Shown in pieces: positions 1 through 64,000 of a DNA stretch of 64,000 nt; the first letter of the stretch is position 1; each line of letters opens with the position of its first letter. The notes beneath the pieces are model-generated. The model saw only the letters and a program-made list of their open reading frames with translations, searched no databases and had not been told where the DNA came from. Location of the stretch: positions 2,750,001 through 2,814,000 of the forward strand of contig OY282368.1 of the NCBI GenBank assembly GCA_958295725.1. The letters are read 5' to 3'. The DNA comes from an uncultured Alphaproteobacteria bacterium (lineage in GTDB: Bacteria; Pseudomonadota; Alphaproteobacteria; UBA2966). A program made the translations under genes and the position numbers.

Positions 1-174
1 CTTCTCCGTTCCCTCTTGCACGCCGAAGAAAGCATGGACCCATGCCGGGTCGAAAACTCCGACGGCCACGAAAACCACGAGCAAACCGGCCAGCAGCAAG
101 ACGAGAGTCGCGAGTACGGGCCGCGCCCCGAGTGCGGCCCACGCCCCTGTTGCCCGCGAACGCAATGCGTTCAC
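1..174 (-). CDS. Membrane protein, N-terminal fragment cut by the window edge
   Basis: The first 58 residues of a minus-strand protein can be read from a GTG at 174; the rest lies outside the window. A short basic head is followed by one hydrophobic stretch at about residues 20-40, which suggests a signal anchor or first membrane span. The start is odd. An ATG at 224 with a strong purine-rich Shine-Dalgarno opens a 17-codon reading frame whose TGA overlaps this GTG as GTGA, so translation may be coupled through a leader peptide, or the true start may differ. I do not recognise the family. Confidence 0.45.
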   Translation of the reverse strand, partial: MNALRSRATGAWAALGARPVLATLVLLLAGLLVVFVAVGVFDPAWVHAFFGVQEGTEK

Positions 175-325
175 GAACGCGGCCCCACGCGGCGCGCGGC
201 GCCGACCTCGCGCCCGATCGTCATGGTCGCTCTCCCTTCCCCGGCGATGCCGCCGCGCCAAGGGAAGCGGCTCGCGATACGCCGGTCAAGCCGGGAGGGG
301 GGCGGAAAGAAGCGCCGGCGGCCCG

Positions 326-1000
326 CTACGGCGCCTCGCCGTCCTTGACGCAGCTCGCGACCAGGACCTCGCTGCACAGGCCGCCGGGGCAGACGACGCG
401 GCGGTAGCGGGCCTCCCAATGCTCCGCGTAGATGTGCCGCCACAGCCTGATCGGCCGGCAGCCGCCCACGAGGGCCGGGGCGATCAGGTAGGCGAGTCGC
501 CACAGCCCCGTCGCCAGCTTGGCGCCGAACCCGTGGCCCGCGGTCAACGACGCGAGGCACAGCAGCCCGCCGGGCCGCAGCACGCGGCGCGCCTCCCCGA
601 GCAGCTTGTGGATGTCGTCGACGCTCAGGAGATCGAACACGTAGGCGCAGACGAACCGGTCATGGCTGGACCCGGCGGCGTCGAGGTCCATGTCCCCGGC
701 GGTCAGGCGAACCTCGGCCCGCGGGCCCCACGGCGCCAGCCGCTCGCGCGTCAGCTCGAACATGGTGTCGCTGATGTCCACGGCCGTGTAGGTCGCCCGC
801 TCCGGCAAGTGACGGGACAGCAGGCGTTCGGCCAGGCGGCCGGTGCCGCACCCGAACTCGAACACGGCGGTCGCCTCGTCGAGTTCGGCGTTCTCGATCA
901 GCAGCTCGATAGGGCGCCGCTCGTAGAGCGCGCCGCGGTCCTGCCGGGCCCCGAAGCGGTCGTAGAACCTCTTGGCCCGAGCGTGCGAGAACGTGCGCAC
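326..1000 (-). CDS. Class I SAM-dependent methyltransferase
   Basis: A 224-residue protein with a Rossmann-type SAM-binding core. Motif I, FEFGCGTGRL, is at about residues 48-57. An acidic strand end in TAVDISDTMF would hold the SAM ribose, and RVLRPGGLLCLASL is the usual post-motif helix and strand. The substrate cannot be told from sequence. The C-terminal third has two hydrophobic segments around a region rich in R, W and Y, so a lipid or membrane-associated substrate is possible. It starts 10 bp after the SixA-like gene, so the two are probably co-transcribed. Confidence 0.85.
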   Translation of the reverse strand: MRTFSHARAKRFYDRFGARQDRGALYERRPIELLIENAELDEATAVFEFGCGTGRLAERLLSRHLPERATYTAVDISDTMFELTRERLAPWGPRAEVRLTAGDMDLDAAGSSHDRFVCAYVFDLLSVDDIHKLLGEARRVLRPGGLLCLASLTAGHGFGAKLATGLWRLAYLIAPALVGGCRPIRLWRHIYAEHWEARYRRVVCPGGLCSEVLVASCVKDGEAP

Positions 1001-1009
1001 GGCGACCGG

Positions 1010-1540
1010 CTATCGCGCGTGCCGGGGGACGACGAAATCCACCAGCCGCGCCCGCCCGCGCGCGACCTCGGACCACGAACGCGCATCGACGGACAGGACG
1101 GCGAGCGCGGCCGTCGGAAACTTCGCGCGCATCTCGTCGGACGGCCCGCCCGCCCGCCCGTCGTCCGCGTCCGCGTCGAGCCGGATCGCCAACTCCTGTA
1201 TTCCCGGGTTGTGGGCGATGACGAGGAGGCGCCCGACCCCGTCGGGGACGCGGCGAACCGCCCGCAGGAGCCGGTCGGAGGACGCCAGATACAGGCCCCG
1301 CGTCGCGCTCGACCGGATCTCCCCGTCGATCGACTCGCGCGCCAGTTTCCACGTCTCGCGCACGCGGCGCGCGGCGGAACACATCACGAGGTCCGGGACC
1401 AAGCCGTTGCGTTCGATGTAGCCGCCCATGCGCCGCGCCGCCTTCCGCCCCCGCGCGCCGAGCGGCCGGTCGAAGTCGTCGAGGACGGGATCGTCCCAGC
1501 TCGATTTGGCGTGGCGCATGAGAAGCAGGGTTTTGGACAT
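1010..1540 (-). CDS. SixA-type histidine phosphatase (phosphoglycerate mutase superfamily)
   Basis: A 176-residue protein. The phosphatase signature LLLMRHAKSSW is at residues 5-15; its RHA supplies the phospho-accepting histidine and an arginine. A second histidine lies in LLVIAHNPGI. SixA proteins dephosphorylate phosphohistidine on phosphotransfer domains, but many family members act on small molecules, so the substrate is uncertain. The ATG at 1540 was chosen because the family motif begins within five residues of it; the frame stays open further upstream without homology. It is the first gene of a likely pair with the methyltransferase. Confidence 0.85.
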   Translation of the reverse strand: MSKTLLLMRHAKSSWDDPVLDDFDRPLGARGRKAARRMGGYIERNGLVPDLVMCSAARRVRETWKLARESIDGEIRSSATRGLYLASSDRLLRAVRRVPDGVGRLLVIAHNPGIQELAIRLDADADDGRAGGPSDEMRAKFPTAALAVLSVDARSWSEVARGRARLVDFVVPRHAR

Positions 1541-1772
1541 TCGACCGGAACCGTTCGCGCCGCCCGCCGGGGGCTCTGACGCCCGGGCGCCAGCCGTGAC
1601 AATATACCGGGATCGGGCGGGCGGGGAGGAGACCGGAATGGCGGACACGACCTTTTCGACAAACATCGGCGGCGACATCGAGCCGGCAGCGGGGTAGCGG
1701 TCGCGCGCGGACGGGCCGCGCCGGCGCGCGGAAGCCCCCCTCCACCGTTCGACCGGACGCCGGACGCATCGC

Positions 1773-2966
1773 ATGTACGTGTCGGGATTCACCATCCGTT
1801 CGCGGGACGGGTTCCGTCCGGGTCCCGGCGCCCGCCTGTCGCTGTTCTACTGGTGCCTGTTCCTGGTCATCGGGATCCACGCGCCCTTCTGGCCGGTGTG
1901 GCTGCAAGGCCGGGGAATGACGGCCGCCGAGATCGGCGTTCTGCTCGCGGCCGGCATATGGGTGAAGGTGTTCGCCAATCCGCTCATCGGGCACGTGGTG
2001 GACCGCCGCGGCGACCGGCGGCGTCCGATGATCGTCCTCGCGGGCGCCGGCCTCGCGTCCGCCTCGCTGTTCGCGGTCGCGACCGACTTCTGGACGCTGC
2101 TGCTGGTCTCGGGACTGTTCGGCCTGGCGCTCTCGTCGCTGTTCCCGCTCTCCGACAATCTGGCGGTACGCGTCGCCGACGAACGGAACCTGCAATACGG
2201 ACGCCTGCGCCTGTGGGGGTCCATCAGTTTCATCCTGGCCGCGGTCCTCGGCGGCCGGGTTCTCGAAGGCCGTTCCGAGGGATGGATCCTGGCCCTGGTG
2301 CTGATGGCGATGGCCGCCACGTGGTTGTCGACGTTCTTCCTTCCCGACGCGCGCTGGCCGGCCCGACGCGGCGGGAAATCGACGTCGTTGCGGCTATTGC
2401 GCAATCCCGTGTTCATCCTCTTTCTCGCCGGCGCCAGCCTCATACAGTCGAGCCACGCGGTCTTCTACGGTTTCTCCACCCTCCACTGGCGTTCGGCCGG
2501 GCATTCCGACGCGACGATCGGATGGTTGTGGGCGGAGGGCGTGATCGTGGAGGTGGCGCTGTTCCTCCTCGGCGGGATGCTTCTCGCCCGGCTCGGGCCG
2601 GTCCGGCTGATCGTCGTCGCCGGGCTGGCGGGCGCGTTGCGGTGGAGCGTCACCGGACTCACCGCCGATCTCGGGCCGCTCCTGGCGGTTCAGACCCTGC
2701 ACGCCTTCACGTTCGCGGCCACCCATCTCGGCGCCGTCCACTTCATCGCCCGGGCGGCGCCGTCGAGCCTGTCCGCCTCGGCCCAGTCGATCTATTCGGC
2801 GCTGGGCACGGGCGTGGGCTTCGGCGTGACGATGCCGCTGGCGGGTTACCTGTACGCGCAGTTCGGCGGCCACGCGTTCCTGTTCATGGGCGCCATGGCC
2901 CTGGCCGGCGCCGGGTGCGCGGCGCTCCTGGCGCGGCGCTGGGACGGGAACCCGATCTCCCTCTGA
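1773..2966 (+). CDS. MFS transporter, HcaT / nucleoside:H+ symporter-like
   Basis: A 397-residue inner-membrane transporter with about 12 hydrophobic spans. The segment YGRLRLWGSISFI near residues 143-155 is typical of the HcaT-like (MFS_1_like) group, which includes phenylpropionate permeases and nucleoside symporters. A GHVVDRRGDRRRP loop after the second span is the MFS loop 2-3 signature. The substrate is not predictable. It is divergent from the SixA gene, with 232 bp between them that hold the promoters. The first 20 residues are weakly supported, and a later start is possible. Confidence 0.85.
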   Translation: MYVSGFTIRSRDGFRPGPGARLSLFYWCLFLVIGIHAPFWPVWLQGRGMTAAEIGVLLAAGIWVKVFANPLIGHVVDRRGDRRRPMIVLAGAGLASASLFAVATDFWTLLLVSGLFGLALSSLFPLSDNLAVRVADERNLQYGRLRLWGSISFILAAVLGGRVLEGRSEGWILALVLMAMAATWLSTFFLPDARWPARRGGKSTSLRLLRNPVFILFLAGASLIQSSHAVFYGFSTLHWRSAGHSDATIGWLWAEGVIVEVALFLLGGMLLARLGPVRLIVVAGLAGALRWSVTGLTADLGPLLAVQTLHAFTFAATHLGAVHFIARAAPSSLSASAQSIYSALGTGVGFGVTMPLAGYLYAQFGGHAFLFMGAMALAGAGCAALLARRWDGNPISL

Positions 2967-2981
2967 CGGGCCGCCTCGACG

Positions 2982-3434
2982 CTACCCCGGCGCGGGCGCG
3001 GGCGCTGGCACGTCGGGAACCCACAGGTAACCGTCCGGATCGACGATGAAGGCCTCGCGAAGCCCGTGCGGCTTGTCGCCGGCGCCGTCGAGGACGACAT
3101 ACCCGCGTTCGCGCGCCGCCCGCTCCGCCTCGTCGGGGTCGCGACCATGCAGGCGCAGTTCGGCGCCGATTCCGCGGACGAGCTCGCCATTCAGGCTGCC
3201 GTGGAGCGGATGGTCCCGATAGGTGTGATCCGCGTGCAACATCCACTCCGCGTCGCGAAACCGCAGGACGGCGAAATCCGGATCGCCGTAGACGACTTCC
3301 GCGCCAAGCACCTCGCGCTGGAACGCGAGCGCGGTTTCGATGTCGCGAACCAGCAGGTTCACGGTCAGGCCCGACAGGGATCGGCCGTACTCCGGCGCCG
3401 GCATCCACGGCTCGCCCGTTCTCAGTTTCATCAC
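2982..3434 (-). CDS. VOC / glyoxalase-bleomycin resistance superfamily protein
   Basis: A 150-residue protein with the paired beta-alpha-beta-beta-beta layout of the vicinal oxygen chelate fold. It opens with LTVNLLVRDIETALAFQREVLGAE and the second module ends with FIVDPDGYLWVPD, as in glyoxalase-like proteins. Possible metal ligands are the histidines near HADHTYRDH and a late glutamate in LREAFIVDPDGYLW. The reaction is unknown; members range from glyoxalases to dioxygenases and antibiotic-binding proteins. The tail is Pro-Ala rich. Its start overlaps the end of the broken Fic gene by 4 bp. Confidence 0.8.
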   Translation of the reverse strand: MMKLRTGEPWMPAPEYGRSLSGLTVNLLVRDIETALAFQREVLGAEVVYGDPDFAVLRFRDAEWMLHADHTYRDHPLHGSLNGELVRGIGAELRLHGRDPDEAERAARERGYVVLDGAGDKPHGLREAFIVDPDGYLWVPDVPAPAPAPG

Positions 3435-3881
3435 GGTCTCCCCGGCCCGGCACCGCCTGTCGCCTGTTCGTGAAGATGCAGCAACTGCGCCGCGAGCATG
3501 TCGCTCAACATTTTCTCGAGTCCGGTCAGGTCGATCTTTCCATTTTCCTGGCCTGCGTCGGCGACTTCCAGTGCGTCGTAGTACGGGAACTTGTCCTCTG
3601 AAATTTGCTCGGGAACGGTTCTGGAGCCGGGAAGCAGATATCCGAGTCGAATGGCGAGTACGGCGTAGCCGAGAGCGCGAGCCGTCCTTCCGTTACCGTC
3701 GGAGAATGGATGGATCCAATTCACTCGCCACAACAGGCAGGCGGCGAGGTGGATCGGCGACCGCATCGAACTGGCGAAGGGCGTTCCTTGCCTCGTTTCT
3801 GGCGATTTCTTCCGGATCGGACGGAAGTTCGACTGCCTCGGGGACACTTTCCCGTATCGGACGGTCGGAATTATCGCCCAT
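3431..3881 (-). pseudogene. Fic-domain AMP-transferase toxin, broken by internal deletion and frameshift
   Basis: Two pieces of one Fic protein lie in different frames. The N-terminal piece starts at ATG 3881 and carries the helix EIARNEARNALRQFDAV. The C-terminal piece holds an intact Fic loop, HPFSDGNGRTAR, with the catalytic His and the Asn-Gly-Arg nucleotide-binding residues. Intact relatives have roughly 80 residues between these blocks, here reduced to a short join with a frame change near 3790-3810. The missing part includes the substrate-flap region, so an active enzyme is unlikely. The start overlaps the stop of the small upstream gene, the usual toxin-antitoxin layout. Confidence 0.75.
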
Positions 3882-4047
3882 TCCGTCGCAGCAGCTCCGC
3901 TTCCCGATCGATGGTTTCCCTCGTTATCCGGTCATTCCCGATTTTGGAATTTCCACAAGCGAAACTGCGGCGTTGCTCTTCCTTTTCCTCGGGAGTCATC
4001 CTTACCGATCTCGATTTTTCGATCAAATCCTCCAATTCATCGGACAT
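3871..4047 (-). CDS. Small Fic-associated antitoxin-like protein
   Basis: A 58-residue protein too short to be noticed easily. It is rich in Glu, Arg and Lys, with the segment EEQRRSFACGNSKIGNDRIT. Genes like it sit directly upstream of Fic toxins, and their helix blocks the Fic active site through an (S/T)xxxE(G/N) motif. In this copy the inhibitory Glu is not evident, because Gly stands near its expected place. Its stop codon overlaps the ATG of the Fic gene within ATGGGCGATAA. It survives although the toxin is broken. Assignment as antitoxin is inference from position and composition. Confidence 0.6.
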   Translation of the reverse strand: MSDELEDLIEKSRSVRMTPEEKEEQRRSFACGNSKIGNDRITRETIDREAELLRRNGR

Positions 4048-4176
4048 GTACTTCTCTTCCCCCGATCGTCGACAAAAACCGTATCACCCGGATTACGGAC
4101 GATAGTCTTCGGGGCATCGGCGATCAATGCGCCGGAAGCGATCTCCGGGCGCGACCGCGGTCCGTCGTTCCGCCGG

Positions 4177-5037
4177 CTACCCCGGTCCGGGCGGGCCCGG
4201 CCGCCGCGGCCGCCGCGAAATCGGATACCCGCCGGCCCGGTCGACGAACGGCATCAGCAGCAGACGGAACACGCCCAGCCGGAAGGGATCCCGGAACTGC
4301 TCCAGACCGACGGTCATTCCCGTGTGTCCCGCCGCGGGCCGCGCGCGATAGGTGCCGAACAGCCGGTCCCACCAGGGAAAATTGAAGCCGAAATTGCTGT
4401 TCGTCTCCGCCCTGTGGATGGAGTGATGGACCCGGTGCATGTCCGGCGTCACCACGAACAGGCGGAGGACGCGGTCGACGCCGTCCGGCAGCCGCACGTT
4501 GCCATGATTGAACAGCGACGTCCCGTTCAGCAGGATCTCGAACAGGACGACGGCTTCCGGCGGCGCCCCCAGCGCCACGACCGCCGCCATCTTGATGCCC
4601 ATCGAGACGACGATCTCGACGGGATGGAACCGCAAACCGGTCGTCGTGTCGAAGTCGAGGTCGCTGTGATGCGTCATGTGAAGACGCCAGAGCGGCGACA
4701 CCGCGTGAAACAGCACGTGCTGGCCGTAGATCAGGCAATCGAGCGCCAGCACCGCGACGGGAACGGATATCCATGCCGGAATATCCCGGACGTGCAGCAG
4801 CCCCCAGCCGCGCGCCGACGCCGCCTCCGCCACGCCGACCGCCAGGATCGGGAACGCGATTCTCAGGACCGCGGCGTCGATGGCGGCCAGCGACAGGTTG
4901 GCGGTCCAGCGTCCGCGCCGGCCGAGGGAAGGCCGGCGTCGCGGGGATGCGATTTCCCAGACCGCCATCGCCACGAGAATCGACAGGAAGGCGCCGAGCC
5001 GGACTTCCGGTTCATGGGCCGCCAGCCAGTCCTGCAT
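4177..5037 (-). CDS. Sterol desaturase / fatty acid hydroxylase family membrane protein
   Basis: A 286-residue integral membrane di-iron oxygenase. The histidine boxes are visible in order: HVLFH, then HMTHH, then MHRVHHS with an upstream HGN. Several hydrophobic spans fill the first 150 residues. Bacterial members hydroxylate or desaturate lipids such as fatty acids, carotenoids or ornithine lipids; the substrate here is unknown. The ATG at 5037 gives the usual family length, and the frame continues upstream without homology. A Pro-Gly-Arg tail ends the protein. It is divergent from the alpha/beta hydrolase, with about 95 bp between. Confidence 0.85.
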   Translation of the reverse strand: MQDWLAAHEPEVRLGAFLSILVAMAVWEIASPRRRPSLGRRGRWTANLSLAAIDAAVLRIAFPILAVGVAEAASARGWGLLHVRDIPAWISVPVAVLALDCLIYGQHVLFHAVSPLWRLHMTHHSDLDFDTTTGLRFHPVEIVVSMGIKMAAVVALGAPPEAVVLFEILLNGTSLFNHGNVRLPDGVDRVLRLFVVTPDMHRVHHSIHRAETNSNFGFNFPWWDRLFGTYRARPAAGHTGMTVGLEQFRDPFRLGVFRLLLMPFVDRAGGYPISRRPRRPGPPGPG

Positions 5038-5132
5038 CGGCGTCACTCCAGACCGCGGTTCCGGGAAGGGTACAATGCCGCCGTCCTGGCGGCGAGATGG
5101 CCCGGCGCTTCCTCGACATCGGAAGGGAACGG

Positions 5133-5765
5133 ATGACCGAAATCCTGTTCGACGGCCCGCCCGACGCCCGCGATTGCGCGATCCTCGCGCACGGCGCCGG
5201 CGCACCGATGGACAGCCCCTTCATGGCCGCGTTCGCCGAGGGGATCGGCGCGGCCGGCATACGGGTCGCGCGGTTCGAGTTTCCGTACATGGCCCGGCGC
5301 CGCGAGGACGGCAAGCGGCGGCCGCCGGACCGGGAGCCGGCGTTGATCTCCCGCTGGAACGCCGTCGTGGACGACCTGCGCCGGACGGGGGCTCCGCGCC
5401 GGCGGCTGTTCATCGGGGGCAAGTCGATGGGCGGGCGCATCGCCAGTTTGATCGCCGACGAGGCGGCGGTCGCGGGCCTGATCTGCCTGGGGTATCCCTT
5501 CCATCCCCCGGGCAAGCCCGAGCGCACCCGGGTCGGTCATCTCGGGGCGCTCCGGACTCCCACCCTCGTCGTCCAGGGCGAGCGGGATCCGTTGGGGTCG
5601 CGCGAGGACGTGGCTGGCTATGCGTTGTCGGCCGCGATCCGCCTGCGTTGGCTCGCCGACGGCGATCATGGTTTCAGGCCACGCAAGGCGTCCGGCCGAA
5701 CGGAGGCGCGGAATTGGGAGGAGGGAATCCAGGCCGTGGTCGATTTCGTCGATCAGGGCTTCTGA
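5133..5765 (+). CDS. Alpha/beta-hydrolase, KANL3/Tex30-like family
   Basis: A 210-residue protein. The nucleophile elbow GGKSMGGR has the catalytic serine, LAHGAGAPMDSPFM forms the oxyanion region, and an aspartate in VVQGERDPLGS and a histidine in DGDHGFRP complete the triad. This short family is annotated only as hydrolase or dienelactone hydrolase-like, and its substrate is unknown. The start at 5133 follows a GGAAGG ribosome binding site; an upstream ATG at 5097 is less well placed. It converges on the next gene with a 13-bp overlap of the two 3' ends. Confidence 0.85.
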   Translation: MTEILFDGPPDARDCAILAHGAGAPMDSPFMAAFAEGIGAAGIRVARFEFPYMARRREDGKRRPPDREPALISRWNAVVDDLRRTGAPRRRLFIGGKSMGGRIASLIADEAAVAGLICLGYPFHPPGKPERTRVGHLGALRTPTLVVQGERDPLGSREDVAGYALSAAIRLRWLADGDHGFRPRKASGRTEARNWEEGIQAVVDFVDQGF

Positions 5766-6643
5766 ACGTCCTTGATCAGCCTGTACAGGGCGGAGTGATC
5801 GAGATCGCCCCAGCCGCGTTCCAGCAGCCTGTCGTACAACTCCAGGTTCAGATTCAGGGCGGGCAGCTCGATCCCGAGGGCGGACGCGAACTCCGCGGCT
5901 TCGAACATGTCCTTGCGCTGGGTCCTGGCGCGGCCGCCGGGTTCGAAATCGCCGTCGATCATCCGTTTCCCGTGCAGTTCCAGGATCCGGGACGTCGCGA
6001 ATCCCCCCATCAGGGCGTCGCGGACCCTGGCGGGATCGACGCCGGCGGTCTCCGCCAGGACCAGGGCTTCCGACACCGCGCCGATAGTCAGGCCGACGAT
6101 GACCTGATTGACCGTTTTCGTGACCTGACCCGCGCCGACGTCGCCGACGTGGCTGACGTTCCGGCCGAGGACCTCGAAGATGGGTCTGGCGCGCTCGAAG
6201 GCTTCCGGGATGCCGCCCGCCATGATCGACAACGCGGCGTCCCGCGCGCCGACGGCGCCGCCCGAGACGGGGGCGTCCACGTAGTGGCCGCCGGCGTCGG
6301 ATACCGCCGCCGCGAATCGCCGCGTGGGCATGACCGCCGTCGTTCCCATGTCGATGACGAGGGCATCCGCCCGGAGGCTCGCGACGACGCCACGATCGCC
6401 CAGCAGGATCTCTTCCAACGTGTCCGTGTCCGGCAGCATGAGGATCACGGTATCGGCGGCCTCGGCGACTTCCCCGGGACCGCGGGCGGGGCGGAGCCCC
6501 TTGGCGCGCAGGTCCTCGACCACCGCCCGACTGCGGTTGTGGCCGACCACGCGTGCGCCGGCCGAGAGGAGATTCTCCGCCATCGGCCGTCCCATCAGGC
6601 CGAGCCCGATGAATCCGACCGACCGTCCGTCCAGCGTTCCCAT
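5753..6643 (-). CDS. NAD(P)-dependent oxidoreductase, 3-hydroxyisobutyrate dehydrogenase family
   Basis: A 296-residue beta-hydroxyacid dehydrogenase. The Rossmann signature GFIGLGLMGRPMAENL is at residues 10-25, the substrate-binding segment DAPVSGGAVGARD is near residue 123, and the catalytic lysine lies in GQVTKTVNQVI. The family includes 3-hydroxyisobutyrate, tartronate semialdehyde and 6-phosphogluconate-like dehydrogenases, plus glyoxylate and succinic semialdehyde reductases. Context does not decide between these. It appears monocistronic; about 190 bp separate it from the helicase gene upstream, and a repeat element lies in that gap. Confidence 0.85.
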   Translation of the reverse strand: MGTLDGRSVGFIGLGLMGRPMAENLLSAGARVVGHNRSRAVVEDLRAKGLRPARGPGEVAEAADTVILMLPDTDTLEEILLGDRGVVASLRADALVIDMGTTAVMPTRRFAAAVSDAGGHYVDAPVSGGAVGARDAALSIMAGGIPEAFERARPIFEVLGRNVSHVGDVGAGQVTKTVNQVIVGLTIGAVSEALVLAETAGVDPARVRDALMGGFATSRILELHGKRMIDGDFEPGGRARTQRKDMFEAAEFASALGIELPALNLNLELYDRLLERGWGDLDHSALYRLIKDVQKP

Positions 6644-6768
6644 TTCAGGCGCCTCCGGTTTGGGCGGCCCATGCGATCCGGGTTTCCCGGACCGAGGATG
6701 ATCATCCGAGGCAGCGGCGGTCAATATCCTGTCCCGGTTCGCCGCTCGCGAGGCGTTCCCGGCGGCCG

Positions 6769-6870
6769 GCCTCTCCCCCCCTCGACGGGAAGAGGCCGGG
6801 AGGGGGTGGACCGCGGTCCCGCCGCGCGCCGGATTCATGCTCCGACGGTGTGCGGATCGTGCGGATCGCC
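6769..6870. repeat. Dispersed palindrome plus a single copy of the 47-bp satellite core
   Basis: Two neighbouring modules. The first (6769-6807) is a G/C-rich imperfect palindrome with CTCTCCCCCC paired to CCGGGAGGGGG. The second (6841-6870) reads TCCGACGGTGTGCGG and then repeats GTGCGGATC, the same core that is tandemly amplified at 62.49-63.81 kb. The second module lies inside the helicase gene and encodes its last ten residues. A similar pair occurs at 26.53-26.63 kb. Confidence 0.6.
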
Positions 6871-9651
6871 CCGCCGGAACGGCGCCCCCGCGGCCTGTTC
6901 GCCCCGTCGGAGAAACGTCCGCGCGGTCTTGACCGCTTCCGCCAGCGCCACGCGCTCCACCTCGACGTCGCCCGGAAACGCATCGAGAAGGCGAGAGGGA
7001 GTAGACCGGTCGAGCAGGACGAACACGCCGCGGTCCGTGGCGCGCCGGATCAGCCGGCCATAGGCCTGTTTCAATCGCAGGCGCGCGATCATGTCGTCGT
7101 AGCGACTCCCGCCGAAGATCGAACGGCGGGCCTTGTGGAGGATGTCCGGGCGCGGCCAGGGAACGCGGTCGAAAACGATGAGCCGCAGGCTGTCTCCCGG
7201 CACGTCCACGCCGTCGCGCACCGCGTCGGTTCCGAGCAGGCACGAATCGGTCTCGGCCCGGAAGATGTCGACCAGCGTCGACGTGTCGATCGCGTCGACG
7301 TGCTGGGCGTACAACGGCAGGCCCGCTTTCTCGAGCGCCTCGGCGATCCTGCCGTGGACGCGGCGAAGCCGGGCGATCGCCGTGAACAGGCCGAGCGCGC
7401 CGCCGCCGGCCGCCAGGAACAGCTCGCGATAGGCGGCCGCGACCCGATCTGGATCTTCCCGCCGCGCGTCGGAAACGACCAGCACCCGCGTTTGCCGACG
7501 ATAATCGAACGGCGACGACACGCCGCCGCGGCGCGCCGGAAGGGCGAGGTGCTGGGCGCCCGTCCGGATCTCCGCCGCCATCCAGCTCTCGTCGTCGTCG
7601 ACGCTCCGGTCCCGCAGGCTGGCCGACGTGATGACGGCGCCATGAGCGCGGCTCAACACCGCCTCGGCGAAGGGCACGGTGGGGTCCAGCCAGTGTCGGC
7701 GCATACCTATGTCGGTCATCCTGCCGTCGGTTCGACCGACTTCGAACCAGTCGACGAAGGCCTCGGGCGGGGTTCCGCCGATATCGTTCAGCATGGCCGC
7801 CCACGTCCGCACCGTGTCGGTCCGTCTGTTCAGACCGTTGCGGGCGGCCTCGATACGGACGCGCAGGGACGGGGCCAGTTCGCCGGCCTCGGCATCGAGA
7901 CGCTCGGCCAGAAAACGGCCGAGCGCCGTCAACGGTCCGACGAGCGCCCGCAGGGTCGTGGCCGCGTTCCCCGCCGCCTCGGTCAGCGCTTCCGTGGGAT
8001 GGGACGTGTCCGATTCGAGGCTGTATCCGAAGTCGGCCGTCGTCTGGCGCGCCTCTACGTGTCCGCGCACGGCGGCGAGGAACGCCTCCAGAGGTCCGCG
8101 AGGCCCGTCCTGCCCGACCCGATCGAGCCATCCGGTATCCGGCAACGCGGCCGCGGCGCGCACGGCCGCCGACAGGGTCTCCTGGCCCGATCCGTGCTCC
8201 GCGACCAGATCGACCACGCGGCGCTCGAGGCCTCGGGCGCGGCGGCGGCGACCTTCGGCGCCTCGAATCCAGCGCCTCAATTCCGCCGTCTCCCATCCGC
8301 TCAAATGGGCGGAGAAGGCGTTGTCCGCCGCGTCGAACAGGTGATGTCCCTCGTCGAACACGTAGCGAGCGGGACCTTCGCGGTCGTCCCCCGCCATCGC
8401 CGCCTGGACCATCACCAGGGCGTGATTGGCGATCACGAGGTCCGCGTACCGCGACTTCCGCTGCGCCACCTCGATGAAGCAGCGGCGGTAGTGGGGGCAC
8501 GCGGAATAAACGCATTCGCCCCGTCGGTCGGTCAGTCCGGTCATGCGCCCGGAGCCCGGCAGATGAGCCAGCCAGGCGGGGAAATCGCCTCCCGCCATGT
8601 CGCCGTCGCGCGTGGCCAGGGCCCAGCGCGCCATCAGGCCGAGGGCGATGCCGCCGTCCCCGAGGGTCGCGCGGCTCGCGTCCTCCTCGAAATTGAGAAG
8701 GCAGAGGTAGTTCTCCCGTCCCTTGCGGACGACCGCCTTCGCTCTCTTCACCGCGCGATCCGGGAACAGCCGGTCCAGCTCCCGGTCGATCTGGCGTTGA
8801 AGGTTCTTGGTGTACGTCGAAAGCCAGACCGTGCCGTCGTTGCGGCGCGCCCACACGCCCGCCGGCGATATGTACCCGAGGGTCTTGCCGACTCCGGTCC
8901 CCGCCTCGGCGAGCACGATATTGGGTTCTCCGGCCGCCTCGGGCGGCGCGAAAGCCGGCGCGAGCGACCGCGTGTAGAGCCGCTGTTGCGGACGCGCCTC
9001 GGCGCCGTCTCCCAGGAGGCGTTCGAGCTCGCTCTCCGCCTCGTCGGCCGAGACGGGATCGTGCCCGGGCGGGGGCGGGGGCGCGCGCTCGTCCCACTCC
9101 GGCAGTCGTTCCCAGATCGCGAGACCCTCGCGTATGGCGTTCGGGCCGGTATCGGCCTCGTCGACGCCCAGGGCCCGCAGCACGTAAGGCGCCCAGCTCC
9201 AGCCCGCGGCCGCGAGACCGCGGGCGGACGAAACCAGCCAGGCGTCGTTTCGCCCGTTCGCGAGCTCGGCCAGGAGGCCGCGCACCGCTCGCAGCAGCGC
9301 CACGGCCGCGTCCTCCAGCGCGCCAGGCGCGGGGAGACCCAGGGCCCGCGCGATACCGGCCGGCGTGGGCAGGCAGAACCGGGCGGGGCGGACGAACGCG
9401 AACAACTCCAGCACGTCCAGGGCTTCGAGGCGCCGGACGGAGAGGCGGCGCGCGACGCCCGGCCGGTAACAGACGATGGCGGGTTCTTCGGCGATCCGCC
9501 GCGCGGCGTCCTCGATGCCGAGTTCCGCGATCTCGCCGTCGGGAGTCAGCCGGACCGCGCGACTCTGGCCCACGACGACGACAGGCGACCGTGGAACGGT
9601 ATTCGGATCGTTGGCGATGGACGGGCGAGAGTTGTCGGCCTCGGGCGCCAT
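6835..9651 (-). CDS. DinG-family ATP-dependent DNA helicase
   Basis: A 938-residue XPD/DinG-like superfamily 2 helicase. The Walker A motif EAGTGVGKTLGY is at about residues 249-260 and the DEGHH box is near residue 430. Cysteines in ENYLCLLNF, ECVYSACPHYRRCF and nearby resemble the ligands of the family's 4Fe-4S cluster. The C-terminal motor contains ITSASL and QAYGRLIRR. DinG enzymes unwind D-loops, R-loops and quadruplexes 5' to 3'. The ATG at 9651 was taken as start. The final residues, DPHDPHTVGA, are encoded by a dispersed repeat, an unusual C-terminus. Confidence 0.88.
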   Translation of the reverse strand: MAPEADNSRPSIANDPNTVPRSPVVVVGQSRAVRLTPDGEIAELGIEDAARRIAEEPAIVCYRPGVARRLSVRRLEALDVLELFAFVRPARFCLPTPAGIARALGLPAPGALEDAAVALLRAVRGLLAELANGRNDAWLVSSARGLAAAGWSWAPYVLRALGVDEADTGPNAIREGLAIWERLPEWDERAPPPPPGHDPVSADEAESELERLLGDGAEARPQQRLYTRSLAPAFAPPEAAGEPNIVLAEAGTGVGKTLGYISPAGVWARRNDGTVWLSTYTKNLQRQIDRELDRLFPDRAVKRAKAVVRKGRENYLCLLNFEEDASRATLGDGGIALGLMARWALATRDGDMAGGDFPAWLAHLPGSGRMTGLTDRRGECVYSACPHYRRCFIEVAQRKSRYADLVIANHALVMVQAAMAGDDREGPARYVFDEGHHLFDAADNAFSAHLSGWETAELRRWIRGAEGRRRRARGLERRVVDLVAEHGSGQETLSAAVRAAAALPDTGWLDRVGQDGPRGPLEAFLAAVRGHVEARQTTADFGYSLESDTSHPTEALTEAAGNAATTLRALVGPLTALGRFLAERLDAEAGELAPSLRVRIEAARNGLNRRTDTVRTWAAMLNDIGGTPPEAFVDWFEVGRTDGRMTDIGMRRHWLDPTVPFAEAVLSRAHGAVITSASLRDRSVDDDESWMAAEIRTGAQHLALPARRGGVSSPFDYRRQTRVLVVSDARREDPDRVAAAYRELFLAAGGGALGLFTAIARLRRVHGRIAEALEKAGLPLYAQHVDAIDTSTLVDIFRAETDSCLLGTDAVRDGVDVPGDSLRLIVFDRVPWPRPDILHKARRSIFGGSRYDDMIARLRLKQAYGRLIRRATDRGVFVLLDRSTPSRLLDAFPGDVEVERVALAEAVKTARTFLRRGEQAAGAPFRRGDPHDPHTVGA

Positions 9652-9836
9652 GACGCCAGTATATGCGCCGGCCCACCGGGCCGCCACGCGGCGCGCCCCG
9701 TGCGTTATGGTATTCATACGCCAAGCTGGCGGTCCGGCCTCACGCGGCCGCGGGCCGAGGATCGGGAGCCACGTCATGATGTTCGCCGATGGACAAGGGA
9801 ACGGCCGATGACGCGCGTCGGCGAAGGCGCGATCGC

Positions 9837-10628
9837 ATGAGTTCGCCGGTCGGCAGTCGGGAGATCGCCGGGTTCGAGCGCGACGGCGCGGTGCTCCTGC
9901 GCGGCGCGATCGACGACGAGTGGCAAGAGATCCTGCGGCGGGCGGCGGCGCGGGAGCTCGAACGCCCCGAGGCGTTCTTCCGGCGGCGCCTGCTGTGGCG
10001 CTCGGACCCGGACTTCGCCCGCTTCTGCCGTTTCTCGCCGGCGCCGCGCATGGCGGCGGCGCTGCTGCGTGCGCGCAAGATCAACCTGTTCATGGACCAG
10101 TTGTTCGCCAAGGCGCCCGGCGCGGCGAGCCGCACCGGCTGGCACAACGACCTGCCCTACTGGCCGCTGCGGGGCTGGCAGGTGGCGACGATCTGGGTCG
10201 CGCTCGACCCGATCACCGTCGACAACGGCGCGCTGGAGGTGGTTCGGGGATCGCACGCGTGGAATCGCCGTTACCAGCCGTTCGAGCCCGACTTCGGCGG
10301 CAGCGCCGCCACGGCCAAGGCGGCGGCCGGAGAGACCTACGACCCGCTTCCCGATATCGAGGCCGAGCGTGGCCGCTACGACATCGCCGCCTGGGACATG
10401 CGGCCCGGCGACGCGCTCGCCTTCCACGCCCTGACCCTGCACGGCGCCGCCGGCAACACGACGGCCGGGCAGTGGCGGCGCGCCTACGCCGTGCGCTACG
10501 CCGGCGACGACGTCCGGTACCACGAGCCGGCCACCAACGAATGGCTGTACAACCCGGCGCTGAAACCCGGCGACCCGCTCGACAGCGACCTGTATCCGGT
10601 GGTCTACGCCCCCGGCTCCGCACCGTGA
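9837..10628 (+). CDS. Phytanoyl-CoA dioxygenase (PhyH) family protein
   Basis: A 263-residue Fe(II)/2-oxoglutarate-dependent oxygenase. The HxD pair of the iron site is in [11 protein letters not shown] and the distal histidine in [13 protein letters not shown] following arginine ([10 protein letters not shown]) would bind 2-oxoglutarate. Substrates in this family range from phytanoyl-CoA to ectoine and secondary metabolites, so no specific reaction is assigned. The ATG at 9837 has a purine-rich site about ten bases upstream; an ATG at 9789 would add 16 arginine-rich residues of doubtful value. Confidence 0.85.
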
Positions 10629-10675
10629 CGGACGCGGGCGCGGGGCCGGGCAGTGCAACTCACGGGAGGCGCGGG

Positions 10676-10819
10676 ATGCGGGATCGTTACGTCGGCGATG
10701 TAGAGGATTTCGTCAAGTACGGATTGCTGCGGGCGACAGGCGAGGGGAAACGCCTGGGCGTCGCGTGGCACCCGTGCGCCGACGAACGCTGGGGCCCTCA
10801 CGGCGAGATCGAGAGATGA
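10676..10819 (+). pseudogene. Truncated conserved hypothetical protein joined to the lysS start
   Basis: A 47-residue reading frame begins [20 protein letters not shown], a start shared by a conserved family of about 200-250 residues that I know only as hypothetical. The similarity fades after about residue 33 and the frame ends with a TGA overlapping the lysyl-tRNA synthetase start as ATGA. A good Shine-Dalgarno (GGGAGG) precedes it. It is probably the 5' remnant of a deleted gene whose expression signals now drive, and are translationally coupled to, the synthetase. Confidence 0.6.
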
Positions 10820-12495
10820 AGTTTTCCGGCCTTCATCCGGCGCATGGACGCAGCAAGAAGACTCAGGTCCACGCCGCGCTCGGCCGGCTGTCCGGGCGCC
10901 ATCCGGCGCTCAAGAGCAAGGCGTGGCCGTTCGAGGAGGCGGGCAAGCTCCTCGAGCGCCTCGAGTCGCGTTCCAACCCCAAGGGCCACGTCCTGTTCGA
11001 GACCGGCTACGGCCCGTCGGGGCTGCCCCACATCGGCACCTTCGGCGAGGTCGCGCGGACGACGATGGTGCGGAACGCGTTCTCGCTGGTCGGATTCGGC
11101 GTCCCGTCCCGTCTGGTCGCGTTCTCCGACGACATGGACGGCCTGCGGAAGGCGCCGGACAACGTTCCGAACCGGGACATGATGGCCGAACACCTGGGGA
11201 AGCCGCTCACCGGCGTGCCGGACCCGTTCGGTACGCACGAGAGTTTCGGCCACCACAACAACGCGCGCCTGCGGGCATTTCTCGACGACTTCGGGTTCGA
11301 TCACGAGTTCGTTTCGGCGACCGAATGCTACCGTTCCGGCCGGTTCGACGAGATGCTGATCCGCGTCCTCGAGCGCTACGACGAGATCATGGGCGTCGTC
11401 CTGCCCGCGCTCGGGCCCGAACGCCGCGCGACGTACAGTCCCTTCCTGCCGGTGTGTCCGGACACCGGCCGGGTGTTGCAGGCGCCGATCGAACATCGCG
11501 ATGCCGACGCGGGGACGGTGGCGTACCGGGACGAGGCGGGGCGCCTCGTCGAGGTTCCCGTGACGGGCGGCCATTGCAAGCTCCAGTGGCGGGTGGACTG
11601 GGCGATGCGCTGGGCGGCGCTCGACGTCGACTACGAGATGTCGGGCAAGGACCTGATCGATTCGGTCAAGCTGTCGAGCCGGATCTGCCGGATCCTCGGG
11701 GGGACGCCGCCGGAAGGCTTCACCTACGAGCTCTTTCTCGACGAGAACGCCGAGAAGATCTCGAAGTCGCGGGGAAACGGACTCGCCATCGAGGAATGGC
11801 TCCACTACGCGACGCCCGAGAGCCTCTCGCTCTACATGTATCGGTCGCCTCGCAAGGCGAAGCGCCTGTACTTCGACGTGATTCCCAGGGCCGTCGACGA
11901 CTATCTCGACCAGCTGCGGAAATTCCCGGATCAAACCGAAGAGGACCGGTACGTCAATCCGGTATGGCATATCCACAACGGCCTGCCGCCGGAAGAGACC
12001 GTTCCCGTCTCCTTCGCGATGCTTCTCAACCTGGCGAGCGCGTGCAACGCCGCGGACAAGTCGGTGTTGTGGGGCTTCATCGGCAACTACGCCGGGGACG
12101 CAAGCCCGGAAACGCACCCGATCCTCGATTCGCTCGTCGGATTCGCCCTCGCCTACCACGAGGGGTTCGTGAAACCGACCCAACGCCAGCGCCCGCCCGA
12201 CGACCGGGAGCGGGCGGCTCTGGAAGACCTCTCGGCATCGTTGGCGGCGTTGGCGGACGACACCGACCCGGAAGCCATTCAGCACGAGGTGTACGAAGTC
12301 GGCAAGCGCCACGGATTCGAGAACCTTCGGGACTGGTTCCGGGCGCTCTACGAGATTCTGTTCGGCCAGTCCCAGGGTCCGCGCATGGGATCGTTCATCG
12401 CGCTCTACGGCATCGACGAGACGGTCGCTCTCGTGCGCCGCGCCCTGGCGGGCGAGGATCTCCCGGAGTCCGTCGGCGGCGCGGACGCCGGGTGA
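10816..12495 (+). CDS. lysS: Lysyl-tRNA synthetase, class I
   Basis: A 559-residue class I (archaeal-type) lysyl-tRNA synthetase, the form used by many alphaproteobacteria instead of the class II enzyme. It charges tRNA-Lys with lysine in the cytoplasm. The HIGH-type signature [13 protein letters not shown] is at about residues 64-76 and the KMSKS-type motif KISKSRGN is near 314. The C-terminal half is the helical anticodon-binding domain. The start at 10816 overlaps the truncated upstream frame by 4 bp; no better start is available within the family alignment as I know it. Confidence 0.95.
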
Positions 12496-12517
12496 GGCCG
12501 AGGCCGGGCGGGCCGGT

Positions 12518-13363
12518 TCAGAGCACGCTGGCGGACTTCGCGAACTCGAAATAAAGGTCGTGGGCCCTGGTCGCGACGGGGCCGGGCTGAAGGTCGCGGT
12601 CCTCCACCCGCGTGACCGGCATGACCTTGCCGTAGTTGCCCGTGCTGAACACCTCGTCGGCGGTCATCACGTCGTCCCAGGTCATCGTGCGTTCCTCGAC
12701 CCGCACGCCATCGTCGGCGAGGAGATCCATCACGCGCTTTCGCGTCACCCCGGCGAGAAAGGTGCCGTTGTCGACGGGCGTCGAGGCCACGCCGTCCTTC
12801 GCGATCCAGATGTTCGCCGTGGCGAGCTCGGCGACGTTGTTGCTCGGGTCCCGGATGATGGCGTTGTCGAACCCGCGCTCTTCCGCCTCGCGCAACGCCC
12901 GCTGCGAGTTGGGGTAGAGGCACGACGCCTTGGCGTCCGTGGGCGCCATGTCGGTGGCGGGGCGTCTGTAGCTCGACAGACAGGCACTGAAGCCCGTGAA
13001 GCCCGGCAGCGGACTGTCGTAGACGGCGAGAACGAACTCCGTGCTGTCGGGTTCCGGAAGAACGAACCCCTCCGTCGCGTAGAACATGGGCCGGATGTAC
13101 AGCTCCGAGTCCCTCGGGTGCTTGCGCACCGCCTCCCGGCACAGTTCCGCGACCTCGTCGGCGTTCAACGTCGGCTTCAGGCCCATGGCGACGGCCGAAT
13201 TGACGAGGCGGACGCAATGGGGTTCGAGGTCGGGCACCAGACCCCGGAACGCCCGGGCGCCGTCGAACGCGACCGTCGACATCCAGAAGGCGTGATCCAT
13301 GGGACCCGTGAGCTTGGGATTCTCGTCCGTCCACTCGCCGTTCGCGTAGAAGATACCGGTCAT
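12518..13363 (-). CDS. Branched-chain amino acid aminotransferase-like, class IV PLP enzyme
   Basis: A 281-residue class IV aminotransferase. Lys145 in DAKASCLYPN is the expected Schiff-base lysine for PLP, and NVAELATANIW holds the conserved Glu at about 179. Family members transfer the amino group of Val, Leu and Ile to 2-oxoglutarate, but D-amino acid and other aminotransferases share the fold. A second class IV aminotransferase is encoded at 43.1 kb, so the two may differ in substrate. It is convergent with the synthetase gene, with 22 bp between the 3' ends. Confidence 0.85.
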   Translation of the reverse strand: MTGIFYANGEWTDENPKLTGPMDHAFWMSTVAFDGARAFRGLVPDLEPHCVRLVNSAVAMGLKPTLNADEVAELCREAVRKHPRDSELYIRPMFYATEGFVLPEPDSTEFVLAVYDSPLPGFTGFSACLSSYRRPATDMAPTDAKASCLYPNSQRALREAEERGFDNAIIRDPSNNVAELATANIWIAKDGVASTPVDNGTFLAGVTRKRVMDLLADDGVRVEERTMTWDDVMTADEVFSTGNYGKVMPVTRVEDRDLQPGPVATRAHDLYFEFAKSASVL

Positions 13364-13539
13364 GACTCTTTCGCCCGTCGGGAGTGGCGTGGAAGCGATC
13401 GACAACGGACCGCGACCGCAGCATATCCCCGAATCGGCGATTGTCCAGAAGGCGCCCGCCTCTCCGCGGCCGGTTCGCGGCGACCGTCTCGCGATGAAGG
13501 GGCGCCGCTTCCGGGCGACGGCGTGAATCGACCGCCCCG

Positions 13540-14631
13540 ATGTCCGGCACATGCGGTACAGTGACCCGGCCCGTGGTTGCGCTCTTCGACATCGCCGCGC
13601 CGTTCCTGCGCCGTCTCGATCCCGAGGCCGCGCATCGTCTCGCCGTCGCGAGCCTGCGCGCGCTGCCCGCGCGGCGGGCGAAGGCCGTCGATCCGCCGTC
13701 CCTCGAAACACGCGTCCTGGGCCGGAACTTTCCCAACCCCGTGGGTCTGGCGGCCGGGTTCGACAAGCACGCGGAAACGCCCGACGCGATGCTGGCGCTG
13801 GGTTTCGGTTTCGTCGAGGTCGGCAGCGTGACGCCGCGACCGCAACCCGGAAACCCCCGCCCCCGCGTGTTCCGTCTGGAGGAGGACCGCGCGATCATCA
13901 ACCGGTACGGATTCAATAGCGAAGGCCTGGACGCCGTCGCTGGCCGGCTGCGGGCGCGCGCCGGCCGATCCGGAATCGTCGGCGTCAACGTCGGCGCGAA
14001 CGGGGAGAGCGACGATCCGGCCGCCGATTACGTCAGGGGTGTCGAGGAACTGGAGGGGCTCGCCGCCTACTTCGTCGTCAACGTGTCGTCCCCCAACACG
14101 CCGGGGCTGCGGTCGTTGCAGGCGCGCGACGCCCTCGATGCCTTGCTCGAACGCGTTCCGCGAGCCCGCGACGACGGCCGTCGGCGGACTCCGCTGCTCG
14201 TGAAGATCTCGCCGGACCTGTCGGACGGGGAATGCGGCGAGATCGCGGACGTCGCTCTCTCCCGCGGGGTGGATGGCTTGATCGTCGGCAACACGACGAC
14301 CGACCGACCGCCCTTGCGGAGCGCCCATCGGGAAGAAGCCGGCGGTCTCAGCGGCGTACCCCTTTTCGAGCCGTCGACGCGCCTCCTGTCCAGGATGTAT
14401 CGGCTGACGGAGGGACGGCTCGTGCTCGTCGGCGCGGGGGGCATCGCGTCCGGAAGGGACGCCTACGACAAGATCAAGGCCGGCGCGAGCCTGGTGCAGC
14501 TCTATACGGCGCTGGTGTTCGAAGGTCCTGGATTGATCGCCAGGATAAAGCGCGAGCTGGCGGAGCTCCTGGCCGCCGACGGCTACGACAATCTCTCGCG
14601 GGCGGTTGGCGTCGCCGCCGGAAATCGCTAG
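13540..14631 (+). CDS. pyrD: Dihydroorotate dehydrogenase (quinone), class 2
   Basis: A 363-residue membrane-associated class 2 enzyme that oxidises dihydroorotate to orotate and passes electrons to ubiquinone in pyrimidine synthesis. The FMN-site segment GLAAGFDKHAE, the signature NVSSPNTPGLRSLQ with the catalytic serine, and the phosphate-binding VGAGGIASG are all present. The N-terminal helix that contacts the membrane begins at VALFDIAAPFLRRLDPEAAH. A GTG at 13573 is therefore a plausible alternative start. A HAD gene follows 41 bp downstream. Confidence 0.93.
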   Translation: MSGTCGTVTRPVVALFDIAAPFLRRLDPEAAHRLAVASLRALPARRAKAVDPPSLETRVLGRNFPNPVGLAAGFDKHAETPDAMLALGFGFVEVGSVTPRPQPGNPRPRVFRLEEDRAIINRYGFNSEGLDAVAGRLRARAGRSGIVGVNVGANGESDDPAADYVRGVEELEGLAAYFVVNVSSPNTPGLRSLQARDALDALLERVPRARDDGRRRTPLLVKISPDLSDGECGEIADVALSRGVDGLIVGNTTTDRPPLRSAHREEAGGLSGVPLFEPSTRLLSRMYRLTEGRLVLVGAGGIASGRDAYDKIKAGASLVQLYTALVFEGPGLIARIKRELAELLAADGYDNLSRAVGVAAGNR

Positions 14632-14672
14632 AACGTGCGCGGGTCGAGCGTGTCGACAGTCACGGAGCGCCG

Positions 14673-15545
14673 ATGACGGTTCCCATCTTCGAAGGTGTGT
14701 CTTCCTTCGCGTCGCGGTACGACGCGATGATTCTCGACCTGTGGGGTCTCATCCACGACGGCGTGGCGCCCTATCCGGGCGTTCCGGACTGCCTGGATCG
14801 TCTTCGCGACGGCGGAACGCGCGTTCTCCTGTTGTCCAACGCGCCCCGGCCCAGCGGCGACGTCGTCGGGCGGCTCCGGGAAATGGGGATTCGGGACGAC
14901 CGGTACGAACGCGTGATCACCTCGGGCGACATCACCCGCGACGCGTTGACGAGACGCGATGACGACTGGCACGCCGCCCTCGGGGAACGCTGCTGGCTGA
15001 TCGGGCCGGAGCGGGACTGGGGCTTGGTCGAGGGATTGGATCTCGCTCTGGTGGACGACATGGAGGGCGCGGACTTCATGCTCGCCACGGGGCTCTTCGA
15101 CGACGAGACCGAGGGGCTGGCGGATTACGCCGACCGATTGGAGGCGGCGTTGGCGCGGTCCCTTCCCATGGTGTGCGCCAATCCGGATCTCTCCGTCATG
15201 CGGGGCGACAGGACGGTGCCGTGCGCCGGCTCTCTCGCCCAGGCCTACGCGGAACGAGGGGGGGATGTGCGCTACCACGGCAAACCGCACATGCCGCCGT
15301 ACGAGTTCTGCTTCGAGGTGTTGAACGGGATTCCCAAGGATCGGATCCTGGCCGCCGGCGATTCGCTTCGCACCGATATCGCCGGAGCGAACGCCGCCGG
15401 ACTCGATGGCATATTCGTCATGGGTGGCCTCCACGTCGACGAGCTCGTGGGTGACGGACAGGGCGATCCTTGCGGGGCGCTGCAAAGAATGGTGGACGAG
15501 TCGGGACACCGGCCGATCGGAGCCGTCCGCCGTTTCAGCTGGTAG
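14673..15545 (+). CDS. HAD-superfamily hydrolase, class IIA (TIGR01459-like)
   Basis: A 290-residue phosphatase-like protein. The first HAD motif is in DAMILDLWGLIHDG, where the usual second Asp of DxD is replaced by a DLWG arrangement typical of this alphaproteobacterial subfamily. Motif II is LLLSNAPRP, motif III is HGKPHMPPY with its lysine, and motif IV is AAGDSLRTDIAGA. Class IIA members dephosphorylate sugar phosphates, glycerol phosphate or p-nitrophenyl phosphate; the physiological substrate is unknown. It lies 41 bp after pyrD on the same strand, so co-transcription is likely. Confidence 0.85.
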   Translation: MTVPIFEGVSSFASRYDAMILDLWGLIHDGVAPYPGVPDCLDRLRDGGTRVLLLSNAPRPSGDVVGRLREMGIRDDRYERVITSGDITRDALTRRDDDWHAALGERCWLIGPERDWGLVEGLDLALVDDMEGADFMLATGLFDDETEGLADYADRLEAALARSLPMVCANPDLSVMRGDRTVPCAGSLAQAYAERGGDVRYHGKPHMPPYEFCFEVLNGIPKDRILAAGDSLRTDIAGANAAGLDGIFVMGGLHVDELVGDGQGDPCGALQRMVDESGHRPIGAVRRFSW

Positions 15546-15633
15546 CGAAATCACGGGACGGGCCATCCCCCGTCCTTCGGTCGACCGTGGCCGACCCCCG
15601 GAGGGACGGGATCGGAGTTCCGGCGAACGAGGA

Positions 15634-16764
15634 TCAGGTTCGATGCTCGGCGGCCAGATACGCCTCGGACTGCATCTCCACGAGGCGGGAGGCCGCGCGC
15701 TGGAACTCGAAGGCGCCGTCGCCTTCGACGTACAGCCGGTCGGGCGTTCCCTCGGCGCTACAGATCAGATTGACTCCGTGATCGTAGAGCACGTCGATCA
15801 GGTTGACGAACCGTTTGGCTTCGTTCCGGTGCTGAGCCTTCATCACGGGAACGCCCGACAGGAACATCGTGTGGAACTGACGGGCTATCTCGATATAGTC
15901 CGCCGCTCCGAGGGGCTGGCGGCACAGATCGTCGAAAGCGAAGCGCGCGATGCCCGCCGCGGCCTCGGGAACGGCGATCGTCCGACCCTGTACCTCCAGG
16001 ATCTGCGGCGCCGTGGGCGCACCGTTCGCGAGGTTGGCGAATGCCTCGTCGAGCTTCGCATCCATGTCGCCGTCGTGTGGCGAAAAATAGACGGGCATGG
16101 TTTTCAATCGCGCCAGGCGATAGTCCTGGGCGCTGTCCAGGGCCAGTATCTCGACCCGGGATTTGAGCAGGTCGATGAAGGGCAGGAAGAGCTCGCGGTT
16201 CAGGCCCCCTCGATAGAGATCGTCCGGCGCGCGATTGGAGGTCGCGACGACCGTCACGCCGCGATCGAAGAGTCCGGAGAACAACCGGCCCAGGATCATC
16301 GCGTCGGCAGGGTCGTGAACCTGGAACTCGTCGAAACACAGGAGGATGGCCTCGGCCGCGATGTCGTCGGCGACCGGCGAGATCGGATCCGCCCCGGCTT
16401 TGCCCTCCCTGATCCGTTGGCGGTGGGCGTGGATGCGCGCGTGCGCGTCGAGCATGAACGCGTGGAAATGGACACGGCGCTTCCGCTCCACCGGCGCGCC
16501 GTCGAAGAACAGGTCCATGAGCGCGGACTTCCCGCGCCCCACGGCACCGAAGATGTAGAAGCCCTGCCGGACATCCTCCCGGCGGCGGAATCCCAGCCGT
16601 TCCGTCCAACTCCTCCACTTCGAGGGCGCATGGCGAGCCAGACGGTCGCTCAATGTCTGAAGCGTCCCGGCGGCCCGTTCCTGCGCCGGGTCGCGTCGCC
16701 ACGTCCCGTCGCCAACGAGCGTCCGGTAGGCCGGGAGGACGCCAGGCGGGGATCGATCGCGCAT
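15634..16764 (-). CDS. zapE: Cell division protein ZapE (AFG1-like ATPase)
   Basis: A 376-residue AAA-type ATPase of the AFG1/ZapE family. The Walker A motif GAVGRGKS is near residue 73, Walker B is LLCFDEFQVHDPADA, and sensor region VVATSNRAPDDLY follows. In gammaproteobacteria ZapE destabilises FtsZ rings; the mitochondrial homologue works on inner-membrane proteins. In alphaproteobacteria the gene commonly follows sdhB, as here, with 76 bp between. It is likely the last gene of the sdh operon. Confidence 0.93.
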   Translation of the reverse strand: MRDRSPPGVLPAYRTLVGDGTWRRDPAQERAAGTLQTLSDRLARHAPSKWRSWTERLGFRRREDVRQGFYIFGAVGRGKSALMDLFFDGAPVERKRRVHFHAFMLDAHARIHAHRQRIREGKAGADPISPVADDIAAEAILLCFDEFQVHDPADAMILGRLFSGLFDRGVTVVATSNRAPDDLYRGGLNRELFLPFIDLLKSRVEILALDSAQDYRLARLKTMPVYFSPHDGDMDAKLDEAFANLANGAPTAPQILEVQGRTIAVPEAAAGIARFAFDDLCRQPLGAADYIEIARQFHTMFLSGVPVMKAQHRNEAKRFVNLIDVLYDHGVNLICSAEGTPDRLYVEGDGAFEFQRAASRLVEMQSEAYLAAEHRT

Positions 16765-16840
16765 CGTCGTGGGGGGCTGGGTCCGCCGCCGCGAGCGACA
16801 AGGAGAACGCCGGAGCGGTCTCGGCCGAGCCGTGGGCGCT

Positions 16841-17620
16841 CTAGCGGCGATCCAGCATCGTCTTCTTGATTTCGGCGATGGCCTTGGCCGGATTGAGGTT
16901 CTTGGGACAGGCCTTCGTACAGTTCATGATCGTGTGGCAACGGTAGAGCCGGAAAGGATCCTCCAGGGCGTCGAGACGTTCGCCGGTAGCCTCGTCGCGC
17001 GAGTCGGCGATCCATCTGTATGCCTGCAAAAGCGCGGCGGGGCCGAGATAACGTTCGCCATTCCACCAATAGCTCGGGCAGCTTGTCGAGCAGCAGGCGC
17101 AGAGCACGCATTCCCACAGCCCGTCCAGTCCGGCGCGGTCTTCCCTGGACTGAAGCCGTTCCCGGCCTTCCGGCGGCGGGCTGCCGGCCCGAAGCCACGG
17201 CGTGACGGAGGCGTACTGGGCATAGAACATCGACATGTCGCCCACCAGATCCTTGATGACGGGCAGATGCGGCAACGGGTAGACGCGGACGTCTCCCTTC
17301 ACCTCCGCGGTCGCCTTGGTGCAGGCGAGCGTGTTGACGCCGTCGATATTCATGGCGCAGCTACCGCAAACTCCTTCCCGGCACGAGCGGCGGAACGTCA
17401 ACGTCGGGTCGATCTCGTTCTTGATCGTGATGAGGGCGTCGAGGACCATCGGGCCGCAGCGATCGAGGTCGATGACGAACGTGTCGATCGCCGGGTTGTC
17501 GCCGTCGTCCGGATTCCAGCGATAGATCCTGAAGGTCCCGGGCCGGGACGCGCCGGCGGCGGAATCCGTCATCTTGCCCGTGCCGACCTTGGAATTGGCA
17601 GGCAGCGTAAACCCAGCCAT
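16841..17620 (-). CDS. sdhB: Succinate dehydrogenase iron-sulfur subunit
   Basis: A 259-residue peripheral subunit of complex II that carries electrons from FAD to quinone. The 2Fe-2S cysteines are in CREGVCGSC, those of the 4Fe-4S cluster in [12 protein letters not shown], and those of the 3Fe-4S cluster in [12 protein letters not shown]. The quinone-site tryptophans in [10 protein letters not shown] are conserved. The length is normal for the family. It follows sdhA by 50 bp and is followed by zapE. Confidence 0.97.
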
Positions 17621-17670
17621 GGCGTCCTCCGATTGCCGTTACACGTCTCGCGCGTTCGCTCGGCGACGGC

Positions 17671-19461
17671 TCAATAGACCCGGGCTTGGGGCGGGAAATA
17701 CTGCACGTCGTCGCTCAGGGTGTACGTGTGCACGGGCCGGTAGTCGAGCGTCACGCCATACGAGTCGTTCAACCAGCTCAAGGTGTGTTTCATCCATTCG
17801 TCGTCGTCGCGGTCGGGATGATCCTCCCGTGCGTGAGCGCCGCGGCTTTCCCGGCGGTTCGCAGCCGAGTGAAGCGTGACCACGGCCTGTTGCATCAGGT
17901 TCTCCAGTTCCAGCGTCTCGACCAGATCCGAGTTCCAGATCATGGAACGGTCGCTCACGCCGATATCGTCCATGGAATTCGCGACGTCGGCGACGAGCCT
18001 TACGCCCTCACCGAGGATCTCGCCGCTGCGGAACACGGCGCAATTGCTCTGCATCACGCGCTGCATGTTCAGGCGGATCCGCGCCGTGGGCGTGTCGCCC
18101 TTCGCGTGTCGATACTTGTCCAGCCGTTCGAGCGCGCGTTCGGCCGCGCCGTTGGTCAATGTCTTGTGCGGCGACCCCGGCTTGACGTTTTCCGCCGCCT
18201 TGAGCGCCGCGGCCCGGCCGAACACGACGATATCGAGCAACGAATTGGAACCCAGACGGTTGGCGCCGTGGACCGACACGCAGGCCGCCTCTCCGATCGC
18301 CATCAGACCGGGAACGACGGAATCGGGGTCGCCATCCTTCAGGGTCACGACCTCGCCATGGAAGTTGGTCGGAATGCCGCCCATGTTGTAGTGGACCGTG
18401 GGCAGGACGGGGACCGGCTCCCTGGTGACGTCGACGCCGGCGAATATGCGGGCGCTCTCGGAGATGCCGGGCAAGCGCTCTTCCAGGATATCCGGGTCGA
18501 GATGATCGAGATGAAGGAAGATATGATCCCGGTCGCGCCCGACGCCCCGGCCTTCGCGGATCTCGATCGTCATGGCGCGGCTGACCACGTCGCGGGACGC
18601 CAGGTCCTTCGCGGACGGGGCATAGCGCTCCATGAAACGTTCGTTCTCGGAATTCACGAGATAAGCGCCTTCGCCTCGGGCCCCTTCCGTTATCAGGCAG
18701 CCGGCGCCATAAATGCCCGTCGGGTGGAACTGAACGAACTCCATGTCCTGCAACGGCAGCCCGGCCCGCAATGCCATGGCGCCGCCGTCCCCCGTGCACG
18801 TGTGCGCCGACGTACAGGAGAAATAGGCGCGGCCGTAGCCCCCCGTCGCCAGCACGACGACATGGGCGCGGAAGGTATGGATGGAACCATCGTCCAGGTT
18901 CCAGCACACGACGCCGCGACACGCGCCGTCATCGTCCACGATCAGGTCGATCACGAAATACTCGACGAAGAACTCCGCGTTGCGCCGCAGGGACTGCTGA
19001 TACAGGGTATGGAGGATGGCGTGGCCGGTCCGGTCGGCCGCCGCGCACGTGCGTTGCGCGATGCCCTCTCCGTAGTGGGTCGTCATGCCGCCGAAAGCCC
19101 GCTGGTAGATCCTGCCCTCCGGCGTGCGTGAGAACGGCACGCCGAAATGCTCCAGCTCGATCACCGCCGCCGGCCCTTCGCGGCACATGTATTCGATCGC
19201 GTCCTGATCGCCGAGCCAGTCCGACCCCTTGACGGTGTCGAACATGTGCCAGCGCCAGTCGTCGTCCCCCATGTTGCCGAGCGCCGCCGACATGCCGCCC
19301 TGCGCGGCGACGGTGTGACTGCGGGTGGGGAACACCTTGGTGATGCAGGCCGTCTTCAAGCCCGCGTGCGCCATGCCGAGCGCCGAGCGCAGGCCCGCGC
19401 CTCCGGCGCCTACGATCACAGCATCGTAGCAATGGTCCTGAACGTCGTAGGCCCCGGCCAC
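17671..19461 (-). CDS. sdhA: Succinate dehydrogenase flavoprotein subunit
   Basis: A 596-residue FAD protein that oxidises succinate to fumarate. The dinucleotide-binding motif [14 protein letters not shown] is near residue 15, and His49 in [10 protein letters not shown] is the site of covalent FAD attachment. The active-site region [20 protein letters not shown] and the C-terminal [12 protein letters not shown] segment match the family. It starts 4 bp after sdhD stops, so the four sdh genes form one operon. A CDS of this length is complete. Confidence 0.97.
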
Positions 19462-19465
19462 GCCC

Positions 19466-19846
19466 TCACCCCCCGAGCGCCATCTTGACGATGGCGAACG
19501 CGCAGGCCACGCCGAGCGTTATGCACGCGAAACTGTTGAGCACGAGCAGGGCGGCGTTCCAGCCCCGCCCGTGGACGTAATCCTCGATTACCGTCTGCAA
19601 GCCCAGTTTCATGTGGTGGAAGGTCGCGACGACGAGCAGCAGCATCGCGACCGCCCGTCCCGGCGTCGACAGCCAGGAGACGAACGCGGCATGGTCGGCC
19701 CCGATCAGGCCGATGATCGAGACGCAGAACCAGATGGTCAACGGAACCAGGGCCAGGGCCGTCAGGCGCTGGGCCCACCAGTGGTCGACACCGTGTTGCG
19801 CGCTTCCCAGGCCGCGCACCCGGCCGGCGGGCGTGCGGTGGCTCAT
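19466..19846 (-). CDS. sdhD: Succinate dehydrogenase membrane anchor subunit D
   Basis: A 126-residue membrane protein with three hydrophobic spans. The segment [21 protein letters not shown] opens the first span. [20 protein letters not shown] contains the histidine expected to ligate heme b and the conserved Asp-Tyr of the quinone site. Together with SdhC it anchors complex II and forms the ubiquinone pocket. The ATG at 19846 overlaps the sdhC stop by four bases. Confidence 0.93.
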
Positions 19847-20238
19847 GGGCCGCCTCCACCCGCATAACCCGCGATCCAGCTGGCGGCCGTGAGCCCCAGG
19901 GACGCGACGACCACCAGCCAGCCGGAGGCGTATACGGTCTTGAGCTCGAACCCCCAGCCCGCGTCCCAGAACAGATGCCGGATGCCGTTGCAGAGATGGT
20001 AGAACAGGGAAAACGTGAACCCGAACAGCAGGAGACGGCCCAGCCACGACGCCATGAAGGCCTGGACCGTCTCGAACTGGCCAGGTCCATACGCGGCCGC
20101 CACGAGCCACCAAGCGAGCAACAGCGCGCCGGCCCCCAGCGCCACGCCCGTGACGCGATGCAGGATGGAAAGAACCGACGTGAGCTGTGGCTTGTAGACT
20201 TGTAGATGTGGGGAAAGCGGCCGTTCGACCTGGACCAT
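19843..20238 (-). CDS. sdhC: Succinate dehydrogenase cytochrome b556 subunit
   Basis: A 131-residue membrane anchor. The start RPLSPHLQVYKPQLTSVLSI followed by LHRVTG is the family signature, with the conserved Ser and Arg of the quinone site, and LFYHLCNGIRHLFWD holds the heme histidine. There are three membrane spans. It is the first gene of sdhCDAB-zapE, and the promoter should lie in the roughly 80 bp before the ATG at 20238, next to the end of the preceding gene. Confidence 0.94.
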   Translation of the reverse strand: MVQVERPLSPHLQVYKPQLTSVLSILHRVTGVALGAGALLLAWWLVAAAYGPGQFETVQAFMASWLGRLLLFGFTFSLFYHLCNGIRHLFWDAGWGFELKTVYASGWLVVVASLGLTAASWIAGYAGGGGP

Positions 20239-20317
20239 GGTTGCGTGTCTCCGCGTCCTCCGGGAGGTGCGCCGTCGCCTCTCGATGATCGGATTTAAGA
20301 CCCGGGCCGGACGCAAG

Positions 20318-21448
20318 TCAACGCGCGCGCCGGCAGCATCCCGGAGCCTGACCCGAAACCGGACCCCCCTCCCGGCCCGTCCCGAAACGGTCTCCTCTCC
20401 CTTTCAGGGGGAGGTCGGGAGAGGGGCTGGAAACGTGCGACCGCTGCCGTGGCATGCGCCCGTCGCCGGTGGCGGTCCGTTCCTTGCACTCCATTACCTC
20501 GTACCACGGCGGCTTCTCGGTGAAGACATGGACGACCCTGTACCAGGAGTCGGGGTGGCGAAGACTGCCCGCGCTTCCTCTCTCGCCCGTGGAGCACGTT
20601 CGGGAATCGAGGTCTTCCAGCGCCTCTCTCAGACGACATTCCACGAATTGCGCGCGCCGCATCGAGAGGCCGTCGTTGTGGAAGGCGGTCCCGAGGGTGC
20701 TGGCGTGTCCCACGATCCAGACCGGCGGAGGTGACTTCTGTTCTTCGAATTTGGTGATATATTCTTCCAATTTGGTTATGATGCCGCATAATTCCGCGCA
20801 CATCGGTTCCTCGCTGCCTGACTCTTTCCATTCCTGCTTTCCGCATCCGTCGCTTGCGGAGACCGGCTCCGGCGGCCAGTCATGCGGGAAATGCACCGCG
20901 CCCAGACATTTGGGGGATTCGCACGCCCACGGCCGGATCATGTCCTTCATCCCGTCGGCCTTGCCCGAGACTTTCTCCACGCCGGCCGCGATGTCCTTCA
21001 CGCCGGCCGCGATAGCGCCGGTCTTGTCCGAGACTTTCTCCACGCCGGCCGCGATGTCCTTCACGCCGGCCGCGATGTCCTTCACGCCGGTCGCGATAGC
21101 GCCGGGGTCGTTCAAGATTTTCTCGACGGCGTCGCCTCTGTCGGTCAGGCCGCCGTTCGGATTCCGGATCTCCGCTTCGATCTTCTTCCATTGGCCTTCT
21201 TCCAGTTTGACAGTGATCGAATGGTTCCGGGCGTCGGAGAGGGACTCCTCGATGCCTTCCAGTGCTTTCATCATGGCTTTCAAGGGATCGACGGCTTTCA
21301 CGGGAGGAGGCTTGGGGAGAAGGCCTGCCAGTACCAGCGTCAACGGGATGGCCACGATGCCCGCCCCGGTCAACAACAGCAGGACACGGATCGGGTCGCT
21401 CGCGCATCGCCACCAACCGCCCGCCCGGCATCGCCCGCGTTCGCTCAT
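20318..21448 (-). CDS. Signal-anchored protein with degenerate repeats and an OmpA-like C-terminal segment
   Basis: A 376-residue protein of unknown function. A basic head is followed by one membrane span (about residues 21-44) and then a Pro-rich linker. From about 115 to 165 there is an alternating repeat of VKDIAAGVEKVSDK and GAIAAG, likely coiled or helical. Residues about 240-285 (VWIVGHAST, NDGLSMRRAQFVECRL) resemble the core of OmpA/MotB peptidoglycan-binding domains, though weakly. The last 45 residues are encoded by a dispersed repeat and look unlike a folded domain. It may bridge inner membrane and cell wall; it is third in the surface cluster. Confidence 0.65.
   Translation of the reverse strand: MSERGRCRAGGWWRCASDPIRVLLLLTGAGIVAIPLTLVLAGLLPKPPPVKAVDPLKAMMKALEGIEESLSDARNHSITVKLEEGQWKKIEAEIRNPNGGLTDRGDAVEKILNDPGAIATGVKDIAAGVKDIAAGVEKVSDKTGAIAAGVKDIAAGVEKVSGKADGMKDMIRPWACESPKCLGAVHFPHDWPPEPVSASDGCGKQEWKESGSEEPMCAELCGIITKLEEYITKFEEQKSPPPVWIVGHASTLGTAFHNDGLSMRRAQFVECRLREALEDLDSRTCSTGERGSAGSLRHPDSWYRVVHVFTEKPPWYEVMECKERTATGDGRMPRQRSHVSSPSPDLPLKGRGDRFGTGREGGPVSGQAPGCCRRAR
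20364..20427. repeat. Dispersed G/C-rich palindromic element, copy 2
   Basis: About 64 bp with CCCCTCCCGG at one side and a GGGGGAGGTCGGGAGAGGGG run at the other, separated by CCCGAAACGGTCTCCTC. A near-identical copy lies at 26570-26633 and a shorter relative at 6769-6807. This copy is inside the coding end of the gene above, where it encodes Asp-Leu-Pro-Leu-Lys-Gly and following residues. Confidence 0.7.
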
Positions 21449-21485
21449 CGCGCCAGCGGTCCTTCAATGCCGCGGGCCGAACCCG

Positions 21486-22262
21486 TTAAGGGCGCGGTTC
21501 GCGGCGGCGCAGGAACCGGAGGAAGAGTCTGCGGGGCCAGCCGTCCGCCTGTTCCAGGAAGGTATCGAGCCGCTCGTTCATCAGCGTTTCGATGTTCGCC
21601 TCGTCGATCTGCTTGCGTGCGTCTTCAATCATCGAGTCCACGCTCTCGCGCGTCTTTTCCGTTGCGTGCGCGATCAGCTCCTCGGCCTCGTTCCCAGCCT
21701 TCTCTATCCGGTCCCCGGCCTCGTTCCCGGCCTCCTCTGTCCGGGCACAGGCCTCGTTCCCAGCCTCCTCTATCCGGGCGCGGGCCTCGTTCCCGGCCTC
21801 CTCTGTCCGGGCGCGAGCCTCGTTCCCGGCCTCCTCTGTCCGGGCGCGAGCCTCGTTCCCGACCTCCTCTATCCGGGCGCTGGCTCTTCTGCCGGTCACT
21901 CTGATCCCGCGTATCGCCCCTACCGCTTCCTCGGTCATCTTCTCGACCGCGACCTTCTCCGCGACCTTCTGCGCCTCCTCCCGGGCGGTCGCCTTGGTGC
22001 CGCGGTCGATTCGGAACGTCATGAAGAGGAACATCGCCGATATGGTCATCGTGGTGAGCCCGACGAACACGACGATCATCGTCGTGAAGGGGAGGTTCGT
22101 GACCATGGCTTCTCCCCCGACGGCCTCGGGCACGATCTTCATCGGGATGAAAATCAGCAGGAAGCCGGCGACCGTCAGGGCGACGATGGCGAGGATGAGC
22201 TGCCCCCACCAAGGCCAGTCGTTCCGGCCGTTCCGGTCGTCTTTACCTTTGTTTCCGTTCAT
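21486..22262 (-). CDS. Two-span membrane protein with an 11-residue helical repeat
   Basis: A 258-residue protein of unknown function. Two membrane spans lie at about residues 19-44 and 57-83. The rest is charged and helical. Six consecutive 11-residue units of the form TEEAGNEARAR occupy residues about 131-196, encoded by 33-bp DNA repeats. An 11-residue period gives a right-handed coiled coil or amphipathic helix, as in late embryogenesis and apolipoprotein-like proteins. The end is Arg-rich. It lies between the autotransporter and the OmpA-like gene on the same strand, so a shared envelope role is inferred. Confidence 0.7.
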   Translation of the reverse strand: MNGNKGKDDRNGRNDWPWWGQLILAIVALTVAGFLLIFIPMKIVPEAVGGEAMVTNLPFTTMIVVFVGLTTMTISAMFLFMTFRIDRGTKATAREEAQKVAEKVAVEKMTEEAVGAIRGIRVTGRRASARIEEVGNEARARTEEAGNEARARTEEAGNEARARIEEAGNEACARTEEAGNEAGDRIEKAGNEAEELIAHATEKTRESVDSMIEDARKQIDEANIETLMNERLDTFLEQADGWPRRLFLRFLRRREPRP

Positions 22263-22404
22263 GCGACGGAGTGACCTTCATCGCCGAGGCGCGCTCTTCC
22301 CGCCTGTCGGGGGAATCGCCTCCCCGCGGCCACTCCCGGCAGGGGATCGCTATTCCTCCCACCGTCCGGGAAAGGACGCCCCGAGCCCTGAGCCCCGAGG
22401 GCCA

Positions 22405-25400
22405 TCAGAAACGGGCTTGCAGGCGCAGTCCCGCCCCGTGCTCCACATCGCCGTCGACCTCCATGCCGGCGTAGCCGAGGCGCAGGCGCCAGTCGCCGGA
22501 GCCCGCGACGGTCGCCGTCGTGGCGAGACCATGGACCCGGCGGGGCAGATCGGCCATCCGGCCCCGGCTGGCGAAGCTCAGCACGCCCGCCTTGTCCGAC
22601 TGGCGCATCGCCAGCGACGACGGTCCCTCCGTATCGGCGCTCATGGTCGAGAAGCGCAGGCTTGGCCGCCAGCGCAGGTCCCCGGGGCCGGGCAACCACT
22701 CCGAGGACGTCGCCCCGAGGCTCGCCTTGACGCCCGAGTAGCGCCGCGACACCCCGGGCACGTCGGCCGTCAGCGCCGCGCTCTCCGCTGTCCAGGCGTC
22801 CTGACGCAGCGTGCCGGAGAAGGGCGACAGCGCCGGCGTCAGGCGCACGCCCCCGAGGTCGATCCGCGCCCCCGCCGTGGCCCGCGCCTGCCGCTGGACC
22901 AGATCGAAGGTCCCGGCCAGGGCGCCGCCCACGGCCGGGTTGTCGAGCGCCGCGCGGGCATCGTACCGCCCTTGCGACAGCTCGGCGTCGGCGAACAGCG
23001 GACCGTCGCGCCAGCCCGCACGCAGGGCGAAGCGGCCGCCCTGGAGGGTGGCGCCGGAGGCCACGCCCGGCGCCCAGGGCTTCGACGACGTCATCTCGGG
23101 GGTCACCGCGACGCCGAGGCGGAAGCCGCCGGCGAGCCGCGCGTCCATGCCGAGGGACAGGCTCTCCGCCGCCGCGCCGGCGACGCCGGCCGCCGGGACC
23201 GCCGTGTCGGTTCCGACGAGGCGGGTCCAGGTCTCCAGCCCGCCCAGCCGGGCGCGTTCCTCGACCGTTGCCGGCGAACCCGGACCGGCGAGCGAGACCG
23301 AGGTGCACCAGCCCCTCCGGGTGTCCGCGCACTCGTCGAGCGCCGCCTCCTCGGTCCCGGCGTCGTCGAAGAGGCCGGAGCCGAAGATGAAGGCGAGCAG
23401 GGCCGCGGCGCCGACGGCGACCTCCTCCGGGCCGTTGCCGCGGTGAGAGGCCACAGCCTCCGGCGCGGCCTCCTCGATCTCTTCGGCAATGCCGATGCGC
23501 CGGCCTTCCGGGACGACGATGCTCACGGTCCCGGATTCCGAGAAGGCGCCGATTTCGTATGTCTCGCCGTCCCCGGTCGTCGTGGTCGCCTTGGCTGTCG
23601 TCGCCGTCGGCTCGGAATCGCCCACCCGCTTCAGTATCCGGGTGCCGCTGCGCAGGGGCTGGACGGTCCCTCCCTCGAGGGCCGTCTGGATCGCCGCGAC
23701 CTTGCCGGCCGCCTCGGGCGCCACCTGCACGTAGATCGTCCGCTCCCCTTCCTCCTGTTGCTGGAACGTGACGCCACCGCCCGCCGTGATGCTCCCGTGG
23801 TCGTCCGGGTTCTCGGTGACGTCGCCGACGAGGATCGTCAGCCGCGCGGCGTCGTGGACGGTGACCGTGCCCTCGGCCCCGAGGTCGACGCGGCCCCTCA
23901 GTTCGAGCCCGCCCTCTTCCAGGACCATGCGGCTCCCCGAGAAGAGCATGTGGCTGAGCCGCGCGGTACCCGCTCCACGCTTGTTGAGATCGGTGACCCC
24001 GAGCACCATGGGCACCTCAATGCTGGAGTGAGGGCCAATAGGGTCAAGAATAATCCTACCCCCACATCTGGGAGGATTAGTCAGCAGACAGACTTGGTGC
24101 CTGTCGTCGTCTGACCACCACCGGTCCCCCCACCATGGGGGGGCCGGCCGGTGTGGAGCGCCGGGTGGCGCCGCGTAGATGATGGGACCATCGACGGAGG
24201 CACTGCGGCCGAGCGTCAGCTTGTGGTCTCCTCTGCCGCCGCTGAACACCACCAGGCCCCGGATCACGCTGTCCTCGACGGTGACGTTCGAGGAACGGCT
24301 ACGGATCAGGAGGGCGGTGCCGGCGTCGACGTAGGCGTGGCTGGGGAACCTGGAGCCGCCGGAGAACGTGGCCTCCGCCACGCCCTCCGGGGCCTCGATC
24401 AAGACGCCGATGCCGCCCGCGTCGACGCGGCCGCCGGCCATGGTCACGCTCGCCGTTCCGCTTCCGCCGATTCCCGCGTAAATGCCGGAGCCGCCGTTGC
24501 CGTGCACCGTCACCCGGCCTCTGTGTTCGACCGCCGCGTCGCCGGACTCGGACCAGGCGGTGATTCCCGATGCGCCAGACCTGTCGCCCGCCCATTCGTG
24601 ACGGTCGCCCAATAAGAGCACTTCACGGGCGATCGAAAACGAGGAGTGAGTGGTGATATCGCCGTTGTTGAAGGCCCTGGCCGTGCCGGAACCGAGGGAA
24701 GACACCGCCATGCCTCGGGCGAACGGGCCGTGGGTCTCGATATCGGCGTTGGAGCCATTGGCCGCGCGGGCGTCTCCAGAGTCCGACTGTATCGCCATGG
24801 CATGCGAGTGGCCCCTGTCGCTGTCAGACTCCTCGTGGGAGCGCCCCCGGGTGACGATCGTGCCCCCGTTCCGCCCCAACGCGGCACCGTCCGACCGAAC
24901 CCCCATGCCGACGGCACCGGCACCGTGGGTCTCGATCACGGCGAAAGTGCCGTTCTCCGCCTCGGCGGTTCCGGAGGGCGCGTACACCCACATGCCGTGC
25001 GCGTAGCGCGTGAAGCCGTTGGGGTCGACCCAGGGTTCCCCTCGGGTGACGATCAAAGGGCCACTGATGCCGAGACTGTTAGTTCCCCTCGCGGAGCCGG
25101 AGTCCGACCTGACCCTCATGCCGATGGCGCCAGCGCCGGTCGTCACGACTTCACGCATGTTTGTCGCTTCCGCGCGCCCCGCTTCGTCGCCTTGGTCGTG
25201 CGCCCTCATGCCCCAAGCCAATACGCCCCCGGTGCGGATGGTGCCGCCGTTGGACGCACGCGCCAGACCGCCCCGGGTGACGGCGACGAGGCCAGCGGAG
25301 ATGTACTCGTCTTCCTGGAAATAGGCCGCGTCGCCGTGTGTGTTGATTACCCCGGAGTTGAGCGCCAGCGCCGTGTGCGCGCCGTTCACCCGGGAATAAA

Positions 25401-26208
25401 CGCCATCGGCTCCGTCTCCCCGGGTCGTGACCCTGGCGAGCGACGGACTTACCGCCCCCAACAGACCCGAACCGTTCGAACTCGTCGCGTCGCCGCCGTC
25501 CGACCGCGCGTACACGCCACGCCCCGTTTGCAGCCATGTCCCACGATCCCGCCCCGCGCCCTCGGTGACGATGGTGCCTAAATTGCGCGCGCGGACGATC
25601 TTGTCGGTGTCCGTATCCGTCGAGACGACCTGGAGTCCCCGCCGGCCGCCGGTCATGTGGATGTCGGCGTAGGAGTCCACGAACAGGTCGTCGCGCAGGG
25701 TCTCCGAAACGCCGACGTCGATGCCGCCGTTCGATGGGCCGCCGAGCCGCACGTCGCCCAGAAAGACGAGGGGGCCGCGGGGGTACGCCGCCCTCACCGA
25801 GAACGCGTCCGTGGCGCGGAACTGCGAGAGGTTGAAATTGACGGGGACACCGGCGAGATCGAAGACGAACCCCAGGTCGTCAGCCAGGTCGTCAGCCGCG
25901 ACGATCGCGTCCGCGCCGGCCGCGTCCCGCGCGGCAACGTAGTCGTCTTCCGTGACCGCGTCGCCCTCTTCGCCGTGGCAGGCCATGCGCCACTCGGTAT
26001 CGGTGGCCGCCGTCCCCGGGTAGAAGCGGAGGGGTCTTGCTCTGGTGTGGCGATATATGACGTGACCTGGGTATCCCCGTTCGCGTCCCAGTCTGTCGCC
26101 ATCCAAGGACCCCCGCTGGAGCGGGGCGCACGTCACGGCCGCGAGCGCCGGCTCGGCCGCGAACAGCGCCAGCGCGGCGAACAGAAAGATTCTGGTTCCA
26201 GCATCCAT
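22405..26208 (-). CDS. Autotransporter-like outer-membrane protein
   Basis: A 1267-residue protein with a signal peptide ending near AEPALAA, a long passenger, and a C-terminal beta-barrel region of about 280 residues ending in phenylalanine, as type V secreted proteins do. From about residue 190 to 600 the passenger repeats segments such as GAGAIGMRVRSDSGSA with Asn and Gly ladders, fitting a beta-helix. The passenger has few Cys; a cysteine pair sits in QVCLLTNPPRCGG. A Pro- and Trp-rich block near 715-730 precedes the linker. The ATG at 26208 was chosen for its GGGAGG site six bases upstream; an ATG at 26232 would add eight residues. Function, for example adhesion, is not shown. Confidence 0.8.
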   Translation of the reverse strand: MDAGTRIFLFAALALFAAEPALAAVTCAPLQRGSLDGDRLGRERGYPGHVIYRHTRARPLRFYPGTAATDTEWRMACHGEEGDAVTEDDYVAARDAAGADAIVAADDLADDLGFVFDLAGVPVNFNLSQFRATDAFSVRAAYPRGPLVFLGDVRLGGPSNGGIDVGVSETLRDDLFVDSYADIHMTGGRRGLQVVSTDTDTDKIVRARNLGTIVTEGAGRDRGTWLQTGRGVYARSDGGDATSSNGSGLLGAVSPSLARVTTRGDGADGVYSRVNGAHTALALNSGVINTHGDAAYFQEDEYISAGLVAVTRGGLARASNGGTIRTGGVLAWGMRAHDQGDEAGRAEATNMREVVTTGAGAIGMRVRSDSGSARGTNSLGISGPLIVTRGEPWVDPNGFTRYAHGMWVYAPSGTAEAENGTFAVIETHGAGAVGMGVRSDGAALGRNGGTIVTRGRSHEESDSDRGHSHAMAIQSDSGDARAANGSNADIETHGPFARGMAVSSLGSGTARAFNNGDITTHSSFSIAREVLLLGDRHEWAGDRSGASGITAWSESGDAAVEHRGRVTVHGNGGSGIYAGIGGSGTASVTMAGGRVDAGGIGVLIEAPEGVAEATFSGGSRFPSHAYVDAGTALLIRSRSSNVTVEDSVIRGLVVFSGGRGDHKLTLGRSASVDGPIIYAAPPGAPHRPAPPWWGDRWWSDDDRHQVCLLTNPPRCGGRIILDPIGPHSSIEVPMVLGVTDLNKRGAGTARLSHMLFSGSRMVLEEGGLELRGRVDLGAEGTVTVHDAARLTILVGDVTENPDDHGSITAGGGVTFQQQEEGERTIYVQVAPEAAGKVAAIQTALEGGTVQPLRSGTRILKRVGDSEPTATTAKATTTTGDGETYEIGAFSESGTVSIVVPEGRRIGIAEEIEEAAPEAVASHRGNGPEEVAVGAAALLAFIFGSGLFDDAGTEEAALDECADTRRGWCTSVSLAGPGSPATVEERARLGGLETWTRLVGTDTAVPAAGVAGAAAESLSLGMDARLAGGFRLGVAVTPEMTSSKPWAPGVASGATLQGGRFALRAGWRDGPLFADAELSQGRYDARAALDNPAVGGALAGTFDLVQRQARATAGARIDLGGVRLTPALSPFSGTLRQDAWTAESAALTADVPGVSRRYSGVKASLGATSSEWLPGPGDLRWRPSLRFSTMSADTEGPSSLAMRQSDKAGVLSFASRGRMADLPRRVHGLATTATVAGSGDWRLRLGYAGMEVDGDVEHGAGLRLQARF

Positions 26209-26232
26209 CGAGGGCCTCCCTCGCGTCATCAT

Positions 26233-26453
26233 GAGAGGCCCCGTGGAGAGGCCCCGTGGAGAGGCCCCGTGGAGAGGCCCCGTGGAGAGGCCCCGTGGAG
26301 AGGCCCCGTGGAGAGGCCCCGTGGAGAGGCCCCGTGGAGAGGCCCCGTGGAGAGGCCCCGTGGAGAGGCCCCGTGGAGAGGCCCCGTGGAGAGGCCCCGT
26401 GGAGAGGCCCCGTGGAGAGGCCCCGTGGAGAGGCCCCGTGGAGAGGCCCCGTG
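26233..26453. repeat. Tandem array of 17 exact copies of a 13-bp unit
   Basis: The unit GAGAGGCCCCGTG is repeated 17 times without a mismatch (221 bp). It begins 25 bp upstream of the chosen autotransporter start, so it lies in that gene's 5' untranslated or promoter region. Thirteen is not a multiple of three, and copy changes would alter spacing rather than the protein. Perfect identity suggests recent expansion and ongoing copy-number change. Confidence 0.95.
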
Positions 26454-26533
26454 GAGTTCACTTCCTACCCTACCACGAACGACGCCGTCAAGTCAAAATT
26501 CGTCGCGAACTGGGTTGACGCTCCGAGAATATG

Positions 26534-26633
26534 CGCTCCGACGGTGTGTGAATCGTGCAATTCCGATCCACCCCCCTCCTGGCCCGTCCCGAAACGGTCT
26601 CCTCCCCCTTTCAGGGGGAAGTCGGGAGGGGGT
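26534..26633. repeat. Dispersed satellite-core module plus palindromic element, copy 3
   Basis: A single satellite-like core (GCTCCGACGGTGTG, about 26535-26562) is followed by the palindromic element at 26570-26633, which matches the copy at 20364-20427 almost throughout. The order is reversed relative to 6.8 kb. The palindrome supplies the stop codon and last residues of asd. Confidence 0.65.
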
Positions 26634-27675
26634 GACCGGCCGCCGCCCTCGGCGCCGTCCCGGACAAGTGCCGGTTGACGAGAACTTCCGCGATCTGCAC
26701 CGAATTGAGCGCCGCGCCCTTCCGCAGGTTGTCGGCGACCACCCAGATGTCGAGACCGTTCTCGATGGTCGGGTCCTCGCGTATGCGGCTCACGTACGTC
26801 GCGTATTCGCCGGTCGCCTCCACGGGCGTGACATAGCCGCCATCGTCCCGCCGGTCGACGACCATGAGGCCGGGCGCCTCGCGGAGAATCGCGCGGGCCC
26901 GCCGCGCCGTGATCGGGTTCTCGAACTCGACGTTCACGGCCTCGGAATGGCCGACGAAAACGGGCACCCGGACGCAGGTCGCCGATACCCTGATTTCCGG
27001 ATCGAGGATTTTCTTGGTCTCGGCGACCATCTTCCATTCTTCGCGTGTGGATCCGTCGTCCATGAAGTCGTCGATGTGGGGGATGACGTTGAAGGCGATC
27101 TGTTTGGTGAACTCCCGAGGCTCGATCGGATCGTTGACGTAGATCGCCTTGGTTTGCTCGAACAGCTCGTCCATCGCCGCATTGCCGGCGCCCGAGACCG
27201 ACTGGTAGGTCGCCACCACGATTCGCCTGATCGTCGCCTCGTCGTGCAGCGGTTTGAGCGCGACGACCAGTTGGATCGTCGAGCAGTTGGGATTGGCGAC
27301 GATGTTTCGCTTGCCGTAGCCCGCGACGGCTTCGGCGTTCACTTCCGGGACGACCAGCGGAACGTCCGGGTCCATCCGGAACCGCGACGTATTGTCGATG
27401 ACGACGCAGCCGGCCTTGGCGGCGCGCGGCACATGGACCGCCGAAACCCGCGCGCCGGGCGAAAACAGGGCGATATCGAAACCGGCGAAGTCGAAGCGTT
27501 CGAGGTCCTGCACCTTCAGGACGTCGTCGTCTCCGAAGGAAACCTCGCGGCCCGCGGAGCGTCCCGAAGCGACCGCCACCGCCTCGTCTATCGGAAATTC
27601 CCGCTCGGAAAGAATTTGCAGCATCTCGCGACCGACGTTCCCGGTCGCGCCCACGACAGCAACTTTGTATCCCAT
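26611..27675 (-). CDS. asd: Aspartate-semialdehyde dehydrogenase
   Basis: A 354-residue NADPH enzyme that reduces aspartyl phosphate to the semialdehyde, the branch point for Lys, Met, Thr and diaminopimelate. The cofactor loop VVGATGNVGREML is at residues 7-19, the nucleophilic cysteine is in VANPNCSTIQ, and the catalytic histidine in VGHSEAVNVEF. The C-terminal tail after NRHLSG (about 15 residues) is not family sequence and is encoded within the dispersed palindrome. It is last in the leu operon region, 49 bp after leuB. Confidence 0.95.
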   Translation of the reverse strand: MGYKVAVVGATGNVGREMLQILSEREFPIDEAVAVASGRSAGREVSFGDDDVLKVQDLERFDFAGFDIALFSPGARVSAVHVPRAAKAGCVVIDNTSRFRMDPDVPLVVPEVNAEAVAGYGKRNIVANPNCSTIQLVVALKPLHDEATIRRIVVATYQSVSGAGNAAMDELFEQTKAIYVNDPIEPREFTKQIAFNVIPHIDDFMDDGSTREEWKMVAETKKILDPEIRVSATCVRVPVFVGHSEAVNVEFENPITARRARAILREAPGLMVVDRRDDGGYVTPVEATGEYATYVSRIREDPTIENGLDIWVVADNLRKGAALNSVQIAEVLVNRHLSGTAPRAAAGHPLPTSP

Positions 27676-27724
27676 ATTCGAGCTCCCGCGCGGCCGCGGC
27701 GGCGGCCGCGAACGAGTTCCAACG

Positions 27725-28837
27725 TCAGGCGCCGACCTTGTCGAGTTCCCGGATCAGCGCATCGCCCATGGCGCTCGTCGACACCCCGGTCTTCCCCGGT
27801 TGCATGATATCGGTCGTCCGCAGACCTTCCGACAGGACGTTCGAAACCGCCGTATCGACAAGGTCGGCCTCGCTTCCCAGATCGAACGAGTAACGCAGCA
27901 TCATTCCGAGGCTGAGGACGCAGGCCAGCGGATTCGCCAGCCCCCGGCCCGCGATGTCGGGCGCGCTGCCATGGACCGGCTCGTAGAGGGCGCGCCGTCG
28001 CCCCATGTCGTCGGCGGCGCCCAGGGAAGCACTCGGCAACATTCCGAGCGACCCCGTGAGCATGGCCGCCTCGTCCGAAAGGATATCCCCGAAGAGATTG
28101 TCCGTGACGATGACGTCGAACTGCCTGGGATCTCGAACCAGTTGCATCGCCGCGTTGTCGGCGTACATGTGCGTGAGCTCGACGTCCGGATATTCCTCGT
28201 CGCGGACGCGTTGCACCTCCTCGCGCCAGAGGACGCCGGACTCCATCACGTTGGCCTTTTCGGCGGAGCAGACGCGCCCTTGCCGTTTGCGGGCGAGCTC
28301 GAAGCCGACGCGCGCCACGCGCTCGATCTCGGGCGTCGTGTAAACCTGGGTATTGATACCGCGCCGGGCGCCGTTCTCCAGCGTCTCGATGCCCCGCGGC
28401 TCGCCGTAGTAGATGCCTCCGGTCAGCTCGCGGACGATCATGATGTCGAGGCCCGACACGATCTCCGGCTTGAGGGTCGAGGCTTCGGCCAGGGCGTCGA
28501 AGACGATGGCCGGCCGCAGGTTGGCGAACAGGTCCATCTCCTTGCGCAGCCGCAGGAGGCCCCGTTCCGGCTTCAGGGAGAAATCCAGTCCTTCCCACTT
28601 CGGCCCGCCCACCGAACCGAACAGCACGGCGTCGGCGTCCATGGCCGCCTCCATCGTGTCGTCCGTCAGCGGTACGCCGTGCGCATCGTACGACGCGCCG
28701 CCCGCGAGCCCTTCCGTGATGTCGAAGCCCAGGGCGCGGTTGGACTCCAGCCATTCCAGGACGCGGCGCGCTTCCGCCATGACCTCGGGGCCGATTCCGT
28801 CTCCCGGCAGAAACAGGACTTTCTCGTTCGACGCCAT
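27725..28837 (-). CDS. leuB: 3-isopropylmalate dehydrogenase
   Basis: A 370-residue NAD enzyme that oxidises and decarboxylates 3-isopropylmalate in leucine synthesis. [16 protein letters not shown] opens the protein; the segment [20 protein letters not shown] holds the metal-binding aspartates; [12 protein letters not shown] is the adenine-binding loop. The length is typical. It lies 37 bp after leuD. Confidence 0.96.
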
Positions 28838-28874
28838 GAATGCTCCGTCGTCTCGTGGGACGCCGATCGAGGCG

Positions 28875-29498
28875 TCAGCCGCCGGTCGCGGCGTAGAGCC
28901 ACGGCTGGCCGGCGCGCTGGGATTTCTCGAAGTCGTCGATCGATTCGGCTTTCCGCATCGTCAGGCCGATGTCGTCGAGGCCATTCAACAGACAGTGCTT
29001 GCGGAAAGGATCGATTTCGAACGAAACTACGTCGCCGTCCGGATCCGAGACCTCCTGCGCCTCCAGGTCGATCGAAAACGTCGCATTGGCGCCGCGCTCG
29101 GCTATTCCCATCAACCGGACGACGACATTCTTCGGCAGCGCGACGGGCAACAAGCCGTTCTTGAAGCAGTTGTTGTAGAAGATGTCCGCGAAACCCGGCG
29201 CGATCACGCAGCGAATTCCGAAATCCACGAGGGCCCACGGCGCGTGCTCGCGGCTCGAGCCGCAGCCGAAGTTGTCGAACGCGATCAATATCCTCGCCTC
29301 GCGATACGGCCCCTTGTTGAGCACGAACTCCGGACGTTCGCCGCCGGTCTCGTCGAAGCGCAGGTCGTTGAACAGATGAATCCCGAGCCCGGTCCGCTTG
29401 ATGGTTTTGAGGAACTGCTTGGGGATGATGGCGTCGGTATCGACGTTGATCATCGGGAGAGGCGCCGCGGCCCCGGTGAGCGTCGTGAACTTTTCCAT
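28875..29498 (-). CDS. leuD: 3-isopropylmalate dehydratase small subunit
   Basis: A 207-residue swivel-domain subunit that pairs with LeuC to isomerise isopropylmalate. [14 protein letters not shown] near the start and [14 protein letters not shown], containing the substrate-contact Ser-Arg, are the signatures. The length is normal. It starts 16 bp after leuC ends. Confidence 0.96.
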
Positions 29499-29514
29499 GC
29501 TCGGTTCCTCCGGG

Positions 29515-30918
29515 TCACAGATCGCGGACGTCCGCCAGCCGTCCCGTGACCGCCGCGGCCGCGGCCATGGCCGCGCTCATCAGGTGCGTCCGCCCGCCGC
29601 GCCCCTGCCGCCCCTCGAAGTTGCGGTTGGACGTCGAGGCGCAACGCTCGCCGGGCCGCAGGCGGTCCGCGTTCATGGCGAGGCACATCGAGCAGCCCGG
29701 TTCCCGCCATTCGAATCCCGCCTCGATGAAAATCTCGTCCAGCCCTTCCTCCTCGGCCTGATATTTCACCAGGCCCGAGCCGGGCACCACCATGGCGCCG
29801 ATGTGGTCCGCGACCTTGCGTCCCTTCGCGACGGCCGCGGCGGCCCGCAGATCTTCGATCCGCCCGTTGGTGCATGAGCCGACGAAGACCCGGTCGATCC
29901 TGACGTCCGTCAACGACGTTCCGGGCGAAAGATCCATGTACTCGAGCGAGCGGGACCACTTCCTTCGCCGATCCTCGTCCGGGGCATCGGCGGGGTCCGG
30001 AACACGTCCGGTGACGGGCAGCACCTCCTCCGGATTGGTGCCCCAGGTGACCTGCGGCGCGATGTCCGCCGCGTCGAGCGAGACTTCCCTGTCATATGTG
30101 GCGCCATCGTCCGACGGCAGGGTACTCCATACCGCGACCGCGTGTTCCCAGGCGCCGCCCTTGGGCGCCATCGGTCTCCCCTTGAGGTAGTCGAAGGTCG
30201 TCTCGTCCGGTGCCACGAGACCCGCGCGGGCGCCGGCTTCGATGGACATGTTGCATACGGTCATGCGGCCTTCCATCGAGAGATTGCCGATGGTGTCGCC
30301 GGCATACTCGACGACATGGCCGTTGCCGCCCGCGATCCCGATCTCGCCGACCACGGCGAGGATGATGTCCTTGGCCTCGACACCAAACCCCGGTTCGCCG
30401 GTCACGGTGACGCGCATGTTCCTGGGCCGTTGCTGGATCAAGGTCTGCGTGGCCAGGACATGTTCGACCTCGGAAGTGCCGATCCCGAAAGCGAGAGCTC
30501 CGAACGCCCCGTGAGTCGCCGTATGGGAGTCGCCGCAGACGATGGTCATCCCCGGTTGGGTCATGCCCTGTTCCGGTCCGATGATGTGAACGATGCCCTG
30601 GCGGATATCGCCCATGCCGTAGTATGCGATGCCGAAGTCGCGACAGTTCGCCTCGAGAGTTTCGACCTGGATTCGCGAATCTTCTTCGGCGATTCCCTCG
30701 GCGCGATTCGTCGTCGGCACGTTGTGGTCCGCGACGGCCAAGGTCGCGTCCGGCCGGCGGACGGAACGCCTTGCGGCGCGCAGACCTTCGAATGCCTGCG
30801 GACTGGTGACCTCGTGCACGAGGTGCCGGTCGATGTACAGGAGGGCGGCGCCATCCTCGTCGACATCGACGACGTGGCCGTCCCAGATCTTGTCGAGAAG
30901 TGTTCGAGGGGCCGTCAT
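29515..30918 (-). CDS. leuC: 3-isopropylmalate dehydratase large subunit
   Basis: A 467-residue aconitase-family subunit. The 4Fe-4S cysteines appear in VGSCTNGR and in GCSMCLAMN, and [19 protein letters not shown] is the conserved substrate region. The N-terminus ([13 protein letters not shown]) matches the family start. It follows rplS by 48 bp, so leucine synthesis genes are joined to the ribosomal operon. I saw no leucine-rich leader peptide or attenuator in that short gap. Confidence 0.96.
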
Positions 30919-30966
30919 CGAGATCGCTCCGTCAAGCCACCGCCCATCGGGGGGACGGGAATGCCG

Positions 30967-31398
30967 TCATTTTTCGCCGTTGGAAGTCTCCGGGGCCGGG
31001 TCGGCCTTCGCCGCCGCCGCTTCCCGCGCGGGGCGCCGGTCATCGCGCCGTTCCGCGATACGCGCCTTCTTGCCCCGCAACCCACGGAGGTAATAGAGCT
31101 TGGCGCGGCGCACGTCGCCGCGGCGCACGACCTGAATGTCCGCGATTTGCGGTGAATAGAGCTGGAAGATGCGTTCCACGCCCTCGCCGTAGGAGATCTT
31201 TCGTACCGTGAAGGATGAATTGATCCCGCGGTTTCGGCGCGCGATGCATACGCCCTCGAACGCCTGCAGGCGCTCGCGCGTACCCTCGATCACCTTGACC
31301 ATCACGCGAACGGTATCACCGGGCCCGAATTCGGGGACGGGACGTTCGGCCTGTATCTTCCCGATCTGGGTTTCTTCGAATCTCCGCAGAATGTCCAT
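30967..31398 (-). CDS. rplS: 50S ribosomal protein L19
   Basis: A 143-residue L19. The core [22 protein letters not shown], then [32 protein letters not shown], spans residues about 24-78 and is conserved. The last 35 residues form an Ala, Arg and Glu-rich tail beyond the minimal protein, common in alphaproteobacteria. The ATG at 31398 fits the family start. It lies 5 bp after trmD. Confidence 0.95.
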
Positions 31399-31403
31399 CG
31401 TCC

Positions 31404-32177
31404 TCACCTCGTTCCGTCCCGCGTTCCGACATACCGTTCCCAAAGATCCGGTCGACGTGTCCTGGTTGTCCGCTCCGCCTGTTCGCGGCGCCATTCGGAA
31501 ATTCGCTCATGGTGTCCCGAGAGCAGAACTTCCGGGACGGTGCGGCCTTCCCACTCCCGTGGTCGAGTGTATTGTGGGTACTCCAACAATCCTCTCTCGA
31601 AACTGTCGTCGGCCACGGAGCGTGGGTCTCCCGTCACGCCGGGCAGCAGACGAACGACCGTGTCGATAATCGCCAATGCGGCGGGTTCGCCGCCGGACAA
31701 CACGAAATCGCCGAGACTGACCTCCTCTATCGGCCTGGCTTCGAGCAACCTTTCGTCGATCCCTTCGAAGCGGCCGCACAGCAACACCACACCCACGCCT
31801 TCCGCCAGAGACCTCGCCAGCGGCTGATCGAAGGGACGGCCGCGCGGACCGAGATAGAATATCGGCGTCTCGGGCCCCGCGTCCGCGGCAATTCCGTCGA
31901 CCGATCTGGCAAGGACGTCGGCCCGAAGAACCATTCCCGGACCGCCACCGAACGGGGTGTCGTCGACCGAGCGGTGTTTATCGCCCGCGAACCCCCGAAT
32001 GTCCACAGTTTCGAGGCGCCAAATCCCCTTTTTCAGCGCCGCACCCGCCAGGGACTCGCCGAGCGGACCGGGAAACATCGTGGGGAACAGCGTCAATACC
32101 CATGCCGTCCACGGCGCGACCATACCTCGTGTCGCGGCCTCGGCGCGTCTCGGCGATGCTCGCTCGGTCTCGTTCAT
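31404..32177 (-). CDS. trmD: tRNA (guanine-N1)-methyltransferase
   Basis: A 257-residue SPOUT methyltransferase that makes m1G37 in tRNAs with G at 36-37, preventing frameshifts. The knot region carries [25 protein letters not shown] and [14 protein letters not shown]. The C-terminal half has the tRNA-binding helices with [12 protein letters not shown]. The protein core begins at [10 protein letters not shown], so an ATG at 32123 is a possible start; a TTG at 32198 would overlap rimM. The ATG at 32177 is a compromise. Confidence 0.94.
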
Positions 32178-32194
32178 CTCCGGCCGGGGCCCGC

Positions 32195-32725
32195 TCAATT
32201 CTCCTCGCCATCGCCGTCGTCCAACAGTCCCGGCGGGGGGATCAGGACGATGTGACCCTTGTCCATATCGATCTCCGGAACGGTTTCGCGCGTAAATGGC
32301 GCGACGAGCAGCGACCCGTCCGCACGCTCGATTTCCAGCACGTCACCAGCGCCGAAGTCATGTAGCGCCATGACACGCCCGACTTCCTCGCCACCCGGCG
32401 ACATCACCCGCGCTCCCATCAGATCCGCATGGTAAAACTCGTCGTCCTCCAAGTCGGGCAGCGCCTCCCGAGCGATATACAACCGCGTGCCTTTCAGCGC
32501 CTCGGCGGCCGTTCGATCCTCGATGCCTTCGACGCGGGCCGCGATGCCGCCCCTGATCGGCCTTGGATCCATGAGGGTGAACGATCTCCCGCCCGTCTCG
32601 TCGGTCAGCGGTCCGTATGCGGCGACGTCTTCCTCCCGTTCGGTGAAGGTACGGACGCGTACCTCGCCGTGAATCCCCCTGGCGCCCGCGATGACGCCCA
32701 GGCACAGCCGACGGGGTGCGCCCAT
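32195..32725 (-). CDS. rimM: 16S rRNA processing protein RimM
   Basis: A 176-residue 30S maturation factor that binds S19. The N-terminal barrel starts with [17 protein letters not shown], and the C-terminal PRC-barrel includes [14 protein letters not shown] and [20 protein letters not shown]. Both domains are complete. It lies between rpsP and trmD, the usual order. Confidence 0.94.
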
Positions 32726-32751
32726 GGCCGCCCCCGGGGCCGGTCGGGAGA

Positions 32752-33312
32752 CTATGTCCCTCCCTTCTCTTCTTCCGCTTGAGCCTCCGGTTCCCCGCCG
32801 CCGTCCTCGTCCGAGGCGGATTCTTCGGCGGCGGTCTCGTCGGCCACGGCTTCCGCGGCGGGCAACTCCCCGGCTTCCCCCGTGGACACTTCCTCCTCGG
32901 CCGACACCCCCGTCGCGGCCCCTTCGACCGGGGCTCCGGGTGGACTCTCCTCCGGCCCGGGTTCCTCCACCGCGGCCGCGGCCTCTTCGGCGGCCTTCAG
33001 GCGTTCCCGCGCCTTCTTTCCGGGTTGGCCCTTGATCGGATTGTTCCCGCGGGCCGGCATGGGGATGATCTGGGCGCTACCCAGGAACCGCGCGACCCGG
33101 TCCGTCGGCCTCGCTCCGTGCCCCAGCCAGTGGCGAACACGGTCCTCGTCCAACGTCACCCGGTTGGGATCGTCGGGTCTGAGCAGCGGGTTGTACGTTC
33201 CCAGCTTTTCGATAAAGCGGCCGTCCCGCGGTCGTCGCGAGTCGGCGACGACGATTCGATAAAAAGGCCGCTTCTTGGCGCCCGCCCGGGCCAATCTGAT
33301 CTTGAGTGCCAT
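32752..33312 (-). CDS. rpsP: 30S ribosomal protein S16 with long acidic tail
   Basis: A 186-residue S16. Residues 1-85 ([20 protein letters not shown], then KLGTYNPLL and [11 protein letters not shown]) are the conserved ribosomal fold. From about residue 105 the protein is a low-complexity tail of Ala, Glu, Pro and Gly, roughly 80 residues long and strongly acidic. Extended S16 proteins occur in alphaproteobacteria; this tail is longer than the core needs and its role is unknown. Confidence 0.93.
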
Positions 33313-33372
33313 TCTCGTATTCGCTCCTGGTTTGGTATCTGCCGTCGAATTCGGATCGATCGGCTCTTCGGC

Positions 33373-34722
33373 TCATCTCATGGGCAAGCCGGGGAGCCCG
33401 TGCCGCATCAGGCCCCGGTTACCCATCTTGTTGACTTTCTTCATCATCGAAGACATCTGCTTGAATTGCTTGAGAAGGCGGTTCACGTCCTGGACCGTGG
33501 TGCCCGATCCTTTGGCCACGCGCCGTTTCCGCGAGGCGTTGAGGAGCCTGGCGTTGCGGCGCTCCCGCGGCGTCATGGACTGGATAATCGCTTCCTGGCG
33601 CCTGAGCAGGCCCTCGTCGACCCGGGCGTCGGCCAACTGTCGTTTCACTTTTCCGACCCCGGGCAACATGCCCATGATCCCGTCCATGCCGCCCATGCGG
33701 CGGATCTGACGAAGCTGCCCGGCGAGGTCGTCGAGATCGAAGGCGCCCTTGCGCACCTTCTCCTCGAGCCGCGCCGCCTCCTCCCGCTCGACCGTCTCGG
33801 TAGCCCGCTCGACGAGACCGACCACATCGCCCATACCGAGAATACGGGACGCGATACGGTCGGGGTGGAAGACTTCCAGGGCGTCGATCGATTCGCCGGT
33901 TCCCAGGAGCTTGATGGGACAACCGGTCGCCGCACGCATACTGAGCGCCGCTCCGCCACGGGCATCACCGTCCGCGCGAGTGAGGACGATACCGGTCATC
34001 CCGACTCGTTCCTTGAACCGCTCGGCGACGCCGACCGCGTCCTGGCCGGTCAGCGAGTCGGCGACCAGCAGCACCTCCGCGGGGTCGGTGGCGTGACGGA
34101 TGGCCGCTATTTCCGCCATCAGCGCCTCGTCCACGTGCAGGCGTCCGGCGGTGTCCAGAAGGACCACGTCGCATCCCCGCAGACGGCCCGCGCTCATCGC
34201 CCGCCTGGCGATGTCCTCGGGCATCTGGCCGGGAACGATGGGCAGGGTCGCCACGCCGGCCTGCTCCCCCAACACCCTGAGCTGCTCCTGAGCGGCGGGC
34301 CGCCGGGTGTCGAGAGAGGCCATCAGGACCTTCTTCTTCCGCCGCCCGGTGAGCCAGCTCCCGATCTTGGCGGCGGTCGTTGTCTTGCCCGAACCCTGCA
34401 ATCCGACGATCAGGACGGCGGCGGGGGCGGCCGCATGGAACTCTACGTCGGCGGTTTCGGGCCCGAGAACCTCGATCAGGTGATCGTGGACGATCTTGAC
34501 GACCATCTGCGCCGGCGATACCGAACGCAGCACCTCCGCGCCGACGGCGCGGTCGCGGACGCCGTCGATGAAGCTCTTCACCACCGGCAGGGCGACGTCC
34601 GCCTCCAGCAACGCGACCCGCACTTCCCGGAGGGCCGCGTCGACGTCGGACTCGGAAAGCGCGCCGCGCCGCTTCAGGTTCTCGAAGACCCCGCCGAGGC
34701 GCTCGGTCAGACTGTCGAACAT
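33373..34722 (-). CDS. ffh: Signal recognition particle protein Ffh
   Basis: A 449-residue SRP54 GTPase that recognises signal sequences on nascent chains with 4.5S RNA and docks to FtsY. The N-domain is followed by G1 GLQGSGKTT, DTRRPAA, DTAGR and TRADGDARGG (commonly TKLDGDA in relatives), then the Met-rich M domain from about residue 325, including MSSMMKKVNKMGN. The ATG at 34722 matches the family start (FDSLTERLGGVF). It is first in this operon of nine genes. Confidence 0.95.
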   Translation of the reverse strand: MFDSLTERLGGVFENLKRRGALSESDVDAALREVRVALLEADVALPVVKSFIDGVRDRAVGAEVLRSVSPAQMVVKIVHDHLIEVLGPETADVEFHAAAPAAVLIVGLQGSGKTTTAAKIGSWLTGRRKKKVLMASLDTRRPAAQEQLRVLGEQAGVATLPIVPGQMPEDIARRAMSAGRLRGCDVVLLDTAGRLHVDEALMAEIAAIRHATDPAEVLLVADSLTGQDAVGVAERFKERVGMTGIVLTRADGDARGGAALSMRAATGCPIKLLGTGESIDALEVFHPDRIASRILGMGDVVGLVERATETVEREEAARLEEKVRKGAFDLDDLAGQLRQIRRMGGMDGIMGMLPGVGKVKRQLADARVDEGLLRRQEAIIQSMTPRERRNARLLNASRKRRVAKGSGTTVQDVNRLLKQFKQMSSMMKKVNKMGNRGLMRHGLPGLPMR

Positions 34723-35211
34723 GATGATCCGGCGTATTCCTCGCGTCCAACGAACGCCGACGGCGCCAGTGCGCGAAACCTCGCGGACTGACGGACACCC
34801 GTGGGCGCTCCCCGTCACCGATCCTTTCGGAACGTGCGGAACCTAGCCGTGAGCGGCCTTTCCCGTCAAGACGTTGTCCTGGTTCAGGACATACGGAACG
34901 CCGCGTGGGCCGCCGGGCCGTGTCTCACATCTGTCTGAACCAGGACACCTGTTGAAAGGCGTACCAGTAATCCGGTAGCATCTCTCTACAAGGACACGGC
35001 TCAACGCCTCCTTGTACGTCATGTGGCGGTTCAGCGACAGCACATGATACTCGGGAGGGTGGGCCCGTCCCACCGCAACCGCCGTCCTTCAGGCGGAAAC
35101 GACGGGCGCCTCAGCTATTTTGCAAGCGGCTCGCACACCCGGAGCTCCGACGCCCCCACCGATTCGGGAAATCCGGGTTGGGTGAGCAGGGCTGGCGCGG
35201 GCGGACGGAGA
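34723..35211. other. Intergenic region with a short inverted repeat
   Basis: No convincing gene in these 489 bp. A 13-bp perfect inverted repeat, TGTCCTGGTTCAG at 34875-34887 and its complement at 34935-34947, brackets 47 bp. The left arm alone also forms a 6-bp hairpin with a GTT loop. This could be a small decayed insertion, a transcription stop or an operator. A 76-codon minus-strand frame over the region has no family I recognise. Confidence 0.5.
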
Positions 35212-36381
35212 ATGGACATCCCCTTTGCTTATCGGTCCGGATACGACAGGGCTCGGGCACTCGATCCCGATCTCGCGGCGCGCTACATCGAGCATACGGT
35301 CGTCGGCGATCCGGCGGCCGACGCCGTCATCGAGGCGCTGGCACCGTTCGACCAGCCACAAGTCAGCCGGTTCATCCAGGCCGGCATGGAGCAGGATGCG
35401 AAGACTCTGCGCGACGCGCCGCAGCCGTTGCGAGATTTCTTCAATCGGATCGAAGCCCCGCCCGCCTGGTTCGATCCGGCGTCGGTCCACGCGGGTTGTC
35501 GCGCCTTCCACGATTATTCGGACCTGTTCATACCCGCCTTCTTCGTCGTCACTCTGCAGAACGCCGCCACCTTGATCAGCAAGGCGTTCTACACGACCGG
35601 GCGGGTGACGACCGAGCACGGCCTCCGACGGATCCGACAGAACGTCCAGCACTTCATCGAGATCATGCTGCCGGGCGCTCTCGACCGTCAGGGGGATGGC
35701 TGGAAGCTGTCCGTCCGCATCCGGCTGGTGCACGCGCAGGTTCGCCGGCTGATCCGCGTCTCGGGCGCGTGGGACGAGACCGTCTACGGCGCGCCGCTCA
35801 GCGCCGCCCATATGGGGATCGCGTCAGCCAACTTCTCGGCGACGATGCTACGACAGGCGGAGCGGCTGGGGGCGCGGCTCGACGCCGAGGCGCGCGCCAG
35901 CTTCATGCAGATCTGGCGCTATGCGTCGTGGCTGGTCGGGACGCCCGAGGCGCTTCTGTTCGAGGGCGACGAGACGGCGACGGCCGAACTCTATCGGATC
36001 GGCAGCGTCTGCGAGCCGCCTCCCAATGAAGAGGCGGCCGTCATCGCCAGCGCCCTGCTGAACGCCCTGCCGCTGATTGCGGGCATTACCGACCCGGCGG
36101 CCCAACGATCCATGATCGCGCACGCCCACCGGGTTTGCCGCGCGCTCCTCGGCAACGAGCTCGCCGACCGGTTGGGATATCCCCGGCAACGGACGGCGGG
36201 ACTGCTTGCCTGGCTGCGATGCAAGCGGCGCGTCTACCGGGGACTCCACCGGCTGTCGCCGGAGACGGCGCGAAAATGGCGAGGGAACAACTTCGTGTTC
36301 CTGCTGGGCGCCTCGATGCTCGAAGACCTGAGTTACCGGCTGCCCGATCGGCTGAAGGCCACCGAGGCGAGCCCCTGGTGA
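35212..36381 (+). CDS. MpaB / DUF2236 family oxygenase-like protein
   Basis: A 389-residue protein of the family that includes the rubber oxygenase Lcp and the fungal MpaB oxygenase. The conserved block VRIRLVHAQVRRLI with a nearby GAWD is at about residues 164-181; in Lcp the matching Arg, Thr and His residues surround a b-type heme. An upstream Asp-Tyr-Ser region and the helix GITDPAAQRSMIAHAHRVCRA also fit. The substrate is unknown. The ATG at 35212 has a GGACGGAG site. The sulfotransferase gene follows within 11 bp, so the two likely act together. Confidence 0.78.
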   Translation: MDIPFAYRSGYDRARALDPDLAARYIEHTVVGDPAADAVIEALAPFDQPQVSRFIQAGMEQDAKTLRDAPQPLRDFFNRIEAPPAWFDPASVHAGCRAFHDYSDLFIPAFFVVTLQNAATLISKAFYTTGRVTTEHGLRRIRQNVQHFIEIMLPGALDRQGDGWKLSVRIRLVHAQVRRLIRVSGAWDETVYGAPLSAAHMGIASANFSATMLRQAERLGARLDAEARASFMQIWRYASWLVGTPEALLFEGDETATAELYRIGSVCEPPPNEEAAVIASALLNALPLIAGITDPAAQRSMIAHAHRVCRALLGNELADRLGYPRQRTAGLLAWLRCKRRVYRGLHRLSPETARKWRGNNFVFLLGASMLEDLSYRLPDRLKATEASPW

Positions 36382-36391
36382 CTCCGCCGCC

Positions 36392-37411
36392 GTGACCTAC
36401 CCGCCCGTCTTCGTCCTGAGCACCGGACGCTGCGGCTCGACGATGCTGTCGAACATCCTGAACCGACATCCGCGCGTGCTCAGCCTCTCCGAATTCTTCA
36501 GCTTCGTCGGGATGGGTCCGTTTCGCCGTCGACGTTCGACCGGCAACCGAATGTGGAGATTCTACGGCCGGCAGCGGAGTCGGACCCGCCTGATGCTGCG
36601 AGGCAGCTATGAGGAGCTGCTGTACCCGTTCGACGACCCGAACGCCCGCTTCGCGCGCGGCAACGTGCCGCCGATTCTGTGTGCCACCCTGCCGCATCTC
36701 ACCGATCGGCACGACGCGCTGTTCGACGAGCTCGAGCCGATCGTCCGCGACCAGCCCCGGCAGCCGCCCGCCGACCACATCCGGCATCTCTTCATCTGGC
36801 TGTGCGAACGCTTCGGCTGCGACGTCTGGGCCGAACGTTCCGGGGCGTCGCTGATGTTCGCGCCCTGGCTGCTGCGCGCCTTTCCCGAGGCGCGGGTGAT
36901 CCACGTCTATCGCGACGGTCGGGAAACGGCGGTCTCGATGAGCGGCCATTACCTGTTCCGCATGATTGTGGCGACGATGCGGGTGCTCCGTACCTTGGGA
37001 ATCGACATCGTGGCATCGATGTCCAGGGGGGACCGGATCGGCCCTTGGCTGGACCCTGCGGTGAGCGCGTTCCTGAACCCCGACCGGCTGCCCTACGACA
37101 AGGTGACGCTCGCCGATTTCGCCGCCTACTGGAACGCGATGATCGAGAGGAGCGAGCGGCTGCTCGGCAACTTCCCGCCGGACCGACTGCTCAACGTCCG
37201 GTTCGAGGACATGCAGGCCGAGCCGGAGACGCAGATCCGACGTCTCGTCCGATTCGTCGGCCCGACGTTCGAGGACGAGGCGTGGCTGCGCGAGGCGGCG
37301 GCAATCCCGCGGCCGACGCCGTCGAAGTTCGAGCGGCTCCCGGCCGGCGAACGGGCCGCTGTCACCGCGGCCTGTCGTCCGGGACTCGAACGGCTCGGCT
37401 ACCCGCTCTGA
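36392..37411 (+). CDS. Sulfotransferase family protein
   Basis: A 339-residue cytosolic sulfotransferase-like protein. The PAPS 5'-phosphosulfate loop FVLSTGRCGSTMLSNIL is at residues 7-23, and the 3'-phosphate motif VIHVYRDGRETAVSMS is near 170-185. The acceptor is not predictable; bacterial members sulfate lipids, sugars or small metabolites. Translation probably starts at the GTG 36392, 11 bp after the oxygenase gene. Its 3' end overlaps the convergent DUF1499 gene by about 13 bp. Confidence 0.85.
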   Translation: MTYPPVFVLSTGRCGSTMLSNILNRHPRVLSLSEFFSFVGMGPFRRRRSTGNRMWRFYGRQRSRTRLMLRGSYEELLYPFDDPNARFARGNVPPILCATLPHLTDRHDALFDELEPIVRDQPRQPPADHIRHLFIWLCERFGCDVWAERSGASLMFAPWLLRAFPEARVIHVYRDGRETAVSMSGHYLFRMIVATMRVLRTLGIDIVASMSRGDRIGPWLDPAVSAFLNPDRLPYDKVTLADFAAYWNAMIERSERLLGNFPPDRLLNVRFEDMQAEPETQIRRLVRFVGPTFEDEAWLREAAAIPRPTPSKFERLPAGERAAVTAACRPGLERLGYPL

Positions 37412-37782
37412 AGCCGTCGGCGGAGCGCCTCGACACGCGCCCGGTTGGCGCCGAAGTCGTAGACCCCGATCCGCGATGCGGAGCGGACGTGGATCACGCC
37501 CTCCGCCGGGCAAAGGCGGCACTCCAGATCGTCGACGAATCCGAGCCGGGTCCGGCAGGCGGCGTGGACGTAGTCCTCCGTCGCCGCGACGATGACGGTG
37601 CGCGGCGCGCCGGTCAGCAGGACGTTCACGCGCTCGAAGGCGGCGGCGGCGTCCCCCGACACGGCGAACGGCGCGACGCGGCGGCGCGGCGGCGTATCGT
37701 GGCGGCTGCAAACGCAGTTGGGGCGATCCGGGCAGGGCGCGAGACAGCCGGGACATAAGCAGTTCGGCCTTGTGATTATATC
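37399..37782 (-). CDS. DUF1499 family protein, 5' end unresolved
   Basis: The C-terminal part (DDLECRLCPAEGVIHVRSAS, then RIGVYDFGANRARVEALRRRL) is clearly DUF1499, and CPDRPNCVCSRHDTP matches the family's N-terminal region. The function of DUF1499 is unknown. The gene's 5' portion lies inside a 381-bp sequence present again at 40215-40595, so this locus is one edge of an insertion. No good start codon and ribosome site are visible in frame, so the gene may be intact with an unusual start, or disrupted. Coordinates at the 5' end are approximate. Confidence 0.6.
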   Translation of the reverse strand, partial: DIITRPNCLCPGCLAPCPDRPNCVCSRHDTPPRRRVAPFAVSGDAAAAFERVNVLLTGAPRTVIVAATEDYVHAACRTRLGFVDDLECRLCPAEGVIHVRSASRIGVYDFGANRARVEALRRRLQSG

Positions 37783-38070
37783 CGCCTCACGGTTCAGAGC
37801 CTCCTGCTTGCCGACGAAGCGGGCTCCCCCGGCGAGGCACACATCATACTTGGAGCGGCGTGTCCCATCCACGCCGCCATTGGATACATGACGGCCGGAA
37901 CCCCGAGACCATCCCGGAAACCATCGCAAGCCATGCCCTTGCCGATCGTTTCGTCGCGTTTGAGCGTCGCGAGGAGGTAGGCATGGCGGAACTTGCTTAT
38001 CCATGAGAGTCGTCTTCGAGAACGGAAGCCTCCATCGTGTTGGTGCGCTTGCCGCCCGCAGCCGGGACGT
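37690..38070. repeat. 381-bp direct repeat, left copy
   Basis: Matches 40215-40595 over the full 381 bp with two visible differences (T/C near 37883 and G/C near 37961). The left part overlaps the DUF1499 coding region. The remainder holds no gene I can name, although short frames with ribosome-binding-like sequences (GAGGAGGT before ATGGCG near 37982) are present. The two copies bracket the nuclease/mobilisation island. Confidence 0.95.
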
Positions 38071-38204
38071 TCTCATCGGCAAGACAATCGTAAGTATATG
38101 ATTTTCAATGGATTATTATCTAGAAGGCATTCGTGGTTATGCCTCTCAATATGCCGCGCCAGCGCCTTGTGGCCGGACGGTTTAGGCCGCGGTCGTGGCG
38201 TCCG

Positions 38205-39353
38205 TCACCGCTTGCTGCTGTTTTGCGAGCCTTCGCGCGACCAGTCAGAAGCAATGAACTCCAAGGCTTGGGCCGCACCGCCGCAATACTCGTCACGCTC
38301 GGCCTGCTTCGGCGACAACAAAATGCGGTAGCGGTCCATCATTCTGTTTATGTTGAGGTAGGCCGCAGGAGCATGGGGGAACGTACCGTCGTCGCCTCTT
38401 ACGTACACGCCATAGCGGATGCCATCCGTAACGATGAGCCTCTGGCATTCGCCCCGCTCCTTCCCCTCCTCGTCGGCGTAGTCTTGCGCTTGCGGTTTGG
38501 CGGGCAAGCAAGCGTGGTCGTATCTTTTGACCTCGACCACCGCGGCGAGATTCTTGTCCTTTCTAGGCAGTCGACTAAAGAGGGCGAGGTCCATCCGATT
38601 CCATTCAACGGCCATGCGCTGCGGCGTCCACCCCAGCGCTCTGAGTAGCGGCACCACCAAGTAGGCCACCGTTTCGTGCTCGGTGGGCCTTGTGCCGCTT
38701 CGCTGGTACCAAGAAGCGATGCGCTGTAGCTCGCTTAAATCTTCGGTAAGGGCGTTGATCGAGCTTGCTGCGACGCCTTTGTCGAACAGGTGGTTGGCGA
38801 CTTCGGAAGTCTCAACTTGGGGGAGGCGATTCTGCCCACTTTGAGGGAGATCAACAGGATCGCGTTCCAGCCTGCATTGAGCAACTTCGAGGTTGTCTAT
38901 CCACACTCTAACAGGGCTCTCTTCGCTGAGCTTCTGAACCGTGTCGCCCCACTTCATCGCGTGGGTCTTGAACACTTCTGGTTTGCGATCGTGACAGCGA
39001 TAGTCCCACAGCCAACGTACAGGCCGCACGAACTGAAGATCCCAGCCATCGACGTCTCCGAAGTGGTCGTTCCAGCGACAATCGCCGACGACTTTACCTA
39101 CTCCGTAGACGTGGCTTGTGCCCAAGCGCAAAACGACGAAGTCGCCATTTTCTATCTCTTCGTGGAATCCCCTAATTTGGCCAATCTTCCTAGTGGACCA
39201 GCCATCTTTCTCCAGCTTGGCCTCGCAGCCGGGCCACGACCCGCTGCTGCCTGGGCCAAAACAGATCACATCCCAATCCAAGCAAACATCGCAGTAGGAG
39301 CGATTTGTGTCTCCGGCCGCCACCTGCCATATGGTTGCGCTACCTGTGTCCAT
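38205..39353 (-). CDS. Candidate modification-sensing restriction nuclease: PUA/EVE-like domain plus PD-(D/E)XK domain
   Basis: A 382-residue protein. Residues 7-115 (IWQVAAGDTNRSY, FGPGSSGSW, GDFVVLRLGTSHVYGVGKV) look like a PUA/EVE-type barrel, a fold that reads modified bases. Residues 222-330 resemble the N-terminal nuclease domain of type I restriction subunit R: Glu227 in the leading helix, Asp255 in MDLALF, Glu274 and Lys276 in AVVEVKR, then LIVTDGIRYGVYV. No methyltransferase or motor subunit is nearby, so a single-protein, type IV-like activity against modified foreign DNA is inferred. Visibly lower GC than the flanks and position inside the repeat-bounded island indicate horizontal acquisition. 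Confidence 0.6.
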   Translation of the reverse strand: MDTGSATIWQVAAGDTNRSYCDVCLDWDVICFGPGSSGSWPGCEAKLEKDGWSTRKIGQIRGFHEEIENGDFVVLRLGTSHVYGVGKVVGDCRWNDHFGDVDGWDLQFVRPVRWLWDYRCHDRKPEVFKTHAMKWGDTVQKLSEESPVRVWIDNLEVAQCRLERDPVDLPQSGQNRLPQVETSEVANHLFDKGVAASSINALTEDLSELQRIASWYQRSGTRPTEHETVAYLVVPLLRALGWTPQRMAVEWNRMDLALFSRLPRKDKNLAAVVEVKRYDHACLPAKPQAQDYADEEGKERGECQRLIVTDGIRYGVYVRGDDGTFPHAPAAYLNINRMMDRYRILLSPKQAERDEYCGGAAQALEFIASDWSREGSQNSSKR

Positions 39354-39535
39354 AAATGTCCCCGTCCTTTGCTAGCCGGTGCCACGACGTCGCCAAGTGG
39401 CGACGAGCCTATACTTGGACATAGACCTCGCAGGCCTTCATGTGCGCGTAGACCAGCGACCATGATCCTCGGAATGGAAGACATCCTAGCAGAACGAGGG
39501 TGGGAGTATTCCACGGTGCGCAACTCGTAGGCGAA

Positions 39536-40214
39536 CTACCGGCCAAGGCCGCCACCCGGACCAAGAGGGCCACGACTCCCGCCACGCCACTCGCGCTCGT
39601 GGGACAGTTGGTTCTCTACTTCATTGCGCAGCAGCTCGTAGCGCTCCGGGTCCAAGTCGGGCTCGGCGAACTGATCGAGCAGGGCCAGTAGCGGATCGCC
39701 GTCGTCGATGGCGTCCGCTGGCGGGCACCCTTGTTGTCGCGCACGGATCGCGTTGACCATGAACTTGGATCGCTCCGCCATCGCTTGCTCCCATTGGTAT
39801 TCCGCGACCGTCTTGTGCCGGCGCTGGGTTTTCTCGACCGGCTCGCCCCGCGTAATCGCCTAGTCGAGCGATCTCACGCACTCGTCGTGCCATGCGTCCT
39901 GCAGCCCCCTGAGAGGCTGCTTTGGATGCCCAGTGGCCGCGCCGAGCGCTTGGATGCTCTTGCGAGTCGCGACCACGCGCTTGCCGCTCCGGGCGTTTGC
40001 GAAGATCGGCGCTGCGAACACGTCCACAACGCCGCCGCCGCTCGCTTCATCGATATCAAACCTGGCGGCGAAAACTCCGCCGATGTTGCGCTCGGCGAAG
40101 AACACGGCCGCCTTCATCGCCGCGGTCACCTTGGGCGACCGCGGATCGAATCGCTCGTCGCCATACCACTCCGGCGTCACGCCGAACTGACAGTGAAGCG
40201 CGACGGCGGCGTTC
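39536..40214 (-). pseudogene. Plasmid mobilisation protein (MOBV, Pre/Mob family) remnant
   Basis: The internal part of a relaxase: ALHCQFGVTPEWYGD, then FDIDEASGGGVVDVFAAPIF, then LQDAWHDECVRSLD. This resembles the Mob_Pre domain of small mobilisable plasmids, including the segment that carries catalytic-site histidines and acidic residues. An in-frame TAG at about 39860-39862 interrupts it, after which the same frame resumes with EKTQRRHKTVAEYQWEQAMAER, the coiled-coil C-terminal part. The N-terminus is cut off exactly at the 381-bp repeat. It is clearly non-functional and marks the island as plasmid-derived. Confidence 0.6.
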
Positions 40215-40595
40215 CGGCGTATCGTGGCGGCTGCAAACGCAGTTGGGGCGATCCGGGCAGGGCGCGAGACAGCCGGGACATAAGCAGTTCGGCCTTGTGA
40301 TTATATCCGCCTCACGGTTCAGAGCCTCCTGCTTGCCGACGAAGCGGGCTCCCCCGGCGAGGCACACATCATACTTGGAGCGGCGTGTCCCATCCACGCC
40401 GCCACTGGATACATGACGGCCGGAACCCCGAGACCATCCCGGAAACCATCGCAAGCCATGCCCTTGCCGATCGTTTCGTCGCGTTTCAGCGTCGCGAGGA
40501 GGTAGGCATGGCGGAACTTGCTTATCCATGAGAGTCGTCTTCGAGAACGGAAGCCTCCATCGTGTTGGTGCGCTTGCCGCCCGCAGCCGGGACGT
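40215..40595. repeat. 381-bp direct repeat, right copy
   Basis: Second copy of the sequence at 37690-38070, in the same orientation, offset by exactly 2525 bp. Its left edge abuts the mobilisation remnant. To the right, 40596-40878 holds no gene I can support, only a short imperfect tandem (GGCAGACTCTC twice near 40660-40692). Confidence 0.95.
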
Positions 40596-40878
40596 GCGCG
40601 ACCGACCGTCGCCGTCATGACCTCCCGGTTGAAGGAGCGAGCGGAACACGAGACCGCGCCGGCAGACTCTCGTGGACTGGCAGACTCTCATGGAATAAGC
40701 AGGGTAGCGGAATGTCCGCTCGACCAGTGGAGCGAGGCCAGCGGGTATCGCGGGGCCTTCGGTGCCGGATTCGTTCCCGGGGGCCGTGAATCGATTCGGC
40801 GTCGCCGGCCCGGTCTTCGCAACGGCCGCGAACCGGCTCACCGTCGGGCACCCGTGGGCGGGCTCCGGGGAAGGAAGG

Positions 40879-41757
40879 TCACAGGGTGCGCAGCAATCCA
40901 CCGCCGATCAGACGCAGCGTCTCCAGTGCGCCGAATTCAATGCGCGGGTCGGCGACCGGGAAGCCTGCCCCCTCGATGCGGTCGAGATAAGCCTCATAGA
41001 TGCCGCGCATGAGCAGCGCGGGCCGCATGGCCCGTCGCTCCGAGAGCGGCAAGGCTTCGCTCGCGGCGTCGAAATGGCGTCGCGCCACCGCGCCAAGGGT
41101 GCCGCAGACCTTGTCGACCCCGGGCGTACTCGTGATCGCCTCCGGTGCGATAGTCGCGAGACCCTGGCGATCGAGCAGCTCCCGCGGCAGGTAGATTCTG
41201 CCGCGCTTGGCGTCTTCCGCGACGTCGCGAAGGATATTGGTGAGCTGAAAGGCTTGGCCGAGATGGCGGGCAAAGAGAGGAATGGTCCGCCCGCGATATC
41301 CGAAGATTTCCACCGACAGCAGGCCGACGCAGCCGGCGACGCAGTGGCAGTACCGCTCGAGTTCGGCGAGACTCGGGCGCAGCATGGCGCCGCCGACGTC
41401 CATTTCGAAACCGTCCAGTATTTCCAGGAAATGGTGCTCCGCAAGTCCGAAGCGCGCGACCGGGCCGGTGAGCGCACGAGTCACCGGATGGCGCGGCATG
41501 CCGCGATAGAGTGCCCGGATTTCACCGCGCCAAGCCTCGATCAGCGCACATGACAGGGCGCGGTCCTCGATCTCGTCGGCCACATCGTCGACCTCCCGGC
41601 AGAAGGCATAGAGCGCGAGCATCGCCTCGCGCTTCTCGCGCGGGAGCAGCACCATCGGCAGGAAGAAGGAAGACCCCGAAGCCCTGGCGACTGCGGCGGC
41701 ATAGCGCTTCGGGTTGCGAGCGTCCGGGATCGGCAGGTCGTCCGCCAAGTTCACCAT
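40879..41757 (-). CDS. hpnD: Presqualene diphosphate synthase HpnD
   Basis: A 292-residue trans-isoprenyl synthase that joins two farnesyl diphosphates to presqualene diphosphate in hopanoid synthesis. The two Asp-rich motifs are present: REVDDVADE near residue 52 and NILRDVAEDAKRGRIYLP near 165. Its start overlaps the hpnC stop by 7 bp, so hpnC and hpnD are co-translated. The usual third gene, hpnE, is not downstream; the region there is the edge of the repeat-flanked island. Confidence 0.9.
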   Translation of the reverse strand: MVNLADDLPIPDARNPKRYAAAVARASGSSFFLPMVLLPREKREAMLALYAFCREVDDVADEIEDRALSCALIEAWRGEIRALYRGMPRHPVTRALTGPVARFGLAEHHFLEILDGFEMDVGGAMLRPSLAELERYCHCVAGCVGLLSVEIFGYRGRTIPLFARHLGQAFQLTNILRDVAEDAKRGRIYLPRELLDRQGLATIAPEAITSTPGVDKVCGTLGAVARRHFDAASEALPLSERRAMRPALLMRGIYEAYLDRIEGAGFPVADPRIEFGALETLRLIGGGLLRTL

Positions 41758-42608
41758 GCCCCGACGATGCCGCTCACCGCACAGCTCAGACGGCCCAGTC
41801 TGGAGACCCTGACCCGACTTGCCAGGGGATCGTCCCGCGCCAGCCTGCGGTGAAGCGCCCAGGCCTGCTTGACGATTACCGCGCACTCCCAGCGGAACCG
41901 CCGCCGGCCGACCGAACTCGGCATCGCCTCGGCGCGGCCCAGGAGGCCGGCGGTCCCTTCGAGGCAGCGATCAATGGTCCGGCGCAGCGACGGGCTCGCC
42001 CGCGCGCCCGCGAGCTGCGCCACGCCGCCGCCGGCCTCACGGAGCCAGGGCTCGGGCAGGTAGACGCGATCGAGCGTGAGGAAATCCTTCTTGCAGTCCT
42101 GCAAATGGTTCAACACCTGGAGCGCGTTGCAGAGCGCGTCCGAGCCCTCCAGATCGGCGCGCCGGGTCTCGCCGTGGATGTCCATCATGACCCGGCCGAC
42201 CGAGGAGGCCGAGCGCCGGCAGTAGTCCATCAGCTCGTCCCAGCTGTCATAGCGCCGCTTGGTCGCGTCCTGGATGAAGGCGGAAAGCAGGTCGCGCCCG
42301 TGGTGCGCAGAGCATCCGGTCTCGATCAAGCTCCTGTGGTAGGGCACGGCCCAATCGGGTAGAGCCGCCTCGTCCTCGCCGAGAGCATCGCTCGCCATCC
42401 GCAGCTGCGCGACTTTCTCGGCAGCCCGGATATGCGGCGAATCGGCGATGTCGTCGGCCGTGCGCGCGAATAGGTAGAACGCGTGCACATGGGTCCGGCT
42501 CGCTGCGGGGATGAGGAACGAGCCGACCGGAAAGTTCTCGCTGTTCGCCCGAATCAGCGTGTTCTCGGTGCGCGCCGCCGAGTCGAGCCTCGGCGAGGGT
42601 GGGGCCAT
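41751..42608 (-). CDS. hpnC: Hydroxysqualene synthase HpnC
   Basis: A 285-residue squalene-synthase-like enzyme that converts presqualene diphosphate to hydroxysqualene. ENFPVGSFLIPA, then FARTADDIADSP with the first Asp motif, and QVLNHLQDCKKDF with the second, are visible, the last in the modified form of HpnC. The start is uncertain. The ATG at 42608 precedes family sequence by about 20 residues; ATGs at 42650 and 42716 would extend it, and none has a clear ribosome site. Confidence 0.85.
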   Translation of the reverse strand: MAPPSPRLDSAARTENTLIRANSENFPVGSFLIPAASRTHVHAFYLFARTADDIADSPHIRAAEKVAQLRMASDALGEDEAALPDWAVPYHRSLIETGCSAHHGRDLLSAFIQDATKRRYDSWDELMDYCRRSASSVGRVMMDIHGETRRADLEGSDALCNALQVLNHLQDCKKDFLTLDRVYLPEPWLREAGGGVAQLAGARASPSLRRTIDRCLEGTAGLLGRAEAMPSSVGRRRFRWECAVIVKQAWALHRRLARDDPLASRVRVSRLGRLSCAVSGIVGAW

Positions 42609-42931
42609 CCGGGCGGGCCAAGCCAGGAAGCAGGCGATCGGCGTGCGCATGTCCAGAGAGCCCGATTGCGCCAGCACTGAACCGTCGACATGGCCCAAGC
42701 TTACCATGGGTTTCAAAGTATCGCTAATTCTTCAATGGGTTAGAAGGGAAGAACCCAGCGTATGGCGCTACATTCCGGCCAGCAACGGTAATTTTCGCGT
42801 GGTCGGAAGCAGACATTTCCATTTTTTGACGTTCCGAACGAACATGAAGGCCGAATAGCGGATCGGGCGAGGACATGGAACTCCTGTAACAAACGGTATG
42901 CTGCCGATTTGCGTTTCTCGAAACAGGAGTG

Positions 42932-43066
42932 GCAGCACCGGTTGTAGCGCCAAGCGAAGCTGGCGAGATAGCGTTCGGTGTGATCGGGTCCGAGCGTGCG
43001 ATGGGTTCCGGTGATCGCGCTCTTGAATGATGCGCGATGCGATAGCATCACGGGCGTCGTTACCCG
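42932..43066 (-). pseudogene. IS1595-like transposase remnant
   Basis: A short decayed stretch reads SFKSAITGTHRT and LGPDHTERYLASFAWRYN, which resembles the C-terminal end of IS1595/ISXO2-type transposases (GTH..., RYL.EF.FRYN). No N-terminal part, terminal inverted repeats or target duplication is visible. The surrounding 42.7-43.1 kb is less GC-rich than its neighbours and holds no intact gene. Confidence 0.5.
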
Positions 43067-43102
43067 CTTCGAGTCCGCGATGAGCGTATTGGAGAGTTTG
43101 AG

Positions 43103-44062
43103 ATGAGCGCATTGGACGAGTTTCCCATGTCGGCTCCGGAGGCAGTTGATCCGGACATCGCCCCGGCGGAGGGCATCGCCTTCATCGACGGCGATTACCG
43201 GCCGCTCCGCGACGCGAAGATCTCCGTCCTCGACTTCGGGTTCACGCGCTCCGACTGCGCCTTCGATACGCTGAAGGTGTGGGACGGCGGGTATTTCCGC
43301 CGCGACCTCCACATCGACCGGTTCCTGACTTCGTGCGAGACGCTGCGGCTGGACCTACCGGTGTCGCGCGAGGAACTGACCGGGATTCTGGACGAATGCG
43401 TGCGGCGCTCCGGCCTTCGGCGCGCCCTGGTGAAACCGGTCTGCACCCGCGGCTTGCCGGCGCCGGGCTCGCGGGACCCGCGGGACGCGACGCCCAACTT
43501 CTTCGCCTACGCCCAACCCTATTCCGACACCATCAAGAAAGAAGTCCAGGACAGGGGACTCGACCTGATCGTCGCCTCGGCGCCGCGAATCTCGCCTGAC
43601 GCGGTCGATCCCAGGATCAAGAACTACAACCGGCTCGATTTCGTGGCTGGCCTGTTCGAGGCCTTCGACCGGGGCGGCGACAACGTGTTGATGCCCGACG
43701 AGGACGGCAATATCACCGAAGGGCCCGGATTCAACGTCTTCGTCGTCAAGGACGGCGAAGCCGTTACGCCGGGTCGCGGAATGCTGGAGGGCGTCACCCG
43801 CGAGGTCGCCTTCAGGCTTTGCGAGGAGCTGCAGATCAGGACCCGCGTCGCCCCGGTGCCGACGGCGGCCTTGAAAGGCGCCGACGAGGCGTTCATCACG
43901 TCGACGGCGGGCGGGATCATGCCGGTAACGGCGATTGACGGCGAACCGCTCGGCGACGGCGGGCCCGGCCCCAGAACCGGGCAGATCCGCGATCTCTACT
44001 GGGCGAAGCACGACGACCCGGAGTGGATGACGCCGATCGACTATCGGACTCGGGCTCCATAG
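43103..44062 (+). CDS. Class IV aminotransferase (branched-chain or D-amino acid type)
   Basis: A 319-residue PLP enzyme. FGFTRSDCAFDTLKVWDG is the typical N-terminal segment, Lys173 in RIKNYNRLDFVAGLFEA is the PLP lysine, and ITEGPGFNVFVV carries the conserved Glu. The arrangement is nearer to the D-amino acid / (R)-amine group than the copy at 12.5 kb, but the substrate cannot be fixed. It is preceded by the transposase remnant; the start has a weak GAG-rich site. Confidence 0.85.
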   Translation: MSALDEFPMSAPEAVDPDIAPAEGIAFIDGDYRPLRDAKISVLDFGFTRSDCAFDTLKVWDGGYFRRDLHIDRFLTSCETLRLDLPVSREELTGILDECVRRSGLRRALVKPVCTRGLPAPGSRDPRDATPNFFAYAQPYSDTIKKEVQDRGLDLIVASAPRISPDAVDPRIKNYNRLDFVAGLFEAFDRGGDNVLMPDEDGNITEGPGFNVFVVKDGEAVTPGRGMLEGVTREVAFRLCEELQIRTRVAPVPTAALKGADEAFITSTAGGIMPVTAIDGEPLGDGGPGPRTGQIRDLYWAKHDDPEWMTPIDYRTRAP

Positions 44063-44090
44063 AGAGGGCGCGGGGCGCCTGCGGTCCCGT

Positions 44091-45608
44091 TCAACGCCCC
44101 GGCACCGTGTTTCGCGCCAGGGCCGCGACGGGGATCAGCATCAGCGCCCATACGGTCATGACGAAGTAGTCGTTGGCGTAGCCCACCATATCGGCGTGCC
44201 GCGAGATCTGGGATTCCAGCATCGCGATGCCGGACAGGCTCCCGAGGTCCCACGGATTCAGGTTCTCCGGCAGGCGGAAGAGCTCGTTGAAGGGACCGGC
44301 GCGCTCGGTCAACGACGCCTGGCTCGCGGTGGCGAAGCGGACGAACAGGGTCACGGCGACCGAGATGCCGATGGAGGTTCCGAAGTTGCGCACCAGCGAA
44401 AACAGCGCCGCCCCTTCCGTGCGGCGCTCCCGCTCCAACGTGGAATAGGTGATGGTGATGATCGACATGAAGATGAACCCCATGGCGATCCCCTGGAGGA
44501 AACTCGGCCAGACGATGTCCCAGATGCCGATACCGAGATCCCAACGGGACATGGCCCAGGTCGTGAAGGCCTGCAGCAACAGGCTCGCCATCAGCAGCTT
44601 CCGGCAATCCACCCTGCCGACGAAGCGGCCCGCGACCGACAGGCCGGCGATCTGCCCCAGCCCGCGCGGCAGCAGGAGCAGGCCGATGGTCAGGGCCGGA
44701 AAGTCCCTCAGGTCCTCCAGCATGTTCGGAAGCAGGACCATGGGGATATAGATCAGTGGGCTGTAGACGAACATCGTGAACAGTCCGACGGAAAAGTTCC
44801 GGTTCCGGAAAATGCCCGGGTCGAGGAAGGGATCGCGGGCCGTCAGGATATGGGCGAGGAAGACGTAGAGCCCGAGCCCGGCGACCGTGGTCAGGACGAC
44901 GATCTCGGTCGACTCGAACCAGTCCAGCCGCTGTCCCTGGTCCACCGTAAGCTGGGCGGCGCCGATGCCGAAGGTCACGGCGGCGAAGCCGAACCAGTCG
45001 AACCGCGGCACGCGGTCCGAGGCCCACTCGGGCACGACCGCCAAGCTGGCGAAAAACGAGAAAACGGCGAGCGGCACCATGGCCAGGAATATCAGCCGCC
45101 AGTCGCCGACTTCGGTCAGATAGCCGCCCACCGTCGGCGCGACGACGGGTCCCACGATCAGCCCGACGGACCATACCGCCATGGCCATGCCCTGTTTTCT
45201 CCTGGGATAGATATCCAGGGAAATGGCCTGCGTGAGGGCGATCAGGGGGGCGCCGGCCAGCCCTTGCATGATGCGCCAGATCACGACCTCCTCGAGGCTG
45301 GTCGAAGCGCTCAGCAACAGGCACGAGACGATGAAACACCCGATGCAGAAAAGGAACAGACGCTTGCGCCCGAACCGCGCGGAGAGCCAGGCCGTCGGCG
45401 GGATCCCGATCGCCGAGGCGACGATGTTCCCGGTCACGACCCAGGATATCTGGTCGATGCTGGCCGACAGGTCGCCCTGCATCTGCGGCAGGGAAACGAG
45501 GATGATCGTCTGCGTGCTGGCGTAGACGGCGCCGGAGAAGACGACGATCGTCAGGATCAGCGCGCGTTCGAAGGAAGAACGGGAATCCTCGGCCTCGGGC
45601 GTGACCAC
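44091..45608 (-). CDS. EmrB/QacA-type MFS multidrug efflux transporter
   Basis: A 505-residue DHA2-family proton antiporter with about 14 membrane spans. The N-terminal half has the motif LSARFGRKRLF and the antiporter motif GLIVGPVVAPTVGG. It is paired with the membrane-fusion gene upstream (60 bp), the EmrAB arrangement that exports hydrophobic drugs or uncouplers across both membranes with an outer channel. Translation starts at a GTG. No TolC-like gene or regulator is adjacent. Confidence 0.88.
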   Translation of the reverse strand: MVTPEAEDSRSSFERALILTIVVFSGAVYASTQTIILVSLPQMQGDLSASIDQISWVVTGNIVASAIGIPPTAWLSARFGRKRLFLFCIGCFIVSCLLLSASTSLEEVVIWRIMQGLAGAPLIALTQAISLDIYPRRKQGMAMAVWSVGLIVGPVVAPTVGGYLTEVGDWRLIFLAMVPLAVFSFFASLAVVPEWASDRVPRFDWFGFAAVTFGIGAAQLTVDQGQRLDWFESTEIVVLTTVAGLGLYVFLAHILTARDPFLDPGIFRNRNFSVGLFTMFVYSPLIYIPMVLLPNMLEDLRDFPALTIGLLLLPRGLGQIAGLSVAGRFVGRVDCRKLLMASLLLQAFTTWAMSRWDLGIGIWDIVWPSFLQGIAMGFIFMSIITITYSTLERERRTEGAALFSLVRNFGTSIGISVAVTLFVRFATASQASLTERAGPFNELFRLPENLNPWDLGSLSGIAMLESQISRHADMVGYANDYFVMTVWALMLIPVAALARNTVPGR

Positions 45609-45668
45609 TGGCGCGCGTTCCGTCGGGTTGGATCGGTTCCGGCCGCCGGTGCCCTCTCCGGAACGTCC

Positions 45669-46757
45669 CTATCCGCCCCGGATCGATTCCCACGTCTCGC
45701 GCGCGATGCTCAGCATCTCGCGCTCGCGTTCCGTGTCGATGGAGACGGCGACCGTCATGCCGGCGCGTAGCGGCGGTCTGTCATCGCTCCGCGCGACGAC
45801 GATCCGGACAGGCAGCCGTTGAACGACCTTGACCCAGTTCCCGGTGGCGTTCTGCGGGGGCAGGATCGAGAACTCGGCGCCGGTCGCGGCGCTGATCGAG
45901 TCGACCCGGCCTTCCCACAGAACGCCGGGGTAGGCGTCGACCTCGACCGTCGCCCTTTGTCCGACGACCACGTGCGTGAGCTGCGTTTCCTTGAGATTCG
46001 CCTCGACCCAGTGACCCTCGCTTTCGATGACGCTGAAGACCGGCGCGCCGTCCTCGACCCACTCGCCGGGCTGAAGCTGCATACGGCTGACGATGCCGTT
46101 CGCCGGCGCCGACACCGTGGAGTAGCCGAGCATCAGCCTGGCCTGGTCCCGTTCTGCCTCGGCCTCGAGATAGTCGGGATGCCGTTCCACGGGTATCCGC
46201 GGATCACCGCCCAGATCCGCCACGACCCGGCGGATCTTCTGCCGCAAGACGCGGACGGTTTGCCGGGACGTGGCGAGCTCGTTCTCCGCCTCGTCGAGCC
46301 TGACGGCCGACGCCACGCCCCGCTTCCGCAACTGTTGCTGGCGTTCGTACTGCCGCTTCAGGAACTTCTGGCGTTCGAGGACCTCGCCGATCTCGGCCTC
46401 GATCTGGGCATGTTCGGCCCGTTTCGACTCGAACTCGTTGCGCACCGCGAGGAGTCGGGCTTCCGCCCGGTCGACGGCGATGTGCAGCGGTTTCGGGTCG
46501 ATCTGGAAGAGGACGTCGCCCGCCCCGACGAACTGGTTGTCTTCGACCTTCACGTCGATGACCCGGCCCGAGATGTTCGGGGAGATCGCGATCATGTCGG
46601 TCTTGATGTAAGCGTTCTCGGTCGTGACGTAGCGACCGCCGAGGGCGTACCAGTAGAGACCGCCGATCACGGCCGCCACCGGGACGATCAGCAACAGGGC
46701 GACGCGGACGAATCCACGCCCGCGCCATCGCCTGGGTTGTGGCAGCTCGTCCGACAC
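45669..46757 (-). CDS. EmrA/HlyD-type membrane fusion protein
   Basis: A 362-residue periplasmic adaptor. One membrane span lies at about residues 17-37, followed by the biotinyl-like half motif TTENAYIKTDMIAISPNISGRV, a coiled coil (about 85-200) and the second half TVSAPANGIVSRMQLQPGEWV. The beta-barrel includes VGQRATVEVDAYPG. It starts with GTG and lies first in the emrAB pair. Confidence 0.9.
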   Translation of the reverse strand: MSDELPQPRRWRGRGFVRVALLLIVPVAAVIGGLYWYALGGRYVTTENAYIKTDMIAISPNISGRVIDVKVEDNQFVGAGDVLFQIDPKPLHIAVDRAEARLLAVRNEFESKRAEHAQIEAEIGEVLERQKFLKRQYERQQQLRKRGVASAVRLDEAENELATSRQTVRVLRQKIRRVVADLGGDPRIPVERHPDYLEAEAERDQARLMLGYSTVSAPANGIVSRMQLQPGEWVEDGAPVFSVIESEGHWVEANLKETQLTHVVVGQRATVEVDAYPGVLWEGRVDSISAATGAEFSILPPQNATGNWVKVVQRLPVRIVVARSDDRPPLRAGMTVAVSIDTEREREMLSIARETWESIRGG

Positions 46758-46861
46758 TACGTCGTTGACCCTCCGAAACCCGTCCTCATGCCCGACTCAC
46801 GGCACCGCCGCGACGCCCTGTCCATCCACGCTATGGCGGCCCCCGCCGGACCCGGTCCGCC

Positions 46862-47620
46862 CTAATGCGCATAGCGCTTCATGCCGCCGTCGACCTCGAT
46901 CACGGTTCCGGTGACGTAACGCGCGATGGGCGAGCACAGGAACACGATCATGCAGGCGATATCTTCCGGTTCGCCGAAATATCCCATGGGGATGTTCGCC
47001 TCCGCGAACTGCCGGCGGCTTTCCTCGGTCGGGTGCAGCCGTTTCACGACCTGCTCGCTCATGATCCGTCCGGGACAGACGCAGTTGGAGGTGATCCCGT
47101 CGGCGCCCGCCTGGTTGGCGAGCCCCTTGGACCAAGCCTGGATGGCGGCCTTGGCGGCGGTCGCCGCGCTGGCAGCCGGGGGCTCCTGAGTGCCCGTCAG
47201 GTTGACGATACGGCCGAACTTCCGTTCTCGCATACCGGGGAGGAAGGCGCTCGTCAGCCGCCGCGTGGGGACGAAATTCAAATCGAAGAGGTTGTCCCAG
47301 ACTTCGTCCGGGGCATCCATCGGCGACGCCGCGGCGGCGCCCACGTTGTTGACCAGGACGTCGAGCCGGCCGTAGGCGTCGTACACCGCCTTCCGGATCG
47401 CTTCGGGAGCCTCCTTCCCGGTGACGTCCGTGGCGATGATCGTGGGCCTCTCGCCGCCGTCAGCCACGATCTCGTCGGCGAGCTCGTTCAACAGGTTGTC
47501 TCGCCTCCCGTTGATGGCGACCCTGGCGCCTTCCGCCGCGAGCATCCTGGCGACACCGCGTCCGATTCCCGTGCCGGCGCCGGTCACCAGGCACGGCCGG
47601 TCCTTGAGCTGCAGTTTCAT
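46862..47620 (-). CDS. SDR-family protein lacking the catalytic tyrosine
   Basis: A 252-residue short-chain dehydrogenase/reductase fold. The cofactor motif TGAGTGIGRG is at residues 13-22, and NNVG and the C-terminal GTVIEVDGG are normal. The active-site YxxxK is replaced: the sequence around the lysine is SAATAAKAA, with Ala at the Tyr position, and the usual catalytic Ser is a Thr in LTGT. The lysine remains. Either the protein is not a classical reductase or it uses a different acid. No obvious operon partner. Confidence 0.85.
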   Translation of the reverse strand: MKLQLKDRPCLVTGAGTGIGRGVARMLAAEGARVAINGRRDNLLNELADEIVADGGERPTIIATDVTGKEAPEAIRKAVYDAYGRLDVLVNNVGAAAASPMDAPDEVWDNLFDLNFVPTRRLTSAFLPGMRERKFGRIVNLTGTQEPPAASAATAAKAAIQAWSKGLANQAGADGITSNCVCPGRIMSEQVVKRLHPTEESRRQFAEANIPMGYFGEPEDIACMIVFLCSPIARYVTGTVIEVDGGMKRYAH

Positions 47621-47783
47621 CTCTTCCCCTTTCGAGTACCGTGTGGCGGTGGCGAAGGCGAAGCCGGTATCCTTGGCGAGCCCCCGCCGACACGCTTCAC
47701 CTTATGACGAATTCGGCGCGGGTTCGCAACCGGCCCTCTCGGGAACGGTCCGCGACCGCGCCGTCGGGGCGGCCGCGGTCGGA

Positions 47784-48749
47784 TCAGGGGTTCCGCGAGA
47801 GGCAGGACGCGAGCGACCCGGCGATGCGCCGCATCAACGCGAAGTAGGCGTCTTCGCCCGGCGGAATGTCCGCGCCCAGCGGATCGAGGACATCCGCGGC
47901 GGCTCCGGTTCCCTCGATAACCGTTCGCACGAGCCTGGGCTCGAACTGGGGCTCGCGGAAGACGCATCTCGCGCCGGAATCGACGATTTCGCGGCGCAGC
48001 TCGCGCAGCCGCGAAGCACCGGGGGCGCGACCCGTATGAACCGAGACCGACCCGATGGCGTTCAGGCCGAATCGCGCCTCGAGATACTGGTACGCGTCGT
48101 GAAAGACGACGTAGGGCACCCGCTTCACGGGCGAGAGCGTCGTGGCGAGCTCGTTCTCCAGCGTCGCGAGCCGGGCCGCGAGATCGTGGGCGTTTTCGCG
48201 ATAGCGGACGGCGTTCCCGGGATCCGCCTCCGCGAGAACCCGCGCCACGGTCTCGGCGATGGCGATGGCGTTCCGCGGATCGAGCCAGATATGACCGTCC
48301 TCGTGGCCATGCCCGTGATCGTGGTCGTGGTCGTGGTCGCGCCCGCTTCTGCGCACCTTCCAGACGCCGCCTTCGCGGGCGGGAAGAACGCGGACGTCCG
48401 GTGCCTCCAGCAACGCGACGACGCGGGCCCGCGCGGCCTCCTCGAGAGTCGTGACCAGGAAATGCTCGACCGTCTCGCCGACCCAGAAGACCACGTCGGC
48501 ATTGGCGAGAGCGCGCGCTTCCGACGGCCGCAAGGCATGACGATGGGGCGACGCGACGCCGCGGACCAGAAGACGCGGCGCGCCGACGCCCTTCATCACC
48601 CCGGCGACCAACGAGTGAAGCGGCTTGATCGACACGACGACACGCGGCGCGTCCGCGTGGACCGGCCCCGCCACGAGCAAGCCGGCGAGGACCGGGAGGC
48701 CGACAGCCCATGCCCTGACGCCGGCGCGCGCGGCCATGGTCCGTCTCAT
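47784..48749 (-). CDS. znuA: Zinc ABC transporter substrate-binding protein
   Basis: A 321-residue periplasmic zinc receptor. A signal peptide ends near VHADAPR. The cluster A-1 fold begins VVSIKPLHSLVAGVM with one ligand His, and SPHRHALRPSEARAL holds another. A His-rich loop (RDHDHDHDHGHGHEDGH) precedes the strand IWLDPRNAIA. The 5' end carries a 24-bp duplication that creates two in-frame ATGs and two GGAG sites, so the start could be at 48749, 48773 or 48788. It is divergent from zur and znuCB. Confidence 0.92.
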   Translation of the reverse strand: MRRTMAARAGVRAWAVGLPVLAGLLVAGPVHADAPRVVVSIKPLHSLVAGVMKGVGAPRLLVRGVASPHRHALRPSEARALANADVVFWVGETVEHFLVTTLEEAARARVVALLEAPDVRVLPAREGGVWKVRRSGRDHDHDHDHGHGHEDGHIWLDPRNAIAIAETVARVLAEADPGNAVRYRENAHDLAARLATLENELATTLSPVKRVPYVVFHDAYQYLEARFGLNAIGSVSVHTGRAPGASRLRELRREIVDSGARCVFREPQFEPRLVRTVIEGTGAAADVLDPLGADIPPGEDAYFALMRRIAGSLASCLSRNP

Positions 48750-48789
48750 CGGCTGGTTCTCCATGGTTGTCATTGGCTGGTTCTCCATG

Positions 48790-48900
48790 GTTGATGTCAG
48801 GATATAACAATCGTTGAGATAGTGAATGATATAATGTAATGTTCGAGATGGTCAATCTTCTCGCTTATCCCATCCCCTTCGCTCATCCCGGAGAGAGGTC
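48790..48900. promoter_or_regulatory. Divergent znuA / zur promoter region with a likely Zur operator
   Basis: A distinctly AT-rich gap between znuA and zur. It contains GGATATAACAATCG and GATATAATGTAATGTTC, partly complementary TATAACA/TGTTATA-like halves as in alphaproteobacterial Zur boxes. Zinc-bound Zur would repress both divergent units. The exact operator cannot be fixed by eye. A GGAGAGAGG ribosome site for zur ends the region. Confidence 0.45.
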
Positions 48901-49395
48901 GTGACGGACAGGAGCGTACTCAGCGATTTCAAGCCGGGAGATCACGACCACGAGGCGTGCGTCGCCGTGGCGCTGGACACCGCGTCGACCGTTTGCCGGG
49001 AACGGGGGGTGCGTCTGACCCCGCTCAGGCGGCGGGTTCTGGAACTGGTCTGGCGGCGGCACGTGCCGTCCGGGGCCTACGATCTCCTGGGGGCCCTGCG
49101 GAGCGACGGGCGCCGGGCCGACCCGCCGACGGTGTACAGGGCGCTCGATTTCCTCGTCGAGAACGGTTTCGTCCACCGCCTCGAGTCCCTCAACGCCTAT
49201 GTCGGGTGCGGCGGGCCCGGGCGCGCGCACAACGGGCAGTTCCTCATCTGCGACAGTTGCGGCCGGGTGGCCGAACTGGAAGATCACGCCATCAGCGAGA
49301 TCATACGCGAGAAGGCGGACGCCCTCGGGTTTCACGCCGGTTGGCAGACCGTCGAGGTGATCGGGCTGTGCGGCGAGTGCCTCGGGCGCGTGTGA
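48901..49395 (+). CDS. zur: Zinc uptake regulator, Fur family
   Basis: A 164-residue Fur-type repressor. The winged helix RRRVLELVWRRHVPSGAYDLL and PTVYRALDFLVENGFVHRLES are at about residues 44-100. The metal sites include the structural cysteine pairs CDSC and CGEC, plus histidines in the middle. Co-location with znuABC and the NAYVGCG motif support Zur rather than Fur. It starts at GTG 48901 with a strong ribosome site and is transcribed with znuC and znuB. Confidence 0.92.
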   Translation: MTDRSVLSDFKPGDHDHEACVAVALDTASTVCRERGVRLTPLRRRVLELVWRRHVPSGAYDLLGALRSDGRRADPPTVYRALDFLVENGFVHRLESLNAYVGCGGPGRAHNGQFLICDSCGRVAELEDHAISEIIREKADALGFHAGWQTVEVIGLCGECLGRV

Positions 49396-49402
49396 ACCCG
49401 GC

Positions 49403-50176
49403 ATGCGCCGCGAAACCCCGCCTGAACGGTTGATCGAGGTGCGCGGCGCGAGCGTCCGGCACAACGGCCGCGCGACGCTCGACACGGTCGACGTCACGAT
49501 ACGCGCGGGCGAGATCATGACCCTGATCGGACCGAACGGGGCGGGCAAGACCACCTTGGTCAAGGTCGCCCTGGGCCTCACGGAAGCGGATTCCGGTACC
49601 GTGCGCAGGAAACCCGGGTTGCGGATCGGCTACATGCCTCAGCACCTGACGGCCGACCGCGCCCTGCCCATCACCGTGCGCCGGTTCCTGGCGCTCGGAG
49701 GCCGGCGGTACGCGGATCGAGCACACGGGGCGCTCGCCGAGGTCGGCGTCGCCTACGCCATAGACAGCCCGTTCCAGTCCCTGTCGGGCGGGGAGTCGCG
49801 GCGTGTCCTGCTCGCCCGGGCCCTGCTCCGGGAGCCGGAGCTTCTCGTGCTCGACGAACCCAGCGCCGGGATCGACGTCGTGGGCCAGGGCGAACTCTAC
49901 GACCTGATCCGCGGGATTCGGGACGAGCGCGGTTGCGGCGTCCTCCTGGTGTCGCACGACCTGCACCTCGTCATGGCGGCGACCGACCGGGTGTTGTGCC
50001 TGAACCGCCACATCTGCTGCGCCGGGCGGCCCGAGGCGGTCGTCCGGCATCCGGAGTATCTGGCGCTGTTCGGGGCCGGTCCGCGCCACACGCTGGCCGT
50101 GTATACGCACGAGCACGACCATCGTCACGACCTCGCCGGCAGGGCCGCGGACCGCGCCGGTGGCGAGCATGGATGA
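49403..50176 (+). CDS. znuC: Zinc ABC transporter ATP-binding protein
   Basis: A 257-residue ABC ATPase. Walker A is LIGPNGAGKTTL near residue 42, the signature is SLSGGESRR, Walker B is LLVLDEPSAGID, and the switch His is in VSHDLHLV. The C-terminal tail is His-rich (HEHDHRHD), common in zinc-uptake ATPases. It follows zur by 7 bp and overlaps znuB. Confidence 0.94.
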   Translation: MRRETPPERLIEVRGASVRHNGRATLDTVDVTIRAGEIMTLIGPNGAGKTTLVKVALGLTEADSGTVRRKPGLRIGYMPQHLTADRALPITVRRFLALGGRRYADRAHGALAEVGVAYAIDSPFQSLSGGESRRVLLARALLREPELLVLDEPSAGIDVVGQGELYDLIRGIRDERGCGVLLVSHDLHLVMAATDRVLCLNRHICCAGRPEAVVRHPEYLALFGAGPRHTLAVYTHEHDHRHDLAGRAADRAGGEHG

Positions 50177-50960
50177 CTTCTTCGTCCGGGCGGTCGTCGC
50201 GGGTCTCGGCGTCGCCGTCGTCGCGGCGCCGGTGGGATGTTTCGTCGTCTGGCGCCGCATGGCCTATTTCGGAGCGGCTCTCGCCCACGCCGCCCTCCTC
50301 GGGATCGCGGTCGGAGTCCTCCTGTCGATCGACCTCGTGCTCGCCGTCACCGCCGTCTGCGTGCTGATCGCCGTCGCCCTGTTCGCGTTGCAGCGTCGGC
50401 GGACGCTCTCCGACGATACGTTGCTGGGCATTCTCGCCCATGCGGCCCTCGCGGCGGGCCTGATATCGGTGGCGTTCCTGGAAACGGTGCGGGTCGATCT
50501 CATGGCCTACCTGTTCGGAGACATCCTCGCGGTCACGGGTGCGGACGTCGCCTGGATCTGGATCGGCGGCCCGGTCGTGCTGGCCTGTCTCGCAGCGGTC
50601 TGGCGCCCGCTCCTGTCGATCGCCGTCCACGAGGACCTCGCACGGGTCGAGGGCCTGCCGGTCGCCCGGCTCCGTCTCCTCTTCATGGTGCTTCTCGCCG
50701 CCGTGATCGCGGTGGCGATGAAGATCGTCGGGGTCTTGCTGATCGTCTCCCTGTTGATCATTCCGCCGGCGGCGGCCCGCCGCTTCGCGTCGACGCCCGA
50801 GGAAATGGCCATCCTCGGCGCCGTCGCCGGTTGCGTCTCGGTCGCCGGCGGTCTGGCGGCGTCCCTGCGGTGGGATACGCCGGCCGGGCCCTCGATCGTC
50901 GCCGTCGCGTCGTTGCTGTTCTTCGCGACGATCCTGTCGCCGCGCCGGCGGCCCGGTTGA
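50169..50960 (+). CDS. znuB: Zinc ABC transporter permease
   Basis: A 263-residue inner-membrane permease with seven or eight hydrophobic spans, including VGCFVVWRRMAYFGAALAHA with the conserved ABC-3 family arginine and serine/alanine pattern, and VGVLLIVSLLIIPPAAARRF near the end. The ATG at 50169 overlaps znuC by 8 bp; a GTG at 50160 would add three residues. Confidence 0.94.
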   Translation: MDDFFVRAVVAGLGVAVVAAPVGCFVVWRRMAYFGAALAHAALLGIAVGVLLSIDLVLAVTAVCVLIAVALFALQRRRTLSDDTLLGILAHAALAAGLISVAFLETVRVDLMAYLFGDILAVTGADVAWIWIGGPVVLACLAAVWRPLLSIAVHEDLARVEGLPVARLRLLFMVLLAAVIAVAMKIVGVLLIVSLLIIPPAAARRFASTPEEMAILGAVAGCVSVAGGLAASLRWDTPAGPSIVAVASLLFFATILSPRRRPG

Positions 50961-50993
50961 ACCGTCGACGCTTCCGGGTCGAGGCCCGCCGGG

Positions 50994-52313
50994 TCAACAG
51001 TCGAGCGTGCGCTCGCGCTCCCAGTCGGTGAGGTGGCCGGCGTAACTCCGCCAGTCGTTCATCCGCAGCTTGACGTAGCTGTCGACCGACTCGTCGCCGA
51101 TCCCGGCGCGGACGATCTTGCTCTTGTCGAGCTCGCGCAGGGCGTCGAGCAGGTTCTCCGGCAGCTTCCGCGCGCGCAGACGGCGAAGGTCCGAGGCGCT
51201 CCGGTGCTCGTACATGTTGATGTCGAGCCGCTTGCCCGGATCGCGCGTGTTCTCGATGCCGTCGAGCCCCGCCGCCAGCAGGCCGGCCTGGAGCAGATAC
51301 GGGTTGGCCGCCCCGTCCATGAGGCGGAACTCGAAGCGTCCGGCGTCCGGAATACGAACCATGTGGGTCCGGTTGTTCCCGCTCCAGGTCACGGCGTTCG
51401 GCGACCAGCTGGCGCCGGACACGGTGGCCGGCGCGTTGATGCGCTTGTAGGAGTTGACCGTCGGGTTGAAGAAGGCGCACAGGGCGCCGGCCGAGTTGAG
51501 GACCCCGCCGAGGAAGTTGTAGGCGAGCTTCGACAGTCCCATTTCGTCCTTGTTGTCGAGGAAGAGGTTCTTGCGCCCGGCCTTGTCCCACAGCGATGCG
51601 TGGCAGTGGCAGCCGTTGCCCGTCAGCGTGGGGAAAGGCTTCGGCATGAACGTCGCCCGCAGGCCGTGCTTCTCGGCGATGGACTTGACCATGAACTTGA
51701 AGAACGCGTGCCGGTCGGCCGTGGTCAGGCAGTCCGCATAGTCCCAGTTCATTTCGAACTGGCCGTTCGCGTCTTCGTGGTCGTTCTGGTACGGCCCCCA
51801 GCCCAGCTCGTTCATCGCGTCGCAGATCTCGCCGACGACGTCGTAGCGCCGCATCAGCGCCTGCTGGTCGTAGCAGGGCTTCTCCTGGACATCGAACGGA
51901 TCGGAGATCGCCGAGCCGTCCGGCATGATCAGGAAGTATTCGCATTCGACGCCGGTCTTCAGGCGGTAACCCCGCTTGGCGGCCTTCTCGATCTGCCGTT
52001 TCAGGACGACGCGGGGCGAGGCCTCGACTTCCTTGCCGTTCATCCACAGGTCGGCGGCGACCCAGGCCACCTCCTTTTTCCAGGGCAATTGAACGAGGCT
52101 GTCGGGATCGGGAATGCCGAACATGTCGGGATCGGCGGGCGTCATGTCGAGCCACGCCGCGAAGCCGGCGAAGCCGGCGCCGTCCTTCTGCATGTCCCCG
52201 ATCGCGCGGGCGGGCACGAGCTTCGCCCGCAAGCCGCCGAACAGGTCGACGAAGCTGACGAGGAAATACTTGATCTTCCGGTCCTTGGCGACCTTTGCCA
52301 GATCGGCGGCCAT
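50994..52313 (-). CDS. glnT: Type III glutamine synthetase-like protein (GlnT / GmaS group)
   Basis: A 439-residue ATP-grasp ligase of the glutamine synthetase fold. ECEYFLIMPDG and QFEMNWDYADCLTTADRHAFFK hold the metal-binding Glu and His residues, and GNGCHCHASLWD and NPTVNSYKRINAP the catalytic loops. In alphaproteobacteria this type occurs with glutamate-synthase-like genes. There it makes glutamine, or gamma-glutamylmethylamide from methylamine in the N-methylglutamate pathway. Context with the downstream-listed cluster supports either role. Convergent with znuB. Confidence 0.88.
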   Translation of the reverse strand: MAADLAKVAKDRKIKYFLVSFVDLFGGLRAKLVPARAIGDMQKDGAGFAGFAAWLDMTPADPDMFGIPDPDSLVQLPWKKEVAWVAADLWMNGKEVEASPRVVLKRQIEKAAKRGYRLKTGVECEYFLIMPDGSAISDPFDVQEKPCYDQQALMRRYDVVGEICDAMNELGWGPYQNDHEDANGQFEMNWDYADCLTTADRHAFFKFMVKSIAEKHGLRATFMPKPFPTLTGNGCHCHASLWDKAGRKNLFLDNKDEMGLSKLAYNFLGGVLNSAGALCAFFNPTVNSYKRINAPATVSGASWSPNAVTWSGNNRTHMVRIPDAGRFEFRLMDGAANPYLLQAGLLAAGLDGIENTRDPGKRLDINMYEHRSASDLRRLRARKLPENLLDALRELDKSKIVRAGIGDESVDSYVKLRMNDWRSYAGHLTDWERERTLDC

Positions 52314-52479
52314 ATCGACTTTCTCCCTGATGTTGTCGCTGTCTCGATGACGCGCCGGAGTTTAGGGGCTTCGCCGCGACAGGGAAACAGGGGGGCGGCC
52401 CGAACGACTCGACAATGAGGAGTTACATCTTGTAAATCCATACGGAATTTCGTTCCTCTCCACCCGACAGGGGGCAAGA

Positions 52480-52746
52480 ATGACGCGACGGGACGGAAAC
52501 GGGTTGGAAGGCGGGCCGATTCACGCGCAGGTCCTCGACGCGGCCCAGCGCCTGTGTCGCGGGGAGAACCGGACGTTCAGACCCGACGAGATCGTTCGCG
52601 CCTTGCCGCATCTGAACAAGGAGTCGGTGCTAACGCACGTCAGGAGCCGGTGCTGCAAGAACGCCCCGGAGAACCATGCGCGCCGACGGCTGTATTTCCG
52701 CCGCGTGGAGCGGGACGTCTACGAAATACTGCCTCCATTCCGCTGA
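52480..52746 (+). CDS. Small HTH-like protein, DUF7669-type
   Basis: An 88-residue protein. AQRLCRGENRTFRPDEIVRALP, then LTHVRSRCCKNAPENHA and FRRVERDVYEIL follow the pattern of the DUF7669 domain, a compact winged-helix-like module often attached to restriction or DNA-binding proteins. Here it stands alone. It lies directly before a hicB-like frame, in the same phase, which opens right after its TGA. A role as a local regulator is a guess. Confidence 0.55.
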   Translation: MTRRDGNGLEGGPIHAQVLDAAQRLCRGENRTFRPDEIVRALPHLNKESVLTHVRSRCCKNAPENHARRRLYFRRVERDVYEILPPFR

Positions 52747-52809
52747 ACCGGCGACAGGGCACCGGCGCGCGATGCGGAAGAGCTCGACACGCGATCGGCG
52801 ATTCATGCG

Positions 52810-53025
52810 GTGGTCTCGGAAAGCGAGGGCTGGTGCGTGGCGGAATGCCTCGAGGTGGCCGTCGTCACCCAGGGCCGGTCGCTGGACGAAACGCTGACGA
52901 ACCTGCGGAGCGCGTTGACGCTGCATCTCGATGACGAAGAACTCGCGCGGGCCGGTCTGTCACCGGCGCCGCGCCTCGTCGTGAACTACGAAACCGTGGC
53001 CTTCGCTTCCGGGTGCCTCGCCTGA
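52810..53025 (+). CDS. hicB: HicB-type antitoxin
   Basis: A 71-residue protein from a GTG. The partial RNase H-like fold is visible in SESEGWCVAECLEVAVVTQG followed by RSLDETLTNLRSALTLHL, the pattern of HicB antitoxins. The first strand (SAIHAV) lies before the GTG with no recognised start, so the true 5' end is uncertain. HicB neutralises the HicA mRNA interferase and represses its own operon. The partner hicA overlaps its end but is broken. Confidence 0.6.
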   Translation: MVSESEGWCVAECLEVAVVTQGRSLDETLTNLRSALTLHLDDEELARAGLSPAPRLVVNYETVAFASGCLA

Positions 53026-53224
53026 GGCGGCTGACGTCGCGAGAAGTACTGAGCATCCTCGGAGATTTCGGATTCTCGTCCGCACGTCGGCTTCCGGCGA
53101 ACGGCAGGTTCTGACGGTTCCACTCCATTCGCAATTGCCGACCGGCACGGTGCGCGCGATCTATCGACAGGCTTCGCGTTTCATCGCGAGTACGGACCTG
53201 CGACCGCAATTCTTCTCCGAATGA
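53013..53224 (+). pseudogene. hicA: HicA toxin gene, frameshifted with a small deletion
   Basis: The start (PRLRRLTSREVLSILGDFGF) and the end (QVLTVPLHSQLPTGTVRAIY, then RQASRFI) are typical HicA, but they are in different frames. The middle segment that holds the catalytic histidine (QRGSH in relatives) is missing, about 10-12 residues. The frame from the GTG at 53013 stops after about 33 codons. It overlaps hicB by 13 bp. The toxin should be inactive. Confidence 0.65.
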
Positions 53225-53314
53225 GACGAAGTGTGGTCCCGATGCCGTTACCGCCCGCGGCCAGGCTCTCGCCAGGGCGGCGCCGGTTTCGTCGCGCCCG
53301 GGCGCGGGCGGCGC

Positions 53315-55849
53315 CTACTGCGCGCCGGCGAGCACGATGCCGGTGGCTTCCGCGGTGGCGATGGTGATGGAGCGCAGATCCTCGGGCTCGATGTTGTGGA
53401 CGTTCGTCTTGCCGGCGCAGCGCGCCATCATCGAGCACTCGCTGTTGGACGCCTTGAGATAGTTGGCGGCACCCGCGCTCAGGTCCTCGCGCGTCAGGTC
53501 GGGCGGGAAAACGATGGCCTGGCGGTTTCCCGACGGCGCGATCTCGCCGCCGAGCGCGAGACCCATGGAGACGCCGACGATGCCGACGTGGCTGCCGAGT
53601 CCGAGCAGCTTGGCGAGGTCGGTCCCCGACCGGATGCCGCCGAAATAGGCGATCTCGATATCGCCCTCGCGCTTCAGCGCGCGCAGCTTGCGCACCGTGT
53701 CGCGCACCGCCGACAGGTCGGGACCGCCTTCGAGCTCGGGCCACTCGCTCTCGATCCCGATCGTCGAGTCGACGACCAGAAGATCGAAGCCGTTGTCGAG
53801 GGCGAACGGCACCGCCTCGTCGATGTTGGACGCGCGGACCACGAGCCCGCGGGCCTGTCCCTCCCGCGCCCGTGCTATCGGCGCCGGGCGGAAGGTCTCG
53901 CCGGTCACGTGGACGACGCCGACGGCGTCCGGGTCCGGCTCGCTCTCGCCGGGCGCGACGAGCTGCAACCAGGGCACGTCCCGATGCAGGCGGCGGAAGC
54001 CGACATAGGCGACGTTGGGTTCCGTCATGCCGGCGGCCAGTCCCTCGCGGACCTCGTCGGAGACGCCGTCGAAGCCGGTCACCATCAGGGGATATTTCAT
54101 CGTCAGAGACCCGCCCGCGACGCCGGTTTCCGTGACGCACGAGTCGCGGTAGGGATCGATCACGAGGCGCGAGAGATTGGCCGAAAGGAACACCAGATCG
54201 TCGATCGTCGGCGGGCGGCCCTCCGGGAACGGGTTCTCGCGGTTCTGCATGCGCTTGAACAGCATGGCCCGCTGTCCGGCCTCGTCGGACGGCGCCATGC
54301 GCGCCATGGCGAAGATGTCCTCGCGGTTCCACACCGTGTAGTCGGCCGATCCGTTCTCCGCGTCGCAGCGATAGCAGCGCGCCGCCTCGTCGCGCGCCGT
54401 CCGGCCGTCGTAGCGCGACTCGATCTCCGGGAACGTTGCCGGGTTCTCGCCGAGGCCGTGGAACTCCTGCTCCTGGCGCGGAAAGAGCTCCCACTTGGGG
54501 TCCTGGGCGACGGGCACGCGCCGCGTGCGGTAGGGAGTGCGGTAGGGCGCGGGGTGCTCGTCGCCTTCCAGGTACGCCTTGACGTAGTAGGCCGCGCGAT
54601 GGCCGTGGTTCATGGCCATGACGATGGTCGAGCCCCCGAAGGCGCCGTCCCCGGCCGCGAAGACGCCGGCGTCCGCCGTGCGCATGGAGTCGAAGTCGGC
54701 GCGGACGCGGTCCCGGTCCATGAGGTCGAGGCGGTCGAGGTGGTCGCTCTCCGCCTGTTGGCCGACCGCGGAGATCACCATGCCGCAGGGAATGTCGTGC
54801 TCCGTCCCCTCCACGGGGATGGCCCGCCGTCGGCCGTCCTCCTCCGGCTCCCCCATCCTGGTGATGACGCACCGCAGCGCGATCTCGTTGCCGCTCTCCG
54901 CCACGGCGACCTGCTGGGTGTTGTAGACGAACTCGACGCCTTCCTTGACGGCGCCGTGGAGCTCGTCCTTGCGGGCGGGGATCTGCTCCGGTCCGCGGCG
55001 GTAGACGACCTTGACGCGCTTGCAGCCGGGCAGGCGCCTGGCCACGCGACAGGCGTCCATGGCGACGTCGCCGCCGCCGACGACCACGACGGTCTCGGGC
55101 ATCTCCGGCCGCTCGCCCCCGTTGACGCGCCGCAGGAAGGACACGCCGTCGACGACGCGCGGGTCGTCGTCGCCGGGCACACCCATGGTCTTGCCCCACC
55201 AGGAGCCGATGCAGAGCAGCACCGCGTCGTGCCGTTCCTTGAGCTCGTCGAGGGTCACCTCGCGTCCGAGGCCGGTATCGAGGTGGACCTCGATGCCCGG
55301 ACAGCGCTCGAGGATCCGGTCCATGTCCTCCTGGATGATTCCCGCCGGAAGCCGGAAGGCCGGGATGCCCCAGACCATCATGCCGCCGAGGCGGTCGGTC
55401 ATCTCGTAGAGGTGGACTCCGTAGCCCGCCTCGGCCAGGTCCTGCGCGGCGGTCATGCCGGCCGGCCCCGAACCGACGACGCCCACGGTCTTGTCCTTCG
55501 TGACGGCGACGGGAGGCAGGCGGCGGTCCCTGCCGAGCTGGTCCATGACGAAACGCTTGAGGTTGCGGATGGCCAGGGGACCGTCGGAGTCGGCGCGGCG
55601 GCAGGCCGGCTCGCACGGGGCGTCGCAGACCCGGCCGCAGATGGAGCTGAACGGGTTGGTGGCGGTGATGGCCTCGAAGGCCTCCTCGATCCTGTCCTCC
55701 CAGATATGGGCGATGTAGGACGGCGCGTCGGTGCCGATGGGGCAGGCCACCTGGCAGGGCGCCGGCACGAAGTGGGTGTCGTCGGCGTCGTCGAGGAGCT
55801 CGGGCGGGTATTCGACGTTCGCCCGCGGCAGTGTCTCCTGGACGCTCAC
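53315..55849 (-). CDS. GltD-like FAD oxidoreductase fused to an FMN/TIM-barrel glutamate synthase-like domain
   Basis: An 844-residue fusion. Residues about 25-115 carry cysteine-rich Fe-S ligands (CQVACPIGTDAPSYI, CGRVCDAPCEPACRR). FAD and NAD(P) dinucleotide motifs follow in VGVVGSGPAGMTAA and VVVVGGGDVAMDA. The last 290 residues (MKYPLMVTGFDG, IAYFGGIRSGTDLAKLLGLG, SMGLALGGEI, MARCAGKTNVHN) resemble the glutamate-synthase FMN barrel. It probably passes electrons from NAD(P)H to the partner barrel protein. It starts at a GTG overlapping the upstream gene by 4 bp. The second barrel is unusual. Confidence 0.8.
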   Translation of the reverse strand: MSVQETLPRANVEYPPELLDDADDTHFVPAPCQVACPIGTDAPSYIAHIWEDRIEEAFEAITATNPFSSICGRVCDAPCEPACRRADSDGPLAIRNLKRFVMDQLGRDRRLPPVAVTKDKTVGVVGSGPAGMTAAQDLAEAGYGVHLYEMTDRLGGMMVWGIPAFRLPAGIIQEDMDRILERCPGIEVHLDTGLGREVTLDELKERHDAVLLCIGSWWGKTMGVPGDDDPRVVDGVSFLRRVNGGERPEMPETVVVVGGGDVAMDACRVARRLPGCKRVKVVYRRGPEQIPARKDELHGAVKEGVEFVYNTQQVAVAESGNEIALRCVITRMGEPEEDGRRRAIPVEGTEHDIPCGMVISAVGQQAESDHLDRLDLMDRDRVRADFDSMRTADAGVFAAGDGAFGGSTIVMAMNHGHRAAYYVKAYLEGDEHPAPYRTPYRTRRVPVAQDPKWELFPRQEQEFHGLGENPATFPEIESRYDGRTARDEAARCYRCDAENGSADYTVWNREDIFAMARMAPSDEAGQRAMLFKRMQNRENPFPEGRPPTIDDLVFLSANLSRLVIDPYRDSCVTETGVAGGSLTMKYPLMVTGFDGVSDEVREGLAAGMTEPNVAYVGFRRLHRDVPWLQLVAPGESEPDPDAVGVVHVTGETFRPAPIARAREGQARGLVVRASNIDEAVPFALDNGFDLLVVDSTIGIESEWPELEGGPDLSAVRDTVRKLRALKREGDIEIAYFGGIRSGTDLAKLLGLGSHVGIVGVSMGLALGGEIAPSGNRQAIVFPPDLTREDLSAGAANYLKASNSECSMMARCAGKTNVHNIEPEDLRSITIATAEATGIVLAGAQ

Positions 55850-57831
55850 TGGAGCCACGACCCCGAGCGCCGGATGTCCACGGTCTCCTGGATCTGCCGC
55901 GCGCCCGCCCGGCGCTCCGGGGCGAGGGGGAGTTTGGTGATGGCCGCGGCCTCGGGCGTCAGCGCGACGAGGTCCCCGCGGTTGAGCCCGCGCACGTCGT
56001 CGTAGCCGAGCGCGTGGGTCAGCGCCGCGATCTGCCAGCGGACGCTCTCGAGGAACCGCGCCGCGTTCCGGGCCTCGACGTCCACGTCGTAGCGCTTCTC
56101 GTGCTCGGGATCCTGGGTGGCGATCCCGACGACGCAGGAGCCGACGTGGCACTGCATGCAGGCGATGCAGCCCGCGGCGATGATCGCCGAGGTTCCCATG
56201 CCGATGGCGTCGGCCCCCAGCGCCAGCGCCTTCACGGCGTCGATCCCGTCCTTGATGCCGCCCATGAGCACGATGTCGACGTCCCGCCGGCGGTCGATCT
56301 CCGCCAGCGCCTCCTCGGCCTCCTGGATGGCGGAGATGGTCGGGATGCCGCAATAATCGAGCACCTCGTTGCCGGCCGCGCCGGTGGAGCCCTGCATCCC
56401 GTCGAGCTCGATGAAGTCGAAGCCGTCCTTCACGGCGATCTTGACGTCGTCGCGAACGCGTCCGGCGCCGAGCTTGACGGCGACCGGGATGCGGTAGCCC
56501 GTGGCCTCGCGCATTTCCTCGATCTTGATGACGAGGTCGTCGGCGCCGAGGATGTCCGGGTGGCGCGACGGCGAGCGCAGGTCGATGCCGTGGGGGATGC
56601 CGCGGATGCGCGCGATCTCCTCGGTGACCTTCGCCGCCATGAGCTGGCCGCCGAACCCGGGCTTGGCGCCCTGGCTGATGTAGATCTCGAGGCCGTCGGC
56701 CCGCTGCATGTCGTGGACGTTCCAGCCCAGGCGCCCCGACAGCATCTGGAAGATGAGCTGATCGGCGGCTTCGCGCTGCTCGTCCATCATCCCGCCCTCG
56801 CCGGTGTTCTCCGAGATCCCGGCCATGGCCGCGGCCTTGGCCATGGCGAGCTTGGTCGACTTGCTCAGCGCTCCGTAACTCATCGGCGAGATCATTACCG
56901 GCATGGAGAGGCTCAGCGGCCTGGCCCCGTGGCGTCCGCCGATCTCGGTGCGCAGTTCGACCTTGTCGACGACGTCCGTCTCGCCGCCCGCGGCGCTCAG
57001 GTCCTTCCCGAAGGCGATGTCGTTGAGATGCGGCAACGCCCGCGCGCCGCCATAGCCCCGGATACGGTAACGGCCGATCTTGGACTTGATGTAGATGTCC
57101 TCCTGGACCTTCTCGTTCCAGTAGCTCGACTTGCCCGAAAAGGTGAAGAACGGGATCGCCCGGCGCCGGGGCTCCGGGTTGCCGTAACGCAGGTTGCCGC
57201 CCTCGTTGACAATCTTGCCGAAGGTTCCCCCGAAGGGGATCTCGTACCTGTCGAGAAGCGCGCGCAGTTCGTCGTCCTCGGCGCTCTCCATGTCGGTTCG
57301 CATGGCCGCGGCGCCCAGGGACTGGACCTTGCCGCCGACGAAGATCTCGCCGCCGGTCATGTCCTCGCCCACGCGCTCGCCGGAATCGCCGACGATGACG
57401 ATGCGCCCGCCGTACATCATGTAGCCGGCCATGAAGTTCGCGTTCTTGGCGCAGAGCAGCGTGCCCTCCTTCATGACCTGGCCGGCGCGCGAACCGATGT
57501 TCCCCTTGACCACGACCTCGGCGCCGCGGATGGCGACGGCGGCGATGGCGCTGGCGTTGCCGCCGACGACCACCGAGCCCCGGTGCATGTTGTCGGCGAG
57601 GCCCCAGCCGGCGTTGCTCTCGACCTCGAAGCGCGGCCCGTCGGTCAGGCCGGCGCAGAAATAGCCGGCCGATCCCCGGATGCGCACCGTGACGGGATGG
57701 GTCAGGCCGACCCCGATGTGATGCCGCGCGTCCGGGTTGAGAACCTCGACGTCCTCGCCGTCCGCGCCCGCCTTCCGGATCAGGTCGTTGGCCTCGCGAA
57801 CCGGCTGCGCGCCGAGATCTACCGTGACCAT
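55846..57831 (-). CDS. Glutamate synthase-like protein: GXGXG domain fused to FMN-binding barrel
   Basis: A 661-residue fusion. Residues 1-215 form the GXGXG beta-helix (GGNASAIAAVAIRGAEVVVKG, GGRIVIVGDSGERVGEDMTG), matching GltB subunit 3 / GlxC / MgsB. Residues about 240-620 form the FMN and substrate barrel (SPMSYGALS, SENTGEGG, ISQGAKPGFGGQL, KLGAGRVRDD), matching GlxD / MgsC. Cysteines in CIACMQCHVGSCVVG suit a 3Fe-4S cluster. It would make glutamate or N-methylglutamate with the amidotransferase encoded just upstream (13-bp overlap). The two parts are separate genes in many relatives. Confidence 0.85.
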   Translation of the reverse strand: MVTVDLGAQPVREANDLIRKAGADGEDVEVLNPDARHHIGVGLTHPVTVRIRGSAGYFCAGLTDGPRFEVESNAGWGLADNMHRGSVVVGGNASAIAAVAIRGAEVVVKGNIGSRAGQVMKEGTLLCAKNANFMAGYMMYGGRIVIVGDSGERVGEDMTGGEIFVGGKVQSLGAAAMRTDMESAEDDELRALLDRYEIPFGGTFGKIVNEGGNLRYGNPEPRRRAIPFFTFSGKSSYWNEKVQEDIYIKSKIGRYRIRGYGGARALPHLNDIAFGKDLSAAGGETDVVDKVELRTEIGGRHGARPLSLSMPVMISPMSYGALSKSTKLAMAKAAAMAGISENTGEGGMMDEQREAADQLIFQMLSGRLGWNVHDMQRADGLEIYISQGAKPGFGGQLMAAKVTEEIARIRGIPHGIDLRSPSRHPDILGADDLVIKIEEMREATGYRIPVAVKLGAGRVRDDVKIAVKDGFDFIELDGMQGSTGAAGNEVLDYCGIPTISAIQEAEEALAEIDRRRDVDIVLMGGIKDGIDAVKALALGADAIGMGTSAIIAAGCIACMQCHVGSCVVGIATQDPEHEKRYDVDVEARNAARFLESVRWQIAALTHALGYDDVRGLNRGDLVALTPEAAAITKLPLAPERRAGARQIQETVDIRRSGSWLQ

Positions 57832-58727
57832 GTCGCGCAGGTTCCGGGCGGAGGCTCGGTCGTATCGAGCGCCTGGCCCGGGAACAGGCGGTTGAGCGAG
57901 ACTTCCTCCGAGGCGATGGCGATGAGGTCGTCGTTCTCGTAGAGCACCATCGGCTTGGCGGCGAGACGGTCCTTGGCGTAGCCCATCTCGTCCCTGGTCG
58001 ACGCCAGGAACGAGAACGTTCCGTCGAGGTCATCGATCGAGGTCTCGAGGGCCTGTTTCAGGGTCTCCCCGTGCTTGAGCCTGTCCGCCAGATAGACCGC
58101 GATGAGCTCCGAATCGTTGTCCGTATGGAACTCGTAATCGCGCTGCTCAAGCAGCCGGCGCATCTTCCAGTAGTTGGTGATCTGGCCGTTGTGGACAATC
58201 GCCACGTCGGAAAATCCGGTGGCCCAGAACGGGTGCGCCGCTTCCGGCTTGACGTCGGACTCCGTGGCCAGCCGCACGTGTCCGAGGCCGTGGCTGCCGT
58301 CCGCCGAACGGACGTCGTAGACCTCGTCGACGTCGTGGGCGCCGCCGATGTCCTTGACGATGTCGAGGGCGCCGCCGATGGAGAACAGCTTCGCCGCGCG
58401 CTCCATGGCGTAGGCGAGCTTCTGGACGTCGCCCTCGTAGCGCACCGTCGCCCGGTAGGTTCCGCCGACGCGCTCGCCGTCGACGATCCGGGCGCCGAAC
58501 TCCTTCAGCGCCCGCGTCACGCGGCCCACGTTCTCCGCGCCCTCGTCCCCGGCGCCGACATGGAACCGCAGGATGAATTCGTCCGCGTCCGAGCCGCCGC
58601 CGTACAGCGCGAATCCCGTCGAATCGGGTCCGCGATGCTGACATCCGTCGAGCATCTCGATCAGGGTTTCGCCGAGCTTCACGTTGAGCTCGGCGTTCTT
58701 GAAGAGGACTCCGGCGATTCCGCACAT
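57819..58727 (-). CDS. Class II glutamine amidotransferase (GlxB / MgsA-like)
   Basis: A 302-residue N-terminal-nucleophile amidotransferase. Cys2 in MCGIAGVL is the nucleophile once Met is removed. HRGPDSTGFALYG, GLGHVRLATES and IVHNGQITNYWKMR are the glutamine-site motifs. It is the glutaminase partner of the glutamate-synthase-like protein encoded next, as glxB or mgsA are elsewhere. It is first in the three-gene operon and follows the regulator gene by about 100 bp. Confidence 0.88.
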   Translation of the reverse strand: MCGIAGVLFKNAELNVKLGETLIEMLDGCQHRGPDSTGFALYGGGSDADEFILRFHVGAGDEGAENVGRVTRALKEFGARIVDGERVGGTYRATVRYEGDVQKLAYAMERAAKLFSIGGALDIVKDIGGAHDVDEVYDVRSADGSHGLGHVRLATESDVKPEAAHPFWATGFSDVAIVHNGQITNYWKMRRLLEQRDYEFHTDNDSELIAVYLADRLKHGETLKQALETSIDDLDGTFSFLASTRDEMGYAKDRLAAKPMVLYENDDLIAIASEEVSLNRLFPGQALDTTEPPPGTCATWSR

Positions 58728-58826
58728 GACGCACCTCCCGCGCGAGATTATGTCCGAAGAGTAAGGGGCGGAGTCCGTGGAATCAAGTCACGACAGGAAA
58801 AAAAGTTTCCTCTCATGAAATTCTCG

Positions 58827-59456
58827 TCACTCGGAATCCCTGGAGTACGCGATGACGGAGAGGAAGCGGATCGGCAGTTCGCGCAGCTCTTCCGGTCCGT
58901 GGGGCGCGTTCGCGTCGAAGAACAGGGAATCGCCGGGGAGCAGCGTGTAGGTCTTGCCTCCGTGCCGGTAACTCACTTCGCCTTCCAGCATGTAGATGAA
59001 CTCCTGTCCCCCGTGCTGGAACAGGGGGAAGACGTCCGACTCCTCCGTCAGGCTGATCAGGTACGGCTCGACGGCCACGTTCTTGCCGACGCTGTGGCCC
59101 AGGAGCTGGTATTGGTGGCCCGCGCGGGTCCCCCGCCGCTCGATGACGAGGCCCTGTCCCGCCCGCACGCAGGTGGCGTCCAGTTCCTCCTCGAACGCGC
59201 GGAAGAACGCCGTGACGGGCACGTGCAAGGCCCGTGAGAGGGCCCGCAGCGTGGCGAGCGACGGCGACGTCACGCCGTTCTCGATCTTGGACAGCATACC
59301 CGCCGAGAGACCCGACGCCTTGGCGAGTTCGGCCACCGTCATGTCGAGCTTCTTGCGGAAGTCGCGCACTTCCCCGCCGATCGACACCTCGAGACTGCTC
59401 TCGTCGGCGTCGGTCGCGTGAGGGTGCTGATAGTCCAGCCGCTCGGCCCCGGTCAT
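58827..59456 (-). CDS. XRE-family regulator with cupin domain
   Basis: A 209-residue transcription factor. The helix-turn-helix MTVAELAKASGLSAGMLSKIENG is at about residues 40-62, and the C-terminal cupin (FPLFQHGGQEFIYMLEGEVSYRHG) would bind a small ligand. Such regulators commonly precede glnT/glx or polyamine genes. It is directly upstream of the glutamate-synthase-like operon and probably controls it in response to a nitrogen metabolite. The ATG at 59456 is preferred; a TTG at 59504 overlaps the upstream gene. Confidence 0.85.
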   Translation of the reverse strand: MTGAERLDYQHPHATDADESSLEVSIGGEVRDFRKKLDMTVAELAKASGLSAGMLSKIENGVTSPSLATLRALSRALHVPVTAFFRAFEEELDATCVRAGQGLVIERRGTRAGHQYQLLGHSVGKNVAVEPYLISLTEESDVFPLFQHGGQEFIYMLEGEVSYRHGGKTYTLLPGDSLFFDANAPHGPEELRELPIRFLSVIAYSRDSE

Positions 59457-59500
59457 CGTCCGCAACGATGGCGGCCGCGCCCGGCCGTGTCCAGCCGTCT

Positions 59501-60070
59501 TCAATCGCGTGCGCCCGCGCCCGCCTTCAGCAGCGCCTCGACGACGGCGTGGGCGTCATCGCCGAACGCCGCGAAATCGAGCGGCGTCAGGCCGCCTTCA
59601 TCGCGCGCCCCGGGGTCCGCGCCCGCCTGAAGCAGCGCTTCGACGATGGCGAGGTTGCCGGGCCTGAAGGCCGCCGCGTGAAGCGGCGTCGTGCCGTCCA
59701 CGGCGCGGGCGTTCGGGTCGGCGCCCGCCTCGAGCAACGTCTCGACGACGGCGCGGGTGTGGTAGGTCGCCGCGTGAAGCGGCGCATGGCCGTCCTCGTC
59801 GCGCGCGTTCGGGTCGGCGCCCGCGTCGAGCAGGGCCGCGACGACATCGGAGGTGTTGTTGGCCGCCGCCGCGTGAAGCGGCGTTCCCGCGCGTTCGTGG
59901 CGCCCGTTCGGATCCGCGCCCGCCCCCAGCAGCGCCCCGATCTCGGCGGCGGTTCCCTCGGCCGCGACGCGCCAGAGTTCCGCCGTCGCGTCCGTTCGCG
60001 CGCAACCCGCCTGCGCCGCCCAGACGAACAAGACCAGGGCCGGGACGGCGAGCTTGCGGCGGACGGTCAT
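59501..60070 (-). CDS. Exported ankyrin-repeat protein
   Basis: A 189-residue protein with an N-terminal signal sequence ending near AAQAGCARTD; the Cys could be lipidated, but the box is weak. Five ankyrin repeats follow, with the consensus TPLHAAA and ALLDAGADPNARD. Ankyrin repeats bind proteins; no partner is evident. Its periplasmic or lipoprotein location is inferred. Downstream it nearly abuts the regulator gene. Confidence 0.85.
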   Translation of the reverse strand: MTVRRKLAVPALVLFVWAAQAGCARTDATAELWRVAAEGTAAEIGALLGAGADPNGRHERAGTPLHAAAANNTSDVVAALLDAGADPNARDEDGHAPLHAATYHTRAVVETLLEAGADPNARAVDGTTPLHAAAFRPGNLAIVEALLQAGADPGARDEGGLTPLDFAAFGDDAHAVVEALLKAGAGARD

Positions 60071-60106
60071 CGCGGGGTTCCCGCGCCGATGTTCATGCGC
60101 CCGCCT

Positions 60107-60523
60107 TCAGCCCGACGCGCGTTCGCGGATCAGGACGGCGATCTCCGAGATCGATTCCTCGACGGCGTTGCCGGGAATCAGGAGGTGGTCGCCCTTGACC
60201 AGGGCGTTGCCGTGGCTCTTCCGGCGCGCGGCGCCGTCGAGCGCGGCGAAGAACGATTCCGCGTCCCGGAGGTCGACGCGCAGCAGGGGCCGCAACCTGA
60301 CGCCCCCGATCCGCGCCCCCGACACGTGCCGCCAGGGCACCGCGGGGAGGTCCCAGTCGCGGTACCAGAGCCCCGCGTCGTCGATGGTCATCGCCGTCCC
60401 GCGCGACCGCGCTCCCCTGGAGACGAGGAGGACGGCGACGGCGAGCGCCCCGCAGACGGCGGCGATCGACTCGTGGTCGCGCACGTGGCCGTCGCCGAAC
60501 AGCACGGTTCCGAGCCCGGTCAC
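60107..60523 (-). CDS. Membrane-anchored PH-like protein (STM3941-type)
   Basis: A 138-residue protein from a GTG. A hydrophobic span lies near residues 20-36. The rest (MTIDDAGLWYRDWDLPAVPW, then RHVSGARIGG and a long C-terminal helix) fits a small PH-like fold seen in STM3941-type proteins. The frame is open upstream to about 60650 and the extra residues include another span (RLHASVVAGLLAV), but no usual start codon exists there. Function unknown. Confidence 0.55.
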   Translation of the reverse strand: MTGLGTVLFGDGHVRDHESIAAVCGALAVAVLLVSRGARSRGTAMTIDDAGLWYRDWDLPAVPWRHVSGARIGGVRLRPLLRVDLRDAESFFAALDGAARRKSHGNALVKGDHLLIPGNAVEESISEIAVLIRERASG

Positions 60524-60608
60524 CGCCAGCAGCCCCGCGACGACCGAGGCGTGCAGGCGACGCGACCCGGAGACCCGGAAGGCGCGCGCCTGCGGCCGAC
60601 GCGATCGC

Positions 60609-60830
60609 TCAGCGATGGTCGTCGATGGCGTCTTGCAACGTCGCCTCGTCGCCGTACTTCTCGACGCTGTCCTTGAGGATCTCGTTTTCGTGCCTGACCT
60701 GCCAGACGTGCCAGGCGAGCCACAGGACGATCCCGATCAGCGCCATCAGGCCCTCGGCGCCGACGAACGGGTAGATGCGCGTCACGTCCGCCAGATCGAC
60801 GGCCCAGGAGTCGATAGGTGTGGTCGACAT
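60609..60830 (-). CDS. Small membrane protein next to amtB
   Basis: A 73-residue protein with one clear membrane span (GLMALIGIVLWLAWHVW) and an acidic helical C-terminus (ENEILKDSVEKYGDE). It lies 30 bp after the ammonium transporter gene and has its own ATG, so it is very likely co-expressed. I do not recognise the family; an accessory role in ammonium transport is only a positional guess. Confidence 0.65.
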   Translation of the reverse strand: MSTTPIDSWAVDLADVTRIYPFVGAEGLMALIGIVLWLAWHVWQVRHENEILKDSVEKYGDEATLQDAIDDHR

Positions 60831-60860
60831 GGTAGTGCTCCTCTATTCCCCGTTCCCGTT

Positions 60861-62231
60861 TCAGGCGGCCGCGGATTCCGAGCGGACCGCCGCCGCCACG
60901 TCCGCGCGCGCGGCCTCGGCTTCCCTGTTGTCGTGGAAGTCGAGACCGAGCACCTCGATCTCGCGCGGGATGCGCAGCAGCCCCCGCGAGTGGAGGAGCT
61001 TGGCGACGACCCAGGCCGGAACGAAGCCGAGGACCCAGAACATGATGACCGCGCCCGCGAACTGCCCGAGCGGATTGATCGCGGCGAAGCCCTCGTAGGG
61101 CGACGAGGGGTGCCCCCAGAGCACGAAACCGGCGATCACGAGGCCGATGAAGCCGGCGTAGCCGTGGACCGCCACGGCGCCGACCGCGTCGTCGACCTTG
61201 AACCTCCGTTCGACCCAGTAGTGGATCTTGTACATGAGGAAGGTGCCGACGCCGGCCACGATCATGGCCTGGATCGGGTGGTAGAGGTCGTTGCCGGCGG
61301 ACGCCGTGATGATGCCGGCGAGGCCGCCCGAGTAGGTCCAGAAGGCATCGCCCTTCGACGCCATGTAGCCGACCAGCATCCCCCCGGCCAGCGACATCAG
61401 GAAGTTCACCGTGATGGCGCTGAGCGTCGTCGGGGTGAGGTAGATGGTGGTCGCGGTCTGGGTGGCGCCGGTGATCTGGCCGTCGATGAAGGCGGTCGTC
61501 GCCACCGGCACGTTGCAGGCGACGTAGAACCCCCAGAAGCCCGTGTAGATCAGGAACAGCCCGATGCAGACCAGCCAGGTGTTGTGCGGCAGGATGTCTC
61601 GCGGCGTTCCGTCGGCGGCGAACTTGCCGAGGCGCGGCCCGAGCACGACGAGAACGCCGAGGGCGGTGCCGCCGGCGATCGCGTGGATCACGCCGGACGC
61701 GTAGGCGTCGTGGTACCCGAGGAGCTCGACCATCCAGCCGTTGAAGTGCCAGCCCCAGGCGGCGTCGATCGACCACGTGACGGAGCCGATCATGATGGCG
61801 AAGATCCAGAACGCGAAGTGGCGAATCCGTTCGATCACGGCGCCCGAGACGATGGAGGCGGCCGTCCATGCGAACAGCAGGAACGCCGCCCAGAAGACGC
61901 CGCTGATGCGGTCGTCGAGGCGGGGGCCCATGCTCTCCCCCCACGGCGTGTAGGCCGCCGCGACGGCCGGGTCGGGATGGCCGAGCGGGCCCGTGATGCC
62001 CGGCCCGCCGGCGAACGCCCAGTAGATCCACCAGCCGAAGAAGAACCACGTGATCGTGACCAAGGGGATCAGCATGGAGTTCTTCATCAGGGTGTGCATG
62101 TGGTTCCGGCGCCGGCTCGCTCCCACCTCGTACATGCAGAAGCCGACGTGGATCAGGAACATCAGCGCGACCGTGATCCAGTAGTAGAATTCGGTGAATA
62201 CCGTCGTTATCGCGGCGACATCTGTATCCAT
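60861..62231 (-). CDS. amtB: Ammonium transporter AmtB
   Basis: A 456-residue inner-membrane ammonium channel with 11 spans. FCMYEVGASRRRNHMHTLMKN is the first signature. The twin histidines lining the pore appear in GVIHAIAGGTALG and VGAVAVHGYAGFIG. AWGWHFNGWMVELLGYHDAYASG is the conserved region before the first His. The ATG at 62231 is correct for the family; the frame runs further upstream only because of the satellite. No GlnK gene is adjacent. Confidence 0.93.
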   Translation of the reverse strand: MDTDVAAITTVFTEFYYWITVALMFLIHVGFCMYEVGASRRRNHMHTLMKNSMLIPLVTITWFFFGWWIYWAFAGGPGITGPLGHPDPAVAAAYTPWGESMGPRLDDRISGVFWAAFLLFAWTAASIVSGAVIERIRHFAFWIFAIMIGSVTWSIDAAWGWHFNGWMVELLGYHDAYASGVIHAIAGGTALGVLVVLGPRLGKFAADGTPRDILPHNTWLVCIGLFLIYTGFWGFYVACNVPVATTAFIDGQITGATQTATTIYLTPTTLSAITVNFLMSLAGGMLVGYMASKGDAFWTYSGGLAGIITASAGNDLYHPIQAMIVAGVGTFLMYKIHYWVERRFKVDDAVGAVAVHGYAGFIGLVIAGFVLWGHPSSPYEGFAAINPLGQFAGAVIMFWVLGFVPAWVVAKLLHSRGLLRIPREIEVLGLDFHDNREAEAARADVAAAVRSESAAA

Positions 62232-62455
62232 GAAGATTTCTCCGCGGGGCGCGGATGGAATCGCCGCCCGTCGCGCACCCCGCTCGCGCGACCGGGCGCG
62301 GTGTCCGGTTTCAGTCCGGGATGCGTGTCGGGATGCTCGCCATGCCCGCCAGCTTTCTTCTCGGTATCGGTGGGCATGTTCTCCGATTCCGCGTCGGAAA
62401 ACAAGTGTTCGTTTCGGGCGGCGGCCACGGCGGGCGTTCGCGGGCGGCCTTCGGA

Positions 62456-63812
62456 GCCGCGAGCGCCTCCCGGCATTGCCGACAACCGCACAATCCGCAC
62501 ACCCTCCGGGGGGACAGGCGCGGCGCGGCGGTCCGCACAATCCGCACACCCTTTGGGGGCCAGGCGCGGCGCGGCGATCCGCACAATCCGCACACCCTTT
62601 GGGGGATAGGCGCGGCGCGGCGGTCCGCACAATCCGCACACCCTTTGGGGGATAGGCGCGGCGCGGCGGTCCGCACAATCCGCACACCCTTCGGGGGAGG
62701 GGCGCGGCGCGGTGATCCGCACAATCCGCACACCCTTCGGAGGACGGGCGCGGCGCGGCGACCCGCACAATCCGCACACCCTTCGGGGGAGGGGCGCGGC
62801 GCGGCGGTCCGCACGATCCGCACACCCTTTGGGGGACAGGCGCGGCGTGGCGGTTCGCACGATCCGCACACCCTCCGAGGGCAGGCGCGGCGCAGCGGTC
62901 CGCACAATCCGCACACTCTTCGAGGAATGGACGCGGCGCGGCGATCCGCACAATCCGCACAACCTTCGGGGGAGAGGCGCGGCGCGGCGGTTCGCACAAT
63001 CCGCACACCCTTCAGGGAGAGGCGCGGCACGGCGATCCGCACAATCCGCACACCCTTCAGGGGGCAGGCGCGGCACGGCGATCCGCACAATCCGCACACC
63101 CTTTGGGGGGCAGGCGCGGCGCGGCGATCCGCACAATCCGCACACCCTTCGGGGGGCAGGCGCGGCGCGGCGATCCGCACGATCCGCACACCCTCCGGGG
63201 GGCAGGCGCGGCGCGGCGACCCGCACAATCCGCACACCCTTCAGGGACAGGCGCGGCGCGGCGACCCGCACAATCCGCACACCCTTTGGGGGGCAGGCGC
63301 GGCGTGGCGATCCGCACAATCCGCACACCCTTCGGGGGAGAGGCGCGGCATGGCGATCCGCACAATCCGCACACCCTTCGGAGGACGGGCACGGTGCGGC
63401 GGTCCGCACAATCCGCACACTCTTCGGGGAATGGACGCGGCGCGGCGATCCGCACAATCCGCACACCCTCCGGGGGGCAGGCGCGGCGCGGCGGTCCGCA
63501 CGATCCGTACACCCTTCGAAGGACAGGCGCGGCGCGGCGATCCGCACGATCCGCACACCCTTCGGAGGACGGGCACGGTGCGGCGGTTCGCACAATCCGC
63601 ACACCCTCCGGGGAGACAGGCACGGCGCGGCGATCCGCACAATCCGCACACCCTTCGGGGGGCAGGCGCGGCGCGGCGGTTCGCACAATCCGCACACCCT
63701 CCGGGGCCGCGAGCGCCTCCCGGCATTGCCGGCAACCGCACGATCCGCACACCCTTCGGGGGACAGGCGCGGCGCGACGGTCCGCACAATCCGCACACCC
63801 TTCGGAGGACAG
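62456..63812. repeat. Satellite of 29 units of about 47 bp, with degenerate CRISPR-repeat-like blocks at its borders
   Basis: Each unit contains CCGCACAATCCGCACACC, then CTTCGGGG and a GCGCGGCGCGGCG run. I count 29 units with point differences (for example CAATCC/CGATCC, TTTG/TTCG/TCCG). All positions of the unit are conserved, so there are no unique spacers. The same 36-bp border block occurs at 62456-62491 and 63706-63741, differing at one base. No stop codon is visible on either strand over long stretches, so the predicted proteins here are artefacts of base composition. No gene is supported. Confidence 0.9.
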
Positions 63813-63844
63813 GCGCGGTGCGGCGGATCCGACGGCTCGGTCCG

Positions 63845-64000
63845 GTGCTCAACGCCTTTCGGCATCACTGACAGTCGCACCCGCGGCGGCGGCGAGGGAG
63901 AGGCTGTCTCGCCCGGTGTGCTCAACGCCTTTCGGCATCACTGACAGTCGCACATCGAAAGCGGCGCGCCGCCGCGCGAATCGCGCTGCGTGCTCAACGC
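63845..64000. CRISPR. CRISPR array, first repeats only, cut by the window edge
   Basis: A 36-bp repeat occurs exactly twice (63845-63880 and 63918-63953) and its first 11 bases recur at 63990-64000. Spacers are 37 and 36 bp and unrelated to each other. The repeat starts GTGCTCAACGCC and ends AGTCGCAC, so its ends are complementary (GTGC/GCAC), and it holds a GCC-TTTC-GGC stem loop. No cas gene is in the window, so the type cannot be told. If read from the minus strand, the stem loop lies near the 3' end of the repeat and this is the leader-distal end. Confidence 0.85.

Follow-up and report, generated by a model that had tools for sequence, protein, structure and literature searches.

A dispersed minisatellite adjoining the trailer end of a type I-B CRISPR array, with a probable degenerate CRISPR repeat at its border

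Among the tandem repeats of bacteria, the mycobacterial interspersed repetitive units (MIRU) have been described as minisatellites (PMC3635867). The repeat family considered here resembles MIRU and other bacterial VNTRs in having tandem units of some tens of base pairs, in occupying many chromosomal sites and in differing in its units from one array to another, as judged by comparing layouts within one genome; the same tandem unit was found at several loci, as is characteristic of a dispersed minisatellite. One of its arrays lies directly beside a CRISPR array, and the junction between the two is the subject of this analysis.

The window, that is, the whole 64,000-nt stretch of DNA analysed (C1:2750001-2814000), belongs to a 3.67-Mb genome in three contigs. 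At its right-hand end, a 46-bp satellite array lies between an ammonium transporter gene and the CRISPR array, and is intergenic according to the gene model. The parts of the junction follow one another in the order border, satellite, border, satellite, intact CRISPR repeat:

60861-62231, minus strand: ammonium transporter gene (Pfam PF00909, E 4.6e-53), flanking the satellite on the side opposite the CRISPR array
62456-62491, plus strand: border block 1, a probable degenerate terminal CRISPR repeat (23/36 identity, 33/36 purine/pyrimidine agreement; rank 1 of 456,310 positions)
62486-63831, plus strand: 46-bp minisatellite of about 29 units, consensus CCGCACAATCCGCACACCCTTCGGGGGACAGGCGCGGCGCGGCGAT (from Tandem Repeats Finder, the unit listing and six other chromosomal arrays)
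63681-63735, plus strand: 55-nt long satellite unit (unit spacing 55 rather than 46), which holds most of border block 2
63706-63741, plus strand: border block 2, a 35/36 copy of border block 1 inside the satellite array
63845-63880, minus strand (the strand of the cas genes): trailer-most intact CRISPR repeat
63918-63953, minus strand: second intact CRISPR repeat
63990-64000, minus strand: third intact CRISPR repeat, truncated where the window ends

Border block 1 is written in the orientation GTGCTC...CGCAC, and its last six nucleotides coincide with CCGCAC, a half-site of which the satellite core carries two (YCGCACRATCCGCACACC). Satellite is present on both sides of border block 2, and an alignment of the two ends of the array extends well past the border. 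On balance, the junction is probably a place at which two unrelated things have met: a degenerate repeat from the CRISPR trailer and an independent, dispersed minisatellite.

The CRISPR array extends from 63845 to C1:2816826 and consists of 42 identical 36-nt repeats and 41 unique spacers. It is followed on the minus strand by cas2, a cas4/cas1 fusion, cas5, cas7, cas8, cas3 and cas6, a set of the I-MYXAN (type I-B) kind, and an AT-rich leader lies between the array and the cas genes, at the end of the array opposite the satellite. As both the cas genes and the leader are at the far end, the satellite sits at the trailer end of the array, and, as the repeats adjoining it are all intact, no decay of the array is visible there. 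An Rfam search detected no known RNAs in the arrays or the cas locus. A second CRISPR locus (C1:57-66 kb), of type III-B, encodes Cmr5, a RAMP protein, a Csm6-like HEPN protein and Cas1, and has variant repeats within its array; the repeat of this array (C1:57-60 kb) is unrelated to the I-MYXAN repeat, and a search of the genome with the satellite yielded no match around it (C1:37-77 kb).

The satellite itself is also found away from CRISPR arrays. Arrays of the 46-bp unit are present at C1 33.5, 860, 951, 1950, 2283 and 2527 kb, and the genome-wide search returned 126 matches at E <= 1. The satellite core GCACAATCCGCACACC also recurs with other periods, of 49 bp at 1827 kb and of 115-125 bp at about nine further sites. 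A simple finder detected no CRISPR arrays in the examined flanks of the other 46-bp and variant-period arrays. The sequence-only reading of this stretch had proposed that the CRISPR array had been converted into satellite at its trailing end, with a 46-bp unit derived from the repeat by shortening and re-amplification. The trailer-end position, the CGCAC held in common and the alternation of borders and satellite before the first intact repeat would suit such a conversion, which is nevertheless highly improbable: the 46-bp unit makes up six other arrays, and the core occurs in variant-period arrays and as single copies, with no CRISPR in the flanks examined, while the repeats beside the satellite are all identical. 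Moreover, the units of the window align with the CRISPR repeat at background level, with a mean score of 12.1 as against 13.1 for tiles of the genome; when transitions are taken into account, the mean is 14.7 versus 13.4, and the maximum 21 versus 23. Several of the other arrays, finally, form part of a larger cassette, conserved between sites, that the window array does not have; for this reason the window array does not look ancestral.

The units of the window array are nearest one another (26.4 of 27), and a single other array (L032) is a real neighbor. This proximity, together with the lack of the left and right parts of the cassette, gives the window array the appearance of a derived copy. 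Outside this genome, a search of 40 relatives, of which two belong to the same genus, yielded no 46-bp unit, although draft assemblies may lose such arrays; one weak 24-nt match was obtained in a more distant genome. Among 84,980 species genomes, a 22-nt pattern representing the core had only seven hits, single and scattered, and viral contigs had none, so that there are no outside arrays for comparison. From its sequence, the satellite is thus apparently a dispersed, intergenic minisatellite that is private to this genome and not derived from CRISPR, its intergenic position being that of the window array, which was checked against the gene model.

The cassette was recognized at five further 46-bp arrays (L027-L031), as a left part, the array and a right part. 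The left part (about 110-120 bp) contains a conserved promoter-like box (TTGACTCG...GTTCCYATATTGTTCC) directed out of the cassette, and the right part (about 280-300 bp) an AT-rich stretch (ATATGTTGTA...GATATATGGTAT); similarity ends sharply outside these two parts. Six arrays with a 115-bp period also carry a box of this kind, behind which lies a gene resembling that of a terminase small subunit:

C1 455, 1090, 1203, 1488, 1785 and 2428 kb: near-identical solo terminase-small-subunit-like genes (L034-L039), each behind the box and beside a 115-bp array

The product of this gene matches Pfam Sf6_terminase (E 4.5e-6) and PHROG 4044 (E 8.7e-39). The copies are 88-100% alike, and in five of the six the frame runs on into a long, variable acidic stretch; in L034, similarity ends at residue 123. 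A related terminase-like gene (63%) is present in a genome of the same genus, where it has no tandem array. The GTTC-N7-GTTC box that precedes several arrays was considered as an alphaproteobacterial LexA box, an assignment that was rejected because close matches to the promoter-like box in the genome occur almost only at satellite cassettes.

The two border blocks are a different matter from the ordinary units. As the sequence-only reading had noted, they align end to end with the CRISPR repeat at 63845; the alignment is ungapped over 36 nt, with 23 identical positions for border block 1 and 22 for border block 2. Ten of the 13 mismatches of border block 1 are transitions, the three transversions being at nucleotides 3, 4 and 6, so that purine/pyrimidine agreement reaches 33/36 overall and 30/30 over nucleotides 7-36. 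The statistics presented here rest on about 230 kb of genome sequence, or 456,310 positions on both strands. By plain identity, the likeness is modest, good rather than compelling: the best match on the other strand of the window has 22/36, shuffling the satellite region under a first-order Markov model gave 23 or more identities in 10 of 2000 trials, and, with the border as a query and plain scoring with gaps, the score of the CRISPR repeat was equaled by 243 of 11,316 tiles of the genome. When transitions are counted half, the borders rank first and second of the 456,310 positions, ahead of a genuine ectopic repeat from the cas operon; the combined transition-aware score was reached by none of 2000 local shuffles, and, under gapped transition-aware scoring with the border as query, the CRISPR repeat scores 36, with one tile in 11,316 as good. 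It was this transition-aware scan that led to the revision of a reading by which the likeness, as judged from plain identity, was due to chance.

The transition-aware test is post hoc, having been picked after the mismatches had been seen, and nucleotides 31-36 of the border also belong to the satellite core and are therefore not independent of it. For these two reasons, descent from a CRISPR repeat is regarded as probable and no more than that: the likeliest source of the border is a terminal repeat that degenerated on the trailer side of the type I-B (MYXAN) array, in line with the likeness to decayed repeats that the earlier reading had seen in the borders. Any such repeat is no longer a working one. 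Identity to the intact repeat is 10/14 in the 5' part, 12/16 in the stem-loop and 2/8 in the handle; neither the Cas6 stem-loop (5/6 stem pairs) nor the 8-nt handle is kept, a loss that excludes a working repeat and that a dead relic can well have undergone. The repeat-spacer spacing of the array (70-74 bp) is not found either, border block 2 being 139 bp from the first intact repeat and the two borders 1250 bp apart. Predicted RNA folds of the satellite units and borders are no better than those of shuffled sequence, and the flank to the left of border block 1 is a weak candidate for a further decayed unit (63 of 2000 shuffles as good). Intermediate forms between border and repeat, which had been suggested as something to look for, were not encountered in the relatives examined.

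The border might instead have nothing to do with CRISPR and be the variable half of a 55-nt satellite unit or a general flank of the satellite core, its likeness to the repeat arising by chance with the help of a GC-rich GCC...GGC pattern and the shared CGCAC end. Flanks of the core at two sites away from CRISPR (L044 and L040) also have the sequence GCGCCGTCCCGGCRTGGCGATYCGCAC, and plain gapped scoring against the border gives them 25 and 19, respectively, and the CRISPR repeat 21; another array (L033) likewise alternates units of 49 and 55 nt, and GC-rich tiles of the genome often match the border well. This account has a substantial chance of being right, while falling short of probable. 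It leaves aside an ungapped alignment over exactly 36 nt whose purine/pyrimidine agreement of 33/36 is unmatched in the positions scanned; the flank alignments at L044 and L040 require three gaps, whereas the alignment with the CRISPR repeat requires none, and the 55-nt unit of L033 is unlike the border, shuffles doing as well in 327 of 2000 cases. The L040 site was noted in another respect: a 4-kb stretch of the main contig with its 125-bp-period array (C1:767.5-771.5 kb) is 98.6% identical to one at C2:49-53.5 kb (L041), on a 93-kb contig.

The borders differ from each other at a single position of 36 and from the CRISPR repeat at 13-14, which makes it probable that one relic was copied within the satellite, rather than that two repeats decayed separately. 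Under the favored reading, a degenerate repeat meeting an independent satellite, we infer the following course of events. The type I-B (MYXAN) array ends at 63845 on its trailer side, and an old, degenerate terminal repeat, now the border block, would have lain beyond its last intact repeat. A copy of the satellite would have arrived at, or been inserted into, the trailer beside this relic, whose CCGCAC end coincides with a half-site of the satellite. Slippage or unequal recombination, with the common CCGCAC as an aid, would then have enlarged the satellite array, and this growth would have copied the relic together with neighboring units, placing border block 2 inside the 55-nt long unit.

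The order of the parts would also fit a different course, in which the CRISPR array acquired a piece of the dispersed satellite as a spacer, after which the satellite expanded in spacer positions between ageing trailer repeats (R'-satellite-R'-satellite-R). The satellite is native to the genome, and the repeat end and the satellite core both have CCGCAC. We regard this as unlikely, because the near-identity of the R' pair argues for copying with the satellite and not for two old repeats, and because no current spacer matches the satellite loci examined with six mismatches or fewer. A combined account, by which a satellite-derived spacer expanded in the ageing trailer and copied the decayed repeat in its unit, so that CRISPR both hosted and fed the satellite, while the arrays of this private family may cluster binding sites for the terminase-small-subunit-like proteins encoded beside some of them, would be similarly improbable.

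Degenerate repeats of another kind are present within the cas operon itself. Between cas6 and cas3 (C1 about 2824980-2825069), a spacer-like stretch of 45 nt has an ectopic CRISPR repeat on either side. One of them keeps the stem-loop (15/16) and the handle (8/8), and not the 5' part; the ectopic repeat psiR1 of the cas operon has 6/6 stem pairs and 8/8 handle positions. The pattern of decay in the border is the reverse of this, as a relic without function may show. By analogy, the ectopic pair looks like the creA of a CreTA module (PMC8501985), and C1:2824980-2825285 (L009:12980-13285), outside the window, is a candidate for such a CRISPR-regulated toxin-antitoxin module at a bacterial I-B/MYXAN locus. 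Just downstream of cas6 is a sequence to which nucleotides 1-5, 7-9 and 11 of the spacer-like stretch correspond; the stretch itself excepted, no other site on either strand within 20 kb matches at nine of the ten seed positions. Published CreTA modules match at all ten (PMC8501985), and about one such 9/10 match is expected by chance within those 20 kb, by our estimate, so that this resemblance serves as a lead only.

Other repeats were noted in passing. At 26233-26456, the window contains a 13-bp unit, GAGAGGCCCCGTG, in 17 perfect copies; its reverse complement family, TTCACGGGGCCTC, is likewise found after satellite cores at L031 and L046. At 59613-59940 there is a 96-bp tandem repeat (2.7 copies, 77% matches) that is possibly coding and ankyrin-like in appearance.

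The junction suggests that an unrelated genomic satellite can overrun a CRISPR trailer and, in the process, capture a dead repeat and copy it. Tandem repeats beside a CRISPR array should, therefore, not be read as derivatives of it without a genome-wide check. A dispersed family that is absent from the sampled relatives, with a terminase-small-subunit-like gene in six places, also provides a rare chance to study the origin and spread of a satellite within one genome.

In its position past the last intact repeat, its full repeat length and its changes, mainly transitions, the border is like a degenerate terminal CRISPR repeat; it is unlike one in being changed at 13 of 36 positions, in having 103 bp, most of it satellite, between it and the last intact repeat and in having been copied once with the satellite. 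The cassette recalls MITE/REPIN-like elements in its left (about 110-120 bp) and right (280-300 bp) parts, conserved across sites and ending in sharp breaks; it differs from them in having no demonstrated target-site duplication or transposase, and the window array corresponds to the tandem part alone. In contrast to MIRU, several of the arrays described here form part of a repeated cassette that includes a conserved promoter-like box, and a terminase-small-subunit-like gene accompanies six variant-period copies.
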